A stretch of 55,587 bases of DNA from Erysipelotrichaceae bacterium (GTDB lineage Bacteria; Bacillota_I; Bacilli_A; RFN20; CAG-449): positions 1 through 55,587 of the forward strand of contig SVBD01000011.1 in assembly GCA_015059045.1 (NCBI GenBank). Direction: 5' to 3'. Below, piece by piece: positions 1 through 55,587 of the stretch. Under the pieces are notes generated by a model, which was not told where the DNA came from, ran no database searches, and worked only from the letters and a program-made list of their open reading frames with translations. A program made the translations under genes and the position numbers. How positions within the stretch are numbered: the stretch's first letter is position 1; each line of letters opens with the position of its first letter.

Positions 1-30
1 ATAGACAACAATCCTTGAATAAATTAATAT

Positions 31-73
31 GTGCTTAACATTTTCAGTTAGTCCAACTTTTGGGGTTAAGTAC
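31..73. other. Imperfect inverted repeat downstream of tuf
   Basis: GTGCTTAAC (31-39) can pair with GTTAAGTAC (65-73), with one wobble pair and a 25-base loop. It lies just after the tuf stop codon in the direction of transcription. There is no run of T after the stem on the minus strand, so it is not a normal intrinsic terminator; it could be a 3' stabilising stem. Nothing else is recognisable in 1-107. Confidence 0.25.
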
Positions 74-107
74 ATTTCAACGACTCTAAAATTTACTATA
101 AACTCAA

Positions 108-1292
108 CTATTTAATAATTTCGCTAACAGTACCAGCACCTACTGTACGGCCACCTTCACGGATTGAGAATTTTGTACCTTTTTCAATAGCAACTGGGTG
201 AATTAATTCAACTGTTAATTCAACGTTGTCACCAGGCATAACCATTTCAACACCAGCAGGAAGTGTAATTACACCAGTAATGTCTGTTGTACGGAAATAG
301 AATTGAGGTCTGTAGTTTGATAAGAATGCAGTGTGACGTCCACCTTCTTCTTTTGTTAATACGTAAACTGAAGCTGTGAATTTTGTGTGTGGAGTAACTG
401 AACCAGGTTTAGCTAATACTTGTCCACGAACAACTTCATCACGGTTAACACCACGTAATAAGATACCAGCGTTATCACCAGCTTGAGCTGAATCTAATTG
501 TTTACGGAACATTTCGATACCAGTAACAACTGATTTACGTGTTTCTTTAATACCAACGATTTCAACTTCTTCACCCATTTTAACTGTACCACGTTCAACT
601 CTACCAGTTACAACTGTACCACGACCTGTGATAGTTAAAACGTCTTCAATAGCTAATAAGAATGGTTTGTCTGTATCTCTTTCTGGAGCTGGGATGTAAG
701 AATCACATTGATCCATTAATTCTAATACAGCTTTTTCTGCTTCTGGATCACCATCTAAAGCTTGTCTAGCTGAACCACGGATGATTGGTGTTTCATCTCC
801 TGGGAAACCATAGCTTGATAAGATGTCACGAACGTCCATTTCAACTAAGTCGATTAATTCTGGGTCATCAACTAAGTCACATTTGTTTAAGAATACTACG
901 ATGTATGGAACACCAACTTGTCTTGCTAATAAGATGTGTTCACGAGTTTGAGGCATAACACCGTCTGTAGCAGCACAAACTAAGATAGCACCGTCCATTT
1001 GAGCAGCACCTGTAATCATGTTTTTAACATAGTCAGCGTGGCCTGGGCAGTCTACGTGAGCATAGTGTCTAGTAGCTGTTTGGTATTCGATGTGAGCTGT
1101 GTTAATTGTAATACCACGTGCTTTTTCTTCTGGTGCAGCGTCGATTTGATCGTATGCTTTCTTTTCTGATAAGCCGTGTTTTGCTAATACTGTTGTAATA
1201 GCAGCTGTTAATGTTGTCTTACCATGGTCAACGTGTCCAATAGTACCAATATTAACGTGAGTTTTACTTCTGTCAAATTTTTCTTTTGCCAT
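108..1292 (-). CDS. tuf: Elongation factor Tu
   Basis: Cytoplasmic GTPase that delivers aminoacyl-tRNA to the ribosome. The 394-residue length is typical of the family. The GTPase motifs are all visible: GHVDHGKT at 19-26, the RGITI effector region near 59-63, DCPGH at 81-85 and NKCD at 136-139, followed by the two beta-barrel domains. The start is ATG with AGGAGGAA about 9 bases upstream. It is the last gene of the str operon, but a good promoter (1340-1368) in the fusA-tuf gap should allow extra, independent expression, as expected for so abundant a protein. No anomaly seen; identification is certain. Confidence 0.99.
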
Positions 1293-1339
1293 TATTGAAT
1301 TTCCTCCTAAGTAATTAATTTTTGAATTTCAACGAATTC

Positions 1340-1368
1340 ATAATATAGCATTTATTTAAATAAATCAA
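1340..1368 (-). promoter_or_regulatory. Sigma-A-type promoter for tuf
   Basis: On the minus strand, TTGATT (1363-1368) and TATTAT (1340-1345) are separated by exactly 17 bases, about 48 bases before the tuf start. Both hexamers and the spacing are the same as in the rpsL promoter at 4569-4597, which supports both calls. Confidence 0.7.
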
Positions 1369-1410
1369 CATTTTAATGAAAAATGCGATTTTCATTTGCT
1401 AGTCTATTGA

Positions 1411-3480
1411 CTAACGACCAGCTTTTTTGATGATTTCGTCCATAATGAATTTTGGACATTCATCATAGTGATCCATTTCCATTGTGTAGTTAGCTCTACC
1501 TTTTGTCATGGAACGTAAATCTGTAACATAGCCAAACATGTTAGCTAATGGTACAAATGCATCGATAACTTGAGCGTTACCTCTTTCGTTTTGACCTTGG
1601 ATTTCTCCACGTCTTGAACTGATGTCACCCATTACATCACCCATGTATTCAGATGGTACTGTAACTTCAACCTTAACAATTGGTTCAAGAATTACTGGGT
1701 TACATTTTTTAGCAGCTTCTTTTAATGCTAATGAAGCAGCAACTTTATAAGCAGCTTCTGATGAGTCAACATCGTGGTATGATCCATCAAATAATGTTGC
1801 TTTGATGTCAATTACTGGATATCCAGCAACTAAACCTCTGTCTAATGAATCCTTTAAGCCTTCGCAAGTTGGTTTGATATATTCTCTTGGAACTGTACCA
1901 CCAACGATAGCGTCAACGAATTCGAATCCTTTTCCTGGGTTTGGTTCAAATCTGATCCATACGTGACCATATTGACCGTGACCACCAGATTGTTTAACGT
2001 ATTTACCTTCACATTCTGCTTCTTTACGAATTGTTTCTCTATAAGCAACTTGTGGAGCACCAACGTTAACTTCAACTTTAAATTCTTCTTTTAATCTAGT
2101 AACCATAACATCTAAGTGTAATTCACCTACACCAGCGATGATGTGTTGACCAGTTTCTTTATTTGTTTGGAATCTAAATGTTGGGTCTTCTTCAGATAAT
2201 TTGATTAAACCAGCTGTCATCTTTTCTAGGTCGCCTTTTGATTTTGGTTCGATAGCTTCTGAGATAACTGGATCTGAGAATTTGATTGATTCTAAAACAA
2301 CAATGTTGTTTTCATCACATAATGTATCACCTGTTGTAGTTGATTTTAAACCAACTGCAGCACCGATATCACCAGCGTTAACTTCTTCAACTTCTTCTCT
2401 CTTATTTGAGTTCATAATAACTAAACGAGAGAATCTTTCTTTAACGCCTTTTGTTGAGTTGTATACATATGAACCAGCTTTAGCTGTTCCTGAATAAACT
2501 CTGAAGAATGCTAATTTACCAATGAATGGGTCAGTCATAATTTTGAATGCTAATGCAGCAAGTGGTGCATCGTCTTTTGGTTCACAAACTACTTCTTCTT
2601 CATATTCATTTGTTCCAACTGCGTGTTTAATATCAATTGGAGATGGTAAGTATTCGATAATAGCGTCTAATAAAGGTTGGATACCTTTGTTTTTATAAGC
2701 AGATCCACATAATACTGGGAAGAATTCTGCTGTTAAAACTGCTTTACGAATTACTGATTTAATTTCTTCGACTGTTGGTTCTTCTCCTTCTAAGACTTTC
2801 ATCATGAAGTCATCATCGAAGTTTGCTAATTTTTCAATTAATTCTGCTCTATAAGTTTCAACTTTATCTTGATATTCAGCTGGAACTTCTACGATTTCTG
2901 GGTGTTCACCTTTAACGTCAGAATAGACATAACCTTTTCTTTCGATAATGTCAATAACACCTTTTAATTGAGATTCAATACCAATTGGATATTGAATTGG
3001 AGCAGCGTTAGCGCCTAATTTTTCTCCGATTGATCTATAAGCCATATCGAAGTCAGCACCAATAGCGTCTAATTTGTTAACGAATACAATTCTTGGAACA
3101 GAGTATTTTGTACCTTGTCTCCAAACTGTTTCTGTTTGTGGTTCAACACCGCTTTTTCCGTCTAAGACAGTAACAGCACCGTCTAATACACGAAGTGAAC
3201 GTTCAACTTCAGCTGTGAAGTCGACGTGGCCAGGAGTGTCGATTAAGTTGATTCTGTGATTTTTCCAATAACAAGTTGTTGCAGCAGAAGTAATTGTAAT
3301 ACCTCTTTCTTGTTCTTGTTTCATCCAGTCCATTGTAGCTGTTCCATCGTGTGTATCACCGATTTTGTAAACTTTACCTGTGTAGAAAAGAATTCTTTCT
3401 GAACAAGTTGTTTTACCAGCGTCAATGTGAGCCATAATACCGATATTACGTGTTTGTGCGATATCTAATTTACGAGCCAT
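1411..3480 (-). CDS. fusA: Elongation factor G
   Basis: Translocation GTPase of the ribosome; 689 residues, normal for bacterial [11 protein letters not shown] (17-24) is the P-loop, and DTPGH and NKLD follow in the G domain; domains II-V are complete, ending in the usual domain V region. The start is ATG behind GGAGGGAATT. It begins 12 bases after rpsG ends, so it is translated from the rpsL-rpsG-fusA message. The sequence looks like a translocating EF-G rather than a ribosome-protection (TetM) or FusB-type paralogue, given its length and position in the str operon. Confidence 0.98.
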
Positions 3481-3492
3481 AATTCCCTCCGA

Positions 3493-3963
3493 CTACCATC
3501 TATAATGTGCATAAGCTTTGTTAGCTTCAGCCATTTTATGTGTATCGTCTCTCTTTTTAACAGAAGCACCTGTTCCATTAGCAGCATCGATAATTTCAGC
3601 AGCTAATTTGTCTTCCATTGATTTTTCATTTCTTAAACGAGCGTAGTTAACTAACCATCTTAAGCCTAATGTTACTCTACGTTCAGCACTTACCTCAATA
3701 GGTACTTGGTAGTTAGCAGCACCAACTCTTCTTACTTTTAATTCAAGAGCAGGCATAATGTTTCCGATTGCAACTTCAAATACTTCCATTGCAGGTTTTC
3801 CAGTTTTTGCTTCAATTTTATTGAATGCGTTGTATAAGATAGTTTGAGCTGTTCCTCTTTTACCATCTAACATAATTTTGTTAATTAAACGTGTTACTAA
3901 TTTTGAATTGTAAATTGGATCTGGTAACACATCGCGTTTTGCGACATTTCCTTTACGTGGCAT
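3493..3963 (-). CDS. rpsG: 30S ribosomal protein S7
   Basis: Primary 16S rRNA-binding protein that nucleates assembly of the 30S head. At 156 residues it is the standard length, starting [12 protein letters not shown] and ending with the conserved AHYRW tail. The start is ATG behind AAGGAGGA. It sits between rpsL (64-base gap) and fusA (12-base gap). In Escherichia coli S7 represses the operon by binding the rpsL-rpsG gap; nothing obviously matching that structure is visible in the short gap here. Confidence 0.98.
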
Positions 3964-4027
3964 TTAAAAATCCTCCTTTCTAACTTAATATAATATTTTT
4001 AGAATTTTTATTTTTTACGTATTTAGA

Positions 4028-4447
4028 CTATTTCTTTTCTTTTGGTTTTTTAGTTCCGTATAATGATCTACTTTGTCTTCTTTCGTTAACACCAGCGCAA
4101 TCTAATGTTCCACGAACGATATGGTAACGTACACCAGGTAAATCCTTAACACGGCCACCACGAATTAAAACAGTACTGTGTTCTTGTAAGTTGTGTCCTT
4201 CACCGCCGATGTAAGCAGTAACTTCAAAGCCGTTGCTTAAGCGAACACGAGCGTATTTACGTAAAGCTGAGTTAGGCTTTTTAGGAGTCATTGTACCAAC
4301 ACGAGTACAGACACCACGCTTTTGAGAAGCACTTTGGTCTTTTGTTTTCTTTGCGAGTGAGTTCCAGCGTTTATTAAGTGCTGGGGCCTTGGATTTTTCA
4401 ATTGCACTTGTACGTCCTTTACGAACTAATTGGTTAATTGTAGGCAT
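4028..4447 (-). CDS. rpsL: 30S ribosomal protein S12
   Basis: Decoding-centre protein of the small subunit. I start it at the ATG at 4447, giving [12 protein letters not shown] and 139 residues, because AAGGAGG lies about 9 bases upstream and this is where the family starts; an in-frame extension to 4501 runs into the leader and has no ribosome site. The conserved [10 protein letters not shown] and [13 protein letters not shown] loops, where streptomycin-resistance changes occur in other bacteria, carry the wild-type lysines. First gene of the str operon; rpoB/rpoC are not next to it here. Confidence 0.98.
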
Positions 4448-4568
4448 GAAATAATCCTCCTTTCCTATTTTTCTTGTAAGCCACAACACCAGGTGTTTCA
4501 ATTCTTTCGAATAAAAATCGATGCTTTTGCATCTTTAAACATCGGTGTCTTTTGGCACACGCTTGATT
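4448..4568 (-). promoter_or_regulatory. Structured 5' leader of the str operon
   Basis: About 120 bases separate the rpsL promoter from the rpsL start. The leader contains a GATGC-AAAA-GCATC stem (4520-4533) followed on the minus strand by GATTTTTATT, which resembles a weak attenuator, a looser stem near 4543-4561 and a short palindrome ACACCAGGTGT (4486-4496). No known r-protein leader motif is recognised. Function is inference only. Confidence 0.35.
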
Positions 4569-4597
4569 ATAATAACTTATATATAAGTATTAATCAA
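4569..4597 (-). promoter_or_regulatory. Sigma-A-type promoter of the str operon
   Basis: Minus-strand TTGATT (4592-4597), 17-base spacer, TATTAT (4569-4574). It reads towards rpsL and has the same hexamers and spacing as the tuf promoter at 1340-1368. Confidence 0.75.
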
Positions 4598-4647
4598 TAG
4601 TTTTTTCAAAAAAAATTAATTTTTGGAACACTTGGTAGTGTGGGCAT

Positions 4648-4684
4648 TAAAATCAAAAGAAAACCACGAGATATTCCTCGTGGT
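4648..4684 (-). terminator. Intrinsic terminator of the ABC exporter operon
   Basis: Perfect 8-base stem ACCACGAG (4663-4670) / CTCGTGGT (4677-4684) with a 6-base loop, followed on the minus strand by a T-rich stretch. It starts 6 bases after the stop codon of the upstream ABC gene. Confidence 0.85.
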
Positions 4685-4690
4685 ATTTTC

Positions 4691-7450
4691 TTAAATATCA
4701 TATTTAATAGTAATTTCCCTAGGTGTCTTCTTTAATAAAAGAATTAATGGCATCATTGAGAAAAACAAATTAACCAAATACATTACTCCAAAGCCTACCG
4801 CAAATAGAGCAAATTCATATGGAGGGGTTTTGTAGAAATATGAAAATAAATTGATAGCAACATATGTTAATGTGTAACTCAAAGCCATCGTCAGAGTCGT
4901 TACTGTTAAAGAATCAATAAAGAAAGTCTTATATATTGTCTTTTTATGAACTCCAAGAGCTCTAAATACTCCAATCGTATAAATATTTTTAATCATTTTT
5001 GATCTGTTTGTCATAAACATGAATAAAGAAACAATAATAGCAATAGCGATGATTACAATAAAGAATATTCTTTTAATCAATTCATAAACTTGATCACGAT
5101 AATAATCGTTCATATTAACAATTTTATACCCTAAATCTTTTAGGAATTCATTTGCTTTTTCATAGTCTTCAACAACAATTAAATCCAAATTTCCATCAAC
5201 AGGGGTCATATATTTTATATTTAATACGTCGTATGTAACATTATTTGTATAAATATCAAAAATGCCTAAATCACTTTCATAATATCCAACTATACTACAA
5301 GAAGAAATTGTTCTATTTGGATTAATAGTTTTAATAATATCATATAAATCTTTGGAAATAATAACATCACCATTTCCTATAGTATTTACGTTATTATCGT
5401 TTAAATATGTTATTAATCTTTCGTCTTTTTCAATTTTTTCAAAAGATTTAAAATTAAGCGGTAATCCTTCAGTAGAAAATTTAGAATTATCAGTTAACTT
5501 ATCATAAAATAATGATAAGAATTTTTTATAACTATTTTTATTTGTTTTTGTGTCAAAAACAATAATTTCTTCTTCATCTTCTAAAGCTCCTATCATATTT
5601 AATTGACTTAATCTAACACTATAATTAATTGCATTCCTTAAAACTGGTCTAGTGTAATATACATTAACGCTATCGACACCTGGTTTAAGGTCCCAATCAC
5701 GATAAATCTTTGGTAGTTGATCTAATCCTTTATATTCTAAATATTCTTCATCTGTCATTACTTTCGCATTTGAAAATATATAAGATAAGGCATTAGATTC
5801 TAAACTTTTTTGAGCCCCATTAACAAATTCTAAATACTCATCGTCTTTACAAATAACTGAATTTGCGTCACTTTCTACTACACCTACAACTTTAAAAGTA
5901 CAACCACCAAATCCAAAATTTATTTCACTATCTAATACAACACTATCTTCAATTGTTTTATTGTTGATTCTATAATCCTCTAAATATAATTTTAAATAAC
6001 TTTTTGTGATTAAAACTTCATAGTCGTTTTCTATATTTCTACCCAAATAAAATTCGTCGATTTCTTTTTCTATATCGTTATACCTAACAACATCTATTTT
6101 AATTTTAGTGCCTTTAGTATATGTCTTATTTAAATATCTTAAATCATCACAACTATGATGTGAGAAAAATCTTTGATCAAAACGAACCGGTCTAACTCCG
6201 ATGATACCATTATCTTCTTCTATCCAATTATATAATTCATCTCGATAAACATAGTTTTTCGCTTGTTTATTATTATCTGGATCCAAACTAAAAATAGTAC
6301 GATTCATAAAGTAATTATCTGTAGTCGACTTACTTTCATCTTCACTAACGTAAATTGAATTTAAATTAGATGCAAAATAGATAAAAAATGATATCAATAT
6401 TCCAAAAATCGAAAAGAATGTATATAAAACTTTTGTGGCTTTTTTAGCCCCATATACTTTTTGACATGATGATTTTATTCTTTTAAATATTCCAACTTTT
6501 TTATCACCAACATACGAATTATTAAATTCTAAATCTACTTCTTTTTCCTCTTCTTCCGCTTCTAAAGTATCAATAATCGCGTAGTCATCATTTAGCAATT
6601 GATGTGATGATTCAATAACAATTTTTACTTTACCTTGATATTCTATAACGGATAATTTTAAAGGCTCTGAGGATTCTTTATCTTTATAGGATACAATTTC
6701 TAAATTACCACTTTTTATCGTTTCATTTTCCAAAGAAGATAGTTCGATAATATCTTTGCTATAACTAGCTCCTTTTCCTTGGTTTTCTTTATCACTAATA
6801 ATTTCCCCATCTACAAGATTAATAATTCTATCAGCGAAACGTTTAGCCATATCATTATTATGAGTTACCATAATAATTAGTTTTGTCTTAGAAATAGATT
6901 TTAATATTTTCATAATTTCAATTGTATTAATTGAATCCAAATTACCTGTTGGTTCATCACAAATTAAAATTTTAGAATCTTTCGCTAATGCTCTGGCGAT
7001 TGCAACACGTTGTTGTTGACCACCGGAAAGAGCAGAACTCATTCTACGTTTGTATCTATCCAATCCAACAATTTTTAGACATTTTTCAATACGGTTTTTT
7101 CTTTCTACGGCATTGTTTACTCCTGCTAAAGATAAAGCTACATCTATGTTTTCATAAACCGTTAAATCTTGAAGCAATAGATAATTTTGAAATATATATC
7201 CTATATTTTTGCTACGATATAAATCGATTTTCTTAGAATCATAATGGTTCACTTTTACATCTTCATAAGAAATAGTTCCTTCACCTTTATCTAGTCCACC
7301 GATAATATTTAAAAGAGTCGATTTTCCAGATCCAGACTTACCTAAAATACAAACAAAACCCGTTTTACCAAATTCTAGATTTATCCCTTTCAATACCCTT
7401 CCTTCATCAGAAGAAGAATATGTCTTTTTAATATTTTCAATCTTAATCAA
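4691..7450 (-). CDS. ABC exporter, fused ATPase and FtsX-type permease (second gene of pair)
   Basis: Single chain with an N-terminal ATPase (1-220) and a C-terminal permease. Walker A GKSGSGKST, signature LSGGQQQ and Walker B ILICDEP are intact. The permease has one membrane segment near 340-362, a large outside region of about 400 residues, then three C-terminal segments: the MacB/FtsX (type VII) plan, which drives mechanical or peptide-export work rather than classical import. I place the start at TTG 7450 (MIKIENIKKTY) because AGGCGG sits 9 bases upstream; the GTG at 7459 overlaps that site. It overlaps the end of the previous ABC gene by 8 bases, so the two are translationally coupled and may form a heterodimer. 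Substrate unknown; antimicrobial peptide or lipid efflux is possible. Confidence 0.88.
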   Translation of the reverse strand: MIKIENIKKTYSSSDEGRVLKGINLEFGKTGFVCILGKSGSGKSTLLNIIGGLDKGEGTISYEDVKVNHYDSKKIDLYRSKNIGYIFQNYLLLQDLTVYENIDVALSLAGVNNAVERKNRIEKCLKIVGLDRYKRRMSSALSGGQQQRVAIARALAKDSKILICDEPTGNLDSINTIEIMKILKSISKTKLIIMVTHNNDMAKRFADRIINLVDGEIISDKENQGKGASYSKDIIELSSLENETIKSGNLEIVSYKDKESSEPLKLSVIEYQGKVKIVIESSHQLLNDDYAIIDTLEAEEEEKEVDLEFNNSYVGDKKVGIFKRIKSSCQKVYGAKKATKVLYTFFSIFGILISFFIYFASNLNSIYVSEDESKSTTDNYFMNRTIFSLDPDNNKQAKNYVYRDELYNWIEEDNGIIGVRPVRFDQRFFSHHSCDDLRYLNKTYTKGTKIKIDVVRYNDIEKEIDEFYLGRNIENDYEVLITKSYLKLYLEDYRINNKTIEDSVVLDSEINFGFGGCTFKVVGVVESDANSVICKDDEYLEFVNGAQKSLESNALSYIFSNAKVMTDEEYLEYKGLDQLPKIYRDWDLKPGVDSVNVYYTRPVLRNAINYSVRLSQLNMIGALEDEEEIIVFDTKTNKNSYKKFLSLFYDKLTDNSKFSTEGLPLNFKSFEKIEKDERLITYLNDNNVNTIGNGDVIISKDLYDIIKTINPNRTISSCSIVGYYESDLGIFDIYTNNVTYDVLNIKYMTPVDGNLDLIVVEDYEKANEFLKDLGYKIVNMNDYYRDQVYELIKRIFFIVIIAIAIIVSLFMFMTNRSKMIKNIYTIGVFRALGVHKKTIYKTFFIDSLTVTTLTMALSYTLTYVAINLFSYFYKTPPYEFALFAVGFGVMYLVNLFFSMMPLILLLKKTPREITIKYDI

Positions 7451-9743
7451 GGTAATCACCCGCCTTTAATGTTGCAGCAATTGACTTATCAAATACCTTG
7501 TCTTCAAATTTTTTAATAAATGTAATTGTAATAAGCATTACTACCGCGAAACTAATTATATAAAATAATGGATTTTTTTCCGGACTAGAAATAGTTTCCA
7601 TGTTTGTTACATTAATAACTATAAATAAAACAACTACATCAATAGCAAAAGTAATAATTGCATTAAAAATAATTTCTATGGCATTTATGATGCTAATTTT
7701 CTTTTCGTCATATCCAATTACTTTCATAATTACATAATCATTTTTCTTTCCACCATAAATTAAAGAAAGAATAACTCTTCCAATAATTACACTCAAGAAC
7801 AAAATAATAATTAAGAACAAAATAGAGAATAAACCAGCGTAGAAATTAAAGTCAGTAACTAATCTTTCTTCTTTTTCATTCGCAGTCAATTCAGAATATA
7901 ATCCTTTTTCATTTAAAATATTAACCTGTTCTCTAGTGATATCTTCACTTTCATAGAACGATCTCACACTATAAATATTATCAAAGAAACTATAAGCCAT
8001 TTCTTCAGGCAAAATATACATATATGTTTTACCCATAGTTAATGCGTGAGTGTTATCTATTTTATATTTAGAAATATCAAATAATACATTATTAAAACCT
8101 ATATAAAATTCATCTTTATTAATTGAACTATCAATATAAATTGTATTTTCTTTTATTTCAAACTCTTTAATAACTCTTTTTTCACAAAGATAAGCATAGT
8201 AATAAGAATTGGCTTGAATAGCAAAGTTGCGATATAAACCGCCCTTGCTCATATTTGTTGTTAATTCATTAGATTCGGATAAGTATCCATCAAAAACAGT
8301 TTTTACTTCATCTAATCTAGTTCTATATTCGCTCATTAAATTAAGTAAAGTTTGTTCTTTTGCCATAATAAAATTATGCGTCAAAGTTGGGTCGTACATT
8401 ATTCCAACAACTTTTAATGTAGGAGTTAATCGATTAACCAGCTCATATTGCTCATAGAAAATATCGTTAATTTCGCCACTGATTTGAACTCTAATATCTC
8501 TATTAACTGTTGTATTATAGTTATTAACTTTACAATCAACATTATTATAAATAATAATAATTTCATCTTCTTCTAAATGACTAACACCATCAATTAATTG
8601 CGCATCCATATTTTCAAAATATGGTCTGATGTGATAGGCTTTTTTATAAACATAATTATTTTCTAAGTAAAACTCATATGATTCACCAACATAATCAAAA
8701 CCATATTCACTTGGAATTAATGAATATTTACAAGTGAAAAAATCAGTTGAATCATCAAAAGAAATTCCTTTCTCACTAATAAAATCATCTGCATTTTGAG
8801 AACCTGTAGGATAAGATACAATTGTCTTTTCGTCTTTCAACGTATAATTTGATTGATGAATTGTTACAAGTTCATAACTAGGATTAAAATTCGCAACAGT
8901 GAGCACTAAAAACAATACAACGAAAAATTGAATCAATAAAATCGCACTTGAAAATATAGTTCTTTTTGGCGTTGAAAAATAGTTTTTTAAAGCAAGACGA
9001 AGATAAGTAGAAAATTTAACTTTTTCTTTTTTTATTTCTACTGGTTTTTTTTCGCTTGCATCCATTTGTTTTAACACTTTATTTTCAATGATTTTGCCAT
9101 CTTTCATTACTAACTTTCTTGTTGCAACGTCTTTAAAAGATTCAAAGTCATGAGTAACAATTAAAACTAATTTATTATCACTAAATTTATGAATTAATGA
9201 GATAATTTCTTTTCCAGTTTTAGAATCAAGATTTCCAGTTGGTTCATCACACGCTAAAATTTTCGATTCAACTACTAATGCTCTGGCGATAACGCATCTT
9301 TGTTTTTCACCACCACTTAATTTGTTAGATCTAGTGTGTATGCGATGTTTTAATCCAACATCTTCAATAATTTTTTTAGCTTTAATTTTTGCTTCTTTGT
9401 AATCAACTCCGCGCGCTAATAATGGAGCCATTACATTATCAAGTACAGTATAACTTTCAATTAAATTATAATTTTGAAATATAAATCCTACATTATCATT
9501 TCGATAGTTATCAAAATCTTCTTTAGAAAAATCAGCGGTTGATTGATCATTAATAATCATATCGCCTTCTTCATAAGTATCAATACCAGTAATAACATTC
9601 ATTAATGTAGTTTTTCCAGCACCAGAATCACCTACTATAACAACAATTTCGTTTTGAAATAATTCGAGATTGATATCTTGAATACCAATTGCTACAGATC
9701 CATTTGTGTTATATAATTTTGTGACTTTTTCTAATTTAATCAT
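7443..9743 (-). CDS. ABC exporter, fused ATPase and FtsX-type permease (first gene of pair)
   Basis: 766 residues with the same plan as its neighbour: ATPase at 1-220 (GDSGAGKTT, LSGGEKQ, ILACDEP), one membrane segment near 262-285, a large outside domain, and three C-terminal membrane segments. ATG start with GGTGAT upstream. The gene opens a two-gene operon ending at the terminator at 4663-4684. The outside domains of the two proteins are not obviously alike, which fits a heteromeric exporter. No periplasmic-binding or accessory protein is adjacent. The upstream region carries an element shared with the ECF sigma operon (9801-9827), so envelope-stress control is plausible. The family is clear, the substrate is not. 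Confidence 0.88.
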   Translation of the reverse strand: MIKLEKVTKLYNTNGSVAIGIQDINLELFQNEIVVIVGDSGAGKTTLMNVITGIDTYEEGDMIINDQSTADFSKEDFDNYRNDNVGFIFQNYNLIESYTVLDNVMAPLLARGVDYKEAKIKAKKIIEDVGLKHRIHTRSNKLSGGEKQRCVIARALVVESKILACDEPTGNLDSKTGKEIISLIHKFSDNKLVLIVTHDFESFKDVATRKLVMKDGKIIENKVLKQMDASEKKPVEIKKEKVKFSTYLRLALKNYFSTPKRTIFSSAILLIQFFVVLFLVLTVANFNPSYELVTIHQSNYTLKDEKTIVSYPTGSQNADDFISEKGISFDDSTDFFTCKYSLIPSEYGFDYVGESYEFYLENNYVYKKAYHIRPYFENMDAQLIDGVSHLEEDEIIIIYNNVDCKVNNYNTTVNRDIRVQISGEINDIFYEQYELVNRLTPTLKVVGIMYDPTLTHNFIMAKEQTLLNLMSEYRTRLDEVKTVFDGYLSESNELTTNMSKGGLYRNFAIQANSYYYAYLCEKRVIKEFEIKENTIYIDSSINKDEFYIGFNNVLFDISKYKIDNTHALTMGKTYMYILPEEMAYSFFDNIYSVRSFYESEDITREQVNILNEKGLYSELTANEKEERLVTDFNFYAGLFSILFLIIILFLSVIIGRVILSLIYGGKKNDYVIMKVIGYDEKKISIINAIEIIFNAIITFAIDVVVLFIVINVTNMETISSPEKNPLFYIISFAVVMLITITFIKKFEDKVFDKSIAATLKAGDYLD

Positions 9744-9775
9744 TTAATATCACCAACTTTGCAAATTTAAACCTA

Positions 9776-9805
9776 ATTATAAACTATTATAATTAATAAT
9801 GACAA
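9776..9805 (-). promoter_or_regulatory. Possible sigma-A promoter of the ABC exporter operon
   Basis: Minus-strand TTGTCA (9800-9805), 18-base spacer and TATAAT (9776-9781), about 32 bases before the ATPase start. It overlaps the -10 half of the ECF-like element, so the operon may have tandem promoters or only one of the two. Confidence 0.45.
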
Positions 9806-9827
9806 TTATATATCATAAAAAGGTGCA
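9801..9827 (-). promoter_or_regulatory. ECF-like promoter element (copy 1)
   Basis: Minus-strand TGCACC (9822-9827), then 17 bases, then TGTC (9801-9804). The stretch matches the region upstream of the ECF sigma gene (35709-35735) in spacing, in the TTTTT after TGCACC and in TATAATTGTC. The spacing resembles ECF promoters such as TGAAAC-N16-CGTC of Bacillus SigM. Assignment to the local sigma factor is inference. Confidence 0.55.
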
Positions 9828-9849
9828 AAAAAAAGACCTGTTGGTCTTT
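9827..9849 (-). terminator. Intrinsic terminator of the secA-to-esterase operon
   Basis: AAAGACC (9832-9838) / GGTCTTT (9843-9849) with a 4-base loop, running into eight T on the minus strand (9827-9834). It ends the long secA-prfB-yitT-ctpB-uvrB-esterase unit. Confidence 0.85.
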
Positions 9850-9865
9850 AAAAAATAATTGGTTT

Positions 9866-10972
9866 TTATTTTGAATATTTATTAAAGTCAAACGAATAAG
9901 GAAAATGATATCTCCACGCTATTTCGTTATGATCAACTTTTCTATCTACTAACCATAATAATTTATTCTTAGGGTATATATCTTTTACTATTCCATAATA
10001 ATATTCGTTAAAATCAGTTAATAGTTTTTCTAATTGCGAAATATATCCACCAGTAAGAACTAAAGTTGGCAATTTATCTTTTCCAATAATTAATTTATTT
10101 AAGTCGTTAGGAGTAAAGAAAAATAATGCCGGGGAAAATGAAAGGATATATGAGAACATATCACTATAATTCAACCCTAAGTAGAAACACGCTAAACCTC
10201 CACTAGAAGAACCAAATGTTCCTACATCACTCCAATCTATATCATAATTTTCTTTTAAATAAGGAATCATATCGTTTACGATAACCTTACATAAATTTTC
10301 TAATTTGCCATTCATAAATTTTTTATTAAATGCAAATCTTTTATCAACTTTTCCAAATTCTTGCGACATCGTTAAATCTTTGTCACGATAATAATTAGCG
10401 TTATCGATTGATAATACTAGATATGGATTATTTGTATCCAAACTAACTTTTGTTAATATTTTATCTACTTGCCAAGATCCATACGGATCATTTTTTGTCG
10501 TATATTTACCTACTCCATTTATAGAAAATAAATTTTGGCCATCAAAAGCAATTAATAACTTATATGGCTTACCTTCCTTATTTGGTTGCTTATAAATAAA
10601 GGTATTAATCTTACTCCCTCTTCGATAAGATAATAAATCACTCTTAAATGTCTTTTGATATACTTCTCCAGTCTTATTAATTCCTTTATTATAATAGTCA
10701 ACTGTAAAGACGTTATATCTTTTATTAATTCTTACTTTTAAACTTGGCAAAGATTTGCTTAATTGAATTGGTAACGATATTAATTTTTTATATGCAAAAA
10801 CAATTTTATAATCTTCTTTTAAATTAAAAGTTAAAGTATTTTCATATCCTTGACGATACTTGTTTTTATTAGAAAGATAGTGTCTTCTTAATAATTTATC
10901 ATCCTTAGAATAAACTAAAACACTGATTCTTTTATCCACATCCATTTTAAGAATATTTAATTCAAGTTTCAT
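9866..10972 (-). CDS. Alpha/beta-hydrolase, esterase D / enterochelin-esterase type
   Basis: 368 residues. The C-terminal two thirds look like the putative esterase family (PF00756): KLLIAFDGQNLF near the front, the nucleophile elbow GSSSGG, a DNANYYRD segment and a late His in DHNEIAWRYHF that could complete the Ser-Asp-His triad. The N-terminal 100 residues may be a small beta domain. No signal peptide, so it should act in the cytoplasm. Start ATG 10972 follows GAGGTG by 7 bases; an upstream GTG (10981) overlaps that site. It begins 1 base after the uvrB stop and is the last gene of the secA operon. Substrate unknown. Confidence 0.8.
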   Translation of the reverse strand: MKLELNILKMDVDKRISVLVYSKDDKLLRRHYLSNKNKYRQGYENTLTFNLKEDYKIVFAYKKLISLPIQLSKSLPSLKVRINKRYNVFTVDYYNKGINKTGEVYQKTFKSDLLSYRRGSKINTFIYKQPNKEGKPYKLLIAFDGQNLFSINGVGKYTTKNDPYGSWQVDKILTKVSLDTNNPYLVLSIDNANYYRDKDLTMSQEFGKVDKRFAFNKKFMNGKLENLCKVIVNDMIPYLKENYDIDWSDVGTFGSSSGGLACFYLGLNYSDMFSYILSFSPALFFFTPNDLNKLIIGKDKLPTLVLTGGYISQLEKLLTDFNEYYYGIVKDIYPKNKLLWLVDRKVDHNEIAWRYHFPYSFDFNKYSK

Positions 10973-10973
10973 A

Positions 10974-12941
10974 CTAATCACCTCTTAATTCAATAAGAAT
11001 ATCTCTTAATTCCGCTGCTCTTTCAAAGTCTAATTCTTTCGCAGCTTTTCTCATTTCTTTATCAATTTCTTTGATGTATTGTTCTTTTTCACTACGAGTT
11101 AATTTACCTTCTTTATTAACTTTTATAGTTCTATCTTTAATTTTAAGCGGTTCTCTAATGTCTTTAATAATTGTTTTAGGGACTATGCCATTCTCTAAAT
11201 TGTACGCTTCTTGAATTGCTCTTCTTCTATCAGTCTCATTAATTGCTTTTTTCATTGAATCAGTGATTCTATTTGCGTACATAATTACTCGACCGTGTTC
11301 ATTTCTTGCAGCTCTTCCCACAATTTGAATTAATGATCTTTCACTTCTTAGGAATCCTTCCTTATCCGCATCTAAAATTGCAATTAAACTAACTTCTGGA
11401 ATATCTAATCCTTCTCTTAATAAGTTAATTCCAATTAAAATATCATATTTACCTTTTCTTAAATTATAAATGATTTCCGTTCTTTCCAAGGTTTTTGTAT
11501 CCGTATGTAAATAAGTTACTTTATAGCCTCGTTCTTTTAAAAATGCAGTTAAATTTTCAGCATCTTTAATAGTAAGAGTAACAACCATTACTCTTTCATT
11601 TTGCTCAATTACCTTATCAATTTCTTCAACTAAATCTAATACTGGATTTAAAACATTTTTAACTTCAATTGTTGGATCTACTAATCCAGTAGGACGAATG
11701 ATTTGTTGAACATATTGATTATTTGTCTTATCAAGTTCATAATCCCCTGGTGTTGCTGAAGTACAGATAACTTGATTAATTTTTCCTTCAAATTCTTCAA
11801 AATTTAATGGCCTATTATCTAAAGCTGAAGGTAATCTAAATCCATATTCTACAAGAGTTTCTTTTCTAGAACGATCCCCATTATACATCCCTCTTACTTG
11901 AGGAAATGATACGTGAGATTCATCAACAACCAAAAGGAAGTCCTCTGGGAAATAATCAAATAAAGTATATGGAGTTGATCCTTTTTCTCTTCCATCTATA
12001 TGACGAGAATAATTTTCAATTCCCGAACAAAAACCAAATTCTAGAAGTTGCTCTATATCATATCTAGTTCTTTGATCTAATCTTTGCTCTTCTAAGAGTT
12101 TTCCTTCCTCATGGAAATAATTTAATCTTTCAACTAATTCTTCTTGAATAGTTTCTACTGCCTTTTTAATCCTTTCTTGAGTGGAAGCATATTCATGAGC
12201 AGGATAAATTGGATATTCCATATATGAATGAATTACTTCACCAGTTAAAGAATCTACTTCTAAAATAGATTCGACCTCATCATATTCATTTAATAATATT
12301 CTAACAATATGATCTTTACTTGTTGGAGTAACTAATTCAATTACTTCTCCACGCACTCTAAAGTCACCAGAATTTAAAGAAAGATTATTTCTAGTATATT
12401 GACTATAAATTAATCTACTTACAAATCTTTTTCTATCTAAATCATCTCCAACTCTTACCATGAATACTAATCTACGATATTCATCTGGATCTGATAAACC
12501 ATAAATAGAAGCAACAGAAGCAATAACAATTGTATCTCTTCTTTCTAAAATTGAATTAATCGCCGCACAACGCATAATTTCAATTTCATCATTCATTTGC
12601 GCGTTCTTTTCAATATAAGTATCAGTTGAAGGCATATATGCTTCTGGTTGATAAAAATCAAAGTTTGAGACAAAGTATTCTACTCTATTTTCAGGAAACA
12701 ATTCTTTAAACTCTGAATAAAGTTGTCCCGCAAGAGTTTTATTGTGGACAAGAATCAAAGTCGGTCTATTTACTCTTTCAATTACATTACCAACTGTAAA
12801 TGTCTTTCCCGTTCCAGTTGCACCTAAAAGGACTTGGAACTTCTTTCCTTTATTAAGACCTTCCACTAATTCTTCTATTGCTTGAGGTTGATCCCCTGTT
12901 GGTTTAAAAGAGGAAACTAACTTAAATTTTCTTTGATCCAT
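10974..12941 (-). CDS. uvrB: UvrABC system protein B
   Basis: Damage-verification helicase of nucleotide excision repair, working with UvrA and UvrC. 655 residues from ATG 12941 (MDQRKFKLVSSFKPTGDQP), which follows TTAAGGA and aligns with the usual start; a TTG 21 bases upstream is less likely. Walker A GATGTGKT at 40-47, the beta-hairpin region around 90-115, helicase motifs (DESH; QIVGRAARN) and a C-terminal UVR domain (about 617-652) are all present. It overlaps the protease gene by 20 bases. uvrA normally follows uvrB in Bacilli but is replaced here by an esterase gene. Confidence 0.98.
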   Translation of the reverse strand: MDQRKFKLVSSFKPTGDQPQAIEELVEGLNKGKKFQVLLGATGTGKTFTVGNVIERVNRPTLILVHNKTLAGQLYSEFKELFPENRVEYFVSNFDFYQPEAYMPSTDTYIEKNAQMNDEIEIMRCAAINSILERRDTIVIASVASIYGLSDPDEYRRLVFMVRVGDDLDRKRFVSRLIYSQYTRNNLSLNSGDFRVRGEVIELVTPTSKDHIVRILLNEYDEVESILEVDSLTGEVIHSYMEYPIYPAHEYASTQERIKKAVETIQEELVERLNYFHEEGKLLEEQRLDQRTRYDIEQLLEFGFCSGIENYSRHIDGREKGSTPYTLFDYFPEDFLLVVDESHVSFPQVRGMYNGDRSRKETLVEYGFRLPSALDNRPLNFEEFEGKINQVICTSATPGDYELDKTNNQYVQQIIRPTGLVDPTIEVKNVLNPVLDLVEEIDKVIEQNERVMVVTLTIKDAENLTAFLKERGYKVTYLHTDTKTLERTEIIYNLRKGKYDILIGINLLREGLDIPEVSLIAILDADKEGFLRSERSLIQIVGRAARNEHGRVIMYANRITDSMKKAINETDRRRAIQEAYNLENGIVPKTIIKDIREPLKIKDRTIKVNKEGKLTRSEKEQYIKEIDKEMRKAAKELDFERAAELRDILIELRGD

Positions 12942-14667
12942 ATAATTCCTTAATTTGTTCAATTACTTCATTTTCATATACTTCAAAATGTAAATCCATA
13001 CCTAAACCTTGAAGTAAATCCGCTGTAGTTTTATCGTAAATTCCATCTTCATTTACAATATCATATTTTTCTTGGAAAGCTTTTAATGCTTTATCAAAAG
13101 TACTATGATTTTCACCTAATACATAATTGATTTTATCTTTAATAAATATTCTTTGCGCACTGCTTAAGTAGTCATTATTTATCGCTGGTTCAATATGTCC
13201 TGTGTAAATATTAGAATTCGAATACATAATTACATTATCATAAATTTTATCTTGTAATTTTGAAGCGAAAGCTTCATCGTATAAAGAATTATTTTCATCC
13301 TTTTCTAATTTAACCACTTTTCTAAAAGTAATAATCGCTTCTTCTAAATCATCATAACTAGAACCCAATAATAAATTAATTCTATCTAAAATTAAATTTT
13401 GATCCTTCTCACTTAATAATGAATTAGACGTTACCCCTGGAATATATCTAACATATTTTTCATATGGAATATATTCATGACCTAAGAATACATCTGGTAC
13501 AATACCTCTTTTATTAACGCATTCTTTAGATGGAGAGCATACTTTTGCAAAAGTATATCTAATTAATGAACCATCGTTAAATAAACTAACAAAAGATTGA
13601 GCGATTCCTTTACCATAAGAAACTTGTCCAACAATGCTCACTTTATCTTTGGTATAGGAACTATCTCTTAAACCTAACGCAAAAGCTTCTCCAGCACTTG
13701 CTGTTTCGCTATCGATAATTAATGTCATATGATCAATTTGAGAAGTATATTGCTTAGACATATTGTTATTATCTAAAGAAGCATACGAACCATCTGCGTA
13801 TTGATAATATCCTGTTGATTTTCCCTTTGGAATAAATAAACCTAAAGTATCGACACAATTAGAGACATAACCGCCACCATTACCTCTTAAGTCGATAATT
13901 AAGTGATTTAATTTCTTTCTACCTTCAACAAAAATTTTTGTATCAAAGATATCTTTTAATTCATCTTGTGGAGTTGTTTCTCCGCTAGATTCATCACCTA
14001 AGAAAGATGATAATTCTACATATGCTTCACTATATCCATCGACATTAGTAAGTTCTAATAATCTTACTTTATCAACATTATATGCTCCTCTTGTAATTAG
14101 TAAAGGTTCTTCAAGTTCTACATATACTCCTTCGCTATTTTTTCTTTTTACAAATACTTCAATTTGACTTCCTGAAGCCCCTAAAAAAGCATTTGACCAA
14201 TCAGATACGCTATGATCTTTTAAAATGTAATCTTCACTACGAGTTCCATCGACACTTACATTTCTAACTTTATAAATGATATCTTTATCTTTCATTCCAC
14301 CTTTTTCTGCTGGAGAATCTTTCATAACTTGTTCAACGTAAGCTTCTCCATAATACATAATTCTAGAAAAGCCTAACCCCACACCACTTGAAGAGTAATC
14401 TTGAGTTTCTCCATTTGCCGTAGATGTGTAATAAGTATAAGGATCGCCAAACGAATCAGTTAAGCCATAGATCATTCCATCTAATAAAGTTCTTTGGTCT
14501 ATATCTTCGTAATAATTGGTTTTTAGGAATTCGTATACTTGGGCAATATACGCCATTTCTTCATCGGACAAATTTGGATTAGATGTATTTCCAAATCCAA
14601 TCAAATTACAACTTGTTAATGATAAACTAAGTGTTATAAAACCTAGTAATATTAATTTTTTATTCAT
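12922..14667 (-). CDS. C-terminal processing protease (S41, CtpA/CtpB-like) lipoprotein
   Basis: 581 residues. An N-terminal lipoprotein signal (LTSC, Cys20) anchors it outside the membrane. A PDZ domain follows at about 90-190, then the S41 protease core with the nucleophile in SETASAGE and the general-base Lys in SYGKGIAQ, so the Ser-Lys dyad is intact. The tail (about 400-575) contains peptidoglycan-binding-like segments ending IYDKTTADLLQGLG. In Bacillus subtilis CtpB, also encoded between yvjA and uvrB, cleaves SpoIVFA during sporulation; the position and the nearby sporulation genes make a CtpB-like role attractive but unproven. ATG start behind AAGGAG; overlaps both neighbours. Confidence 0.9.
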   Translation of the reverse strand: MNKKLILLGFITLSLSLTSCNLIGFGNTSNPNLSDEEMAYIAQVYEFLKTNYYEDIDQRTLLDGMIYGLTDSFGDPYTYYTSTANGETQDYSSSGVGLGFSRIMYYGEAYVEQVMKDSPAEKGGMKDKDIIYKVRNVSVDGTRSEDYILKDHSVSDWSNAFLGASGSQIEVFVKRKNSEGVYVELEEPLLITRGAYNVDKVRLLELTNVDGYSEAYVELSSFLGDESSGETTPQDELKDIFDTKIFVEGRKKLNHLIIDLRGNGGGYVSNCVDTLGLFIPKGKSTGYYQYADGSYASLDNNNMSKQYTSQIDHMTLIIDSETASAGEAFALGLRDSSYTKDKVSIVGQVSYGKGIAQSFVSLFNDGSLIRYTFAKVCSPSKECVNKRGIVPDVFLGHEYIPYEKYVRYIPGVTSNSLLSEKDQNLILDRINLLLGSSYDDLEEAIITFRKVVKLEKDENNSLYDEAFASKLQDKIYDNVIMYSNSNIYTGHIEPAINNDYLSSAQRIFIKDKINYVLGENHSTFDKALKAFQEKYDIVNEDGIYDKTTADLLQGLGMDLHFEVYENEVIEQIKELYGSKKI

Positions 14668-15160
14668 TTACATTTACTCCTTCCTCATCAATTATTAATT
14701 GATATAATCCTTCATTTTTTATAACTTTATACTTTGCTAAAATATGACTTTGCTTTTCAAAAGAAACAAGGATATTGATACTTTTTAATTCATCTGTTAT
14801 CTCAAAATATTTCTTGCCTTCTTTTTCAACTATCAAAGGCTTAATACTTAACTTTTCATTAAAAATATAAAGTACTTTATCTTGAATAAACGAATAGTTT
14901 TTCTTTAATGAAACATTTGATATGTAATCAAATGAATGATGATTTTTTAAACTAAATTCAATATTAGCCCCATGTGTTTCTATTATTTCCAAATACTTTC
15001 CTTCTAGTAAAGATAATTCACGAAAATAATTCTCGCTATTAGTTACTAACTCTATATACATATAGTTTTTATACTTTTCAATTTTCTTAACGAAAATTAA
15101 AATGATACCAAGAACTACTGCTAGAGAAAAAATAATTATTATATATACTACTTCATCCAT
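14660..15160 (-). CDS. Hypothetical membrane-anchored protein
   Basis: 166 residues of unrecognised family. Residues 4-24 form one strong membrane segment (VVYIIIIFSLAVVLGIILIF), followed by a basic KKIEKYKNY stretch, so the remaining 140 residues are probably cytoplasmic or held near the membrane; they look mixed alpha/beta. It lies between yitT (8-base gap) and the S41 protease (8-base overlap), which in Bacillus is the place of ftsE-ftsX. It is not FtsX: too short and with a single segment. The Shine-Dalgarno site is weak (AGGA). Tight packing in the operon supports it as a real gene. Confidence 0.75.
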   Translation of the reverse strand: MDEVVYIIIIFSLAVVLGIILIFVKKIEKYKNYMYIELVTNSENYFRELSLLEGKYLEIIETHGANIEFSLKNHHSFDYISNVSLKKNYSFIQDKVLYIFNEKLSIKPLIVEKEGKKYFEITDELKSINILVSFEKQSHILAKYKVIKNEGLYQLIIDEEGVNVNE

Positions 15161-15168
15161 AATTTATC

Positions 15169-16101
15169 CTAATTTATCTTTTCTAAAGTAAATCCTTTAC
15201 CATTAATTTCGTGAGCTCTAGAAATTGTGACAAATGCATTTTTATCAATTATTGATACGATAGATAATAACTTATTATATTCATTCATTGTAAATGAAAC
15301 CATTAACATATCAATTTCCTTTTGCGAATAACCACCTTTAGATTTGATATATGTTGTTGTTCGATCCATTTTTTCAATGATTTGTTTATTGATTTCATCA
15401 GAAGAAGAACTAACGATGAATGCGACAAATTCTTTTGATTTTCCAACAAATAAATAATCAACGATAAGTGCGCAAATAAAGGCAGAAACAATACCTAATA
15501 ACGTTAATACAAAATCATTTAAGATAAACATACCAAGTAATACTAATCCACCATCGATAATAAAAATTGATGTAGAGCTTTCAATTTTTGGAAAATATTT
15601 ACTAATAGCTAATGATAAAATGTCCACTCCACCAGTAGATCCGCCGCCTAAGAAAGTGATCGCGCATCCTGCTCCTACGCAAGCTCCTCCAAATACTGCT
15701 GCTAAAACAATTGCGATTTCATTATATTTACTTCCTTGTAAATAGAAAAATCCATTTAATACATCAGGACTTACTAATAATCCCGCCACATTAACAACAA
15801 TCGAATAAACAATTGTACTAGTTAATGTTTTTAAAGCAAATGACTTACCAAGAAGTATCCAACCAATAAAAAATAAGACCCAAGTAATAATTGTTACCCA
15901 CATCGCTTCAGTTATAAATTCAATAGGGATTAAACGATTAATGATTACTGCAATTCCTGGAACTCCTCCAGTAACCAACTCAAACGGTAAGATAAATACA
16001 CTAACACCAAATGCTAAAATTGCAGTTCCAACAACTATTAAAAGAAAATTTTTAGCTATTAGTAACCATTCCTTTTTAGTTAATTTTTTAAGATTAAACA
16101 T
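15169..16101 (-). CDS. YitT family membrane protein with DUF2179 domain (YvjA-like)
   Basis: 310 residues. Five to six membrane helices in the N-terminal 210 residues include the family's glycine-rich turns (ELVTGGVPGIAVIINRL and GGGSTGGVDIL). The C-terminal 80 residues (SKEFVAFIVSSSSDEIN onward) form a DUF2179 domain. The family's function is not established; transport or export has been proposed. Start ATG 16101 lies 6 bases after GGGGTG, better than the GTG at 16110. It overlaps prfB by 8 bases. The same neighbourhood (prfB then yvjA) is found in Bacillus subtilis. Confidence 0.92.
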   Translation of the reverse strand: MFNLKKLTKKEWLLIAKNFLLIVVGTAILAFGVSVFILPFELVTGGVPGIAVIINRLIPIEFITEAMWVTIITWVLFFIGWILLGKSFALKTLTSTIVYSIVVNVAGLLVSPDVLNGFFYLQGSKYNEIAIVLAAVFGGACVGAGCAITFLGGGSTGGVDILSLAISKYFPKIESSTSIFIIDGGLVLLGMFILNDFVLTLLGIVSAFICALIVDYLFVGKSKEFVAFIVSSSSDEINKQIIEKMDRTTTYIKSKGGYSQKEIDMLMVSFTMNEYNKLLSIVSIIDKNAFVTISRAHEINGKGFTLEKIN

Positions 16102-17204
16102 TCTTAACACCCCACTTTAAATAAGAATTGATAATTTCATCTAATTGCCCTTCTAAAACACCATCTACATTAGAAGATTCATAATTTGAACGATGATCTT
16201 TAACTAATTTATAAGGACAAAGAACATATGATCTAATTTGTGAACCCCATTCAATATTTTTCTGTTCACCTTTTAGTTTTGCCATTTCTTCTTGCTTCTT
16301 TTTATTTTCTAATTGAAATAATCTCGATTTTAAAATATTCATTGCAATTTCACGATTTTGAATTTGACTTCTTTCATTTTGACAAGTTACTACAATTCCA
16401 GTTGGTAAATGAGTTATTCTTACCGCAGATTCTGTTTTGTTAACATTTTGTCCACCCGCTCCACTAGAACGATATGTATCAATCTTTAAATCCTTTTCTT
16501 CAATATCGATGTTTACTGTATCATTTACTTGAGGAACAACATCAACACTAGCAAAAGAAGTATGTCTTCTACCAGATGAATCAAAAGGAGAAATTCTAAC
16601 TAATCTATGAACTCCACTTTCAGATTTTAGATGCCCATAACTATATTTCCCTTTTACAAGGAAAGTAACCGACTTAATACCAGCATCTATCGCTGATTGA
16701 TAATCATAAGTCGTAACTTTTAAATTATTGTTTTCACAATATCGAATATACATTTCAAAAAGCATTTGGGCCCAATCTTGAGATTCTGTTCCTCCTGCAC
16801 CTGGATGAATTTCTACAATTGCATTATATGTATCAAATTCGTTAGATAATAAAACCTCTATTTCAAATTCATCCATATCTTTTGTAGACACGACTAAAGA
16901 TGAAGACAACATTTTATGTATATCTTCATCATATTCTTCTTTTAACATTGATAAGATTTGATTTATTTCTTCGACTTGTCCTTTAAGTTTATTAAAAGAT
17001 TCAAGTTTATTTTTTAAGTTGTTATTTTTATTAACTATTTCTAAAGCTTCTTTTTGATTATCCCAAAAAGATGGTGAATTAATTAACTCTTCATTTTTTA
17101 AAACTTCCTTTGATAAAGAAGCAAGGTCAAAGTGAATCACCTACTTCCTTAAGACGTGATTCTAACTTTAAGACCTTATTTTTTATCTCAAAAAGTTCAT
17201 CCAT
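16094..17204 (-). CDS. prfB: Peptide chain release factor 2, with programmed +1 frameshift
   Basis: Release factor for UGA and UAA. A short first frame begins at ATG 17204 (MDELFEIKNKV) and reaches CTT-TGA-C at 17132-17126; a +1 shift over this UGA continues in the main frame (DLASLSKEV onward), giving about 369 residues, the normal RF2 size. An SD-like AGGTG lies just upstream of the slippery site. A GTG-started 348-residue frame from 17140 would miss the first helix and is not the true start. GGQ is present in SSGAGGQNVNKTES. The gene begins 2 bases after the secA stop, as in Bacillus subtilis. Its presence shows that UGA is a stop codon here. Confidence 0.97.
17126..17145 (-). promoter_or_regulatory. 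RF2 autoregulatory frameshift site
   Basis: In-frame CTT TGA C at codons 25-26 of prfB (TGA at 17129-17127), with an SD-like AGGTG a few bases upstream. When RF2 is scarce the ribosome pauses at UGA and shifts +1, so RF2 controls its own synthesis, as established in Escherichia coli and Bacillus. Confidence 0.93.
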
Positions 17205-17206
17205 TT

Positions 17207-19654
17207 TTATTCACCTTTTGGTTGTTCGTTTTTGCTAGCTTGTTCTCTAGCTAGTCTTTCTTGCTCCATTTCTTCTGGAGTTTTCATTCTTACTTCAATT
17301 TTTAATAAATTTAATACAACTTCATTAGAAATTTTAGTAATCATTTCATTGAACATGTTCCAACCTTCGTCAACATAGTCTTTTAATGGATCAGTTCTTG
17401 CATAGCCTCTTAATCCAATTCCTTCTTTTAATTTTGCCATTGAGTCAATATGAGTTGTCCAGTTTCTATCTACACAACGTAAGGCAATCATCTTTTCAAT
17501 TTGATTTGGTACATCTTCTGGCCATGATTTTCTCTTTTTGTTATAAACCGCAAATAAGATATCACCAATTTCATCACTAACTTCATCAATTGGTGCATCA
17601 TCATATCCAGAATTATCAAAAGTACCTTCTGGTAAATATTTTGGTTCTAAGTTTTTCTTTAATAACTCAGCACTTAAATATGCATTTCTTTCATCTGATT
17701 TATCAATTGATTGATTAACTACATCTTTACCTGCATTTTTGAAATATGTATAAATATTTTCATAAATATCTGGAGCGTAAAGAATAGTATCTCTTTGAGC
17801 GTACATTGTTTCACGTTGTTGTCTTAAAACATCATCATAATCAAGTAAAGATTTACGTGTATCAAAGTTTTGTCCTTCAATTTTCTTTTGAGCGGAAGTA
17901 ATTGCATTTGTTACCATTTTACTTTCAAGAGGAATGTCACCCATTTTTTCAAATAATCCCTTTAAGTATTCTGGAGCAAATCTAATTAATAATTCATCTT
18001 CAATAGAAACAAAGAATCTAGAATATCCTGGGTCACCTTGACGACCTGAACGACCACGTAATTGGTTATCAATACGACGTGATTCATGTCTTTCTGTTCC
18101 AAGAACTGCTAATCCAGCAGGATATTTAACTTGTCCAGTTGGATCAACAATATCTCTAACGCCTTCACCTAATTTAATATCAGTACCACGACCAGCCATA
18201 TTAGTAGCAATAGTAATTGCATTCATTTGACCAGCATTTTCAATAATTAAAGCTTCACGTTCATGGTTTTTAGCGTTTAATACTTCGTGTTTTAAACCTT
18301 CTTTTACAAGTAATTCGTGAACTACTTCAGAAGCTTCAACAGAAGGTGTACCAACAAGAATTGGTTGACCTAAAGCGTGACGTGCTTTGATTTCTTGGAT
18401 TAAAGCTTTATATTTTGCTTTTTCACTTCCATAAACTAAATCAGTATCGTCTTTACGAATAACTGGTTTATTTGTTGGAACTGGTGTAACGTGCATGTTA
18501 TAAATCTTTTCAAATTCTTCTTCTTCAGTTTTAGCAGTACCTGTCATACCTGCAACTTTGTTATAAATTCTAAAGAAGTTTTGATAAGTAATAGTCGCCA
18601 TTGTGATAGTTTCTTGTTTAATGTTTACATTTTCTTTAGCTTGAATAGCTTGTTGTAAACCATCAGAATATTCTCTACCCTTCATAATACGTCCTGTGAA
18701 TTGGTCAATTAAATGAATTTCTCCATCCGCAACCATATATTCGACATTACGTTTCATAACATAGTTAGCTTTTAAAGCTTGGTGAATTCTATGAACTAAA
18801 TCGTTATATTCTGGAGCGTATAAATTTGTAATACCAAAAGCTCTTTCACAAGCATCTGCTCCCGAATCTGTTAAGTTACATGATTTAGTTTTAACATCGA
18901 TTGTAAAATCTCTTTCTTTTCTTAAAGACTTAACAAATCTGTCTGCAAAGATATATGTATTTGCAGGAGCTCTTTCACCACCAGAAATAATTAATGGTGT
19001 TCTAGATTCGTCAATTAAAATAGAGTCAGCTTCGTCAACAATTGCAAAGTTCAATCCTCTTAAAACTCTCTTTTGAATTGATTGAGCCATATTATCTCTT
19101 AAATAGTCAAAACCTAATTCTGAGTTAGTTGTATATGTAATATCTGCATTATATGCATCTTGTTTTCCTTTTGTATCTTTTTCTCTTAAGTTAACATCAC
19201 ATGTTAAACCAAGGAAGTTATAAACTTTACCCATGTTTTCACAGTCACGAGCTGCTAAATATTCGTTAACTGTAACAACGTGAACACCTTTACCACTTAA
19301 TGCGTTTAAATAAACCGCCATAGTTGCAGTTAAAGTTTTACCTTCACCAGTTCTCATTTCTGCAACATCACCCTCGTGAAGAATGATTGCGCCCATAACT
19401 TGAACTTTATAAGGGAACTCACCTCTAATTCTTCTATCAGCTTCTCTACATACAGCGAATGCTTCAGGAAGAATATCATCTAAAGTTTTTCCATTAGCTA
19501 ATAATTCTTTGAAATAAGGAGTTTTTGCTTGAAGTTCTTCATCACTCAAACTCTTCATTTCTTCTTCATAAGAAAGAACTAAATCGGCTTTCTTTTCGAT
19601 TTTCTTTAACGCTCTTTCATCTACTCTTAATAAACGATCAATAAAATTACCCAT
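17207..19654 (-). CDS. secA: Protein translocase ATPase SecA
   Basis: Motor of the Sec preprotein translocase, at the inner face of the membrane. 815 residues, with MRTGEGKT (100-107) as Walker A and DEAD at 207-210, the preprotein cross-linking domain, the second nucleotide-binding fold (GRSGRQGDPG) and the helical scaffold. The chain ends in a charged tail (EQASKNEQPKGE) and lacks the C-terminal zinc-binding SEC-C motif found in many SecAs. Start ATG behind GGAGGT. It has its own promoter (19682-19710) and heads a seven-gene unit ending at the esterase. Confidence 0.98.
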   Translation of the reverse strand: MGNFIDRLLRVDERALKKIEKKADLVLSYEEEMKSLSDEELQAKTPYFKELLANGKTLDDILPEAFAVCREADRRIRGEFPYKVQVMGAIILHEGDVAEMRTGEGKTLTATMAVYLNALSGKGVHVVTVNEYLAARDCENMGKVYNFLGLTCDVNLREKDTKGKQDAYNADITYTTNSELGFDYLRDNMAQSIQKRVLRGLNFAIVDEADSILIDESRTPLIISGGERAPANTYIFADRFVKSLRKERDFTIDVKTKSCNLTDSGADACERAFGITNLYAPEYNDLVHRIHQALKANYVMKRNVEYMVADGEIHLIDQFTGRIMKGREYSDGLQQAIQAKENVNIKQETITMATITYQNFFRIYNKVAGMTGTAKTEEEEFEKIYNMHVTPVPTNKPVIRKDDTDLVYGSEKAKYKALIQEIKARHALGQPILVGTPSVEASEVVHELLVKEGLKHEVLNAKNHEREALIIENAGQMNAITIATNMAGRGTDIKLGEGVRDIVDPTGQVKYPAGLAVLGTERHESRRIDNQLRGRSGRQGDPGYSRFFVSIEDELLIRFAPEYLKGLFEKMGDIPLESKMVTNAITSAQKKIEGQNFDTRKSLLDYDDVLRQQRETMYAQRDTILYAPDIYENIYTYFKNAGKDVVNQSIDKSDERNAYLSAELLKKNLEPKYLPEGTFDNSGYDDAPIDEVSDEIGDILFAVYNKKRKSWPEDVPNQIEKMIALRCVDRNWTTHIDSMAKLKEGIGLRGYARTDPLKDYVDEGWNMFNEMITKISNEVVLNLLKIEVRMKTPEEMEQERLAREQASKNEQPKGE

Positions 19655-19681
19655 AAGACCTCCATTTTGCTTATCAAATCA

Positions 19682-19710
19682 ATTATACAAGGGCTTTGGT
19701 TTTATATCAA
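19682..19710 (-). promoter_or_regulatory. Sigma-A promoter for secA operon
   Basis: Minus-strand TTGATA (19705-19710), 17-base spacer, TATAAT (19682-19687), directly after the csp terminator and about 28 bases before the secA start. Confidence 0.8.
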
Positions 19711-19731
19711 ACAAAAAAAGGGTTAATTATA

Positions 19732-19756
19732 TAAAAAAATCCCCATATAGGGGATT
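19732..19756 (-). terminator. Intrinsic terminator after csp
   Basis: AATCCCC (19738-19744) / GGGGATT (19750-19756) with a 5-base loop, followed on the minus strand by a run of T. Confidence 0.85.
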
Positions 19757-19765
19757 ATAAGTGGA

Positions 19766-19969
19766 TTACGCTAGTACTTTTACAACGTTTCTTGCTTGTA
19801 ATCCACGAGTTGTGCGCGAAAGTTCAAAAGTTACTTCTTGTCCTTCTTCTAAGGAGCGATATCCCTCTTCTTGAATTTGAGAATAATGAACAAAGATATC
19901 TTCACCTTCACCGCTGTTGATGAACCCGAAACCTTTTTCAGGATCAAACCATTTAACTTTTCCTGTCAT
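19766..19969 (-). CDS. Cold-shock-domain RNA chaperone
   Basis: 67-residue CspA/CspB-type protein, a single OB-fold that binds single-stranded RNA and DNA and melts secondary structure. RNP1 (KGFGFI) and RNP2 (DIFVHYS) are intact, and the N-terminal [17 protein letters not shown] is typical. ATG start behind AAAGGTGG. It stands between comFC and secA, where Bacillus has hpf; its own terminator separates it from secA. The 118 bases between comFC and this gene hold no promoter I can place with confidence, although the leader is long enough for the cold-responsive folding known for csp genes. Confidence 0.96.
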
Positions 19970-20087
19970 ACTTGTTTACCACCTTTCAATTACTACAACT
20001 AAATTATTAATTATTTCAAGTGGTTATTACACAAAATTCGTTCTCCTTTTTCTTGCAAAAAAGCCCAAAAAAAGTTGTAAAAACCCA

Positions 20088-20681
20088 CTATTCGACGCTT
20101 TTGGATAAAACTATTATCCTTATTTGTTTTGGATGGTATTTTTTTATCAAATTGATACATGCCTTTAAGGAATTACCCGTTGTTAAAACATCGTCGACAA
20201 GTAATATTTTTTTATTATTAATTGAGTTATTTTCCAAGATAGAAAAATCTTTATAAACTTGTTCTCTTTGAATTTTATTTCTGTCGCTTTGCTTAAAATT
20301 CTTGTTTTTATATATCGGATTCATTATTGGTAATTTTAAACAAGAAAATATTTCTCTTAAATGATTATATCCTCTTTTTAAATCGTCATTTTTATTTGAA
20401 GGTACAATAATAATTTGATATGAATGATATTTAATTTTTATTTCATTATTAAATCTTTCTAAAAAAACATCTTTTAGCTCATAATCAAAACAACCTTTAA
20501 ATAAAAATAATAAGGTTTTAAAAAAATCATTATATTTGTAAATACACCTTCCTTTTATATTGTCAATTAATATTCTTTCATTAATCACTTCAAATTTATT
20601 AAAACAACATGGGCATATCGATTCATTTTTATTTCTAAAAGAATTAAATTCTTTAAAGCAAACTTTACAAAAAGTTTTCAT
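20088..20681 (-). CDS. comFC: Competence protein ComFC, phosphoribosyltransferase fold
   Basis: 197 residues. An N-terminal four-cysteine zinc motif (Cys5, 8, 23, 26) is followed by a phosphoribosyltransferase domain with the PRPP loop ILLVDDVLTTGNS near 155-167. ComFC works with the ComFA ATPase in uptake of transforming DNA in Gram-positive bacteria; its enzymatic substrate is not established. It overlaps the end of comFA by 17 bases. comFB is absent, as in many Firmicutes. Confidence 0.92.
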   Translation of the reverse strand: MKTFCKVCFKEFNSFRNKNESICPCCFNKFEVINERILIDNIKGRCIYKYNDFFKTLLFLFKGCFDYELKDVFLERFNNEIKIKYHSYQIIIVPSNKNDDLKRGYNHLREIFSCLKLPIMNPIYKNKNFKQSDRNKIQREQVYKDFSILENNSINNKKILLVDDVLTTGNSLKACINLIKKYHPKQIRIIVLSKSVE

Positions 20682-21810
20682 TGTTAGCTTCCTTAATTCT
20701 ATTAATGGCTTCTTCCATATGTTTTGTTTTTTTATTGGCTAAAAAAGTAACTTCACCATCCCATGATTCTTTTTTTCTACCAACTCTTCCAGATATTTGA
20801 ATTAATGTATCCGCGTCAAAAATTAAATGATCTGCATCATATACAATTACTTGCAAAAATGGAATTGTTATTCCTCTTTCTAAAACTGAAGTAGTAACTA
20901 AATAATCGTATTTATTATTTTTAAACTCTTCGATAATTTTATTTCTGTTCTTTCTTTCTGAATGAACATAATTACCATTAGGACAAAAAATATTTATTTG
21001 ATTAAAAAGACATTCGCATTGATCTTTAGTTGGAACAAAAATTAATAGTTTTTTTCTTTCTTTTTTATATTTATTAATTTTCCCTATTAAAAATAATTTT
21101 TTAAAAAATATCTTAATTTGAATACTAGGAACAATTAAAGGGTGGTTATGATATCTTTTCGTTAAAGAGAATAGTTTTCCTTTTTTATTTTTAATTTCCT
21201 CTATTAATTGCTTAGACGGTGTTGCACTTAAAATAATATAATTGCCTTTTAATGACCTATTAAAAAAATGGTTTAATATATAATTATCTTTAAAAGGGAA
21301 AGCATCTACTTCATCAATAATTAATAAATCAAAATAAGATTTATAACGATATAACTGATGAGTGGTAAGAATAATAATATCACCTATTAATTCTTGGCTA
21401 TGGTCTTGATAAATTGAGACAACCTTTTTTGTAGGAAAGACTTCTTTAATTCTTTTTTCTAGTTCGATAACTACATCTCTTCTTGGTATGGTAAATCCAA
21501 CTTGCAACCCTTTCTCTAATGCATAAGCCATTGTTTGATAGACTAATTCTGTTTTACCCGCTCCACACACTGCATATATCAAACTATTTTTCTTATTGAT
21601 AAATGTTTCTTTTACTTTATTACTAATTTCTTCTTGTTCTTTGCTTAATTGATAAGATAAGTTAATGCTTACTTTTTCTTTTGATAAATTATCGTTTTTC
21701 TTTGCACTTTCCCCATTAAAAGGTAAACATAACCTACAATATAATTGCTTATTTTTATTTAATCCGAAGTATTGAAACTTATTATTTCCACAATTTAGAC
21801 AAACATTCAT
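20665..21810 (-). CDS. comFA: Competence DNA-uptake helicase ComFA
   Basis: DEAD-like ATPase that helps pull transforming DNA through the ComEC channel. 381 residues from ATG 21810, 7 bases after GAGGTG (the upstream GTG at 21819 overlaps that site). The four-cysteine zinc motif (Cys4, 7, 25, 28) lies ahead of the helicase core; Walker A GAGKT is at 83-87, motif II is DEVD and the C-terminal motif is QISGRVGRK. Somewhat shorter than Bacillus ComFA, mainly in the N-terminal region. No other competence gene lies in the window, so competence cannot be concluded from this pair alone. Confidence 0.93.
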   Translation of the reverse strand: MNVCLNCGNNKFQYFGLNKNKQLYCRLCLPFNGESAKKNDNLSKEKVSINLSYQLSKEQEEISNKVKETFINKKNSLIYAVCGAGKTELVYQTMAYALEKGLQVGFTIPRRDVVIELEKRIKEVFPTKKVVSIYQDHSQELIGDIIILTTHQLYRYKSYFDLLIIDEVDAFPFKDNYILNHFFNRSLKGNYIILSATPSKQLIEEIKNKKGKLFSLTKRYHNHPLIVPSIQIKIFFKKLFLIGKINKYKKERKKLLIFVPTKDQCECLFNQINIFCPNGNYVHSERKNRNKIIEEFKNNKYDYLVTTSVLERGITIPFLQVIVYDADHLIFDADTLIQISGRVGRKKESWDGEVTFLANKKTKHMEEAINRIKEANNENFL

Positions 21811-21860
21811 TTTAATCACCTCTATATAATTAGTTCTCTGTTTTTTAAAATATTTGTCTA

Positions 21861-21888
21861 AAAAAATAAAAAACCACCTTATGGTGGT
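21861..21888 (-). terminator. Intrinsic terminator after the SpoIIQ-like gene
   Basis: ACCACC (21873-21878) / GGTGGT (21883-21888), 4-base loop, with a T-rich tail on the minus strand. Confidence 0.8.
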
Positions 21889-21897
21889 AATTATTAA

Positions 21898-22587
21898 TTA
21901 AAGTTTTGAAACTTCTAATGTGTAAGATTTTTCTGGATTTAAATATATTCCATCTTTTAATACTTCAAAATGTAAAGATGATCCTAATCCAGAAGTATAT
22001 AAACTTTCTCCCGAAGTTGCGATTTTGTCTCCTTGTTTTACTTTATCGCCCTCATTTACAAGCGGTGTTCCTAAAGAAGCATATATAGTTTCAAGTCCTG
22101 ATTCGTGTTTGATGATAACCATATTACCATATACTGAATCATATACTTTTTCCTCAACTACACCACTTGTTGCGGCTATAACATCAAATGTGGCTTTATT
22201 ATAGGTATAATCTACTCCTACACTCTTCATATATGTTGATGGTTTATTAGGAACTGGAACAATCGCTTGCGCTCTAATTGATGCATCATCATCCATATCA
22301 TAGAAATATCTTGCACATGCAGCATTTACTGTAAATGGTTTGCAAAGCGTTTCTACTTTACTGTCTACTTCTCCTCCATCTTCACTTGTTGTTGGGTTCA
22401 TACTTTCTGTATTAGAAAGAGGGATGCTTGTTGTATGCATACCAATATCATCACTAGGTTCAACGTGATTTGAAGAAGAGTTACTTCCAATAATTAATGC
22501 TCCACCTACGATAATTGCAGAAGTAAGAACTAACGCTAATCCTGCTTTTGCTTCTACAGGCCATCCTGGAATCTTTTTGTTTTTCAT
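21898..22587 (-). CDS. spoIIQ: SpoIIQ-like membrane protein with degenerate LytM (M23) domain
   Basis: 229 residues: a short cytoplasmic tail, one membrane segment (16-34), a Ser/Thr-rich linker and an outside LytM domain (about 110-222). The zinc/catalytic His positions of active M23 peptidases are mostly changed: S122 in KSVGVDY (normally HxGxD), S171 in YASL (normally YxHL) and S204 in SLHFE (normally HxHFE); D126 and H206 remain. A serine at the first of these positions is also known for Bacillus SpoIIQ, which is non-catalytic and forms the forespore half of the SpoIIQ-SpoIIIAH channel. With spoIIE in the same window, SpoIIQ is the best reading; a non-catalytic LytM regulator of cell division is the alternative. 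A GTATA motif (22631-22635) followed by GCCAAAGAT weakly recalls a SigF promoter. Confidence 0.72.
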   Translation of the reverse strand: MKNKKIPGWPVEAKAGLALVLTSAIIVGGALIIGSNSSSNHVEPSDDIGMHTTSIPLSNTESMNPTTSEDGGEVDSKVETLCKPFTVNAACARYFYDMDDDASIRAQAIVPVPNKPSTYMKSVGVDYTYNKATFDVIAATSGVVEEKVYDSVYGNMVIIKHESGLETIYASLGTPLVNEGDKVKQGDKIATSGESLYTSGLGSSLHFEVLKDGIYLNPEKSYTLEVSKL

Positions 22588-22639
22588 TTATTTTCACCTC
22601 AATTATAATCTTTGGCAATTTTTAAAATTTTATACACAA

Positions 22640-22667
22640 AAAGAAAAAAGCAATCACGAATGATTGC
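22640..22667 (-). terminator. Intrinsic terminator after XRE gene
   Basis: GCAATCA (22650-22656) / TGATTGC (22661-22667), CGAA loop on the plus strand, followed on the minus strand by six T. Confidence 0.85.
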
Positions 22668-22671
22668 CTTG

Positions 22672-23715
22672 CTATTTAAGTTTATATCTTTTAGGTTTAA
22701 AAATAGGAACGCAGCTATAAAGAATAATTATTATCGTAGCAATCATAAAAACTACAATGCTTGGTGATGATACTTCAACATTGGAATCAAGAATTCCAAA
22801 GAAAGATAGTATTAATAAAATACCACTAATTACAATAGAAAACACATAAGGACTTGTCTTCTCTTTTACAATCGCCATAGCAATAGTTACTCCTATAAAA
22901 ACTAAACTAATAAATAAATATAATATCGAGAAAACATTTGGACTAAATAAAATTGGATATAACAAGAAACTAATTAAAAGTGTTTTGATTTGATTTGAAA
23001 TAATATTTGATTTCAAAGTTTCTGTTTTATATTTAGTTTTATATTCAGGCAAAAGATTACATAATAGTAGATAAGTTAATAATAATAACGGAACAATAAA
23101 TGTTCCAAGTTCAGAATGGAAGTATTCTGTATTAAATATATGGAAGACAAAAACAGAAGTAAAAATTCCTAAAGAGGCATAAATAATAAAGTTTCTTGTT
23201 GTCTCAATAACAAAATTTCTCTTATTTATAAAAGCAACTATAAAATCTAATGTTATCGCCGTGAAAAACAATAGCACCCCTAATAATAACATCACAAATG
23301 CATTGCCATAATAAAGAAAAATATATTCAAATAAATTATGCGATCCTAAATAATTAGTTACGTTTCTTGTTGGAGTTACATATTCCACTAAACCTAGAAT
23401 TAAAAACAATATCGCCATAATTATTGGGACTAATAAGTATATTTTTCTTCTCGGTGGTAATTTACTTTCTATACTTTTTTCTTCTTTTGATTTTTCAATG
23501 TTTATTTTTCTTTCACCATTTAATAATTCTTCTATTGATACGTTATAAAATTTTGCTAATTTTTCTAATGTTTCTATGTCTGGGATTGACTCTCCTCTTT
23601 CCCATTTAGATATCGCTTGTGGGGAAATAATAAATATCTCCGCTAACTCATTTTGTAACAATCCTTTTTCTTTTCTAAGCTCACAAAGGAAGTGAGCCAT
23701 TTTTTCTCTAACCAT
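22672..23715 (-). CDS. XRE-family regulator fused to a multi-pass membrane domain
   Basis: 347 residues. The first 65 form a Cro/C1-type helix-turn-helix (LLQNELAEIFIISPQAISKWERGESIPD). After a charged linker there are about seven membrane helices to the C-terminus (ending FKPKRYKLK). Such fusions are common in gut Firmicutes; the signal sensed is unknown. ATG 23715 (MVREKM) follows AAGGAG by 7 bases; the ATG six bases upstream is too close to that site. A promoter is visible at 23745-23773, and the gene has its own terminator, so it is probably a single unit. Confidence 0.85.
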   Translation of the reverse strand: MVREKMAHFLCELRKEKGLLQNELAEIFIISPQAISKWERGESIPDIETLEKLAKFYNVSIEELLNGERKINIEKSKEEKSIESKLPPRRKIYLLVPIIMAILFLILGLVEYVTPTRNVTNYLGSHNLFEYIFLYYGNAFVMLLLGVLLFFTAITLDFIVAFINKRNFVIETTRNFIIYASLGIFTSVFVFHIFNTEYFHSELGTFIVPLLLLTYLLLCNLLPEYKTKYKTETLKSNIISNQIKTLLISFLLYPILFSPNVFSILYLFISLVFIGVTIAMAIVKEKTSPYVFSIVISGILLILSFFGILDSNVEVSSPSIVVFMIATIIIILYSCVPIFKPKRYKLK

Positions 23716-23744
23716 ATTCATTCTCCTTTGGCATCTATACCTAA

Positions 23745-23773
23745 ATGATATGTCTACACTTAGTAAATTTCAA
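23745..23773 (-). promoter_or_regulatory. Probable promoter of the XRE gene
   Basis: Minus-strand TTGAAA (23768-23773), 17-base spacer, TATCAT (23745-23750). Confidence 0.5.
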
Positions 23774-23803
23774 AAACCTGTCAATTGTTTTATCAATCAA
23801 CTA

Positions 23804-24793
23804 TCAGTTGTTTTGAAAACTATTCATAATTTCTTCGCAAATATTTAAGAAATCCTGTTCACTTTTCATTGTTGTAAACATCATTCTTATCTTTTTAGAA
23901 TTTTCAAAATGTTTGAAGTAATGAGGAGATAATCCTCTCATTTCTGCAACAGCTTTAAATTCTCCCTTTAGTTCCTTTAAATATTCAAAATGTCTTTTTA
24001 CAAAGATAATTTTATCTTTTAAAGTTGATGAAGGTAATCTTTCTCCTGTTTCAAAATAGTGGACTAATTCTTTAATTAAGAATGGATTGCCAAGCGCTCC
24101 TCTTCCTATCATTACTCCATCAGCATTAGTTAATTCCAATACTTTAATAGCGTCATCAACACTATTAATATCCCCATTTGCAATCACAGGTATATTAACA
24201 GCTTCTTTTGCTAATTTAATATATTCATATTTAGGAGTACCCGAATACATCATAGATCTAGTTCTAGCGTGAATTGCAATTAAACTAACACCCGCTTTTT
24301 CTAGTAATTTACAAGTATTAATAACATTAATGGTTTCTTCATCCCAGCCAAGTCTAATTTTACAAGTAACTGGATATTTGGAAACTTCAACCACAGCTTT
24401 TATAGCTTCATATAATTCATCTTGTCTTTCATTTTTTAACCAACAAGAACCAGAGCCTTCTTTAACTACTTTATTAACTGGACAACCCAAATTGATATCT
24501 AAAATTTCAAATCCGTCTAGATTATTTAATACATTAACACCTAATAATAATGACTCTTTTGTTCCACCAAAAAGTTGTACACTTAATGGTTTTTCAATAT
24601 CGTCACTTTTTAACATATTAATGGTTTCTTTGTTGCCGTAATGAAGAGCAAAGTCTGAAACCATTTCTGTTACAACAAGTGGGCACCCTTGTTCTTTTAA
24701 TAATTTACGATACGCAAAATTAGTAATTCCCGCCATTGGAGCAAGAATCACTGGAATACCAATTTTAATGTTTTTAATAAATAAATCTTTCAT
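23804..24793 (-). CDS. dusB: tRNA-dihydrouridine synthase
   Basis: FMN-dependent enzyme that reduces uridines in the D-loop of tRNA. 329 residues. APMAGITN near the start, the NLGCPVNKV segment carrying the catalytic cysteine, IHARTR and PVIANGDI, plus the C-terminal helical RNA-binding domain, are all typical. The gene ends in TGA followed directly by TAG, one of the few UGA stops in the window. It has its own promoter (24821-24849). In Bacillus subtilis dusB also lies downstream of the ftsH region and beside a small XRE gene. Confidence 0.95.
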   Translation of the reverse strand: MKDLFIKNIKIGIPVILAPMAGITNFAYRKLLKEQGCPLVVTEMVSDFALHYGNKETINMLKSDDIEKPLSVQLFGGTKESLLLGVNVLNNLDGFEILDINLGCPVNKVVKEGSGSCWLKNERQDELYEAIKAVVEVSKYPVTCKIRLGWDEETINVINTCKLLEKAGVSLIAIHARTRSMMYSGTPKYEYIKLAKEAVNIPVIANGDINSVDDAIKVLELTNADGVMIGRGALGNPFLIKELVHYFETGERLPSSTLKDKIIFVKRHFEYLKELKGEFKAVAEMRGLSPHYFKHFENSKKIRMMFTTMKSEQDFLNICEEIMNSFQNN

Positions 24794-24820
24794 GCGTATC
24801 CTCTTTAATAAAACTGTAAT

Positions 24821-24849
24821 ATTATAACAATTTTTTTATAAATACTCAA
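24821..24849 (-). promoter_or_regulatory. Sigma-A promoter for dusB
   Basis: Minus-strand TTGAGT (24844-24849), 17-base spacer, TATAAT (24821-24826), about 28 bases before the dusB start. Confidence 0.7.
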
Positions 24850-24876
24850 CTAAGTCAAATAAAAGAAAAAGCAATT

Positions 24877-24901
24877 AAAAAGCTAGAGATTAACTCTAGC
24901 T
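24877..24901 (-). terminator. Intrinsic terminator after the Rpn-type gene
   Basis: AGCTAGAG (24881-24888) / CTCTAGCT (24894-24901), 5-base loop, followed on the minus strand by TTTT. Confidence 0.8.
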
Positions 24902-24911
24902 CCCAATTCAA

Positions 24912-25772
24912 TTATAACTTATTAATTTCTTCTACACTTAATGATGTAGCTTTAGAAATAACTTCAATATCTAATCCCATATCTTTCATATTTTTAGCGA
25001 TTTCTAATTCTTTTATCCTAGATCCTTGTTCTAAGCCTTTTTGTAGACCTTTTTGTAGACCTCTTTGCATTCCTTTTTCTTCGGCTTCGCCCATGGCAAT
25101 ATTATAATCAATTGCATACATTTCTTGAGAGTCTAATCTCGCTCTTATCTTTTCATCAGCATTTACTTCAAAAACCTTTTTAATAACTTCATCCATAATT
25201 TTGCTTTCTCCTTTAAAAGATTGAGGGTTTTCACTCTTTATTAGTTCTAACCATCTCTTTAATTCAAGATTATCACAAGAATCACTTTTTGTTAAGTCAA
25301 TAACATAGATTTCATGTTTGGAAACTTGTTTACCATCTTTTTTTCGATATGAAATAATATTTACACATTCTTCAAAATCCTCTAAAGAGAAATTTATAAA
25401 TACAATAGAAATGCATTTCTTTCCTTGATATAAACTTCCTGGAGTCATGCTTTCTGATATCATTTTAGAATTATAGATGATCATTCTTTCAATTAATGAA
25501 TAATTATAATTCCGACTTCTTTGCATTTCTAAATTGATATCTAATCTCTTTAATACATTTAATCTAATATCAAGCAATGAGTTTTTAACATCTACACTTT
25601 CACCAAGTAATTCATTAGATGTTATAATTACTTCATCTTCTTTGATGTTCTCATTTAATATCTTATTAAGTAAATCACATGTCCCTTTTAAAGAAGAAGT
25701 AAATGTTTCTTTAAATACTACATCATAAGTTAAATTATATCGAATTGAATTTGTTTCTTTAATTTGAGTCAT
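24912..25772 (-). CDS. Rpn-type PD-(D/E)XK nuclease family protein
   Basis: 286 residues, resembling the PDDEXK_2 / Rpn 'transposase' family. The nuclease core is at 10-130, with a catalytic Asp in LLDIRL or nearby and the E-x-Q of DINLEMQR, then the usual SLIERMIIYNSKMI helix. Near residues 230-250 a short repeat (GMQRGLQKGLQKGLEQG) precedes a C-terminal helix, typical of these proteins; its DNA has a 12-base tandem duplication (25036-25047 and 25048-25059). Rpn proteins cut DNA and promote RecA-independent recombination in Escherichia coli. No terminal repeats flank it, so it is a lone gene. It interrupts the Bacillus-like ftsH-dusB stretch. Confidence 0.82.
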   Translation of the reverse strand: MTQIKETNSIRYNLTYDVVFKETFTSSLKGTCDLLNKILNENIKEDEVIITSNELLGESVDVKNSLLDIRLNVLKRLDINLEMQRSRNYNYSLIERMIIYNSKMISESMTPGSLYQGKKCISIVFINFSLEDFEECVNIISYRKKDGKQVSKHEIYVIDLTKSDSCDNLELKRWLELIKSENPQSFKGESKIMDEVIKKVFEVNADEKIRARLDSQEMYAIDYNIAMGEAEEKGMQRGLQKGLQKGLEQGSRIKELEIAKNMKDMGLDIEVISKATSLSVEEINKL

Positions 25773-25785
25773 TTTATCACCTCCT

Positions 25786-25804
25786 CCCTAATAATTAATT
25801 AGGG
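25786..25804. promoter_or_regulatory. Hairpin in the leader of the Rpn-type gene
   Basis: CCCTAAT (25786-25792) / ATTAGGG (25798-25804) with a 5-base loop, directly before the AGGAGGTGAT ribosome site. It is followed by GTTTTTT on the plus strand. In mobile-element genes such stems block translation of read-through transcripts; that role is inference here. Confidence 0.45.
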
Positions 25805-25841
25805 GTTTTTTGATAAAATTACCCATATTTTTTTTAAAAAA

Positions 25842-25868
25842 GAAAAACAAGCCTATTTTTAGGCTTGT
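25842..25868 (-). terminator. Intrinsic terminator after ftsH
   Basis: ACAAGCCTA (25847-25855) / TAGGCTTGT (25860-25868), 4-base loop, followed by five T on the minus strand. Confidence 0.85.
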
Positions 25869-25875
25869 ATTTTGA

Positions 25876-27957
25876 TTATTCTTTAGTTTCGTTTTCTTTA
25901 ACCTCTGGAGTTTCTTCTAATGGTTTAACACTTTCTTCAACTAAAGGCTTTTTAACTTCTTGAGGCTTTTCTTCCGGCATCTTTCTATTTTTTAATAAAT
26001 AGTCGATTTCTTCAGAGTTAAGTGTTTCAACTTCTAATAATGTTTCCGCGATTAAGATTACATCATCTTTTCTGTCTTTGATAATATCGATAGCTTTTTG
26101 ATGAGCTTCATCAATAATCTTTCTAATTTCTTTATCAATTTCATTTGCAACAGCACTTGAGAAATTCTTTTGATTTGAAGTATAGTCTCTTCCTAAGAAT
26201 ACTGATCCACCATTTGATTCGTATTGAATTGGTCCAAGAGTTGACATACCATATTCAACAACCATAGCTCTAGCAATTCTTGTTGCTCTTTCGATATCAT
26301 TACTTGCGCCTGTTGAAACATCATCAAAGAATACTTCTTCAGATGAACGTCCAGCAAGTAAACCGATGATTTGAGCGACTAATTCTTCTTTAGTAAGTAA
26401 GAATCTATCATCTTCAGGAGTTGATAATACATATCCTCCCGCCATACCACGAGGAACAATTGTTACTTTTTGAACTTTATCACTCGCTGGTAAAGTTAAG
26501 CCGATAATTGCATGTCCTGCTTCGTGATATGCAACAGTCTTTCTTTCGGTTTCATTTAAGTGTTTTGATTTCTTTGCTGGTCCAGCAATTCTTCTATCGA
26601 TAGCTTCATCTACTTCTTTAATAGAAATAGCTTTTTTACGATTTCTAACCGCTAGGATTGCAGCTTCATTAACAATATTTGCTAAGTCAGCACCAGAGAA
26701 ACCAACTGTACGTTTTGCAACGTTTGCCCAAACGACACTTGAATCAATTTTCTTATTTCTTGCATGAACTTTTAAGATTTGTTCTCTACCAACTTTATCT
26801 GGTAAAGAAACTGTGATTTGACGATCGAAACGGCCCGCTCTCATTAAAGCTGGATCTAGAATGTCAGATCTATTTGTAGCCGCCATAACAATAATACCTT
26901 GGTTATCAGAGAAGCCATCCATTTCGACTAATAATTGGTTAAGGGTTTGTTCTCTTTCATCATTTCCGCCACCTAAACCAGCACCTCTTTGTCTACCAAC
27001 AGCATCAATTTCATCGATAAAAATTAAACATGGAGCGGTTTGTTTAGCTTTTTTAAACATGTCTCTAACTCTACCAGCACCAACACCGACAAACATTTCA
27101 ACGAAATCAGAACCAGAAATTGAGTAGAACGGAACATGCGCTTCACCAGCAACAGCCTTAGCCATTAAAGTTTTACCAGTACCTGGACTTCCTACTAAAA
27201 GGACACCTTTAGGTAATTTTGCTCCAAAGGAAGCATATTTTAATGGATTCTTTAAATAATCAACTAATTCCATTAATTCTTGCTTTTCTTCATCGCATCC
27301 TGCAACATCATCAAATCTTACTTCAGAATTATCTTCTCTTCTTGCTCTAGAACGATTGAATTCCATTGATTGGCTATTAGATTTGCTAATAGAAGCTCCC
27401 ATTCTTGAAATAATAAAGAATACTAATCCTATACCAATTAATGACATAAAGATAATTGGGAAATAATCTGTCCAGAAGTTAGAAGCATATGGATTAACAA
27501 TTGTAAATTTAGCGTAATCACCATAATAAACAACTGTATCAATTACTACTCCGCTTGAATTTTTAACTTCGTACTCTCTGTTTTGTAAAATATAAGTCAA
27601 TACTTCTTTGTTAGTTTCTGTTTCAGTAATACGCGATTCAAAAGTATATAAACCTTCTCTTGTATTTTTACCAATGATATCTACAACTTTACCTGAAATA
27701 TCAATGAATCCATCATAATAAGTAATACTAATTTCTCTAATATCTTCATTCCATAATACTGAACCTTCAGCCTTTAATTGAATGTCAGTTTTTCCTTCTA
27801 CTTTTTCAGTAACCGGAGCGATAATTTCTCCTTCCGAATATTTAATAGTAGATCCTTTACCGCCGTTAACAATTAAAACAATTACTACGATAATAGAAAT
27901 TAAAATAATATATGGAAACAAATAACTAAACCAAGACTTTTTCTTTTGGTTATTCAT
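25876..27957 (-). CDS. ftsH: ATP-dependent zinc metalloprotease FtsH
   Basis: Membrane-anchored AAA+ protease for quality control and turnover of membrane proteins. 693 residues: membrane helix at 12-31, an outside domain, a second helix at about 165-185, the AAA module with Walker A GSPGTGKT (256-263) and Walker B IFIDEID, the second-region-of-homology arginines, and the protease site HEAGH (478-482). The tail is rich in Glu, Pro and Lys. ATG start behind GGAGGTAAAAA. It follows tilS by 53 bases, which include an AT-rich stem (27978-28004). hpt, found between tilS and ftsH in Bacillus, is missing. Confidence 0.98.
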
Positions 27958-28010
27958 TTTTTTACCTCCTTTTTATTGCAAATTATTTTGTAAAAAATAA
28001 TTGCGTAGAA

Positions 28011-29255
28011 CTATTTTACCACAAATGATAATTTGTTTGCTATAACTTTTTGATTTATCGAACGATATAAAGGAATATAGACAATATCCCCATTTTTATC
28101 GATAATTACCGGATATTTTTTCCTTTTTTCCAAAGGAATTTTCTCATCAATTAGAATTCTATTGACTTTTTTATAGATGTCGCCAAATTTTACAACATCT
28201 CCTCTTTTTACATTTCTTATAGTTAAAGGATAAGAATATGAGTAAATATTTAATGGTGAGGTATCTTTAGTTAAATCAACATAAAATTCTTTCGTATCTA
28301 AAATTGAAGGCTCATTAATAATATAAGCATAATCAGTAGAGTTTATACTCTCACTAATATAAAAGACATTATAACTTTTAACAAAATAATACGGTGGATA
28401 TAATAAAATTCTTGAATTTGCTTTATTGCTAAATAAAATCTTCTTAATTTCAAAAATTCTTGATTTAGATAACTTATTGGAAACAAATGGCAAATATTTT
28501 GTGATGTACTTATAAATAAAAATATCTTGAGTTAATTCGTCTTCTTTGATGAAATCATCTACATTTTTTTCTTCTTTATTTAGAAGTAGTTCCACTTTAT
28601 TAAAGTGTTCGTTAAGTCTTTGATTTTGAATATTAATTTCGTTTCTTAGTTCTTCTCTTTTTAATGCATCTAATTTTTCAACAACTTGATGACGAATTTT
28701 ATTTCTTGTATATTGATCTTCTAAATTAGATGAATCAATACTATAGAAAATTTGATTTCTTTTACAATAATCCAATAGTTCTTGCTTTGTAAAATTTAAT
28801 AATGGGCGGAGAATCTTCATTCCTAACAATTCTCCTTCTTCTTTAATTCCATAATATGAAACAATCCCTTTTCTTCTTTTTTGCATTAAATACGTTTCTA
28901 GCAAATCATCTTCTTGATGAGCGACAAATAAAGCTTCTGCATGATAAATTGAATATTGTTTTTTAAAAAACTCATATCTAACTTCTCTAGCCCAAGCTTG
29001 GAAATTACCTTCTTGTTTGATAGTTGTTGCGTCCATTACATGAACTGGTATATTTCTTTCTTTTGCATATTTACAAAGTTCTTGTTCTTCAAAATCAGAT
29101 TCTTTCCTTTTGTGATAATTAACATGACAAATAACAAGTTTATATTTTAAAGAATACAGCATGTTTAAAAGAGCCATTGAATCTGGCCCACCGGAAACTG
29201 CGACTAAATAAGTTTTATCCTTAGGATAATTGATTTTTAAACATTTCATATTCAT
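28011..29255 (-). CDS. tilS: tRNA(Ile)-lysidine synthase
   Basis: ATP-dependent enzyme that converts C34 of the CAU-anticodon tRNA-Ile to lysidine, needed to read AUA. About 414 residues; the PP-loop SGGPDS lies at 21-26, HQEDDLLETYLM is the conserved second motif, and TRNKIRHQV the third. A C-terminal substrate-binding region of the TilS_C type (KRGDVVKFG) follows. The start is uncertain: ATG 29255 has no clear ribosome site, and a palindrome (AAATTGAT / ATCAATTT, about 29258-29278) spans the gap from spoIIE. Position between spoIIE and ftsH matches Bacillus. Confidence 0.95.
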   Translation of the reverse strand: MNMKCLKINYPKDKTYLVAVSGGPDSMALLNMLYSLKYKLVICHVNYHKRKESDFEEQELCKYAKERNIPVHVMDATTIKQEGNFQAWAREVRYEFFKKQYSIYHAEALFVAHQEDDLLETYLMQKRRKGIVSYYGIKEEGELLGMKILRPLLNFTKQELLDYCKRNQIFYSIDSSNLEDQYTRNKIRHQVVEKLDALKREELRNEINIQNQRLNEHFNKVELLLNKEEKNVDDFIKEDELTQDIFIYKYITKYLPFVSNKLSKSRIFEIKKILFSNKANSRILLYPPYYFVKSYNVFYISESINSTDYAYIINEPSILDTKEFYVDLTKDTSPLNIYSYSYPLTIRNVKRGDVVKFGDIYKKVNRILIDEKIPLEKRKKYPVIIDKNGDIVYIPLYRSINQKVIANKLSFVVK

Positions 29256-29292
29256 CACAAATTGATTATAAATCAATTTTTAAAATAAATCA

Positions 29293-31230
29293 CTATATTA
29301 ATGAAACTTTAAAAACAAGAAGAGTTTTATCGTCTTGATTGTTATTTTCGTTTAATTCTTTATATAGTGCATTAATATATTCATCTAATGTATACGAATT
29401 AATTATATCTAATGTTTTATTTATTCTTTCTTCAACTTCATCACCAAAGCCATCTGATAGGAAAATAAAATAATCGTTCTCTTTAATTTCTATTTCTTCT
29501 TTAAAAATTTCTACACAATCAATTATTCCTAAAGGCAAAGATATTTTGTTAAACATTTGAACTTTACCATTTCTAATAAGAAAGGATACAAAAGCTCCTT
29601 GTTTATATAGTGTTACTTTACCGTCTACTAAATTGAAAGAAGCTAAATCTAAAGTAGCAAATGATTCGTTCGTACTTTTAGTTTTTAATAATAAATTTAT
29701 ATTTTTTAACGTTTTTTCAATGTTTTTTGATAATTTATAGGAATTAATAAACAAAGATATTAAGTATTGGGATATTTGATGTGCTTCTTTGCTATGACCC
29801 ATGCCATCACTTAATAAAACAAGAAATCTATTTTTATCATCAATTAAATAATAACTATCCCCATTTTCTTTATCTAAAGAAGAGGTTACCACTTCATAAT
29901 CCAAATAAAAATTATTCTCTATATTTTCATTTTCTTCGATTTTAGAATCTAGCGAGGAAAGAATAATATCTATTTGCCTATTAAATAATTCTCGATTTAA
30001 TATTTTATTTTCTTTACACGCTAATTGATAATAGTAATTTTTATTTGCTCTTTCAAACTTTGCTATTAATTTATATGGATAATAGCAATTATTTAAAATA
30101 TTCATCTTTTCTGACTTATTAATTGATTGTTTCAAATAAGTAGGGAAATTACTTCTTAAAGAACATGAGTTAATATTTTGGCACGCTTCACAAAATGATT
30201 TATCAACATTTAAAAGAATTTGTGATTCAATATCATTTTCCATTATTGGATCTTCCTTTATTAAGGATAAATATTCTTTTGCCACTTCTAAATTTAAATT
30301 AGATCTAGATAATTTTTCTTCTAATGTATAAACATAATCTTCATTTGAGAATAGTATCGATTTAATTTTATTCTCCAAACTCTTTGGAAAATAATAATAA
30401 ATTAAAGTTAATAATATATTTAAATAAAAGTTTAAATCCAAATAAAAATCTTTATATTTAACTATATAAAATCCATCTACTAAAATTATAAAAATTATCG
30501 GTGCAAATCTTTTACTGAAGGAAGCAAAAGTTAAACCAACCAAATAAATTATTAGTATTTCTATAGGAATTGAGAAGAACAAATAATTGTATAAGAAAAG
30601 AAGCAATAACTCTCCTAATACTATTTCTTGTTTATCGTTTTTTATTAAGAATAAAACCATTAAAGCAATTAAGAATAAGTTAAAAATATCAATATTAAAA
30701 AATAAAGAAAATATAAAAGATATAGCTATTATTTTATTTATGAAATTTAAACTTTCACCGGGGTTTTCCTTAGAAAACCTCACTTTTTCAAGCGAATACG
30801 CCAGCAATAAAGTAAATATAACATTAATCAAACAATTGAATATTGAAGGCAGTAATACATTAAAGGAAAGATACCTTATTGAAATAATAATCAAACAAAT
30901 TAATAATGGTAAAAATTCCTGATATTCAATAGAGGTATTAATGAATTTATTGCATAAAAATAACAATCCAATAAATAAACTGACCAATAAAATTTCTATT
31001 CCAAAATTAATATTAAATATAAAACTAAAGCCTATTAACGTTATTAAAAATGTATTCCGTTTAAAAGGTGATAAACGATAGCTAAACCAAACCGACGAAA
31101 GAATAAAAGGATTAAATAAGAGGGCATCATTTTTAAACACCATCAAAAAAGAGATAATGCCAATTGTAAATAAATTTAATAGTTTAGAAGAACTTATAAA
31201 AGAATTATTTACTTCATTTGCCTTATCCAT
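29293..31230 (-). CDS. spoIIE: Stage II sporulation protein E, PP2C-type phosphatase
   Basis: 645 residues. The N-terminal 270 residues carry about ten membrane helices. A middle region has the cysteine cluster CEACQNINSC typical of SpoIIE. The C-terminal PP2C domain (about 430-645) has the metal motifs GDSYY, LSDGMGHSKEAH, LSDGF and the terminal DDKTLLVFKV. In Bacillus SpoIIE dephosphorylates SpoIIAA to release SigF in the forespore and localises to the division septum. It is somewhat shorter than Bacillus SpoIIE (about 827 residues). Two ATGs (31233, 31230) are possible; the second has the better spacing from AAGGTG. Divergence from other PP2Cs and the divIC-spoIIE-tilS order make the call firm. 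Confidence 0.92.
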   Translation of the reverse strand: MDKANEVNNSFISSSKLLNLFTIGIISFLMVFKNDALLFNPFILSSVWFSYRLSPFKRNTFLITLIGFSFIFNINFGIEILLVSLFIGLLFLCNKFINTSIEYQEFLPLLICLIIISIRYLSFNVLLPSIFNCLINVIFTLLLAYSLEKVRFSKENPGESLNFINKIIAISFIFSLFFNIDIFNLFLIALMVLFLIKNDKQEIVLGELLLLFLYNYLFFSIPIEILIIYLVGLTFASFSKRFAPIIFIILVDGFYIVKYKDFYLDLNFYLNILLTLIYYYFPKSLENKIKSILFSNEDYVYTLEEKLSRSNLNLEVAKEYLSLIKEDPIMENDIESQILLNVDKSFCEACQNINSCSLRSNFPTYLKQSINKSEKMNILNNCYYPYKLIAKFERANKNYYYQLACKENKILNRELFNRQIDIILSSLDSKIEENENIENNFYLDYEVVTSSLDKENGDSYYLIDDKNRFLVLLSDGMGHSKEAHQISQYLISLFINSYKLSKNIEKTLKNINLLLKTKSTNESFATLDLASFNLVDGKVTLYKQGAFVSFLIRNGKVQMFNKISLPLGIIDCVEIFKEEIEIKENDYFIFLSDGFGDEVEERINKTLDIINSYTLDEYINALYKELNENNNQDDKTLLVFKVSLI

Positions 31231-31269
31231 CATTTATCACCTTAATTAATATTACTTTAATGATAAATA

Positions 31270-31296
31270 AAAAAATGTCGAACTATGAATGTTCGA
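31270..31296 (-). terminator. Intrinsic terminator after divIC
   Basis: TCGAAC (31278-31283) / GTTCGA (31291-31296), 7-base loop, followed on the minus strand by CA and seven T. It starts directly after the UGA stop of divIC and separates it from spoIIE. Confidence 0.75.
31276..31282. promoter_or_regulatory. Candidate Spo0A box upstream of spoIIE
   Basis: TGTCGAA on the plus strand is a perfect match to the 7-base core of the Spo0A binding site. It lies about 46 bases before the spoIIE start, a position compatible with a -35 overlap as in Bacillus spoIIE and spoIIG. It also overlaps the divIC terminator stem, so chance cannot be excluded. Confidence 0.4.
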
Positions 31297-31581
31297 TCAT
31301 TTTGTAAAAAATATTGTTGTTTCGTTTTCTTTATCATCATACAAAGCGTATCCATCTTCTACAAATACGCTGTAATATTCATCAAAATGGAATTCTTCAA
31401 ATATATCTTGTTTATTTGCTCCATTTTCCAAATTTTCTTTAATTTCAAGTAATCTTTGATTCTCCTTATAAAGATTAATAACTTGGACAGTTCCAAGAGC
31501 CACGCAAGCAATTCCAAGAACAAAAAAACCAAGATAAATAAAACTAATCGTGCGATTTATTATTTTAGAACGTACTTTCAT
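31297..31581 (-). CDS. divIC: Septum formation initiator family protein, DivIC-like
   Basis: 94 residues with a short basic cytoplasmic tail, one membrane segment (14-33) and a short coiled coil (LYKENQRLLEIKENLENG) outside, followed by a small C-terminal domain. This is the FtsB/DivIC plan; DivIC forms the divisome subcomplex with FtsL and DivIB. Sequence identity is low in this family, but the position directly upstream of spoIIE and tilS is the same as in Bacillus subtilis. It stops at UGA just before a terminator hairpin, showing that UGA is a real stop codon here. Confidence 0.82.
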   Translation of the reverse strand: MKVRSKIINRTISFIYLGFFVLGIACVALGTVQVINLYKENQRLLEIKENLENGANKQDIFEEFHFDEYYSVFVEDGYALYDDKENETTIFFTK

Positions 31582-31664
31582 AATGGCCTCCTAACTATTT
31601 AAATTTTACTATAAGTATTTTTATAAAATCAAGAAATATAAGCTTTACTAGATTAATGATATTA

Positions 31665-32504
31665 TTATTTTAAATAATAACTTCTAGTAATTCCTTCATA
31701 TTTAAAATCGTTTTTTTCATAATAATGTCTAGCTAAGTTATTATTAATTGAAGTATCGGTATCAAATCTAGTAATACCTTTTTTAAAAAGATAATTCTTT
31801 AATGCTTTCATACATTTAGTTCCAATACCTTTATTTATAATATTACCATTTACATAAATCCAACGTAGATATGTTGTCTTTTCATTTACGTAATGAATTT
31901 CACAACCACCTACTTGTTCGTCATTTAAAATAAAATCAATATATTGTTGATTACCTTTTGTTAATTCATATGATTTAATTTCTACTTCAGAATTTTCTAT
32001 CTTATTAATAATAGAAGAATAATAAACATTTTCGTGTTCGATAGTAAAATTAAATTTTTTTAACAAATCTTCAACACATCTATGTTTTTCAAATAGTTTG
32101 CCGTGTCTTGCAAATTCACTCATTCCAAAATAATGGAAAAATGCATAAATTCTTTCTTCCTTTTTAAAATAATTTAAGGCTTCATTTAATAAAATTGCGC
32201 CTACTTCTTTATTATTAAAATATAAATTTCTAATAATTTGATAATAACTATTTTCTGATATGTTTCCTTCTTCATCAAATACAAAAGAAGACTTTCCATA
32301 TTGAATAAATCCTAATAATTTATCTTCTTCATAAACTCCTTTTACAATTAGTTCTTTAAAAAGAATTCTCCCTTCTCCATCAATATCATTTAAAAAAGAT
32401 TCTTTCCATTTAGAAAAAGAAGACTTGAAGAAAAATGGAGTAATAAAACTCATATGATAATTATAAACTTCTTTTAAATTAGTGATATCTTTTAAAACTA
32501 ACAT
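31665..32504 (-). CDS. GNAT-family N-acetyltransferase
   Basis: 279 residues. The C-terminal half is a GNAT fold with the acetyl-CoA loop in NKGIGTKCMKALKNYL and the terminal ARHYYEKNDFKYEG pattern. The N-terminal 140 residues look like a second, degenerate GNAT-like domain (LLGFIQYGKSSF). Substrate unknown. No signal peptide. It stands alone between divIC and the rubrerythrin terminator; I see no clear terminator of its own. Confidence 0.82.
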   Translation of the reverse strand: MLVLKDITNLKEVYNYHMSFITPFFFKSSFSKWKESFLNDIDGEGRILFKELIVKGVYEEDKLLGFIQYGKSSFVFDEEGNISENSYYQIIRNLYFNNKEVGAILLNEALNYFKKEERIYAFFHYFGMSEFARHGKLFEKHRCVEDLLKKFNFTIEHENVYYSSIINKIENSEVEIKSYELTKGNQQYIDFILNDEQVGGCEIHYVNEKTTYLRWIYVNGNIINKGIGTKCMKALKNYLFKKGITRFDTDTSINNNLARHYYEKNDFKYEGITRSYYLK

Positions 32505-32547
32505 GAATTATCTCCTATGTTTACTATAAAAGTATATCATTACAAAA

Positions 32548-32575
32548 TAAAAAACACACGAATTATCGTGTGTTT
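32548..32575 (-). terminator. Intrinsic terminator after rubrerythrin
   Basis: AAACACACGA (32552-32561) / TCGTGTGTTT (32566-32575), 10-base perfect stem with an ATTA loop and an interrupted T tract on the minus strand. Confidence 0.85.
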
Positions 32576-32586
32576 ATTCATTGTTA

Positions 32587-33138
32587 TTATTTAAAGTAAC
32601 GATCTAATAAAGCCACTAGAGCTTTACCATGACGAGCTTCATCTCTAGCCATTTCGTGAACTGAATCATGAATTGCATCTAAGCCTAATTGTTTAGCTCT
32701 TGTTGCAATATCCATTTTACCATGGCAAGCACCATTTTCACCTTGTAACATTTTTTCAATATTTGCTTTTGTTGAATCTGTTACTAATTCGCCTAACATT
32801 TCTTGGAATCTAGCAGCGTGTTCTGCTTCTTCTTTTGCAATTTGTTCTAAAACTAAAGCAACTTCAGGATAACCTTCTCTTAATGCTTGTCTAGCCATTG
32901 CCATATACATACCTACTTCGCTACATTCACCTTGGAAATGAGTTCTTAATCCTTCAAGAATAAATGGATCTACACCTTTAGCAACACCAATTACGTGTTC
33001 TGCAGGCCATGTCATTTCTTCTTCTACATATGGAGATAAGAATTTTTCTCCTTTTGCTTTACAAACTGGACAAACTAATTCTTCACCTTCTGGAATTTCA
33101 ACTACTTGTCCACATACTTTACAACGATATTTTGCCAT
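32587..33138 (-). CDS. Reverse rubrerythrin (rubredoxin domain first)
   Basis: 183 residues. A rubredoxin-like iron site (YRCKVCG and CPVCKAKG) comes first, followed by a ferritin-like four-helix domain with the di-iron ligands GECSEVGMY, KEEAEHAARF and DEARHGKAL. In rubrerythrins the order is usually the other way round; 'reverse' forms occur in anaerobes such as Clostridium, where they act as NADH-linked peroxidase and oxidase scavenging H2O2 and O2. It follows the Fur-family gene by 36 bases and is probably co-transcribed. The organism is therefore likely an anaerobe with peroxide defence. Confidence 0.92.
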   Translation of the reverse strand: MAKYRCKVCGQVVEIPEGEELVCPVCKAKGEKFLSPYVEEEMTWPAEHVIGVAKGVDPFILEGLRTHFQGECSEVGMYMAMARQALREGYPEVALVLEQIAKEEAEHAARFQEMLGELVTDSTKANIEKMLQGENGACHGKMDIATRAKQLGLDAIHDSVHEMARDEARHGKALVALLDRYFK

Positions 33139-33174
33139 ATTTTTCCTCCTATATTATCTTATATGTTTATTATC

Positions 33175-33516
33175 TTATTTGTAATGAATTACTAAATTAT
33201 ATGAAACGATACCTTTATCAACTAAACTTCTTACTAAAGTATCTAATTCCTCAGAAAAGACATCTTCTATTTCTCCGGTTATATCATTAACTTTATGAGC
33301 GTGTAAGATTACATTTTTATCAAAGATACATCTAGATTCACTTATATCAATTTTATTAATTAAACCTTCATTAGCTAGTTGAGTTAAATTTCTATAAACT
33401 GTACTTAATGAGATTGACGGAACTTCTTTTCTTGCTTCAAAGAATATTTCTTCTGCCGTCATATGCTTGCACGAAGATCTAATAATAGAAAGAATTGCAG
33501 TCTTTTGTTTAGTCAT
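33175..33516 (-). CDS. Fur-family regulator (PerR-like) without CxxC
   Basis: 113 residues from ATG 33516, behind AAAGGAGAAG; the longer in-frame version lacks a ribosome site and covers the operator. A winged-helix domain (KQKTAILSII, LSTVYRNLTQLANEG) is followed by a shortened dimer domain. The region that in Fur and PerR reads HxH...CxxC is LHAHKVNDITGEIED: two His are kept but the structural-zinc cysteines are missing. Together with the downstream rubrerythrin, a peroxide-sensing PerR role is likely. It probably represses itself through the palindrome at 33537-33551. Confidence 0.85.
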   Translation of the reverse strand: MTKQKTAILSIIRSSCKHMTAEEIFFEARKEVPSISLSTVYRNLTQLANEGLINKIDISESRCIFDKNVILHAHKVNDITGEIEDVFSEELDTLVRSLVDKGIVSYNLVIHYK

Positions 33517-33536
33517 AAATCTTCTCCTTTCATTTT

Positions 33537-33551
33537 TAGGAATGATTCCTA
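33537..33551. promoter_or_regulatory. Perfect 7-1-7 palindromic operator
   Basis: TAGGAAT-G-ATTCCTA. It sits at the expected transcription start of the promoter at 33557-33585. The 7-1-7 architecture is that of PerR, Fur and Zur boxes (PerR: TTATAATNATTATAA), but the bases differ. Best read as the autoregulatory site of the adjacent Fur-family gene. Confidence 0.7.
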
Positions 33552-33556
33552 TTCTT

Positions 33557-33585
33557 ATTTTATAGATAACATTATTTATAGTCAA
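33557..33585 (-). promoter_or_regulatory. Sigma-A promoter of the fur-rubrerythrin operon
   Basis: Minus-strand TTGACT (33580-33585), 17-base spacer, TAAAAT (33557-33562), with the palindromic operator directly downstream. Confidence 0.75.
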
Positions 33586-33610
33586 CAACTTTTTTTATTT
33601 TTTTGTAAAA

Positions 33611-33636
33611 AGAAAAAGTGTGCATTAAGCACACTT
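33611..33636 (-). terminator. Intrinsic terminator after the sigma-vWA operon
   Basis: AAGTGTGC (33616-33623) / GCACACTT (33629-33636), 5-base loop, overlapping the vWA stop codon and followed by a T-rich minus-strand tract. Confidence 0.8.
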
Positions 33637-35164
33637 AATTTCCTATTGGAGTAGGAGCAATATCTTGGCCGGTAATAAATTCGATAGTTAATCTAACAAT
33701 CATATCGTTTAAATATTCGACCACTGTATCTGAAGGAGTAGTAATTCCAATATGTCCTCCACCAATTCCAGAATCATCAGTTAGAGAAGTATAGGTTCCA
33801 CCTGTTAATAGACTTCCTTCTCTTGCAATATATTCCCCAATTTTATTTAATCCGCTTGAAGCAACTGGGATATATCTAATACCTTTAGAAGATAATTTAT
33901 AATATTCTTCATATACAGTATTGAAATCTTTATCGTGACTTGGCGCATCAAAGAAGTGATAGACAAGTTTAGTAGAATCTTCTCTCCAAGATAATCTGTT
34001 AACTTCTTTTAATCCATCTTGAATAGCTTCTTCATAGTCTCCTCCACCTGCAACTCTTTGAGCTTCTAAATTTATTAATACCTTATTAATATCATTATCA
34101 AAATCAAAGACCTTTGTTACATACACATCACTTTGGTCTCTATAGAAGCAAAGACCAACATTAATAGAATAAGAAGAATCATATTCACTAATTGTATCAA
34201 TAATACTTACTAGTTCTTGTTTAATGTAAGTTAATTCATCGCCCATAGATCCAGTAGTGTCAACAAAGAAAACGATATCTACATTTTTCGATTCTACTCT
34301 TTCTACATCTACTTTAAATTCATAAGAATTATTTTCGTTTATTTCACTTACATTAAACCAATATTCTTGTTCTTCATATTGGATTTTTACATCAAAACCC
34401 TCATATTCTTCTAAATTATGATATAGATAACTAACACCTTTTGCATTACTTACAGCTTCATAAATTAATGTTTGGTTTGAATATAAAGAAACATCTGCAA
34501 GAGGTAATGGGTTATTGTTTTTATCTTTTAAAACAACGTCAATCTTATTCGTAGTTAACGCATAATTTGTCTTTTCATAATTATGAACCATTAAAGAAAT
34601 TTGCTTAAAATCTAAGATTTGTTGTTGTGATTCATCATAAGCTTCGCCATTAACTAAATCTATCCAATATGAGTAATTATCAAAATCACTATACTCTGTT
34701 GCAGTTAATGTTTTCTTATATTGCTCTTGATTGTTTGGTTTATCTGTAGGAGTTTCATCATATCCTGGTTCTTCAAGTGAAGGTTCATCATAGCCAGCTT
34801 CTCCACCTTCTAATCCGGCATCATCTCCTGGAGCCGCTTCAGTTTTTGAATCTTCTTCCCCTCCAGTTGGAGATGAAGTAGTTCCTGATCCAGGCTTAGT
34901 TGTTGTTCCTGCTAGATCATCTCCTCCTTCCATAATTGAAGGAAGTGAAGAACTCACATCTTTATTAAAACCACCACCAAGACCTCCAATTAAGATTGAT
35001 CCAGCCACTAGCACTACAGAACAAGAAGCAAGCAAAGAAACAAATAAAGGTTTATTAAATCTTCTTTTTTCTTTTACTTCAATTTTGTTTTCGATTCTAT
35101 TAAATAAATCTTTTTCTGGCATTTTCTTTTCAATAAGTGAAAATAGTTTTTTCTTATTTCTCAT
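33635..35164 (-). CDS. Membrane-tethered vWA-domain protein, partner of ECF sigma factor
   Basis: 509 residues. A basic cytoplasmic N-terminus of about 38 residues, one membrane segment (39-60), a Gly/Ser/Thr/Glu/Pro-rich linker (65-145), a beta-rich middle (about 150-290) and a vWA domain (about 294-500). The MIDAS motif DTTGSMGD starts at D302, so metal-dependent adhesion is feasible. It overlaps the upstream sigma-factor gene by 11 bases, so the two are co-translated. The position and the short inside segment suggest an anti-sigma or signal-input role, as with YfbK-type vWA proteins next to ECF sigma genes; this is inference. No zinc anti-sigma motif is present. Confidence 0.85.
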   Translation of the reverse strand: MRNKKKLFSLIEKKMPEKDLFNRIENKIEVKEKRRFNKPLFVSLLASCSVVLVAGSILIGGLGGGFNKDVSSSLPSIMEGGDDLAGTTTKPGSGTTSSPTGGEEDSKTEAAPGDDAGLEGGEAGYDEPSLEEPGYDETPTDKPNNQEQYKKTLTATEYSDFDNYSYWIDLVNGEAYDESQQQILDFKQISLMVHNYEKTNYALTTNKIDVVLKDKNNNPLPLADVSLYSNQTLIYEAVSNAKGVSYLYHNLEEYEGFDVKIQYEEQEYWFNVSEINENNSYEFKVDVERVESKNVDIVFFVDTTGSMGDELTYIKQELVSIIDTISEYDSSYSINVGLCFYRDQSDVYVTKVFDFDNDINKVLINLEAQRVAGGGDYEEAIQDGLKEVNRLSWREDSTKLVYHFFDAPSHDKDFNTVYEEYYKLSSKGIRYIPVASSGLNKIGEYIAREGSLLTGGTYTSLTDDSGIGGGHIGITTPSDTVVEYLNDMIVRLTIEFITGQDIAPTPIGN

Positions 35165-35675
35165 AATATTCTCCTAAATACGCACCCGCTTTTTTTAGTG
35201 CTCTTCGATATTTGCTTTTCAAGGTATTTATTGGTTGGTTATATTTTCTACTTAGTTCTACTAAAGATACTCCTTCTACTACGTGTTCAATAATAATATC
35301 AACACTTTCTTGATCCAAACATTTTCTTAATTCTTCCACCACATCGTTATAACTAGAATTGTGTGAAGTTATTGTATTTTCTAAAACGAATTGATCAACA
35401 TTTATTTCCCTGTCTCTTTTCTTTAAAAAATTTAAAGCTTTGTTCTTGCCAATAGTGGTTAAATAATATTTAATATTTGTAACCTTTTTTCTATTTTCAA
35501 ACAAAGAAACAAATGACTCTACTAGAATATCTTCAATATCACTAGAAGAAGTAAGATATTTTGCAAGCACAAAATAAACTAGTTTATAGTAAGCGTTATA
35601 GATATCTCTAAACACTTCACTAGCGATTTGATCATTACCATTAGTGAACTTAATTAATGTGCTTATCTTAACCAT
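35154..35675 (-). CDS. ECF-type RNA polymerase sigma factor
   Basis: 173 residues. Region 2 (about 15-90) includes EVFRDIYNAYYKLVYFVL, DIEDILVESFVSLF and the YYLTTIGKNKALNFLKKRDRE segment. Region 4 (about 116-168) reads DQESVDIIIEHVVEGVSLVELSRKYNQPINTLKSKYRRALKK. There is no region 3, as in ECF sigmas. ATG start behind AAAGGT. It is followed by and overlaps the membrane vWA gene. An ECF-like promoter lies 34 bases upstream (35709-35735), so autoregulation is likely. The signal and full regulon are unknown; the ABC exporter operon at 4691-9743 is a candidate target. Confidence 0.88.
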   Translation of the reverse strand: MVKISTLIKFTNGNDQIASEVFRDIYNAYYKLVYFVLAKYLTSSSDIEDILVESFVSLFENRKKVTNIKYYLTTIGKNKALNFLKKRDREINVDQFVLENTITSHNSSYNDVVEELRKCLDQESVDIIIEHVVEGVSLVELSRKYNQPINTLKSKYRRALKKAGAYLGEYYEK

Positions 35676-35708
35676 AAATTACCTTTTGAAAATATTTTCA
35701 CTTATTAA

Positions 35709-35735
35709 GACAATTATAAAGCACAAAAAGGTGCA
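35709..35735 (-). promoter_or_regulatory. ECF-like promoter element (copy 2)
   Basis: Minus-strand TGCACC (35730-35735), 17 bases, TGTC (35709-35712), upstream of the ECF sigma gene. Flanks TTTTT (after TGCACC) and TATAAT (before TGTC) match copy 1 at 9801-9827. No good sigma-A promoter is visible here. Confidence 0.6.
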
Positions 35736-35762
35736 AAAAAAAGATAAGTTTTTCACTTATCT
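35735..35762 (-). terminator. Intrinsic terminator after glyA
   Basis: AGATAAGT (35742-35749) / ACTTATCT (35755-35762), 5-base loop, followed by eight T on the minus strand. The T tract abuts the TGCACC of the ECF-like element. Confidence 0.85.
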
Positions 35763-35768
35763 CTTATA

Positions 35769-37010
35769 TTAATAATTTAATGGATATTTATTACACAAAG
35801 AAATTACATCTTGCTTTACTTTTTCTAATATTTCTTCATCATTTGGATTAGATAAAGTTAAGTCTATTAATTTTGCAATTTCTTTCATATCATCTTCCTT
35901 AAAACCTCTAGTAGTTAAAGCTGGAGTTCCAAGTCTAATACCACTTGCTAAGAAAGGTTTTTCACTATCGTTAGGAATAGTATTTTTATTAACCGTAATA
36001 TTTACTCTACCTAATAAATTTTCACTATCTCTACCATTCAATCCAGTTTTAGACTTGACATCTAATAGTAATAAATGGTTATCTGTTCCTCCAGAAATTA
36101 CATGATATCCAAGTTTAATAAATGAATCCGCTAAAACTTTAGCGTTTTTTACAACTTGTTTTTGATATTCTACAAAGTCTTCATTCAACGCTTCTTTAAA
36201 TGCAACTGCTTTTGCACATATTACATGCATTAATGGACCACCTTGAATTCCAGGGAATACATTTTTATCTACTTTCTTTGCAATTTCTTCATCATTAGTT
36301 AAGATGATTCCACCTCTTGGACCTCTTAAGGTTTTATGAGTAGTAGATGTAACAATATGTGCATAATCACAAGGATTTTGGTGGAGTCCTGCTGCAACTA
36401 ATCCAGCAATATGAGCCATATCTACCATTAAGTAAGCCCCTACTTTATCAGCAATTTCTCTAAATCTTTTAAAATCAATTTTTCTAGGATAAGCGGATGC
36501 TCCTGCAACTATTAATCTTGGCTTTACTTCTAAAGCAATTCTTTCTACTTCATCATAATCAATAGTTTCGCTGACACTAGACACACCATAAAAATATCCT
36601 TGATAATCTTGTCCAGAGAAAGATAACTTATAGCCATGAGTTAAGTGTCCTCCATGATCTAAAGCCATACCTAAAATCTTATCACCAGAATTTAATAAAG
36701 CACGATATGCTCCCATATTAGCTTGAGAACCAGAGTGAGGTTGAACATTAACATAATTAACATTAAATAATTTTTTTAATCTCTCTTTTGCGAGATTTTC
36801 TACTTCATCAATATATTCACAACCACCATAATATCTTTTACCAGAATAACCTTCTGCATATTTATTTGTTAATACGCTGCCTTGAGCTTCAAGCACTGCT
36901 TTAGAAACAAAATTTTCTGAAGCGATTAATTCTAAATGAGTTTGTTGTCTATTAGTTTCCTTTTGAATTGCTTCAAAGATTTCTTTATCTACAAATTGTA
37001 ATTGATCCAT
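35769..37010 (-). CDS. glyA: Serine hydroxymethyltransferase
   Basis: PLP enzyme that interconverts serine and glycine while charging tetrahydrofolate with a one-carbon unit. 413 residues, normal length. [37 protein letters not shown] and the PLP lysine in [11 protein letters not shown] are all present. ATG start behind AGGAGGA. A single-gene unit with its own promoter (37056-37083) and terminator. Confidence 0.98.
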
Positions 37011-37055
37011 AAGTAGTCCTCCTATTTCTAATTTATATATATTAATATTAATTCA

Positions 37056-37083
37056 ATAATATTATTCTTCTATATTTAGGCAA
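37056..37083 (-). promoter_or_regulatory. Probable promoter for glyA
   Basis: Minus-strand TTGCCT (37078-37083), 16-base spacer, TATTAT (37056-37061). It lies in the 125-base region shared with the divergent small gene at 37136. Confidence 0.45.
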
Positions 37084-37135
37084 AAATTACCATTATATTT
37101 CATCAATTTATTCAAAAAATGATGTTGGTGATTTT

Positions 37136-37339
37136 ATGAGAAAAAATATATTTAGAAATTTCTTTAAAAAAGAATCTATTGAAGATGAAAAAGACAATCA
37201 TTATTTTGATTATATTCAAACCGGTCCTATGGAAGAAGAAACATTACAAGAGTTTGAATTTGATAAAGAAAAATTCCACGAATACTTAGAAAGTAAAGAA
37301 ATGGATAAATTAATTAATCAAGATAAATACGGGCGTTAA
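37136..37339 (+). CDS. Small acidic hypothetical protein
   Basis: 67 residues of unknown family. A basic start (MRKNIFRNFFKKESI) is followed by a strongly acidic middle (EDEKDN, EEETLQEFEFDKE) and a helical end. No membrane segment. GGTGAT lies 6 bases before the ATG. One of only three plus-strand genes here, reading away from glyA and towards the ABC-2 genes, with an AT-only hairpin over its stop. The codon pattern and ribosome site favour a real gene over a chance frame. Confidence 0.6.
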   Translation: MRKNIFRNFFKKESIEDEKDNHYFDYIQTGPMEEETLQEFEFDKEKFHEYLESKEMDKLINQDKYGR

Positions 37340-37363
37340 TAATATTATTAAAATATTATTAAC
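37335..37363. terminator. AT-only 12-base hairpin between convergent genes
   Basis: GTTAATAATATT (37335-37346) / AATATTATTAAC (37352-37363), 5-base loop, a perfect stem spanning the small gene's stop codon. With one G-C pair it is weak, but its place between convergent genes suggests a two-way terminator. Confidence 0.45.
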
Positions 37364-37382
37364 ATCTATCGTTTTACTTTTG

Positions 37383-38099
37383 TTATTTTTTCTTTACGAA
37401 TATAACAATAGATAAAATTGTTGTAATCAAACCATATATTAAAATTGGATATATATAAATCATATTATAACAACTACTAATAATAACTCTTTCTAGTTCA
37501 ACCGCATGAACAAATGGCAAGAATGAAGCAATTTTATTAAAAGTTCCTCCGACTAATTCTAAGTCAAACCAAATCCCAGAAAGCCACGCAGAAAGATTAG
37601 TAAGTAACGCCCCACATATCCCTCCTACTTGTTTAACATTAAAAACACTTCCACATAACAAACCTAAAGCGATATAAAATATCGCCATTGGAATATTTAA
37701 TAAAATGGCAAATATGACATTTAAAGAAAAAGGCAACCCTAAAAACATAGCTACTAAATATGTGATTGAAGATTGAATTATTGCCAAAGGAATAAGCGGT
37801 AACATATATCCTAGTATAAAGTTATACGATTTCATTGGCATGGTATATAATCTTTTTAAAAACGAACTTTCTCTATCTTTTGCAATTAACGTCGCAGAAA
37901 ATAGCGTAAAAAATGAAAGGCCAAAAACTACAATACCTGGCGCTAAACTTTCTATTTCAAATAAATCAACTGGAATATTTTTTTGAATCGCACTTAATAA
38001 TAGCAATAATACAATAGGGAATCCTAATCCAAAAATAATATTTAAAGGATCGCGTATTATTTCTTTGAAACATCTTTTGGCAAAATTAATCGTTCTCAT
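37383..38099 (-). CDS. ABC-2 type transporter permease
   Basis: 238 residues with six membrane helices, a short cytoplasmic N-terminus and the ABC-2 family region around LKRLYTMPMKSYNFILGYMLPL. It pairs with the ATPase encoded just upstream, whose gene overlaps its start by 14 bases. ATG 38099 (MRTINF) follows AAGGAG by 7 bases; the ATG six bases upstream overlaps that site. Such two-gene exporters move drugs, lipids or peptides; the substrate is unknown. Confidence 0.88.
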   Translation of the reverse strand: MRTINFAKRCFKEIIRDPLNIIFGLGFPIVLLLLLSAIQKNIPVDLFEIESLAPGIVVFGLSFFTLFSATLIAKDRESSFLKRLYTMPMKSYNFILGYMLPLIPLAIIQSSITYLVAMFLGLPFSLNVIFAILLNIPMAIFYIALGLLCGSVFNVKQVGGICGALLTNLSAWLSGIWFDLELVGGTFNKIASFLPFVHAVELERVIISSCYNMIYIYPILIYGLITTILSIVIFVKKK

Positions 38100-38823
38100 T
38101 TTCATTCTCCTTTACTATAGAAATAAATGCTTGTTCAATTCTATCTGTATTAGTTTGTTTTAATACTTCTTCAATAGTACCAACAACAAGTAATTTACCT
38201 TCTTTCATAATACCTATTCTATCTGACAAAGCTTCTGCTTCTTCCATATAGTGTGTGGTTAAAACAATAGTAACTTTACCTTTAAGTTTATTTATTATAT
38301 CCCATAGTTCACTTCGCGCTATTACATCCAAACCCAAAGTAGGTTCGTCCAAAAACAAAATAGATGGTTCACTAATTAATGCTATAGCGATACTTAATCT
38401 TCGCTTATATCCCCCAGATAACTTAGACGCTTTCTTTTTTAAAACACCAGTTAATCCAAATTGATTTGTTAACATAGTTATCTTTTGATGGGCTTTTTCC
38501 TTGGAAAAGCCATATATTCCACAAAAAAATTCTAAGTTTTCTTTTACTGTTAAATTATTAGCTATTGCCGTTTCTTGAGGGGAAATTCCAATAATATTTT
38601 TAATTTCAAAAGCTTCGTTTAAAACACTATTGCCATTTAAATACGCATCTCCACTAGTAGGTTTTTCCAAACAAGATAATATATTAATTGTTGTAGTCTT
38701 ACCCGCACCATTAACACCTAACAATGAAAAAAGTTCACCTTTATCAATTGCTAAATTCAAATTATTTACTGCAATTAAATCTTTATATTTTTTTGTTAAA
38801 TTAACTATTTTTATTGCTTCCAT
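38086..38823 (-). CDS. ABC transporter ATP-binding protein (ABC-2 exporter)
   Basis: 245 residues from ATG 38823 behind AAGGAG. Walker A GVNGAGKTT, signature LSGGYKRR, Walker B ILFLDEPT and the switch His in LTTHYMEEAE are intact. The DRRA/CcmA-like sequence and the following permease define a small ABC-2 exporter. Both genes are transcribed from upstream of 38823; no clear promoter stands out in 38824-38920. Confidence 0.93.
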   Translation of the reverse strand: MEAIKIVNLTKKYKDLIAVNNLNLAIDKGELFSLLGVNGAGKTTTINILSCLEKPTSGDAYLNGNSVLNEAFEIKNIIGISPQETAIANNLTVKENLEFFCGIYGFSKEKAHQKITMLTNQFGLTGVLKKKASKLSGGYKRRLSIAIALISEPSILFLDEPTLGLDVIARSELWDIINKLKGKVTIVLTTHYMEEAEALSDRIGIMKEGKLLVVGTIEEVLKQTNTDRIEQAFISIVKENENEND

Positions 38824-38917
38824 ATTTTTTCTCCTTAAGCAAAACAAATAGTATCATTATTTATAAAAGAAAAAGTGTCAGTTCCTCTTTCGGTTAAATA
38901 TTAAAGGTATGCGGGCA

Positions 38918-38944
38918 AAATAAAAGATCGCTTATAAACGATCT
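38918..38944 (-). terminator. Intrinsic terminator after the repeat-protein gene
   Basis: AGATCG (38925-38930) / CGATCT (38939-38944), 8-base loop, followed on the minus strand by TTTTATTTT. Confidence 0.75.
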
Positions 38945-38951
38945 CTAATTA

Positions 38952-39296
38952 TTAATTAGCATAGATGACAGCGAGTAAGGCCATTAATTCTCTTCTTGAA
39001 AGAAAACCATCTATTTTATACTGAATCATTCCAGAAAAATCTTTAATATAATTGGTATCAAATTTAGCAATAATTCTTCCACCAAATTCTTTAACTGAAT
39101 CATAAGTAATATTCAATAAGACTCTTCCATAAAAATCTTTTACTTTATCTCCATCTAAAACAAACAACGTTCTCCCATAGAAATCCTGTACTCTATTATC
39201 TGATAGTTTATATTTAATCTGACCATTAAATTCCTTAATATAATTACCTTCAATTTTTAAAAGAATTTGTCCACTAAAATTTTTTAAATAAGCCAT
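38952..39296 (-). CDS. Protein of six 16-residue beta repeats
   Basis: 114 residues from ATG 39296, behind GGAGG; an in-frame extension upstream has no ribosome site. Six repeats of exactly 16 residues carry the core V/I-K-D/E-F-x-G-R/Q, with Phe at 7, 23, 39, 55, 71 and 87 and Gly two residues later. The pattern recalls the small '4-fold beta flower' repeat proteins described as hypothetical in many bacteria. A helical tail (RRELMALLAVIY) closes the chain. No signal peptide. Function unknown. Confidence 0.8.
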   Translation of the reverse strand: MAYLKNFSGQILLKIEGNYIKEFNGQIKYKLSDNRVQDFYGRTLFVLDGDKVKDFYGRVLLNITYDSVKEFGGRIIAKFDTNYIKDFSGMIQYKIDGFLSRRELMALLAVIYAN

Positions 39297-39356
39297 GAAA
39301 TGCCTCCATAGTTTTTCTTTAATAAAAGTATAACCTTTATATTTTATATATTCAAC

Positions 39357-39383
39357 AAACAAAAAGACCGTTATAATACGGTC
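39357..39383 (-). terminator. Intrinsic terminator after the PH-domain gene
   Basis: GACCGT (39366-39371) / ACGGTC (39378-39383), 6-base loop, followed on the minus strand by CTTTTTG-type T-rich sequence. Confidence 0.75.
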
Positions 39384-39391
39384 CTTGTTTT

Positions 39392-39772
39392 TTATCTTAA
39401 TGTGTAATCAGAAATCATTTTACAAATAGCTTTTACATCTGTAGATCCTGTAAATTGGAATTTTGCTTTACCTACACCTGATAGATAGATTTCTAATTCA
39501 GCATCTAAATCAAATGTTCCTGCTGTTTCTAATGAAAATGTAGTAATTTTGCTATAAGGAATTGAAGTAAAATCTTTTTTCTTTCCTGTAATACCTTGAA
39601 CGTTAATAGCAATAATTCTTTTATTTGTAAAGACTACACCATCACGAACACTTTGATAAGCACCTACTACTTCTTCTCCTTCAATCATGAAATCATCAAT
39701 CATCTTTCCGAATTCATCATTTTTTACTTTCTTTAATCTAGCAAAAAATCCATTAGCGTTAAAATCAATCAC
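39392..39772 (-). CDS. Bacterial PH-domain protein
   Basis: 126 residues resembling the bacterial pleckstrin-homology family (PF08000): EGEEVVGAYQSVRDGVVFTNKRIIAINVQ is the family's signature strand-turn, followed by IPYSKITTFSLETAG and a C-terminal helix. Starts at GTG 39772, supported by AGGAGG 8 bases upstream. Cytoplasmic; function unknown, possibly protein-protein or membrane-surface binding. Single gene with its own terminator. Confidence 0.85.
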   Translation of the reverse strand: MIDFNANGFFARLKKVKNDEFGKMIDDFMIEGEEVVGAYQSVRDGVVFTNKRIIAINVQGITGKKKDFTSIPYSKITTFSLETAGTFDLDAELEIYLSGVGKAKFQFTGSTDVKAICKMISDYTLR

Positions 39773-39849
39773 TATTTTGTCCTCCTATTTATAATTATAT
39801 TGTAACTAAAAGCTCATAAGATTGCAAATTTCCTCTACTTCTTCATTTA

Positions 39850-39930
39850 TTAAACATTTATTATTGTAGGAACACCATCAACATATTTCCAATAGTTTCC
39901 AGAATCAGTTGGTGTTTCTTCACAATAAAA
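39850..39930 (-). pseudogene. Decayed C-terminal tail of a BspA-type protein
   Basis: A 27-codon open stretch on the minus strand ends FYCEETPTDSGNYWKYVDG followed by VPTIINV and a stop. This matches the C-terminal ends of the two intact BspA lipoproteins downstream (YCE or FCE, then YW, then Y-x-x-G-V/I-P-T-P-I/L, stop). The reading frame is closed upstream by a UGA and there is no start or repeat region, so only the tail survives. It lies between the pepO terminator and the PH gene. Confidence 0.6.
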
Positions 39931-39982
39931 GTACAGGAAAATAAATAGAGAAAATATAATTTTGAATCATTGGATACATTAT

Positions 39983-40010
39983 AAAAGGTGCCAGATTAAT
40001 TAAGGCACCT
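39983..40010 (-). terminator. Intrinsic terminator after pepO
   Basis: AGGTGCC (39986-39992) / GGCACCT (40004-40010), 11-base loop, followed by TTTTAT on the minus strand. Confidence 0.75.
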
Positions 40011-40017
40011 CCATTTA

Positions 40018-41916
40018 TTACCAAATTACAATTCTCTTGCTTGGTTCAATATACATTTGATCACTTTCTTTTACATCAAATGTATTATACCATTCTTCAA
40101 AGTTTCTTGGTGGCATATTCGCACGCAAGATATTTGGTCCATGAACATCTAAGTTAATTAATAATTGTAGATATTCTGGTTTTGCTTTCATACACCACAC
40201 TTTAGCCCAGTTAGTGAAATATTCTTCATACGAAGCATTTGGTGTTTTAGACATGATTTCTAAAGTTACACCCATGCCGCCATTATCCGCCATATTTTCA
40301 CTTACGATAAATTTACCATTTACTTTTCCCCAAGGTAATTCAATTCCATCAAATTGTTCTACCATTTGATTTACCTTTGCTTCAAATCTTTTTGTGTCTT
40401 CTTCCTTCCACCAATTATTGATATTGCCGTTTTCATCACACTTTGCTCCATTACTATCAAATGCGTGAGAAATTTCATGTCCAATAACCGCGCCAATTCC
40501 ACCTAAGTTTTCACTTCTTGTTTGTTTAATAGAATAGAAAGGTGCTTGTAAAATTGCAGCAGGGAAAGTGATATCGTTAACAAAAGGATCATAACAAGCG
40601 TTTACCATATGTCCTGGCATTGCCCATTTTTCTGGATTTGTTGGTTTAGATAATTTTTCAAAATTATCTAAAAGTGTTATTCTTCTTAATTCATTAACAA
40701 TATCAAACAAAGAACTTTCTTCGTTAAATATTAATTTTCCATAGAAATCTAATACTTTATCTGGATAACCCATTTTTACTCCAATTTTAGATAATTTTAA
40801 GATTGCTTTTTCTCTTGTTTCTTCTTCTAAAATTTCATTCTTTTGAATTCTTTCTTTATATGTATCAATGATTTGATAAACAATTTCAGTAATATCTTTT
40901 TTAGCTTCTTCTCCAAAATATTTTTCACCATAATATAAGCCAACTGGTTCAGAATACATATCAGATGCTAATTGATAAGCGAACTTTTCAATTGGAGTGT
41001 TTTTTGGAATGCCTGCAATTGTTCGATAATATACACTACCTAATTCTCTTAATTCTTCGGTTAATAAAGAACAAGAATTGATTAATCCATTAACATATGC
41101 CCAGTGTTTATATTGTTCAAAAGTTTCATTATTAAGTACACTAGCGAAGTTTTCAAAATATCTTGGTTCACTAACGATAATTGTTTCTGGAACAAATCCA
41201 AATAAATCATTTAAAATTGCTTTAAAATCAATTGTGCTTAACAAAGAAGAAACTTCTTCAACACTCATTGGATTATACATATTTACATATTCAGACCATT
41301 CTTCACTTGTTTTAACTAAATTACCTAAAATAGAGTCAAACGCTAAAGTGTCTTCTAAATATTTATTTTGTTCTTCTGGTGTTAAATTACTTTTTGCAAG
41401 AATCATTCTAGCTACATTCACCCAAATACCCATAATCATTTCTTTTTGTTGAGCCATTTCAGGTTTATAGTAAGATGCATCTGGTAAAATTACTCCAGGG
41501 CCTTGAATATATACTCTATGTTGTTTAGTGTTTTTCATATCAGTATCTACTCTAACTCTTAATGGGCATGATATTCCTTTTAAAGCTAATTCTTTAGCTA
41601 ATTTATTAAAAGTAGAAATATCATTTAATTCTTTTAATATTTCTAAATTATCTAAAGCAGGTTTGATACCAAACTTTTCTTTTCTTTCAGCATCTTTAGT
41701 AATTTGATATAGTTTACATGCTCTTTTTAAATAATCATTAGGATAATTATCATTTGCACACATTTCTTCAAACTCATTCATCATTACCTTTTCAACATCT
41801 TCCGCAAGAGTTTGAAACCCACCGATACATGGTTTGTCATCAGGAATAATTAATTCCTCTAATTTGTCTTGATTTACATATGTATATAAATCATCTTGAA
41901 TTCTTGGTTTATTCAT
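40018..41916 (-). CDS. pepO: M13-family metalloendopeptidase (PepO-like)
   Basis: Neprilysin-type zinc oligopeptidase. 632 residues with the zinc site HEISH at 480-484, the third ligand E540 in ENMADNGG (543 Asp), and the substrate-binding NACYDPFVNDI region before it. No signal peptide or membrane segment, so it is cytoplasmic like lactococcal PepO, which breaks down peptides taken up from outside. ATG start behind AAGGAGAAT. Single gene with promoter (41978-42006) and terminator; the promoter is back to back with that of the antiporter. Confidence 0.95.
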   Translation of the reverse strand: MNKPRIQDDLYTYVNQDKLEELIIPDDKPCIGGFQTLAEDVEKVMMNEFEEMCANDNYPNDYLKRACKLYQITKDAERKEKFGIKPALDNLEILKELNDISTFNKLAKELALKGISCPLRVRVDTDMKNTKQHRVYIQGPGVILPDASYYKPEMAQQKEMIMGIWVNVARMILAKSNLTPEEQNKYLEDTLAFDSILGNLVKTSEEWSEYVNMYNPMSVEEVSSLLSTIDFKAILNDLFGFVPETIIVSEPRYFENFASVLNNETFEQYKHWAYVNGLINSCSLLTEELRELGSVYYRTIAGIPKNTPIEKFAYQLASDMYSEPVGLYYGEKYFGEEAKKDITEIVYQIIDTYKERIQKNEILEEETREKAILKLSKIGVKMGYPDKVLDFYGKLIFNEESSLFDIVNELRRITLLDNFEKLSKPTNPEKWAMPGHMVNACYDPFVNDITFPAAILQAPFYSIKQTRSENLGGIGAVIGHEISHAFDSNGAKCDENGNINNWWKEEDTKRFEAKVNQMVEQFDGIELPWGKVNGKFIVSENMADNGGMGVTLEIMSKTPNASYEEYFTNWAKVWCMKAKPEYLQLLINLDVHGPNILRANMPPRNFEEWYNTFDVKESDQMYIEPSKRIVIW

Positions 41917-41977
41917 ATAGATTCTCCTTTTCTAAAATTATTATTTTGGTTTTTATTTAAAAAATAAATATACAAAA

Positions 41978-42006
41978 ATTATAATACATCATTCTTTTTT
42001 TGTCAT
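41978..42006 (-). promoter_or_regulatory. Sigma-A promoter for pepO
   Basis: Minus-strand ATGACA (42001-42006), 17-base spacer, TATAAT (41978-41983). Confidence 0.7.
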
Positions 42007-42041
42007 CCTAATTTAAATATCTAATTTATTAATAAAATTGA

Positions 42042-42070
42042 TTGCTTTTTAAAAATTACAAAACTATAAT
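42042..42070 (+). promoter_or_regulatory. Sigma-A promoter for the antiporter
   Basis: TTGCTT (42042-42047), 17-base spacer, TATAAT (42065-42070). The operator-like palindrome starts 9 bases after the -10. Confidence 0.7.
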
Positions 42071-42078
42071 AATTCCCG

Positions 42079-42097
42079 TTGACTAAATATTAGTCAA
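42079..42097. promoter_or_regulatory. Palindromic operator upstream of the antiporter
   Basis: TTGACTAA-ATA-TTAGTCAA, a perfect 8-3-8 inverted repeat over the expected transcription start. A dimeric repressor (for example a MarR- or XRE-type protein) could bind here; no matching regulator gene is adjacent. Confidence 0.6.
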
Positions 42098-42134
42098 ACT
42101 AGAACATGTTGTTTTTGAAAGAAGGCGTAAAATT

Positions 42135-43421
42135 ATGAATACAACAGCATCAATATTATTAAGTCTTTCAATTGCTTTACTTGGAGGGCTTCTATTATCT
42201 CGTTTAGCAAAAAAAGTAAAATTACCGGCAGTAACAGCTTATTTAATTGCGGGTGTTCTAATTGGTCCTTTTTGTTTGGGAGCATTTGGAATAGAAGGAT
42301 TAGGTATAACTCAAGAACAATTACATGGATTTGGAATTATCTGTGATTTAGCATTAGGATTTATCGCTTTTTCAATGGGTAATGAATTTAGAGTTAGCCA
42401 ATTAAAAAAGATTGGTAAACAAGCGACAATAATTGGTATTCTTCAAGCAGTAATAACCACAATTGTTGTTGATGCATTTTTAATCGGATTACATTTTATT
42501 ATTCCTGATAAATTATCTTTATCTGCCGCTATAGTGTTAGCGGCAGTAGCAACAGCAACCGCTCCTGCAGCAACATTAATGGTAGTAAAGCAATATAAAG
42601 CTAAGGGCGAATTAACCGATATTCTATTACCTGTTGTTGCTTTAGATGATGCTGTTGGTTTAATAGTATTTGCTATTTCCTTTGGGATTGCTAAGTCATT
42701 AAGTGCTGGTGCAGTTGATATCGTATCAATTATTTTAGAGCCATTACTAGAAATTGGACTATCTTTATTACTTGGAGCCTTAATGGGTGTATTATTTACT
42801 CTTTGCGAAAAAATATTTCACTCAAGAAGCAAGCGTATGGCGGTAACTGTAACCTTTGTAATGATGACAGTTGCTATTTCAAGTTTACAATTTGAAATTG
42901 GAGGCATTCACATCGCATTTTCTTCGTTATTATCTTGTATGATGCTTGGAACAGTATTTTGTAACATATGCGATTTCTCCGAAGAACTTATGGATCGTTC
43001 TGATCGATGGACTACTCCAATATTAATTCTATTCTTCGTTATAAGTGGAGCAGAACTAAACCTAAGCATTTTTGGAGATATCATTATTGTATTAATTGGC
43101 GTAATCTATATTATATCAAGATCATTAGGTAAATATTTTGGCGCTAACTTAAGTGCAAGGCTTACTAAATGTAGTCCAAATATTATTAAATATTTAGGGA
43201 TTACACTTTTACCTCAAGCCGGTGTTGCTCTAGGCATGGCTATTAAAGCTTCTGCAGAATTAGGTGCTGATGGATTAGTCATCCAAAACATTACCTTATT
43301 CGCGGTATTGATTTATGAAATTGTTGGACCTTTCTTAACAAAGCAATGCTTGTTAAAATCAGGAGATATCGATCCAAAGGGAAGAATTTCTCAAAGAGAA
43401 ATAAACAAAAATTTATCTTAA
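42135..43421 (+). CDS. Cation:proton antiporter (CPA2, Kef/NapA-like)
   Basis: 428 residues with about 12 membrane helices and no cytoplasmic RCK or USP domain. The family core is clear: LAAVATATAPAATLMVVKQY and VVALDDAVGLIVFAISFGI, which contains the paired Asp of the electrogenic ion site. Likely exchanges Na+ or K+ for H+. Expressed from the promoter at 42042-42070 and probably repressed through the palindrome at 42079-42097. ATG start behind AAGAAGGCG. Convergent with the Pr6Pr gene across a shared terminator. Confidence 0.9.
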   Translation: MNTTASILLSLSIALLGGLLLSRLAKKVKLPAVTAYLIAGVLIGPFCLGAFGIEGLGITQEQLHGFGIICDLALGFIAFSMGNEFRVSQLKKIGKQATIIGILQAVITTIVVDAFLIGLHFIIPDKLSLSAAIVLAAVATATAPAATLMVVKQYKAKGELTDILLPVVALDDAVGLIVFAISFGIAKSLSAGAVDIVSIILEPLLEIGLSLLLGALMGVLFTLCEKIFHSRSKRMAVTVTFVMMTVAISSLQFEIGGIHIAFSSLLSCMMLGTVFCNICDFSEELMDRSDRWTTPILILFFVISGAELNLSIFGDIIIVLIGVIYIISRSLGKYFGANLSARLTKCSPNIIKYLGITLLPQAGVALGMAIKASAELGADGLVIQNITLFAVLIYEIVGPFLTKQCLLKSGDIDPKGRISQREINKNLS

Positions 43422-43431
43422 TACTTCGAAA

Positions 43432-43457
43432 AAAATCACTCGTTATTGAGTGATTTT
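43432..43457. terminator. Two-way terminator between antiporter and Pr6Pr gene
   Basis: AAAATCACTC (43432-43441) / GAGTGATTTT (43448-43457) with a 6-base loop and T-rich tails on both strands. Confidence 0.85.
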
Positions 43458-44115
43458 ATTTTTTTCTTTTAATTTTATCTAAGCCATAATATCCATATCC
43501 TACTATTAATAAGAAAACTAGAATAATACCTAACCACATTAATACCCCGGGTATTCCTAGTTGCTCAAAGTTAATAAAGAAATATGGATAAATTAATGGA
43601 CTATAACCATTTAAGCACATAATGGAAGTGTCAAAATTTAATATTGCCGCATGAATAATTATATATACAAAATAAGAAGCTGGTAATATTAAAGCAAATA
43701 AAGGATATTTCCAATTTGCTTTTTTTCTTTCATAAAATAAAAACCAATCAACTATATATAGAATTGGTAAAATAACATGCAAAGAAATACTTTCTACAGT
43801 AAAGTTTTCATGTGGTTTTCTTCCTGGCCCAAGCATAATATTAAAAACTAAAAAGGTTAAAGTGATTCCAACCATCCCAACAAACTTTAAAGTTGGCAAA
43901 GAAGTAATGAAACTATCTTCTTTCTTTTTAATTGTTTGAATTAGTTCAAAAAACAAGACAACTAAGCAAAAGTAATTACTTATATTAGTAAAATATACAT
44001 AAAAATCCCATCTAAAAAAGAAATTAAATAAACCTAAACTTGCAAAAATAGCCACAATGCCAATAGTACATGTTGCCGTTAAATATATTAATTGTGCTGT
44101 TCTATTTTTTATCAT
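43456..44115 (-). CDS. Pr6Pr-family membrane protein
   Basis: 219 residues from ATG 44115 behind AGAGGG. Six membrane helices spaced as in the Pr6Pr (FAR-17a/AIG1-like) family, with the conserved FYVYFTNISNYFCLVVLFFE and the central HVILPILYIVDWFLF. The function of bacterial members is unknown. Last gene before the convergent antiporter. Confidence 0.82.
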   Translation of the reverse strand: MIKNRTAQLIYLTATCTIGIVAIFASLGLFNFFFRWDFYVYFTNISNYFCLVVLFFELIQTIKKKEDSFITSLPTLKFVGMVGITLTFLVFNIMLGPGRKPHENFTVESISLHVILPILYIVDWFLFYERKKANWKYPLFALILPASYFVYIIIHAAILNFDTSIMCLNGYSPLIYPYFFINFEQLGIPGVLMWLGIILVFLLIVGYGYYGLDKIKRKK

Positions 44116-44147
44116 ACTTTTCCCTCTTATAATTCCATAATGCAATT

Positions 44148-44180
44148 AAAACCTAAAGAAAACATTAACCTTAGGTTTTT
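44148..44180. terminator. Hairpin terminator after the kinase gene
   Basis: AAAACCTAA (44148-44156) / TTAGGTTTT (44171-44179) with a 14-base loop; T-rich on both strands, longer on the plus strand. Confidence 0.5.
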
Positions 44181-44186
44181 TAAAAA

Positions 44187-44648
44187 CTATTGTCCACTTT
44201 TAATAATACGAACTTCTTTAAATCCTTCATCTTCCTGTGGAGGAACAATATTTTTACCATATGATTCAATTACTTCAAGAGGCAAAAATAATTCGTTCGG
44301 ATCTTGATTTCTTTTTTCTACTCTTTGTACACAAATATCTACTGGAGTATCAACAAAAATTGCAATTTTTTCATATTCAACTCCATATTGATCTAAAGCA
44401 TCAAAACTTCTCTTTCTGACCTTAGGAGTAATGTGTGTTGCATCTAAAATTACATTTCTTTCTTCTTTTAATTCTTCAATGCACATTTTATAAACTGTAG
44501 GAAAGACATCCTTTTCATCAATTCCAATGTATGTTTGTCTTACTTTATCACTAGAAATAACACTTGCATTATATTCCTTTGAAAGATCTTTTGAATAAGT
44601 TGTTTTTCCACTACCTGGAATTCCTATTAACATTATTAATTTTGCCAT
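44187..44648 (-). CDS. P-loop kinase (polynucleotide-kinase-like)
   Basis: 153 residues from ATG 44648, 6 bases after AAGGTG. Walker A GIPGSGKTT at about 9-17, ILDATHITPKVRKRS as the second motif and RVEKRNQDP as the lid arginines; the set matches small AAA_33/zeta-toxin-like kinases near T4 polynucleotide kinase. Substrate unknown; RNA, DNA ends or a small metabolite are possible. Not obviously a toxin: no antitoxin gene is adjacent. Confidence 0.82.
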   Translation of the reverse strand: MAKLIMLIGIPGSGKTTYSKDLSKEYNASVISSDKVRQTYIGIDEKDVFPTVYKMCIEELKEERNVILDATHITPKVRKRSFDALDQYGVEYEKIAIFVDTPVDICVQRVEKRNQDPNELFLPLEVIESYGKNIVPPQEDEGFKEVRIIKSGQ

Positions 44649-44705
44649 AAACTTCACCTTGTTAAATTATACCCTTCTAATTAATTTCCCGCTATAGTTT
44701 ATCAC

Positions 44706-45419
44706 TTATTCTTCAATCTTCTTTTCATCTTTAATAGTTACACTTAAATAAATAGCGTATGCTATTGGGAAAACAATTAAAACCAATGAAGATATATATA
44801 ACAATAAATTGTTATAATTGTTAAAAATTGATAACGAATTAATTAATATATGAGTCACCACACAAGGGATAATTGATTTACTTTTATTAAATATAATAAC
44901 AAATAGATATCCAATTGTTATCGCAGAACACATTTGTAATAAAGTGGGTATTAACTCCGCTCCATTAAATAAATTAACCACATGACCAATACCGAAAGTT
45001 ATAGAACTGACAATTATAGCTACTTTTTCATTATCTTTTGCCATCATTTTATATAAAAAGCCTCTAAAAATAACTTCTTCAATAAATCCAATATTAATCA
45101 TGTTTAATATATGAAATACTATCTCGGATTTCGAATTATTAACATTAATCCCACCCCATAAATTTACAAAAGCAATAACCAATAATGGTATAAAATATAA
45201 ATTCTTCTTAAGATTAATAGGTTTTCTTATTCCATAATATTCTAATCTTTTAAGAGCAATCATTAAGCAAATTAACCCTAATGAAAAAATTGTGTTAACG
45301 ATAACACTTCTATAATCAGTAGTCCCAAAATTTTGTATGCAAAACATATTTACTAATATATAAATAGCTATTAGTAGTAAACAAAAAATTGTTTCATATT
45401 TTTCAAATATTTTTTTCAT
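44706..45419 (-). CDS. CPBP-family intramembrane metalloprotease
   Basis: 237 residues with about seven membrane helices. The three CPBP motifs are present: EEVIFRGF (the Glu-Glu and Arg), FGIGHVVNLF (His and Asn) and THILINSLS. Members cleave membrane or lipidated substrates (CAAX-type) or confer bacteriocin immunity; which applies is unknown. Last gene of the lipoprotein operon, 12 bases after the isomerase-like gene; the ribosome site is weak. No clear terminator follows. Confidence 0.87.
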   Translation of the reverse strand: MKKIFEKYETIFCLLLIAIYILVNMFCIQNFGTTDYRSVIVNTIFSLGLICLMIALKRLEYYGIRKPINLKKNLYFIPLLVIAFVNLWGGINVNNSKSEIVFHILNMINIGFIEEVIFRGFLYKMMAKDNEKVAIIVSSITFGIGHVVNLFNGAELIPTLLQMCSAITIGYLFVIIFNKSKSIIPCVVTHILINSLSIFNNYNNLLLYISSLVLIVFPIAYAIYLSVTIKDEKKIEE

Positions 45420-45431
45420 AAATTATCTCTT

Positions 45432-46592
45432 TTATTTTATCTTATTCATGTAATCTTTTATTTCATTTTTATAATCACCATAAATTACTACGTGATGATT
45501 TCCATATGGTCGATTTAAAAAATATTCAATATCTTTGTCTATTTCTACCTCAATTTGAGTGCGACACAAATTTGATTCTTCAAGATTTCTTATTATTCTT
45601 CCTGTAGTAACAAAATAATCCTTCAAATTCCTACTTAATTTAAATATAGTAACTTTTTCTTCTTTTAAATATCCTTTAATGGCTACTCCTATGCCGGATT
45701 CAAAATGAGTGTCTAAATAATATTTCTCCACCATATTTAATGGCAATGTACAATGTGCAAGTATCATTTTTTTGTTTTCAATATCGATTCTACTTGGATT
45801 CGCTTGAAAACCAACTTGATTAGTAATTGTATTTAACAAATGCATACTTATCATTGTTGGAATATCCCCTTCACAAGTAGCGACAATTCCTTCTTTATTT
45901 AGCAATGATAAAGAAAGGCACGAAGTTGTTTTTAATTTTCCTAACAGATCGAAGCATCTAATAGTTAATCCATCTAAATCATACTCTTCTTTAATGGTTT
46001 CTAAAGCTTTGTGAAGTCTTAACGCTTTATCCATCTCATTTTCATCATAATTAAACCTTGGTTTTTTATCGTTATTACTTTCCTTATAGCAATCACACAC
46101 TTTATCGATAGAAATGTCAACTAACTCAACATTATGAAGCCTCTTTGCTGTTTGATAGTTTACATTACTAGCAATCAACCAATCGCTAGGCTTACCAATT
46201 ACTCCAAATCTATATTTAGTGTTACTCTTTGTTATTTCCTTAATTCTTTTGATTATATATTCATTTGGTCCATGGAGAACCTCTCCATCTAAGTTGTTAT
46301 CTTTTAAATATGATAATATCTCTAATGATGCCGCTAGGGAATTATTGTTGCCGTATGTCAACAAATAAAATGGTCCCCTTAATTTAGAAAAATTCTCTAA
46401 AAACAATCCTTCGCTTCCTCCACTTTGAATTAATATTAGAGATAAATCACAATCATATAATTCTTCAATTGTTGATATCTTGAAATCAATATTGCTAATA
46501 CTCATTAATTCATTTAGCAACTTTTGAGTGGCTTTGTTTATCTTATTTTGATTATGTAAACTAGAAACCAAAGGAAAAATATTAACTTTCAT
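45432..46592 (-). CDS. L-fucose isomerase-like protein
   Basis: 386 residues resembling the FucI/AraA-like fold. A C-terminal NHHVVIYGD motif and an ATCEGDIPTMISMHLL segment look like the metal-binding Glu, Asp and His of aldose isomerases, and GNNNSLAASLE lies in the N-terminal Rossmann-like domain. It could isomerise a host-derived sugar such as fucose or act on another polyol; no sugar transporter or kinase is adjacent. ATG behind AGGTGAT, 18 bases after the BspA gene, so probably in the same operon. Confidence 0.7.
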   Translation of the reverse strand: MKVNIFPLVSSLHNQNKINKATQKLLNELMSISNIDFKISTIEELYDCDLSLILIQSGGSEGLFLENFSKLRGPFYLLTYGNNNSLAASLEILSYLKDNNLDGEVLHGPNEYIIKRIKEITKSNTKYRFGVIGKPSDWLIASNVNYQTAKRLHNVELVDISIDKVCDCYKESNNDKKPRFNYDENEMDKALRLHKALETIKEEYDLDGLTIRCFDLLGKLKTTSCLSLSLLNKEGIVATCEGDIPTMISMHLLNTITNQVGFQANPSRIDIENKKMILAHCTLPLNMVEKYYLDTHFESGIGVAIKGYLKEEKVTIFKLSRNLKDYFVTTGRIIRNLEESNLCRTQIEVEIDKDIEYFLNRPYGNHHVVIYGDYKNEIKDYMNKIK

Positions 46593-46610
46593 ATTAAATC
46601 ACCTATTTTA

Positions 46611-48704
46611 TTATGATTCACTAATAATTGGAGTAGGAACTCCATTAACATATGTCCATTGTCCCTTCCAATAAATCTGAGATGAGCTACGTCCCCTTGG
46701 ATCAGCCCATCCGTCTGGCATACTTGAACGCTCACAATAAATCATTTTTTCATCGAATACTGTAAAGGCAGATTGTCCGATAACCTCAACACTTTCTGGA
46801 ATTACAATTTGAATTAATTTATTACAACTACAAAAAGCCCCCTCAAGAATGGTATTTAATTTGTTCCCTAATTTAACTTTACTCAATTCATAGCAACACT
46901 CAAACGCATTTCTTCCAATAAGATATACATTATCAGGTATTTCAATTTCTTTTAATAAAGAACAATTATAAAATGCGTGATCATAAATTATTTTTGTGTT
47001 TTTATGAATAATAAAACTACTCGCTTCAACGTTTTTAACTGTCACCAAAATTAAATATGGATTCTCTTCGTTTCCTAAATACAATCCGTTTTCATAAGCA
47101 TTATAAACTGTTTCTGGCAAGTAAGAAAAGGCCTCGCTTTCTATGTTCAATATTTCGGAAGGAATTGTAATGTTTTTCAAACTACAGCAGCCGTAAAATG
47201 CTTCTTTCCCAATTTTTGTTACTCCTTTTGGAACTACCATATTGATCAAACTCTCACAACTTGAAAATAATCTTTCTTCAATAGATGTTATTTTGTTAGG
47301 AATATTTACTCTAACCAAATCAAAACACGACATAAATGCCCCCATACCCAACTCACAAACGGTTTCTGGTAGTTCCATCAATAATAAACTTTTGCAATAT
47401 CTAAAGCAAAACTCTCCAATTTTTTCCAAATTATTTCCTACTTCAACATTCATAAGGTTTTCGCAATTATCAAAAGCATATTTCTCAATAACTTTAACAT
47501 TATTTGGCAAAACAACCATTCTCAAATTTTTATTATTTGCAAACGCACTTTTACCTATGATAGTTACTTGATAATTCGTTCCATTTATATTAATGGAGTC
47601 TGGAACAATTACTTCGCTTTTGTCTCCTTCGTATTTAATTAATGTTGCTTCATTATTAGAAACAACATAAAACAGCTCATCTTTTTCAAAGAAAAGATTG
47701 TCTTCTGTAATATTAAAAAGATAAGAATTTAATCCTTTATTCCATTGGTCAGACCAAGTAATTGGTTGACATTCGGCTTCTAAATAAACTGTTAATGACG
47801 AACACCTATCGAAAACAGAGTCACCCATATAAACGACACTTTTCGAAACAAACACTTCTTTTAAATTAACACAATAAGCAAATGCATTGTTGTAAATTCT
47901 ATTGCAATTATAAATTATAACCTTTTCTAAAGATGGAGGGATTTTCGTTATGTTGTCAAAGCTTTCATTAGATCCAAAAATATAGCCAAACCCACTATTC
48001 ATAGTAGGGGTATCAATCCCGCCTTTCCCAACAAAAGGTAGTTTTATACTTTTAAGACCGTTACAATTTTCGAACGCTCCCTTACCAATTTCTCTTACGC
48101 TGCTTGGAATTTCAATTGTTTCTAATTTATCACATCCATAAAAAGATTCAGTTCCGATTTTGGTTATTCCCTCTGGAATAATAATGCTAGTTATTTGATT
48201 ACATCCATAAAATGTATAATCTCCTATTACTCTTAATTTTTCCGAGATGTTTATTTCAGTAATCAATGAATATTTTTTTCCATTTTTTCTGACGGATCCT
48301 TTTTCATCTAAAAAATATAAGTTTTCAGCATATTTCATTGGGTTATGTGAAAAATCAATATTCATCCAGTCCTCTACTGTTCCATTAAAATATATATCTT
48401 CTAAATTTTCACAACCATAAAACCCATCAATTTCTATAATAGAATTAGGTAATGTTAAACATGTCATTGAAGTATATTTTAAAAACGCACTATTAGTAAT
48501 GCCGCGAACAGCTTTTCCTTCGTATCTTGAAGGAATAACAACTTCTTTTTGATTGTCTGTTTGAACATTTGAAATATAGTGATTACCATTTTTTTCTATT
48601 ACTTCATATTTTATTCCTGATTGTCCACAAGAATTTAAAATTGCGCCCATAGCGCTCATAATCAATATAGATAATGCTATTTTGAATACTTTATTTTTTT
48701 TCAT
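46611..48704 (-). CDS. BspA-type leucine-rich-repeat lipoprotein
   Basis: 697 residues. Lipoprotein signal with lipobox NSC (Cys26), then about 15 leucine-rich repeats of the LRR_5/BspA type (I-G-x-x-A-F-x-x-C-x-x-L-x-x-I-x-I-P), including a second block after residue 310. The C-terminus ends YWKGQWTYVNGVPTPII. BspA-like proteins are surface adhesins in host-associated bacteria and protozoa; the ligand is unknown. ATG behind AAGGAGG. Third gene of a five-gene operon of surface proteins. Confidence 0.9.
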   Translation of the reverse strand: MKKNKVFKIALSILIMSAMGAILNSCGQSGIKYEVIEKNGNHYISNVQTDNQKEVVIPSRYEGKAVRGITNSAFLKYTSMTCLTLPNSIIEIDGFYGCENLEDIYFNGTVEDWMNIDFSHNPMKYAENLYFLDEKGSVRKNGKKYSLITEINISEKLRVIGDYTFYGCNQITSIIIPEGITKIGTESFYGCDKLETIEIPSSVREIGKGAFENCNGLKSIKLPFVGKGGIDTPTMNSGFGYIFGSNESFDNITKIPPSLEKVIIYNCNRIYNNAFAYCVNLKEVFVSKSVVYMGDSVFDRCSSLTVYLEAECQPITWSDQWNKGLNSYLFNITEDNLFFEKDELFYVVSNNEATLIKYEGDKSEVIVPDSININGTNYQVTIIGKSAFANNKNLRMVVLPNNVKVIEKYAFDNCENLMNVEVGNNLEKIGEFCFRYCKSLLLMELPETVCELGMGAFMSCFDLVRVNIPNKITSIEERLFSSCESLINMVVPKGVTKIGKEAFYGCCSLKNITIPSEILNIESEAFSYLPETVYNAYENGLYLGNEENPYLILVTVKNVEASSFIIHKNTKIIYDHAFYNCSLLKEIEIPDNVYLIGRNAFECCYELSKVKLGNKLNTILEGAFCSCNKLIQIVIPESVEVIGQSAFTVFDEKMIYCERSSMPDGWADPRGRSSSQIYWKGQWTYVNGVPTPIISES

Positions 48705-48757
48705 AATTACTCGTTCCTCCTTAAAGATATATCTAAGAAATATTTAAATGTAATTTA

Positions 48758-49864
48758 TTAATAATATACAAACTCTACTTCAACTTGTAAATCATTTGCT
48801 TTATCCACTTGTTTAAATTTTGTTAATGCCATATATTCATTAAATTCGAAATATATTTCTTCTGTGGACAATGCGTTAGAAAATGCCATAGGATTACAAT
48901 AATATTTATTCTTTCCTTCCAAAGTAAATGGCATAGCGTAGGTATGATAATAATTATAAATTCTCGATTTAATTTTACTAACGTTTTCTAAGACCAAATT
49001 TCCTAACAATTCATTATCTTTTGAAACATTGACATCTATTGAATCAGCTACCCAATGATATTTTCCAAACTTTGGTATAAAATTATCAGCGCTTCCAAAG
49101 AGAAAATTATAATTAACTGTAGCTGACACATCTTCAAATCTTTCAATATGGGTAACTTTGTCAAAGAGGATATCCCCTTTAAAAACAACATTAACACCAA
49201 AATAAGTTGGAGAATTAAATAATTTGATAAATGCCATATCAAAATAGGTCTCTTTATCAATTTCACATGATTTAGTTGGTATATCCTCTTCATTATAATA
49301 ATAAAACTTAACATTAATTTGATTGTTTAAACTTTTTGCAACTATTGATTCAACTAAAAAATCATTTGACAAAATAGTTTTCACCATATATATTTCGTTG
49401 TTAAAATGGCATTCTCTTTCGTGAGCAAAAGGAGAAGAGTAATAATTAGTATGTTCCCCTATAATATATAAACTACCACTCATTTTAATACAAATATCAG
49501 CAAGAGTACTTAAACTATACGATCCTGCTGTATCATAATCTTTCCCATATCCTGTTTGAATATATCCATCAAAGATTTCATTATATTCATTTTTAAGAGA
49601 TATTCTTTTACTTAATTTATAGATATTATCACCATCAATAAGTGTTTGCTTTGAAGTAACAATCACTTTTGCAAAATCATACTTCTTACTTTCTTCTCTG
49701 TTTTTCTTATATTCTGATTCTATAAACCCAAAAGATGCATCATAAAATTTCTTTTCATTAACTTTTGGTACATAATATTTTGTTTTGCTATCGTTACCAT
49801 TTGAACAACTAGTGCAACTAGTTAATAATATTAACAATGATATGAATAATCTTTTTAGTTTCAT
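48758..49864 (-). CDS. Hypothetical lipoprotein
   Basis: 368 residues of unrecognised family. Lipoprotein signal MKLKRLFISLLILLTSCTSC (Cys17 or Cys20). The rest is soluble and beta-rich with many aromatic residues (YYHTYAMPFTLEGKNKYYCNP). ATG behind GAGGAG. Sits between the two BspA genes, 23 bases after the first and 53 before the second, so it may work on the surface together with them. Confidence 0.8.
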   Translation of the reverse strand: MKLKRLFISLLILLTSCTSCSNGNDSKTKYYVPKVNEKKFYDASFGFIESEYKKNREESKKYDFAKVIVTSKQTLIDGDNIYKLSKRISLKNEYNEIFDGYIQTGYGKDYDTAGSYSLSTLADICIKMSGSLYIIGEHTNYYSSPFAHERECHFNNEIYMVKTILSNDFLVESIVAKSLNNQINVKFYYYNEEDIPTKSCEIDKETYFDMAFIKLFNSPTYFGVNVVFKGDILFDKVTHIERFEDVSATVNYNFLFGSADNFIPKFGKYHWVADSIDVNVSKDNELLGNLVLENVSKIKSRIYNYYHTYAMPFTLEGKNKYYCNPMAFSNALSTEEIYFEFNEYMALTKFKQVDKANDLQVEVEFVYY

Positions 49865-49887
49865 AACATTTTTCTCCTCGTGTTTTT

Positions 49888-51315
49888 TTAAAGCGGTGTA
49901 GGAATACCTTCTTCATTGTATTCCCATTGGTGATTCCAATATACCGGTCTATTCGATGGATTCCAAACTGATTCGCTTGCTAACGATTCTTCTGAAGATT
50001 CGCAAAAGATTGATAATTTTGTACAATCATAAAATGCGTAGCCTCCAATACCAACAACGCTATTAGGAATAATAACACTTTCTAAGTTCGCACAATAAGC
50101 AAAAGCCGATGTTCCTATTACTAATAAATTTTTTGGCATATTAATGTTTACTAAATTACTACAGCAATAGAATGCATAATCATCTATTTTAATTACTGTA
50201 TCTGGAATATTAACAATCTCCAAATTTTCACAAGCATAAAAAGATGAAAGACCAATAATCTGTAATCCATTGGGTAATGTAATATTTTTTAAACCCGCGC
50301 AATAACTAAACATTTGGGTTTCAATTATTTTTAAATTCTTTGGAAGCGTAATATTTTCTAAACTTTCACACCACGAAAATGCAGATTCACCAATACTTAC
50401 AACGCTATCAGGGATAACTATGCTTTTTAAACTGGTACACACAGAAAACGCAGATGCTCCAATGCTCTCTATTCCATTTTCTATTTCTACATTTTTCAAA
50501 TTATCACAATTTGAAAAAACATTTTTATTAATTGTTTTAATTGAAGATGGTATTTTAACACTTTCCAAACCATCACAATCGAAGAATGCACCTTCTCCTA
50601 AATCCACGATATTATCCAAATTAATTTGCTTTACTTTACAACCGCCAAATGCACCAACTCCGATTGATGTTACACCCGAAGGAATATTAACATTTTCTAA
50701 TTGATAACAAAATTGAAAAGTACTTTTTTCTATTGCTTTTAAATTTTTTGGTAAAAGAATTTCTTTCAAACTACTACAATTCTTAAATGCTGATTCACCA
50801 ATTTCTACAACCTTATCAGGAATATTGATGCTTTCTAATTTTGTACAATTTTCAAATGCGCTAATATCTATTTTACTAATTGTGTTTGGCAAAGTAATTT
50901 TTTCTATTGTACTATAATGTTTAAATGCGTTTTCATAAATAGTAGTGCCTCCAGTGATAGTTACCTCTTTTATGTTGGGTATTCTTGTTGAGTCATATTC
51001 GTTTCCATCAAAAAGAAAAGCAAAACTAGTATTATCTTCGGCCTCTATTGAGTCTCCAACAAACGGAATAGTAATTCTTTCTAAATTCTCGCATCTATCA
51101 AAAACACCTTTTTCAATATGTGTAACTTTTTTTCCTTTATACTTTTGAGGAACAACAACATCTGTAACACTCAAATCATTAATTGCAACTAAAGTATATC
51201 CATTATTTTCGTTTTTGGTAAATACTAAATTAGTGTTTTCAGAATTACACGATACAGCAGAAAAACATGTAACAATAAATAATAATGTGAATATATTTTT
51301 ATATCTCTTTTTCAT
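49888..51315 (-). CDS. BspA-type leucine-rich-repeat lipoprotein
   Basis: 475 residues. Lipoprotein signal with lipobox AVSC (Cys23), a short beta start and about 14 LRR_5 repeats (I-G-x-S-A-F-x-x-C-x-x-L-x-x-I-x-I-P). The C-terminus ends PVYWNHQWEYNEEGIPTPL, matching the neighbouring BspA protein and the pseudogene tail at 39850-39930. Probably a surface adhesin. First gene of the lipoprotein operon; ATG behind GAGAGG. A hairpin (51340-51363) lies in its leader. Confidence 0.9.
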   Translation of the reverse strand: MKKRYKNIFTLLFIVTCFSAVSCNSENTNLVFTKNENNGYTLVAINDLSVTDVVVPQKYKGKKVTHIEKGVFDRCENLERITIPFVGDSIEAEDNTSFAFLFDGNEYDSTRIPNIKEVTITGGTTIYENAFKHYSTIEKITLPNTISKIDISAFENCTKLESINIPDKVVEIGESAFKNCSSLKEILLPKNLKAIEKSTFQFCYQLENVNIPSGVTSIGVGAFGGCKVKQINLDNIVDLGEGAFFDCDGLESVKIPSSIKTINKNVFSNCDNLKNVEIENGIESIGASAFSVCTSLKSIVIPDSVVSIGESAFSWCESLENITLPKNLKIIETQMFSYCAGLKNITLPNGLQIIGLSSFYACENLEIVNIPDTVIKIDDYAFYCCSNLVNINMPKNLLVIGTSAFAYCANLESVIIPNSVVGIGGYAFYDCTKLSIFCESSEESLASESVWNPSNRPVYWNHQWEYNEEGIPTPL

Positions 51316-52024
51316 TTTCTCAACCTCTCCCTTGCTTTCTTTTCAACATTTAATAGTTGAAAAGAATTTTGTTTATCTGAATATATTGTTCATCATAACT
51401 AAATAATACTTTATGCATTATAAAAACACAATATTGCCCACTGCGTATTTTATTTTTTCCCTTACCCCCTTTTTTAAAATTAATTGAAATTTTATGTGAG
51501 CCCAAATCATTATCTCTAGGCATTTTCCTTGAATGGGACAGCCTTAAGAAAATAATATCAACTCTATAGTATTTGCTGTATTCGAAGGATACAAAAATTT
51601 GAAAAAAGGATATTATATAGGCGCAATAGAATAATAGGAAGAAATCAAATATTCAAACCCATTAACCTACGAAAGTAACTTATATTTATTTCTCTTTTTT
51701 ATTGTGTTCGTATAAACGAACTTTTTTATTATCGTTTATTCGCTTAAGCGAACAACGTTTTTTATATACTCTTTTGTTTTAATGCCAAATTAGTCTTAAT
51801 AACTAATAAATTGCATTTTAAATATCAAAAATAGTGCATAAAACAATGACCAATTATCTTAAATTAAGACATCACACATATATATTATTAAATATATAAT
51901 TCTATTAGATATTAATATATCGTAATACTTTGTAAAGAATACCAAAACAATAGTCGATACTAATATTCTTAATAAAAAAAGAAAACTTTATTATTCTATA
52001 TACGTGTAAAGAAAGGAAACGATT
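51316..52024. other. 709-base intergenic region
   Basis: Region between divergent bspA and M6 genes. It holds TTTTCAAC / GTTGAAAA (51340-51363) in the bspA leader, a plus-strand terminator-like hairpin (51706-51727), a perfect 14-base palindrome TTCGCTTAAGCGAA (51739-51752) and very AT-rich sequence to the M6 start. No intact gene is recognised; 51540-51680 could hold a decayed frame. No tRNA or CRISPR seen. Confidence 0.6.
51706..51727 (+). terminator. Orphan plus-strand terminator hairpin
   Basis: GTTCGT (51706-51711) / ACGAAC (51716-51721), ATAA loop, followed by six T. No plus-strand gene ends here; see findings. Confidence 0.6.
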
Positions 52025-55000
52025 ATGAAAATTATAAAAACAATATTTCTAACATTACTATCAACTCTATTATTTGCTTGTAGTACAAACACTCCTAATT
52101 CAAGTAATAGTAATGAAAGTGTAAACACTTCAGAAGACACTTCTACAGTTATTACATCAGAAAACAAAGAAACTAGCACCAGCGTATCAACCGAAGATAT
52201 CACTTCCCCTTCTACACAAACATCCGAACCTTCTTTAGAAATGGAAAGTTCTTCTACTTCTATAATTGAAGAAACTATGAGTAAAGAAGAATTAAAAACT
52301 ATTTTTAGTAATACTTTTAATTTGTTAGATATTACAATATTAACCGCAGATATCCCTTCAGCAAGTAATAAAGAAATTTTCATTAACAATGAAATATACT
52401 ATGAAAATGTTGATGGAGATGAAACATATATTTATCGATATGAAGATAAAAATTATATAGTTACTAAAAATAGAGGATCCGATGAATATGAAAAATCTGA
52501 ATATTTAGAATATTTTGAATTCACTCTAAAATATTTATTTGCTGACTACAACTTCGAAATCGTTGGCGATATCCTCGAATATGATTTTTTTGACATAGCT
52601 GATTTTGGTGAATGTAAAGGTTATGTATTTACTAACGCTAACGAAACTAATATCGGCGTTTATATAAACGAAGAAACTAAATTATTAGAAAATATTTATA
52701 TTTTCGATAAAAGTAATAACATCATTAATTTATTTAAAATCAAAATAGAAAGTAAAAATATTACCGCTGAAATAATTGAAGAATTAGTAAAAGAATCATC
52801 ACACGAGCATACCCCAGAAGAAGAATATTACGTTAACGAAGATTATCATTGGAAAGTATGTTCAACTTGTAATGAAGAATATGATTTCGAAGAACATTCC
52901 TTAGAAATAATTGAAGAAGTAAGCGCAACTTGTACAAGCGAAGGTTCTACTGAAGGATTAAAATGTTCAGTATGTGATTATTATGAAGTCTATCCTCAAA
53001 TTATACCAACTGTCGAACACGAATTTAATGAAGATTCATGGGAAGTAGCAATCGAAGCAACATATTCACACGGTGGAGAAGAACATCAAAAGTGTGAAAA
53101 TTGCGAATATTATAATATTAGATATACAAACAAACTAGAAATCCCAGTTCCTGAAGTTACAATTTCAGATGATGGAGTCGCTTCTTGGCCTAAGGTTAAA
53201 GGAATCGATACCTACTCTATTAAAACAGGAGCAAACGAACCAGAATATTTCTCTGACACCATCACAACTCAAGAAAACTCGTTCCTTTTAAAGGATAAAC
53301 AATATATCCAAGTGGCTTATGTTGTTGATGAAAGAACAGGAAGATATAGTGAATTTCAAATATTTGAACGTATTTATAATTCAATAGATATACTAAAAAA
53401 CATTGATTCTGTAGAGGAAAATAGCGATGGATCTTATACACTAAATGTAGTTATAGACGAAACGACAAACATCCGTCTAATATTAGAAAATGGCGTTTAT
53501 AATGCGGATGGAAATATCGAGTTTACTAACGAAACAAAGCTATACTCGTTAGACTCTTTAACAACAATTGTTTCTTATCGTGTTGATTTACTTTCCCCTT
53601 CAGAAGATGTAGAAAAATATTTCTATTTAAAAGAAGGTGTTAATGTCGCTAATAAGATGTCTGTAAACAGTAAAGATGAATTAGATTATTATCAATTTTC
53701 TATGATGACTACAGGGTTAACTTATGATAGTAATAAATACACCGATTACTTTGAAATCTATTGCAGTGAAGACTATACTGTAACAAATATAGTCCTAGAG
53801 TATACAAAAGATTATAAGTATGATTGTGAAGGTTTTGAATTCTTAGCAAGTGGATTCCCTTTCTTAGAAGGAACTAGAGCTAGAGCTTCTACGATGCAAA
53901 ATATTTTACTAAACATTATTAGAGATGTTCCAAGTACCGACCCATACAAACAAATACCTGTGCCAATTAATAAAACCAACATTAAGTATTTCGTTGATGA
54001 AAACGGAAACGAATTACCAAAAGATGTTGTAATAAAAGAGGGTGTTAAATTACAAATAGAATATCAAGGTGTTGTAGAAAACATCGATATTCAATTTATA
54101 GAACAAGGGATTTATTCTTCATATTTTGAGTCTCATCCATATCAAAACACTAATGCAGTTGGTACTATCAAATCGCTAGTTATTCCTCTTGTTTGGAATG
54201 ACCAAAAGGATATGAAGAAAGAAGAAATATTACAATCAATTAAAACTGTTCTTGGAAATATTATTGATGAAAATGGAAATGTAACAACTTATGATTATGA
54301 AAACACTTCTAAATTCACTTTAAGTGAATATATGAGCATTTCTTCTTATGGAAAACTTCAAGTTAACTCATTTGTAACTGATTGGTATGAATCGGAATAT
54401 AATTATGATGATATTAGAGACCTTGCTCCAGAAGATGCTTATATAGAAAATATTGTCAATTGGGCAATTACCACATATAACTTAAATATCAAAGATTTTG
54501 ATGTAGATAACAATGGGGTTATTGACTCAATTATTATTCTACACACTGGTGAAAATCATAAATATAATAGTTATGTTCAAGCAAGTTGGGCTGGCGCCGT
54601 TAGATGGACATTTCATAATCAAACAATAGATGAAAACTACAATTACATTATCGATACAAACAATCCTAAATTTGTTAACGCGATTACTTCTTCTCTTTCT
54701 TTTATATATACTGATGAAGAAAACTATAATGTAGAAAATTCTAATGCGTTAACTTTAATTCATGAATTTGCTCATAACTTTGGAATTGTTGATTATTATT
54801 CTCTAAATGATGAAAATGATGTTTTAGGAAATTATGATATGCAAACAAGTAATGTGGGAGATTGGAATGCATTTTCTAAATACGCTGTCGGTTGGATAGA
54901 ACCAACAGTAATTACTCAAGATAATTTTGTTAATAGCAACAAAGTTACATTTACATTAGAAGAATTTGTTGAAAATGGAAATGTATTATTAATTCCATCT

Positions 55001-55474
55001 AAAAATCACAATTATAACAACACTCCATTTGATGAATACATTATGGTTGAATTATTCACTCCTAATAAATTACACGAATTTGATTCTATCCATTACGAAT
55101 TAAATGAAACTATAGGTATTAGAATTTACCATGTCAATTCTTCAATGAGAGTAATAGGCCATTTGGAATATAATGTAGGAGAACATGAATATAACGCTTC
55201 TAAGTTTAATGATTATGGAGCACAAATCATCGAACTAATTCAAAAAGGTAAAGTTAACGAATTCCAAGACTTAGACTACTCTAATAATAGATTATCTTCA
55301 GAAGATTTCTTCTACGAAGGAGATAGTTTTGATCTAAGTGAATACACTGAATTCTTCTATAAAGGATTGATGGATTCAGGAGAAGAATTTGGATACATTA
55401 TTAATATTAAATCTATCTATTTAGATGAAACATCTAATACATACAAAGCAGAAATTGAAATTACCTTAAAATAA
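52025..55474 (+). CDS. M6-type metalloprotease lipoprotein
   Basis: 1149 residues. Lipobox LLFAC (Cys19), then a Ser/Thr/Glu-rich linker (about 22-80). The middle contains cysteine pairs in zinc-ribbon-like repeats (CSTCNEE near 280, CSVCDYY near 325, CENCEYY near 358) spaced by His, of a kind common in surface proteins of gut Firmicutes. The C-terminal half has the metzincin-like HEFAHNFGIVDYY at 913-925 with a Met in DYDMQTS near 940, as in immune-inhibitor-A (M6) peptidases. It should degrade host or microbial proteins outside the cell. ATG behind AAAGGAAACG. Reads away from the BspA operon. Confidence 0.85.
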   Translation: MKIIKTIFLTLLSTLLFACSTNTPNSSNSNESVNTSEDTSTVITSENKETSTSVSTEDITSPSTQTSEPSLEMESSSTSIIEETMSKEELKTIFSNTFNLLDITILTADIPSASNKEIFINNEIYYENVDGDETYIYRYEDKNYIVTKNRGSDEYEKSEYLEYFEFTLKYLFADYNFEIVGDILEYDFFDIADFGECKGYVFTNANETNIGVYINEETKLLENIYIFDKSNNIINLFKIKIESKNITAEIIEELVKESSHEHTPEEEYYVNEDYHWKVCSTCNEEYDFEEHSLEIIEEVSATCTSEGSTEGLKCSVCDYYEVYPQIIPTVEHEFNEDSWEVAIEATYSHGGEEHQKCENCEYYNIRYTNKLEIPVPEVTISDDGVASWPKVKGIDTYSIKTGANEPEYFSDTITTQENSFLLKDKQYIQVAYVVDERTGRYSEFQIFERIYNSIDILKNIDSVEENSDGSYTLNVVIDETTNIRLILENGVYNADGNIEFTNETKLYSLDSLTTIVSYRVDLLSPSEDVEKYFYLKEGVNVANKMSVNSKDELDYYQFSMMTTGLTYDSNKYTDYFEIYCSEDYTVTNIVLEYTKDYKYDCEGFEFLASGFPFLEGTRARASTMQNILLNIIRDVPSTDPYKQIPVPINKTNIKYFVDENGNELPKDVVIKEGVKLQIEYQGVVENIDIQFIEQGIYSSYFESHPYQNTNAVGTIKSLVIPLVWNDQKDMKKEEILQSIKTVLGNIIDENGNVTTYDYENTSKFTLSEYMSISSYGKLQVNSFVTDWYESEYNYDDIRDLAPEDAYIENIVNWAITTYNLNIKDFDVDNNGVIDSIIILHTGENHKYNSYVQASWAGAVRWTFHNQTIDENYNYIIDTNNPKFVNAITSSLSFIYTDEENYNVENSNALTLIHEFAHNFGIVDYYSLNDENDVLGNYDMQTSNVGDWNAFSKYAVGWIEPTVITQDNFVNSNKVTFTLEEFVENGNVLLIPSKNHNYNNTPFDEYIMVELFTPNKLHEFDSIHYELNETIGIRIYHVNSSMRVIGHLEYNVGEHEYNASKFNDYGAQIIELIQKGKVNEFQDLDYSNNRLSSEDFFYEGDSFDLSEYTEFFYKGLMDSGEEFGYIINIKSIYLDETSNTYKAEIEITLK

Positions 55475-55520
55475 TATAACTTACACTACAATTAAAAGAT
55501 CTAGACTAATAATGAACTGA

Positions 55521-55587
55521 TACCTGTCAAGTAGACAGTATAAAAAATTAAAAATAAATATAATTACAAGAGGAATGATACGTATAT
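55521..55587. mobile_element. Possible left end of an insertion sequence
   Basis: CTGTC-AAGTA-GACAG (55524-55538) inside a near-palindrome, followed by an AT-rich stretch and AAGAGG (55568-55573) just before the window edge, where a start codon could lie. This resembles the end of an IS next to its transposase gene, but no transposase sequence is in the window. Confidence 0.2.

Follow-up and report, generated by a model that had tools for sequence, protein, structure and literature searches.

A two-gene ABC exporter operon and an ECF sigma factor operon in the window (the whole stretch of 55,587 nucleotides analysed here) carry the same promoter-like element, and we consider it highly likely that the ECF sigma factor is autoregulated, is co-transcribed with a vWA-domain membrane protein by which it is held, and also switches on the exporter, which is heteromeric and MacB/FtsX-like. 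Direct support comes from the sequence, spacing and genome-wide rarity of the element, its conservation before related sigma factor genes, the correlation between promoter and sigma factor helix, the operon layout and the domain content. The mechanism that we infer, including sigma binding at both sites, the anti-sigma role of the vWA protein, the release step, the signal and the exported substrate, would run as follows: i) both copies of the element would serve as promoters for a single ECF sigma factor, that encoded at 35154-35675, ii) the sigma and vWA genes would form a single operon transcribed by the sigma factor itself, giving positive feedback, iii) the short cytoplasmic segment of the vWA protein probably binds the sigma factor and keeps it at the membrane, iv) the sigma factor would be released when the outside vWA domain encounters a ligand or damage, and v) the freed sigma factor would transcribe its own operon and the two exporter genes. 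Terminators bracket both operons (Table 1).

Table 1. Features of the exporter and sigma-vWA operons, in positions of the window
Feature	Coordinates	Strand	Remarks
Terminator closing exporter operon	4663..4684	-	
ABC exporter half 2, ATPase + FtsX-type permease fusion, 922 aa	4691..7459	-	17-base overlap with half 1 at its start
ABC exporter half 1, ATPase-permease fusion, 766 aa	7443..9743	-	Orthologue only in G017 among 279 genomes
Sigma-A-like candidate TTGTCA-N18-TATAAT, 11/12	9776..9805	-	Its -35 overlaps the ECF -10; possible second exporter promoter
ECF-type promoter, exporter operon	9801..9827	-	-35 TGCACC 9827-9822, 17-base spacer, -10 TGTC 9804-9801
Terminator of upstream esterase operon	9832..9849	-	Hairpin 9849-9832; T tract enters exporter promoter -35
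Terminator closing sigma-vWA operon	33616..33636	-	
vWA membrane protein, 509 aa, probable anti-sigma	33635..35164	-	40-residue cytoplasmic segment, one TM helix, outside vWA
ECF sigma factor gene, 173 aa, region-4.2 helix NQPINTLKSKYRRA	35154..35675	-	Pfam Sigma70_r2 1.3e-10; TIGR02937
Palindrome GAAAATATTTTC	35688..35699		Between sigma promoter and start codon; also in G017 and G010
ECF-type promoter, sigma operon	35709..35735	-	-35 TGCACC 35735-35730, 17-base spacer, -10 TGTC 35712-35709
Terminator of upstream glyA	35739..35765	-	-10.7 kcal/mol, z -4.0; T tract enters sigma promoter -35

The original prediction held that the two operons share an almost identical upstream element with 17 bases between TGCACC and TGTC. 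The motif TGCACCTTTTT-N6-TATAATTGTC was found at both promoters without mismatch and occurs exactly twice in the whole genome of 1,441,741 bases; no third copy with three or fewer mismatches was detected in the window or in the whole genome. The 17-base spacing is the same in both copies and in the promoters of related sigma genes. When 43 upstream regions of the window were compared in 903 pairs, the best 27-base match was that of the exporter and sigma regions (24/27, vs. a maximum of 23/27 in 100 first-order Markov replicates), and their flanks were unrelated, the likeness ending at the element. The T8 tract ahead of GCACC in both copies, which had been partly ascribed to abutting terminators, indeed stems from the upstream terminators ending there. 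Nor did the motif prove to be scattered over many random sites: a relaxed form, TGCACC-N16-18-NGT[CA], has 21 matches in the genome, and the exporter and sigma copies are the only ones that are both intergenic and directed at a gene, the other 19 lying inside open reading frames, where GGTGCA often encodes Gly-Ala.

Further members of the regulon were sought in this genome (G000) with a relaxed consensus, which gave six places, the two copies included. Two of the six lie within genes and one is directed at a gene on the opposite strand, and these were discarded, as was a TGCAAT variant 87 bases 5' of the gene for a 351-aa membrane protein (L192), which is probably a chance match. The genome's second ECF sigma gene (L023, G000:C1:70886-71335), which is followed by the gene for an RsgI-like membrane protein, has a different upstream sequence without TGCACC.

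Both exporter halves have an N-terminal ATPase like those of MacB and LolD, and an FtsX domain was called in half 2 only; against the MacB equivalog the exporter scored 174.7 bits (cut-off 966). An orthologue of half 1 was found, among 279 genomes of the order, only in G017, which belongs to a different species of the same genus and where the exporter pair lies 3 bases behind mgtC (L088, G017:C83) on a contig that ends inside mgtC; in the window, the exporter is a two-gene operon. A search for the missing contig end of G017 with PF02308 found nothing. Since this only other exporter-bearing genome breaks off before the promoter, the exporter arm of the proposal rests on sequence identity in one genome.

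The sigma factor matches TIGR02937 over its full length (45.9 bits, above the cut-off of 42.9), while Pfam alone calls no sigma-4 region in the 173-aa protein. Its stop overlaps the start of the vWA gene by 11 bases. The cytoplasmic segment of the vWA protein comprises about 40 residues and contains FNRIENKIEV, and its outside domain was recognized by both PF25106 (6.7e-10) and PF00092 (6.4e-08), each above cut-off, with an intact MIDAS motif (DTTGS at 302 and GGGD at 373) that has the DxSxS/DxTxS pattern of the vWA fold. Judged by this layout and by comparison with established pairs such as RpoE1/TolB of T. tengcongensis, the protein is a probable anti-sigma factor. Of 160 proteins whose genes adjoin an ECF sigma gene, 57 carry ahead of the transmembrane helix a motif of the same kind as FNRIENKIEV, with the form [FYL]xx[IVL]xxx[IVLT][NDSTKEQH] followed by one hydrophobic residue (5.6 expected from shuffling), and it recurs although the outside domains vary (vWA, serpin, beta-propeller and unrecognized ones). 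Such a pre-membrane motif fits a common sigma-docking segment to which exchanged sensors are attached.

Two further observations concern the surroundings of this operon. The palindrome GAAAATATTTTC precedes sigma genes in the window, L004 and L006 (genomes G000, G017 and G010), with variants such as GAAGATATCTTC elsewhere; as a general feature before sigma genes it is weakly enriched (7 vs. 2.4 expected). Genes for a Fur/PerR-family regulator and then rubrerythrin (32587-33588) lie directly downstream of the sigma-vWA operon, from which a terminator separates them.

The promoters of related sigma factors bear on the identity of the element. The closest relative, in G017, is 48% identical, is likewise followed by a vWA membrane protein gene and has TGCACC-N17-TGTC upstream, and more distant relatives are preceded by TGCACC-N17-CGTC (G013) and TGCACC-N17-TGTA (G015). 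Region 4.2 is the part of a sigma factor that reads the -35. When 111 distinct ECF genes were collected from the order, TGCACC was found upstream of 15 of the 19 with an NxxKSxY[RHLF]R helix in this region and of none of the 92 others (p = 3e-15); after removal of redundancy the counts were 13/17 and 0/74. Other helix classes in the same sample had hexamers of their own, namely CGAC[GA] for the SS/SG class (26/28 vs. 10/83), TGAAAC for K[TS]xY[YH]R (10/11 vs. 4/100) and GTCGC[AT]TT for NKxYER (4/6 vs. 0/105). The classes had been defined after these data were viewed and were then applied unchanged to 58 held-out ECF genes from different orders within the taxonomic class, in which TGAAAC accompanied its helix in 4 of 4 genes (vs. 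4/54) and TGCACC in 1 of 1 (vs. 0/57), the latter being a single gene of this helix class, with the promoter TGCACC-N17-TGTC. The helix-to-hexamer rule predicts ECF promoters of this order from protein sequence alone.

From these sequence comparisons we strongly infer that the ECF sigma factor of the window pairs with TGCACC-N17-TGTC promoters. Positive autoregulation is likewise suggested by a motif that lies upstream of the sigma gene, is kept in relatives and correlates with region 4.2. The -10 is less uniform, being ATCT/CTCT-like rather than NGT[CA] in three families of the TGCACC class. AAC in the -35 and CGT in the -10 are a classical ECF trait, which newer definitions of ECF sigma factors no longer require (PMC8103513); the present promoters have CAC for AAC in the -35 (TGCACC) and TGTC as the -10. 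The original prediction, which read the element as an ECF promoter, thus appears largely right: the element recurs before the sigma genes of G017, G013 and G015, and its hexamer follows the region-4.2 helix in the order and in the held-out gene. Its assignment of one copy to the sigma gene and one to the exporter agrees with the intergenic, gene-directed position of both, but exclusive ECF control of the exporter is put in doubt by the overlapping sigma-A-like site. The system appears to be a very small switch of the stress type, stress itself being no more than a possible signal.

The perfect TATAAT in both copies raises the question of ordinary sigma-A promoters, with TATAAT as the -10 and TGCACC as the operator of a common repressor or activator, and the TTGTCA-N18-TATAAT sequence downstream at the exporter points in the same direction. 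We regard this as very unlikely, since on the minus strand the shared TATAAT is not preceded by a -35 hexamer at a distance of 16–18 bases, and under a repressor the hexamer would not track sigma region 4.2. Moreover, 14 of the 15 sigma promoters of the TGCACC class lose TATAAT but keep TGCACC and the spacing, so that the TATAAT previously included in the element occurs in only one of them and is common to just the two copies in the window; being unconserved and without a suitably placed -35, the shared TATAAT was rejected as a sigma-A -10. That the likeness arose by chance, from terminator T tracts at both sites and a genome rich in AT, is hardly credible. Both copies do abut T tracts and the GC content is 28.9%, but the common GCACC and TGTC are not parts of the terminators, further matches at three or fewer mismatches are expected only 0.02 times by chance in the window, and related sigma promoters in other genomes keep the element without an abutting terminator. 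Conservation, the helix-hexamer correlation and the held-out test already contradict such a coincidence.

It is less easily dismissed, yet still unlikely, that only the sigma promoter is a true autoregulatory ECF promoter and that the exporter is driven mainly by the overlapping sigma-A promoter, the ECF site adding little. The sigma-A-like candidate matches at 11 of 12 positions, the exporter has a longer leader (TGTC stands 57 bases ahead of its first start codon vs. 33 for the sigma gene), and its site is known from one genome. However, AT-rich DNA of this kind often contains sigma-A-like matches (shuffled sequence gives an expectation of 2.4), the exporter and sigma copies do not differ at any defining base, in a match unique in the genome, and a useless site would be expected to decay neutrally. 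With the ECF promoter retained as the preferred reading, the exporter may be dually driven, with basal transcription by sigma-A.

Of the 279 genomes, only G000 and G017 contain the exporter or the sigma-vWA pair, with exceptions on the vWA side: the vWA protein is also present in G016, and sigma-less lipoproteins occur in another family. G016, in which the vWA gene lies at the edge of a contig, has no such exporter, so the linkage between the two operons is not strict. The only intergenic TGCACC-N17-TGTC of G016 (L062, G016:C8:15557-15583) lies 24 bases before a gene for a 190-aa lipoprotein-like protein, suggesting that regulon targets may differ between species. The vWA-domain relatives of family f4 (L097, L098 and L099) are free lipoproteins without an adjoining ECF sigma gene.

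The ECF sigma genes L009, L107, L150, L008, L010 and L012 are each followed by a gene for a membrane protein whose outside part is a serpin domain; Pfam recognized the domain in the neighbours of L107 (1.3e-37) and L150 (3.5e-30), the others being recognized by eye. It is possible that a serpin, a protease inhibitor, serves as an anti-sigma sensor. In G015, the ECF sigma gene L005 is followed by a membrane protein gene with a Beta_propel domain (6e-57), which recalls T. tengcongensis TolB.

An autoregulated ECF sigma factor with a small regulon is a known kind of system; new here, as far as the open-licence literature shows, would be the use of a vWA domain as sensor, the specificity for TGCACC and an exporter dedicated to the system. 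In the open-licence papers searched, no description was found of a vWA or serpin domain that acts as the outside sensor for a sigma factor, and the present data point to both in that role. More tentatively, the order may possess a modular ECF system with a few exchangeable -35 specificities and membrane partners that share a docking motif and swap sensors (vWA, serpin, beta-propeller and others). In such a scheme, the form with vWA would report on a ligand or a protease event at the surface and would drive one dedicated exporter. With two promoters and four genes, the system would be a complete, minimal and testable sigma regulon in an AT-rich, probably uncultured organism.

Among known systems, clostridia possess many paralogous SigI/RsgI sigma/membrane protein pairs, in which the outside domain varies, the cytoplasmic part is kept and each pair has its own promoter (PMC4711584). 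The pairs described here resemble them in being paralogous, with a changing outside domain, a constant cytoplasmic part and private promoter sequences, but SigI is not an ECF sigma factor and its promoters are CNNAAA/CGAA. ECF promoters of Bacillus have a geometry of the TGAAAC-N16/17-CGTC type. In Bacillus SigV/RsiV, the outside part of a transmembrane anti-sigma factor binds lysozyme (PMC5014341). That system shares with ours a membrane protein (here a probable anti-sigma) with an outside receptor domain beside the sigma factor and the ECF promoter geometry, whereas ours has a vWA receptor domain, a much shorter cytoplasmic segment (about 40 residues) and another -35 hexamer. RpoE1 of Thermoanaerobacter tengcongensis is an autoregulated ECF sigma factor with the promoter tGTTAC-N16-CGTC, whose -10 marks ECF promoters, and TolB, encoded by the next gene, is its anti-sigma factor, which binds through an N-terminal segment and bears another domain (PMC3397946). 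The arrangement in the window is similar in that a probably autoregulated ECF sigma factor adjoins a probable anti-sigma factor with an extra domain; it differs in the -35 (TGCACC), the spacing of 17, the outside domain (vWA) and the presence of a second operon, that of the ABC exporter, with the same promoter.
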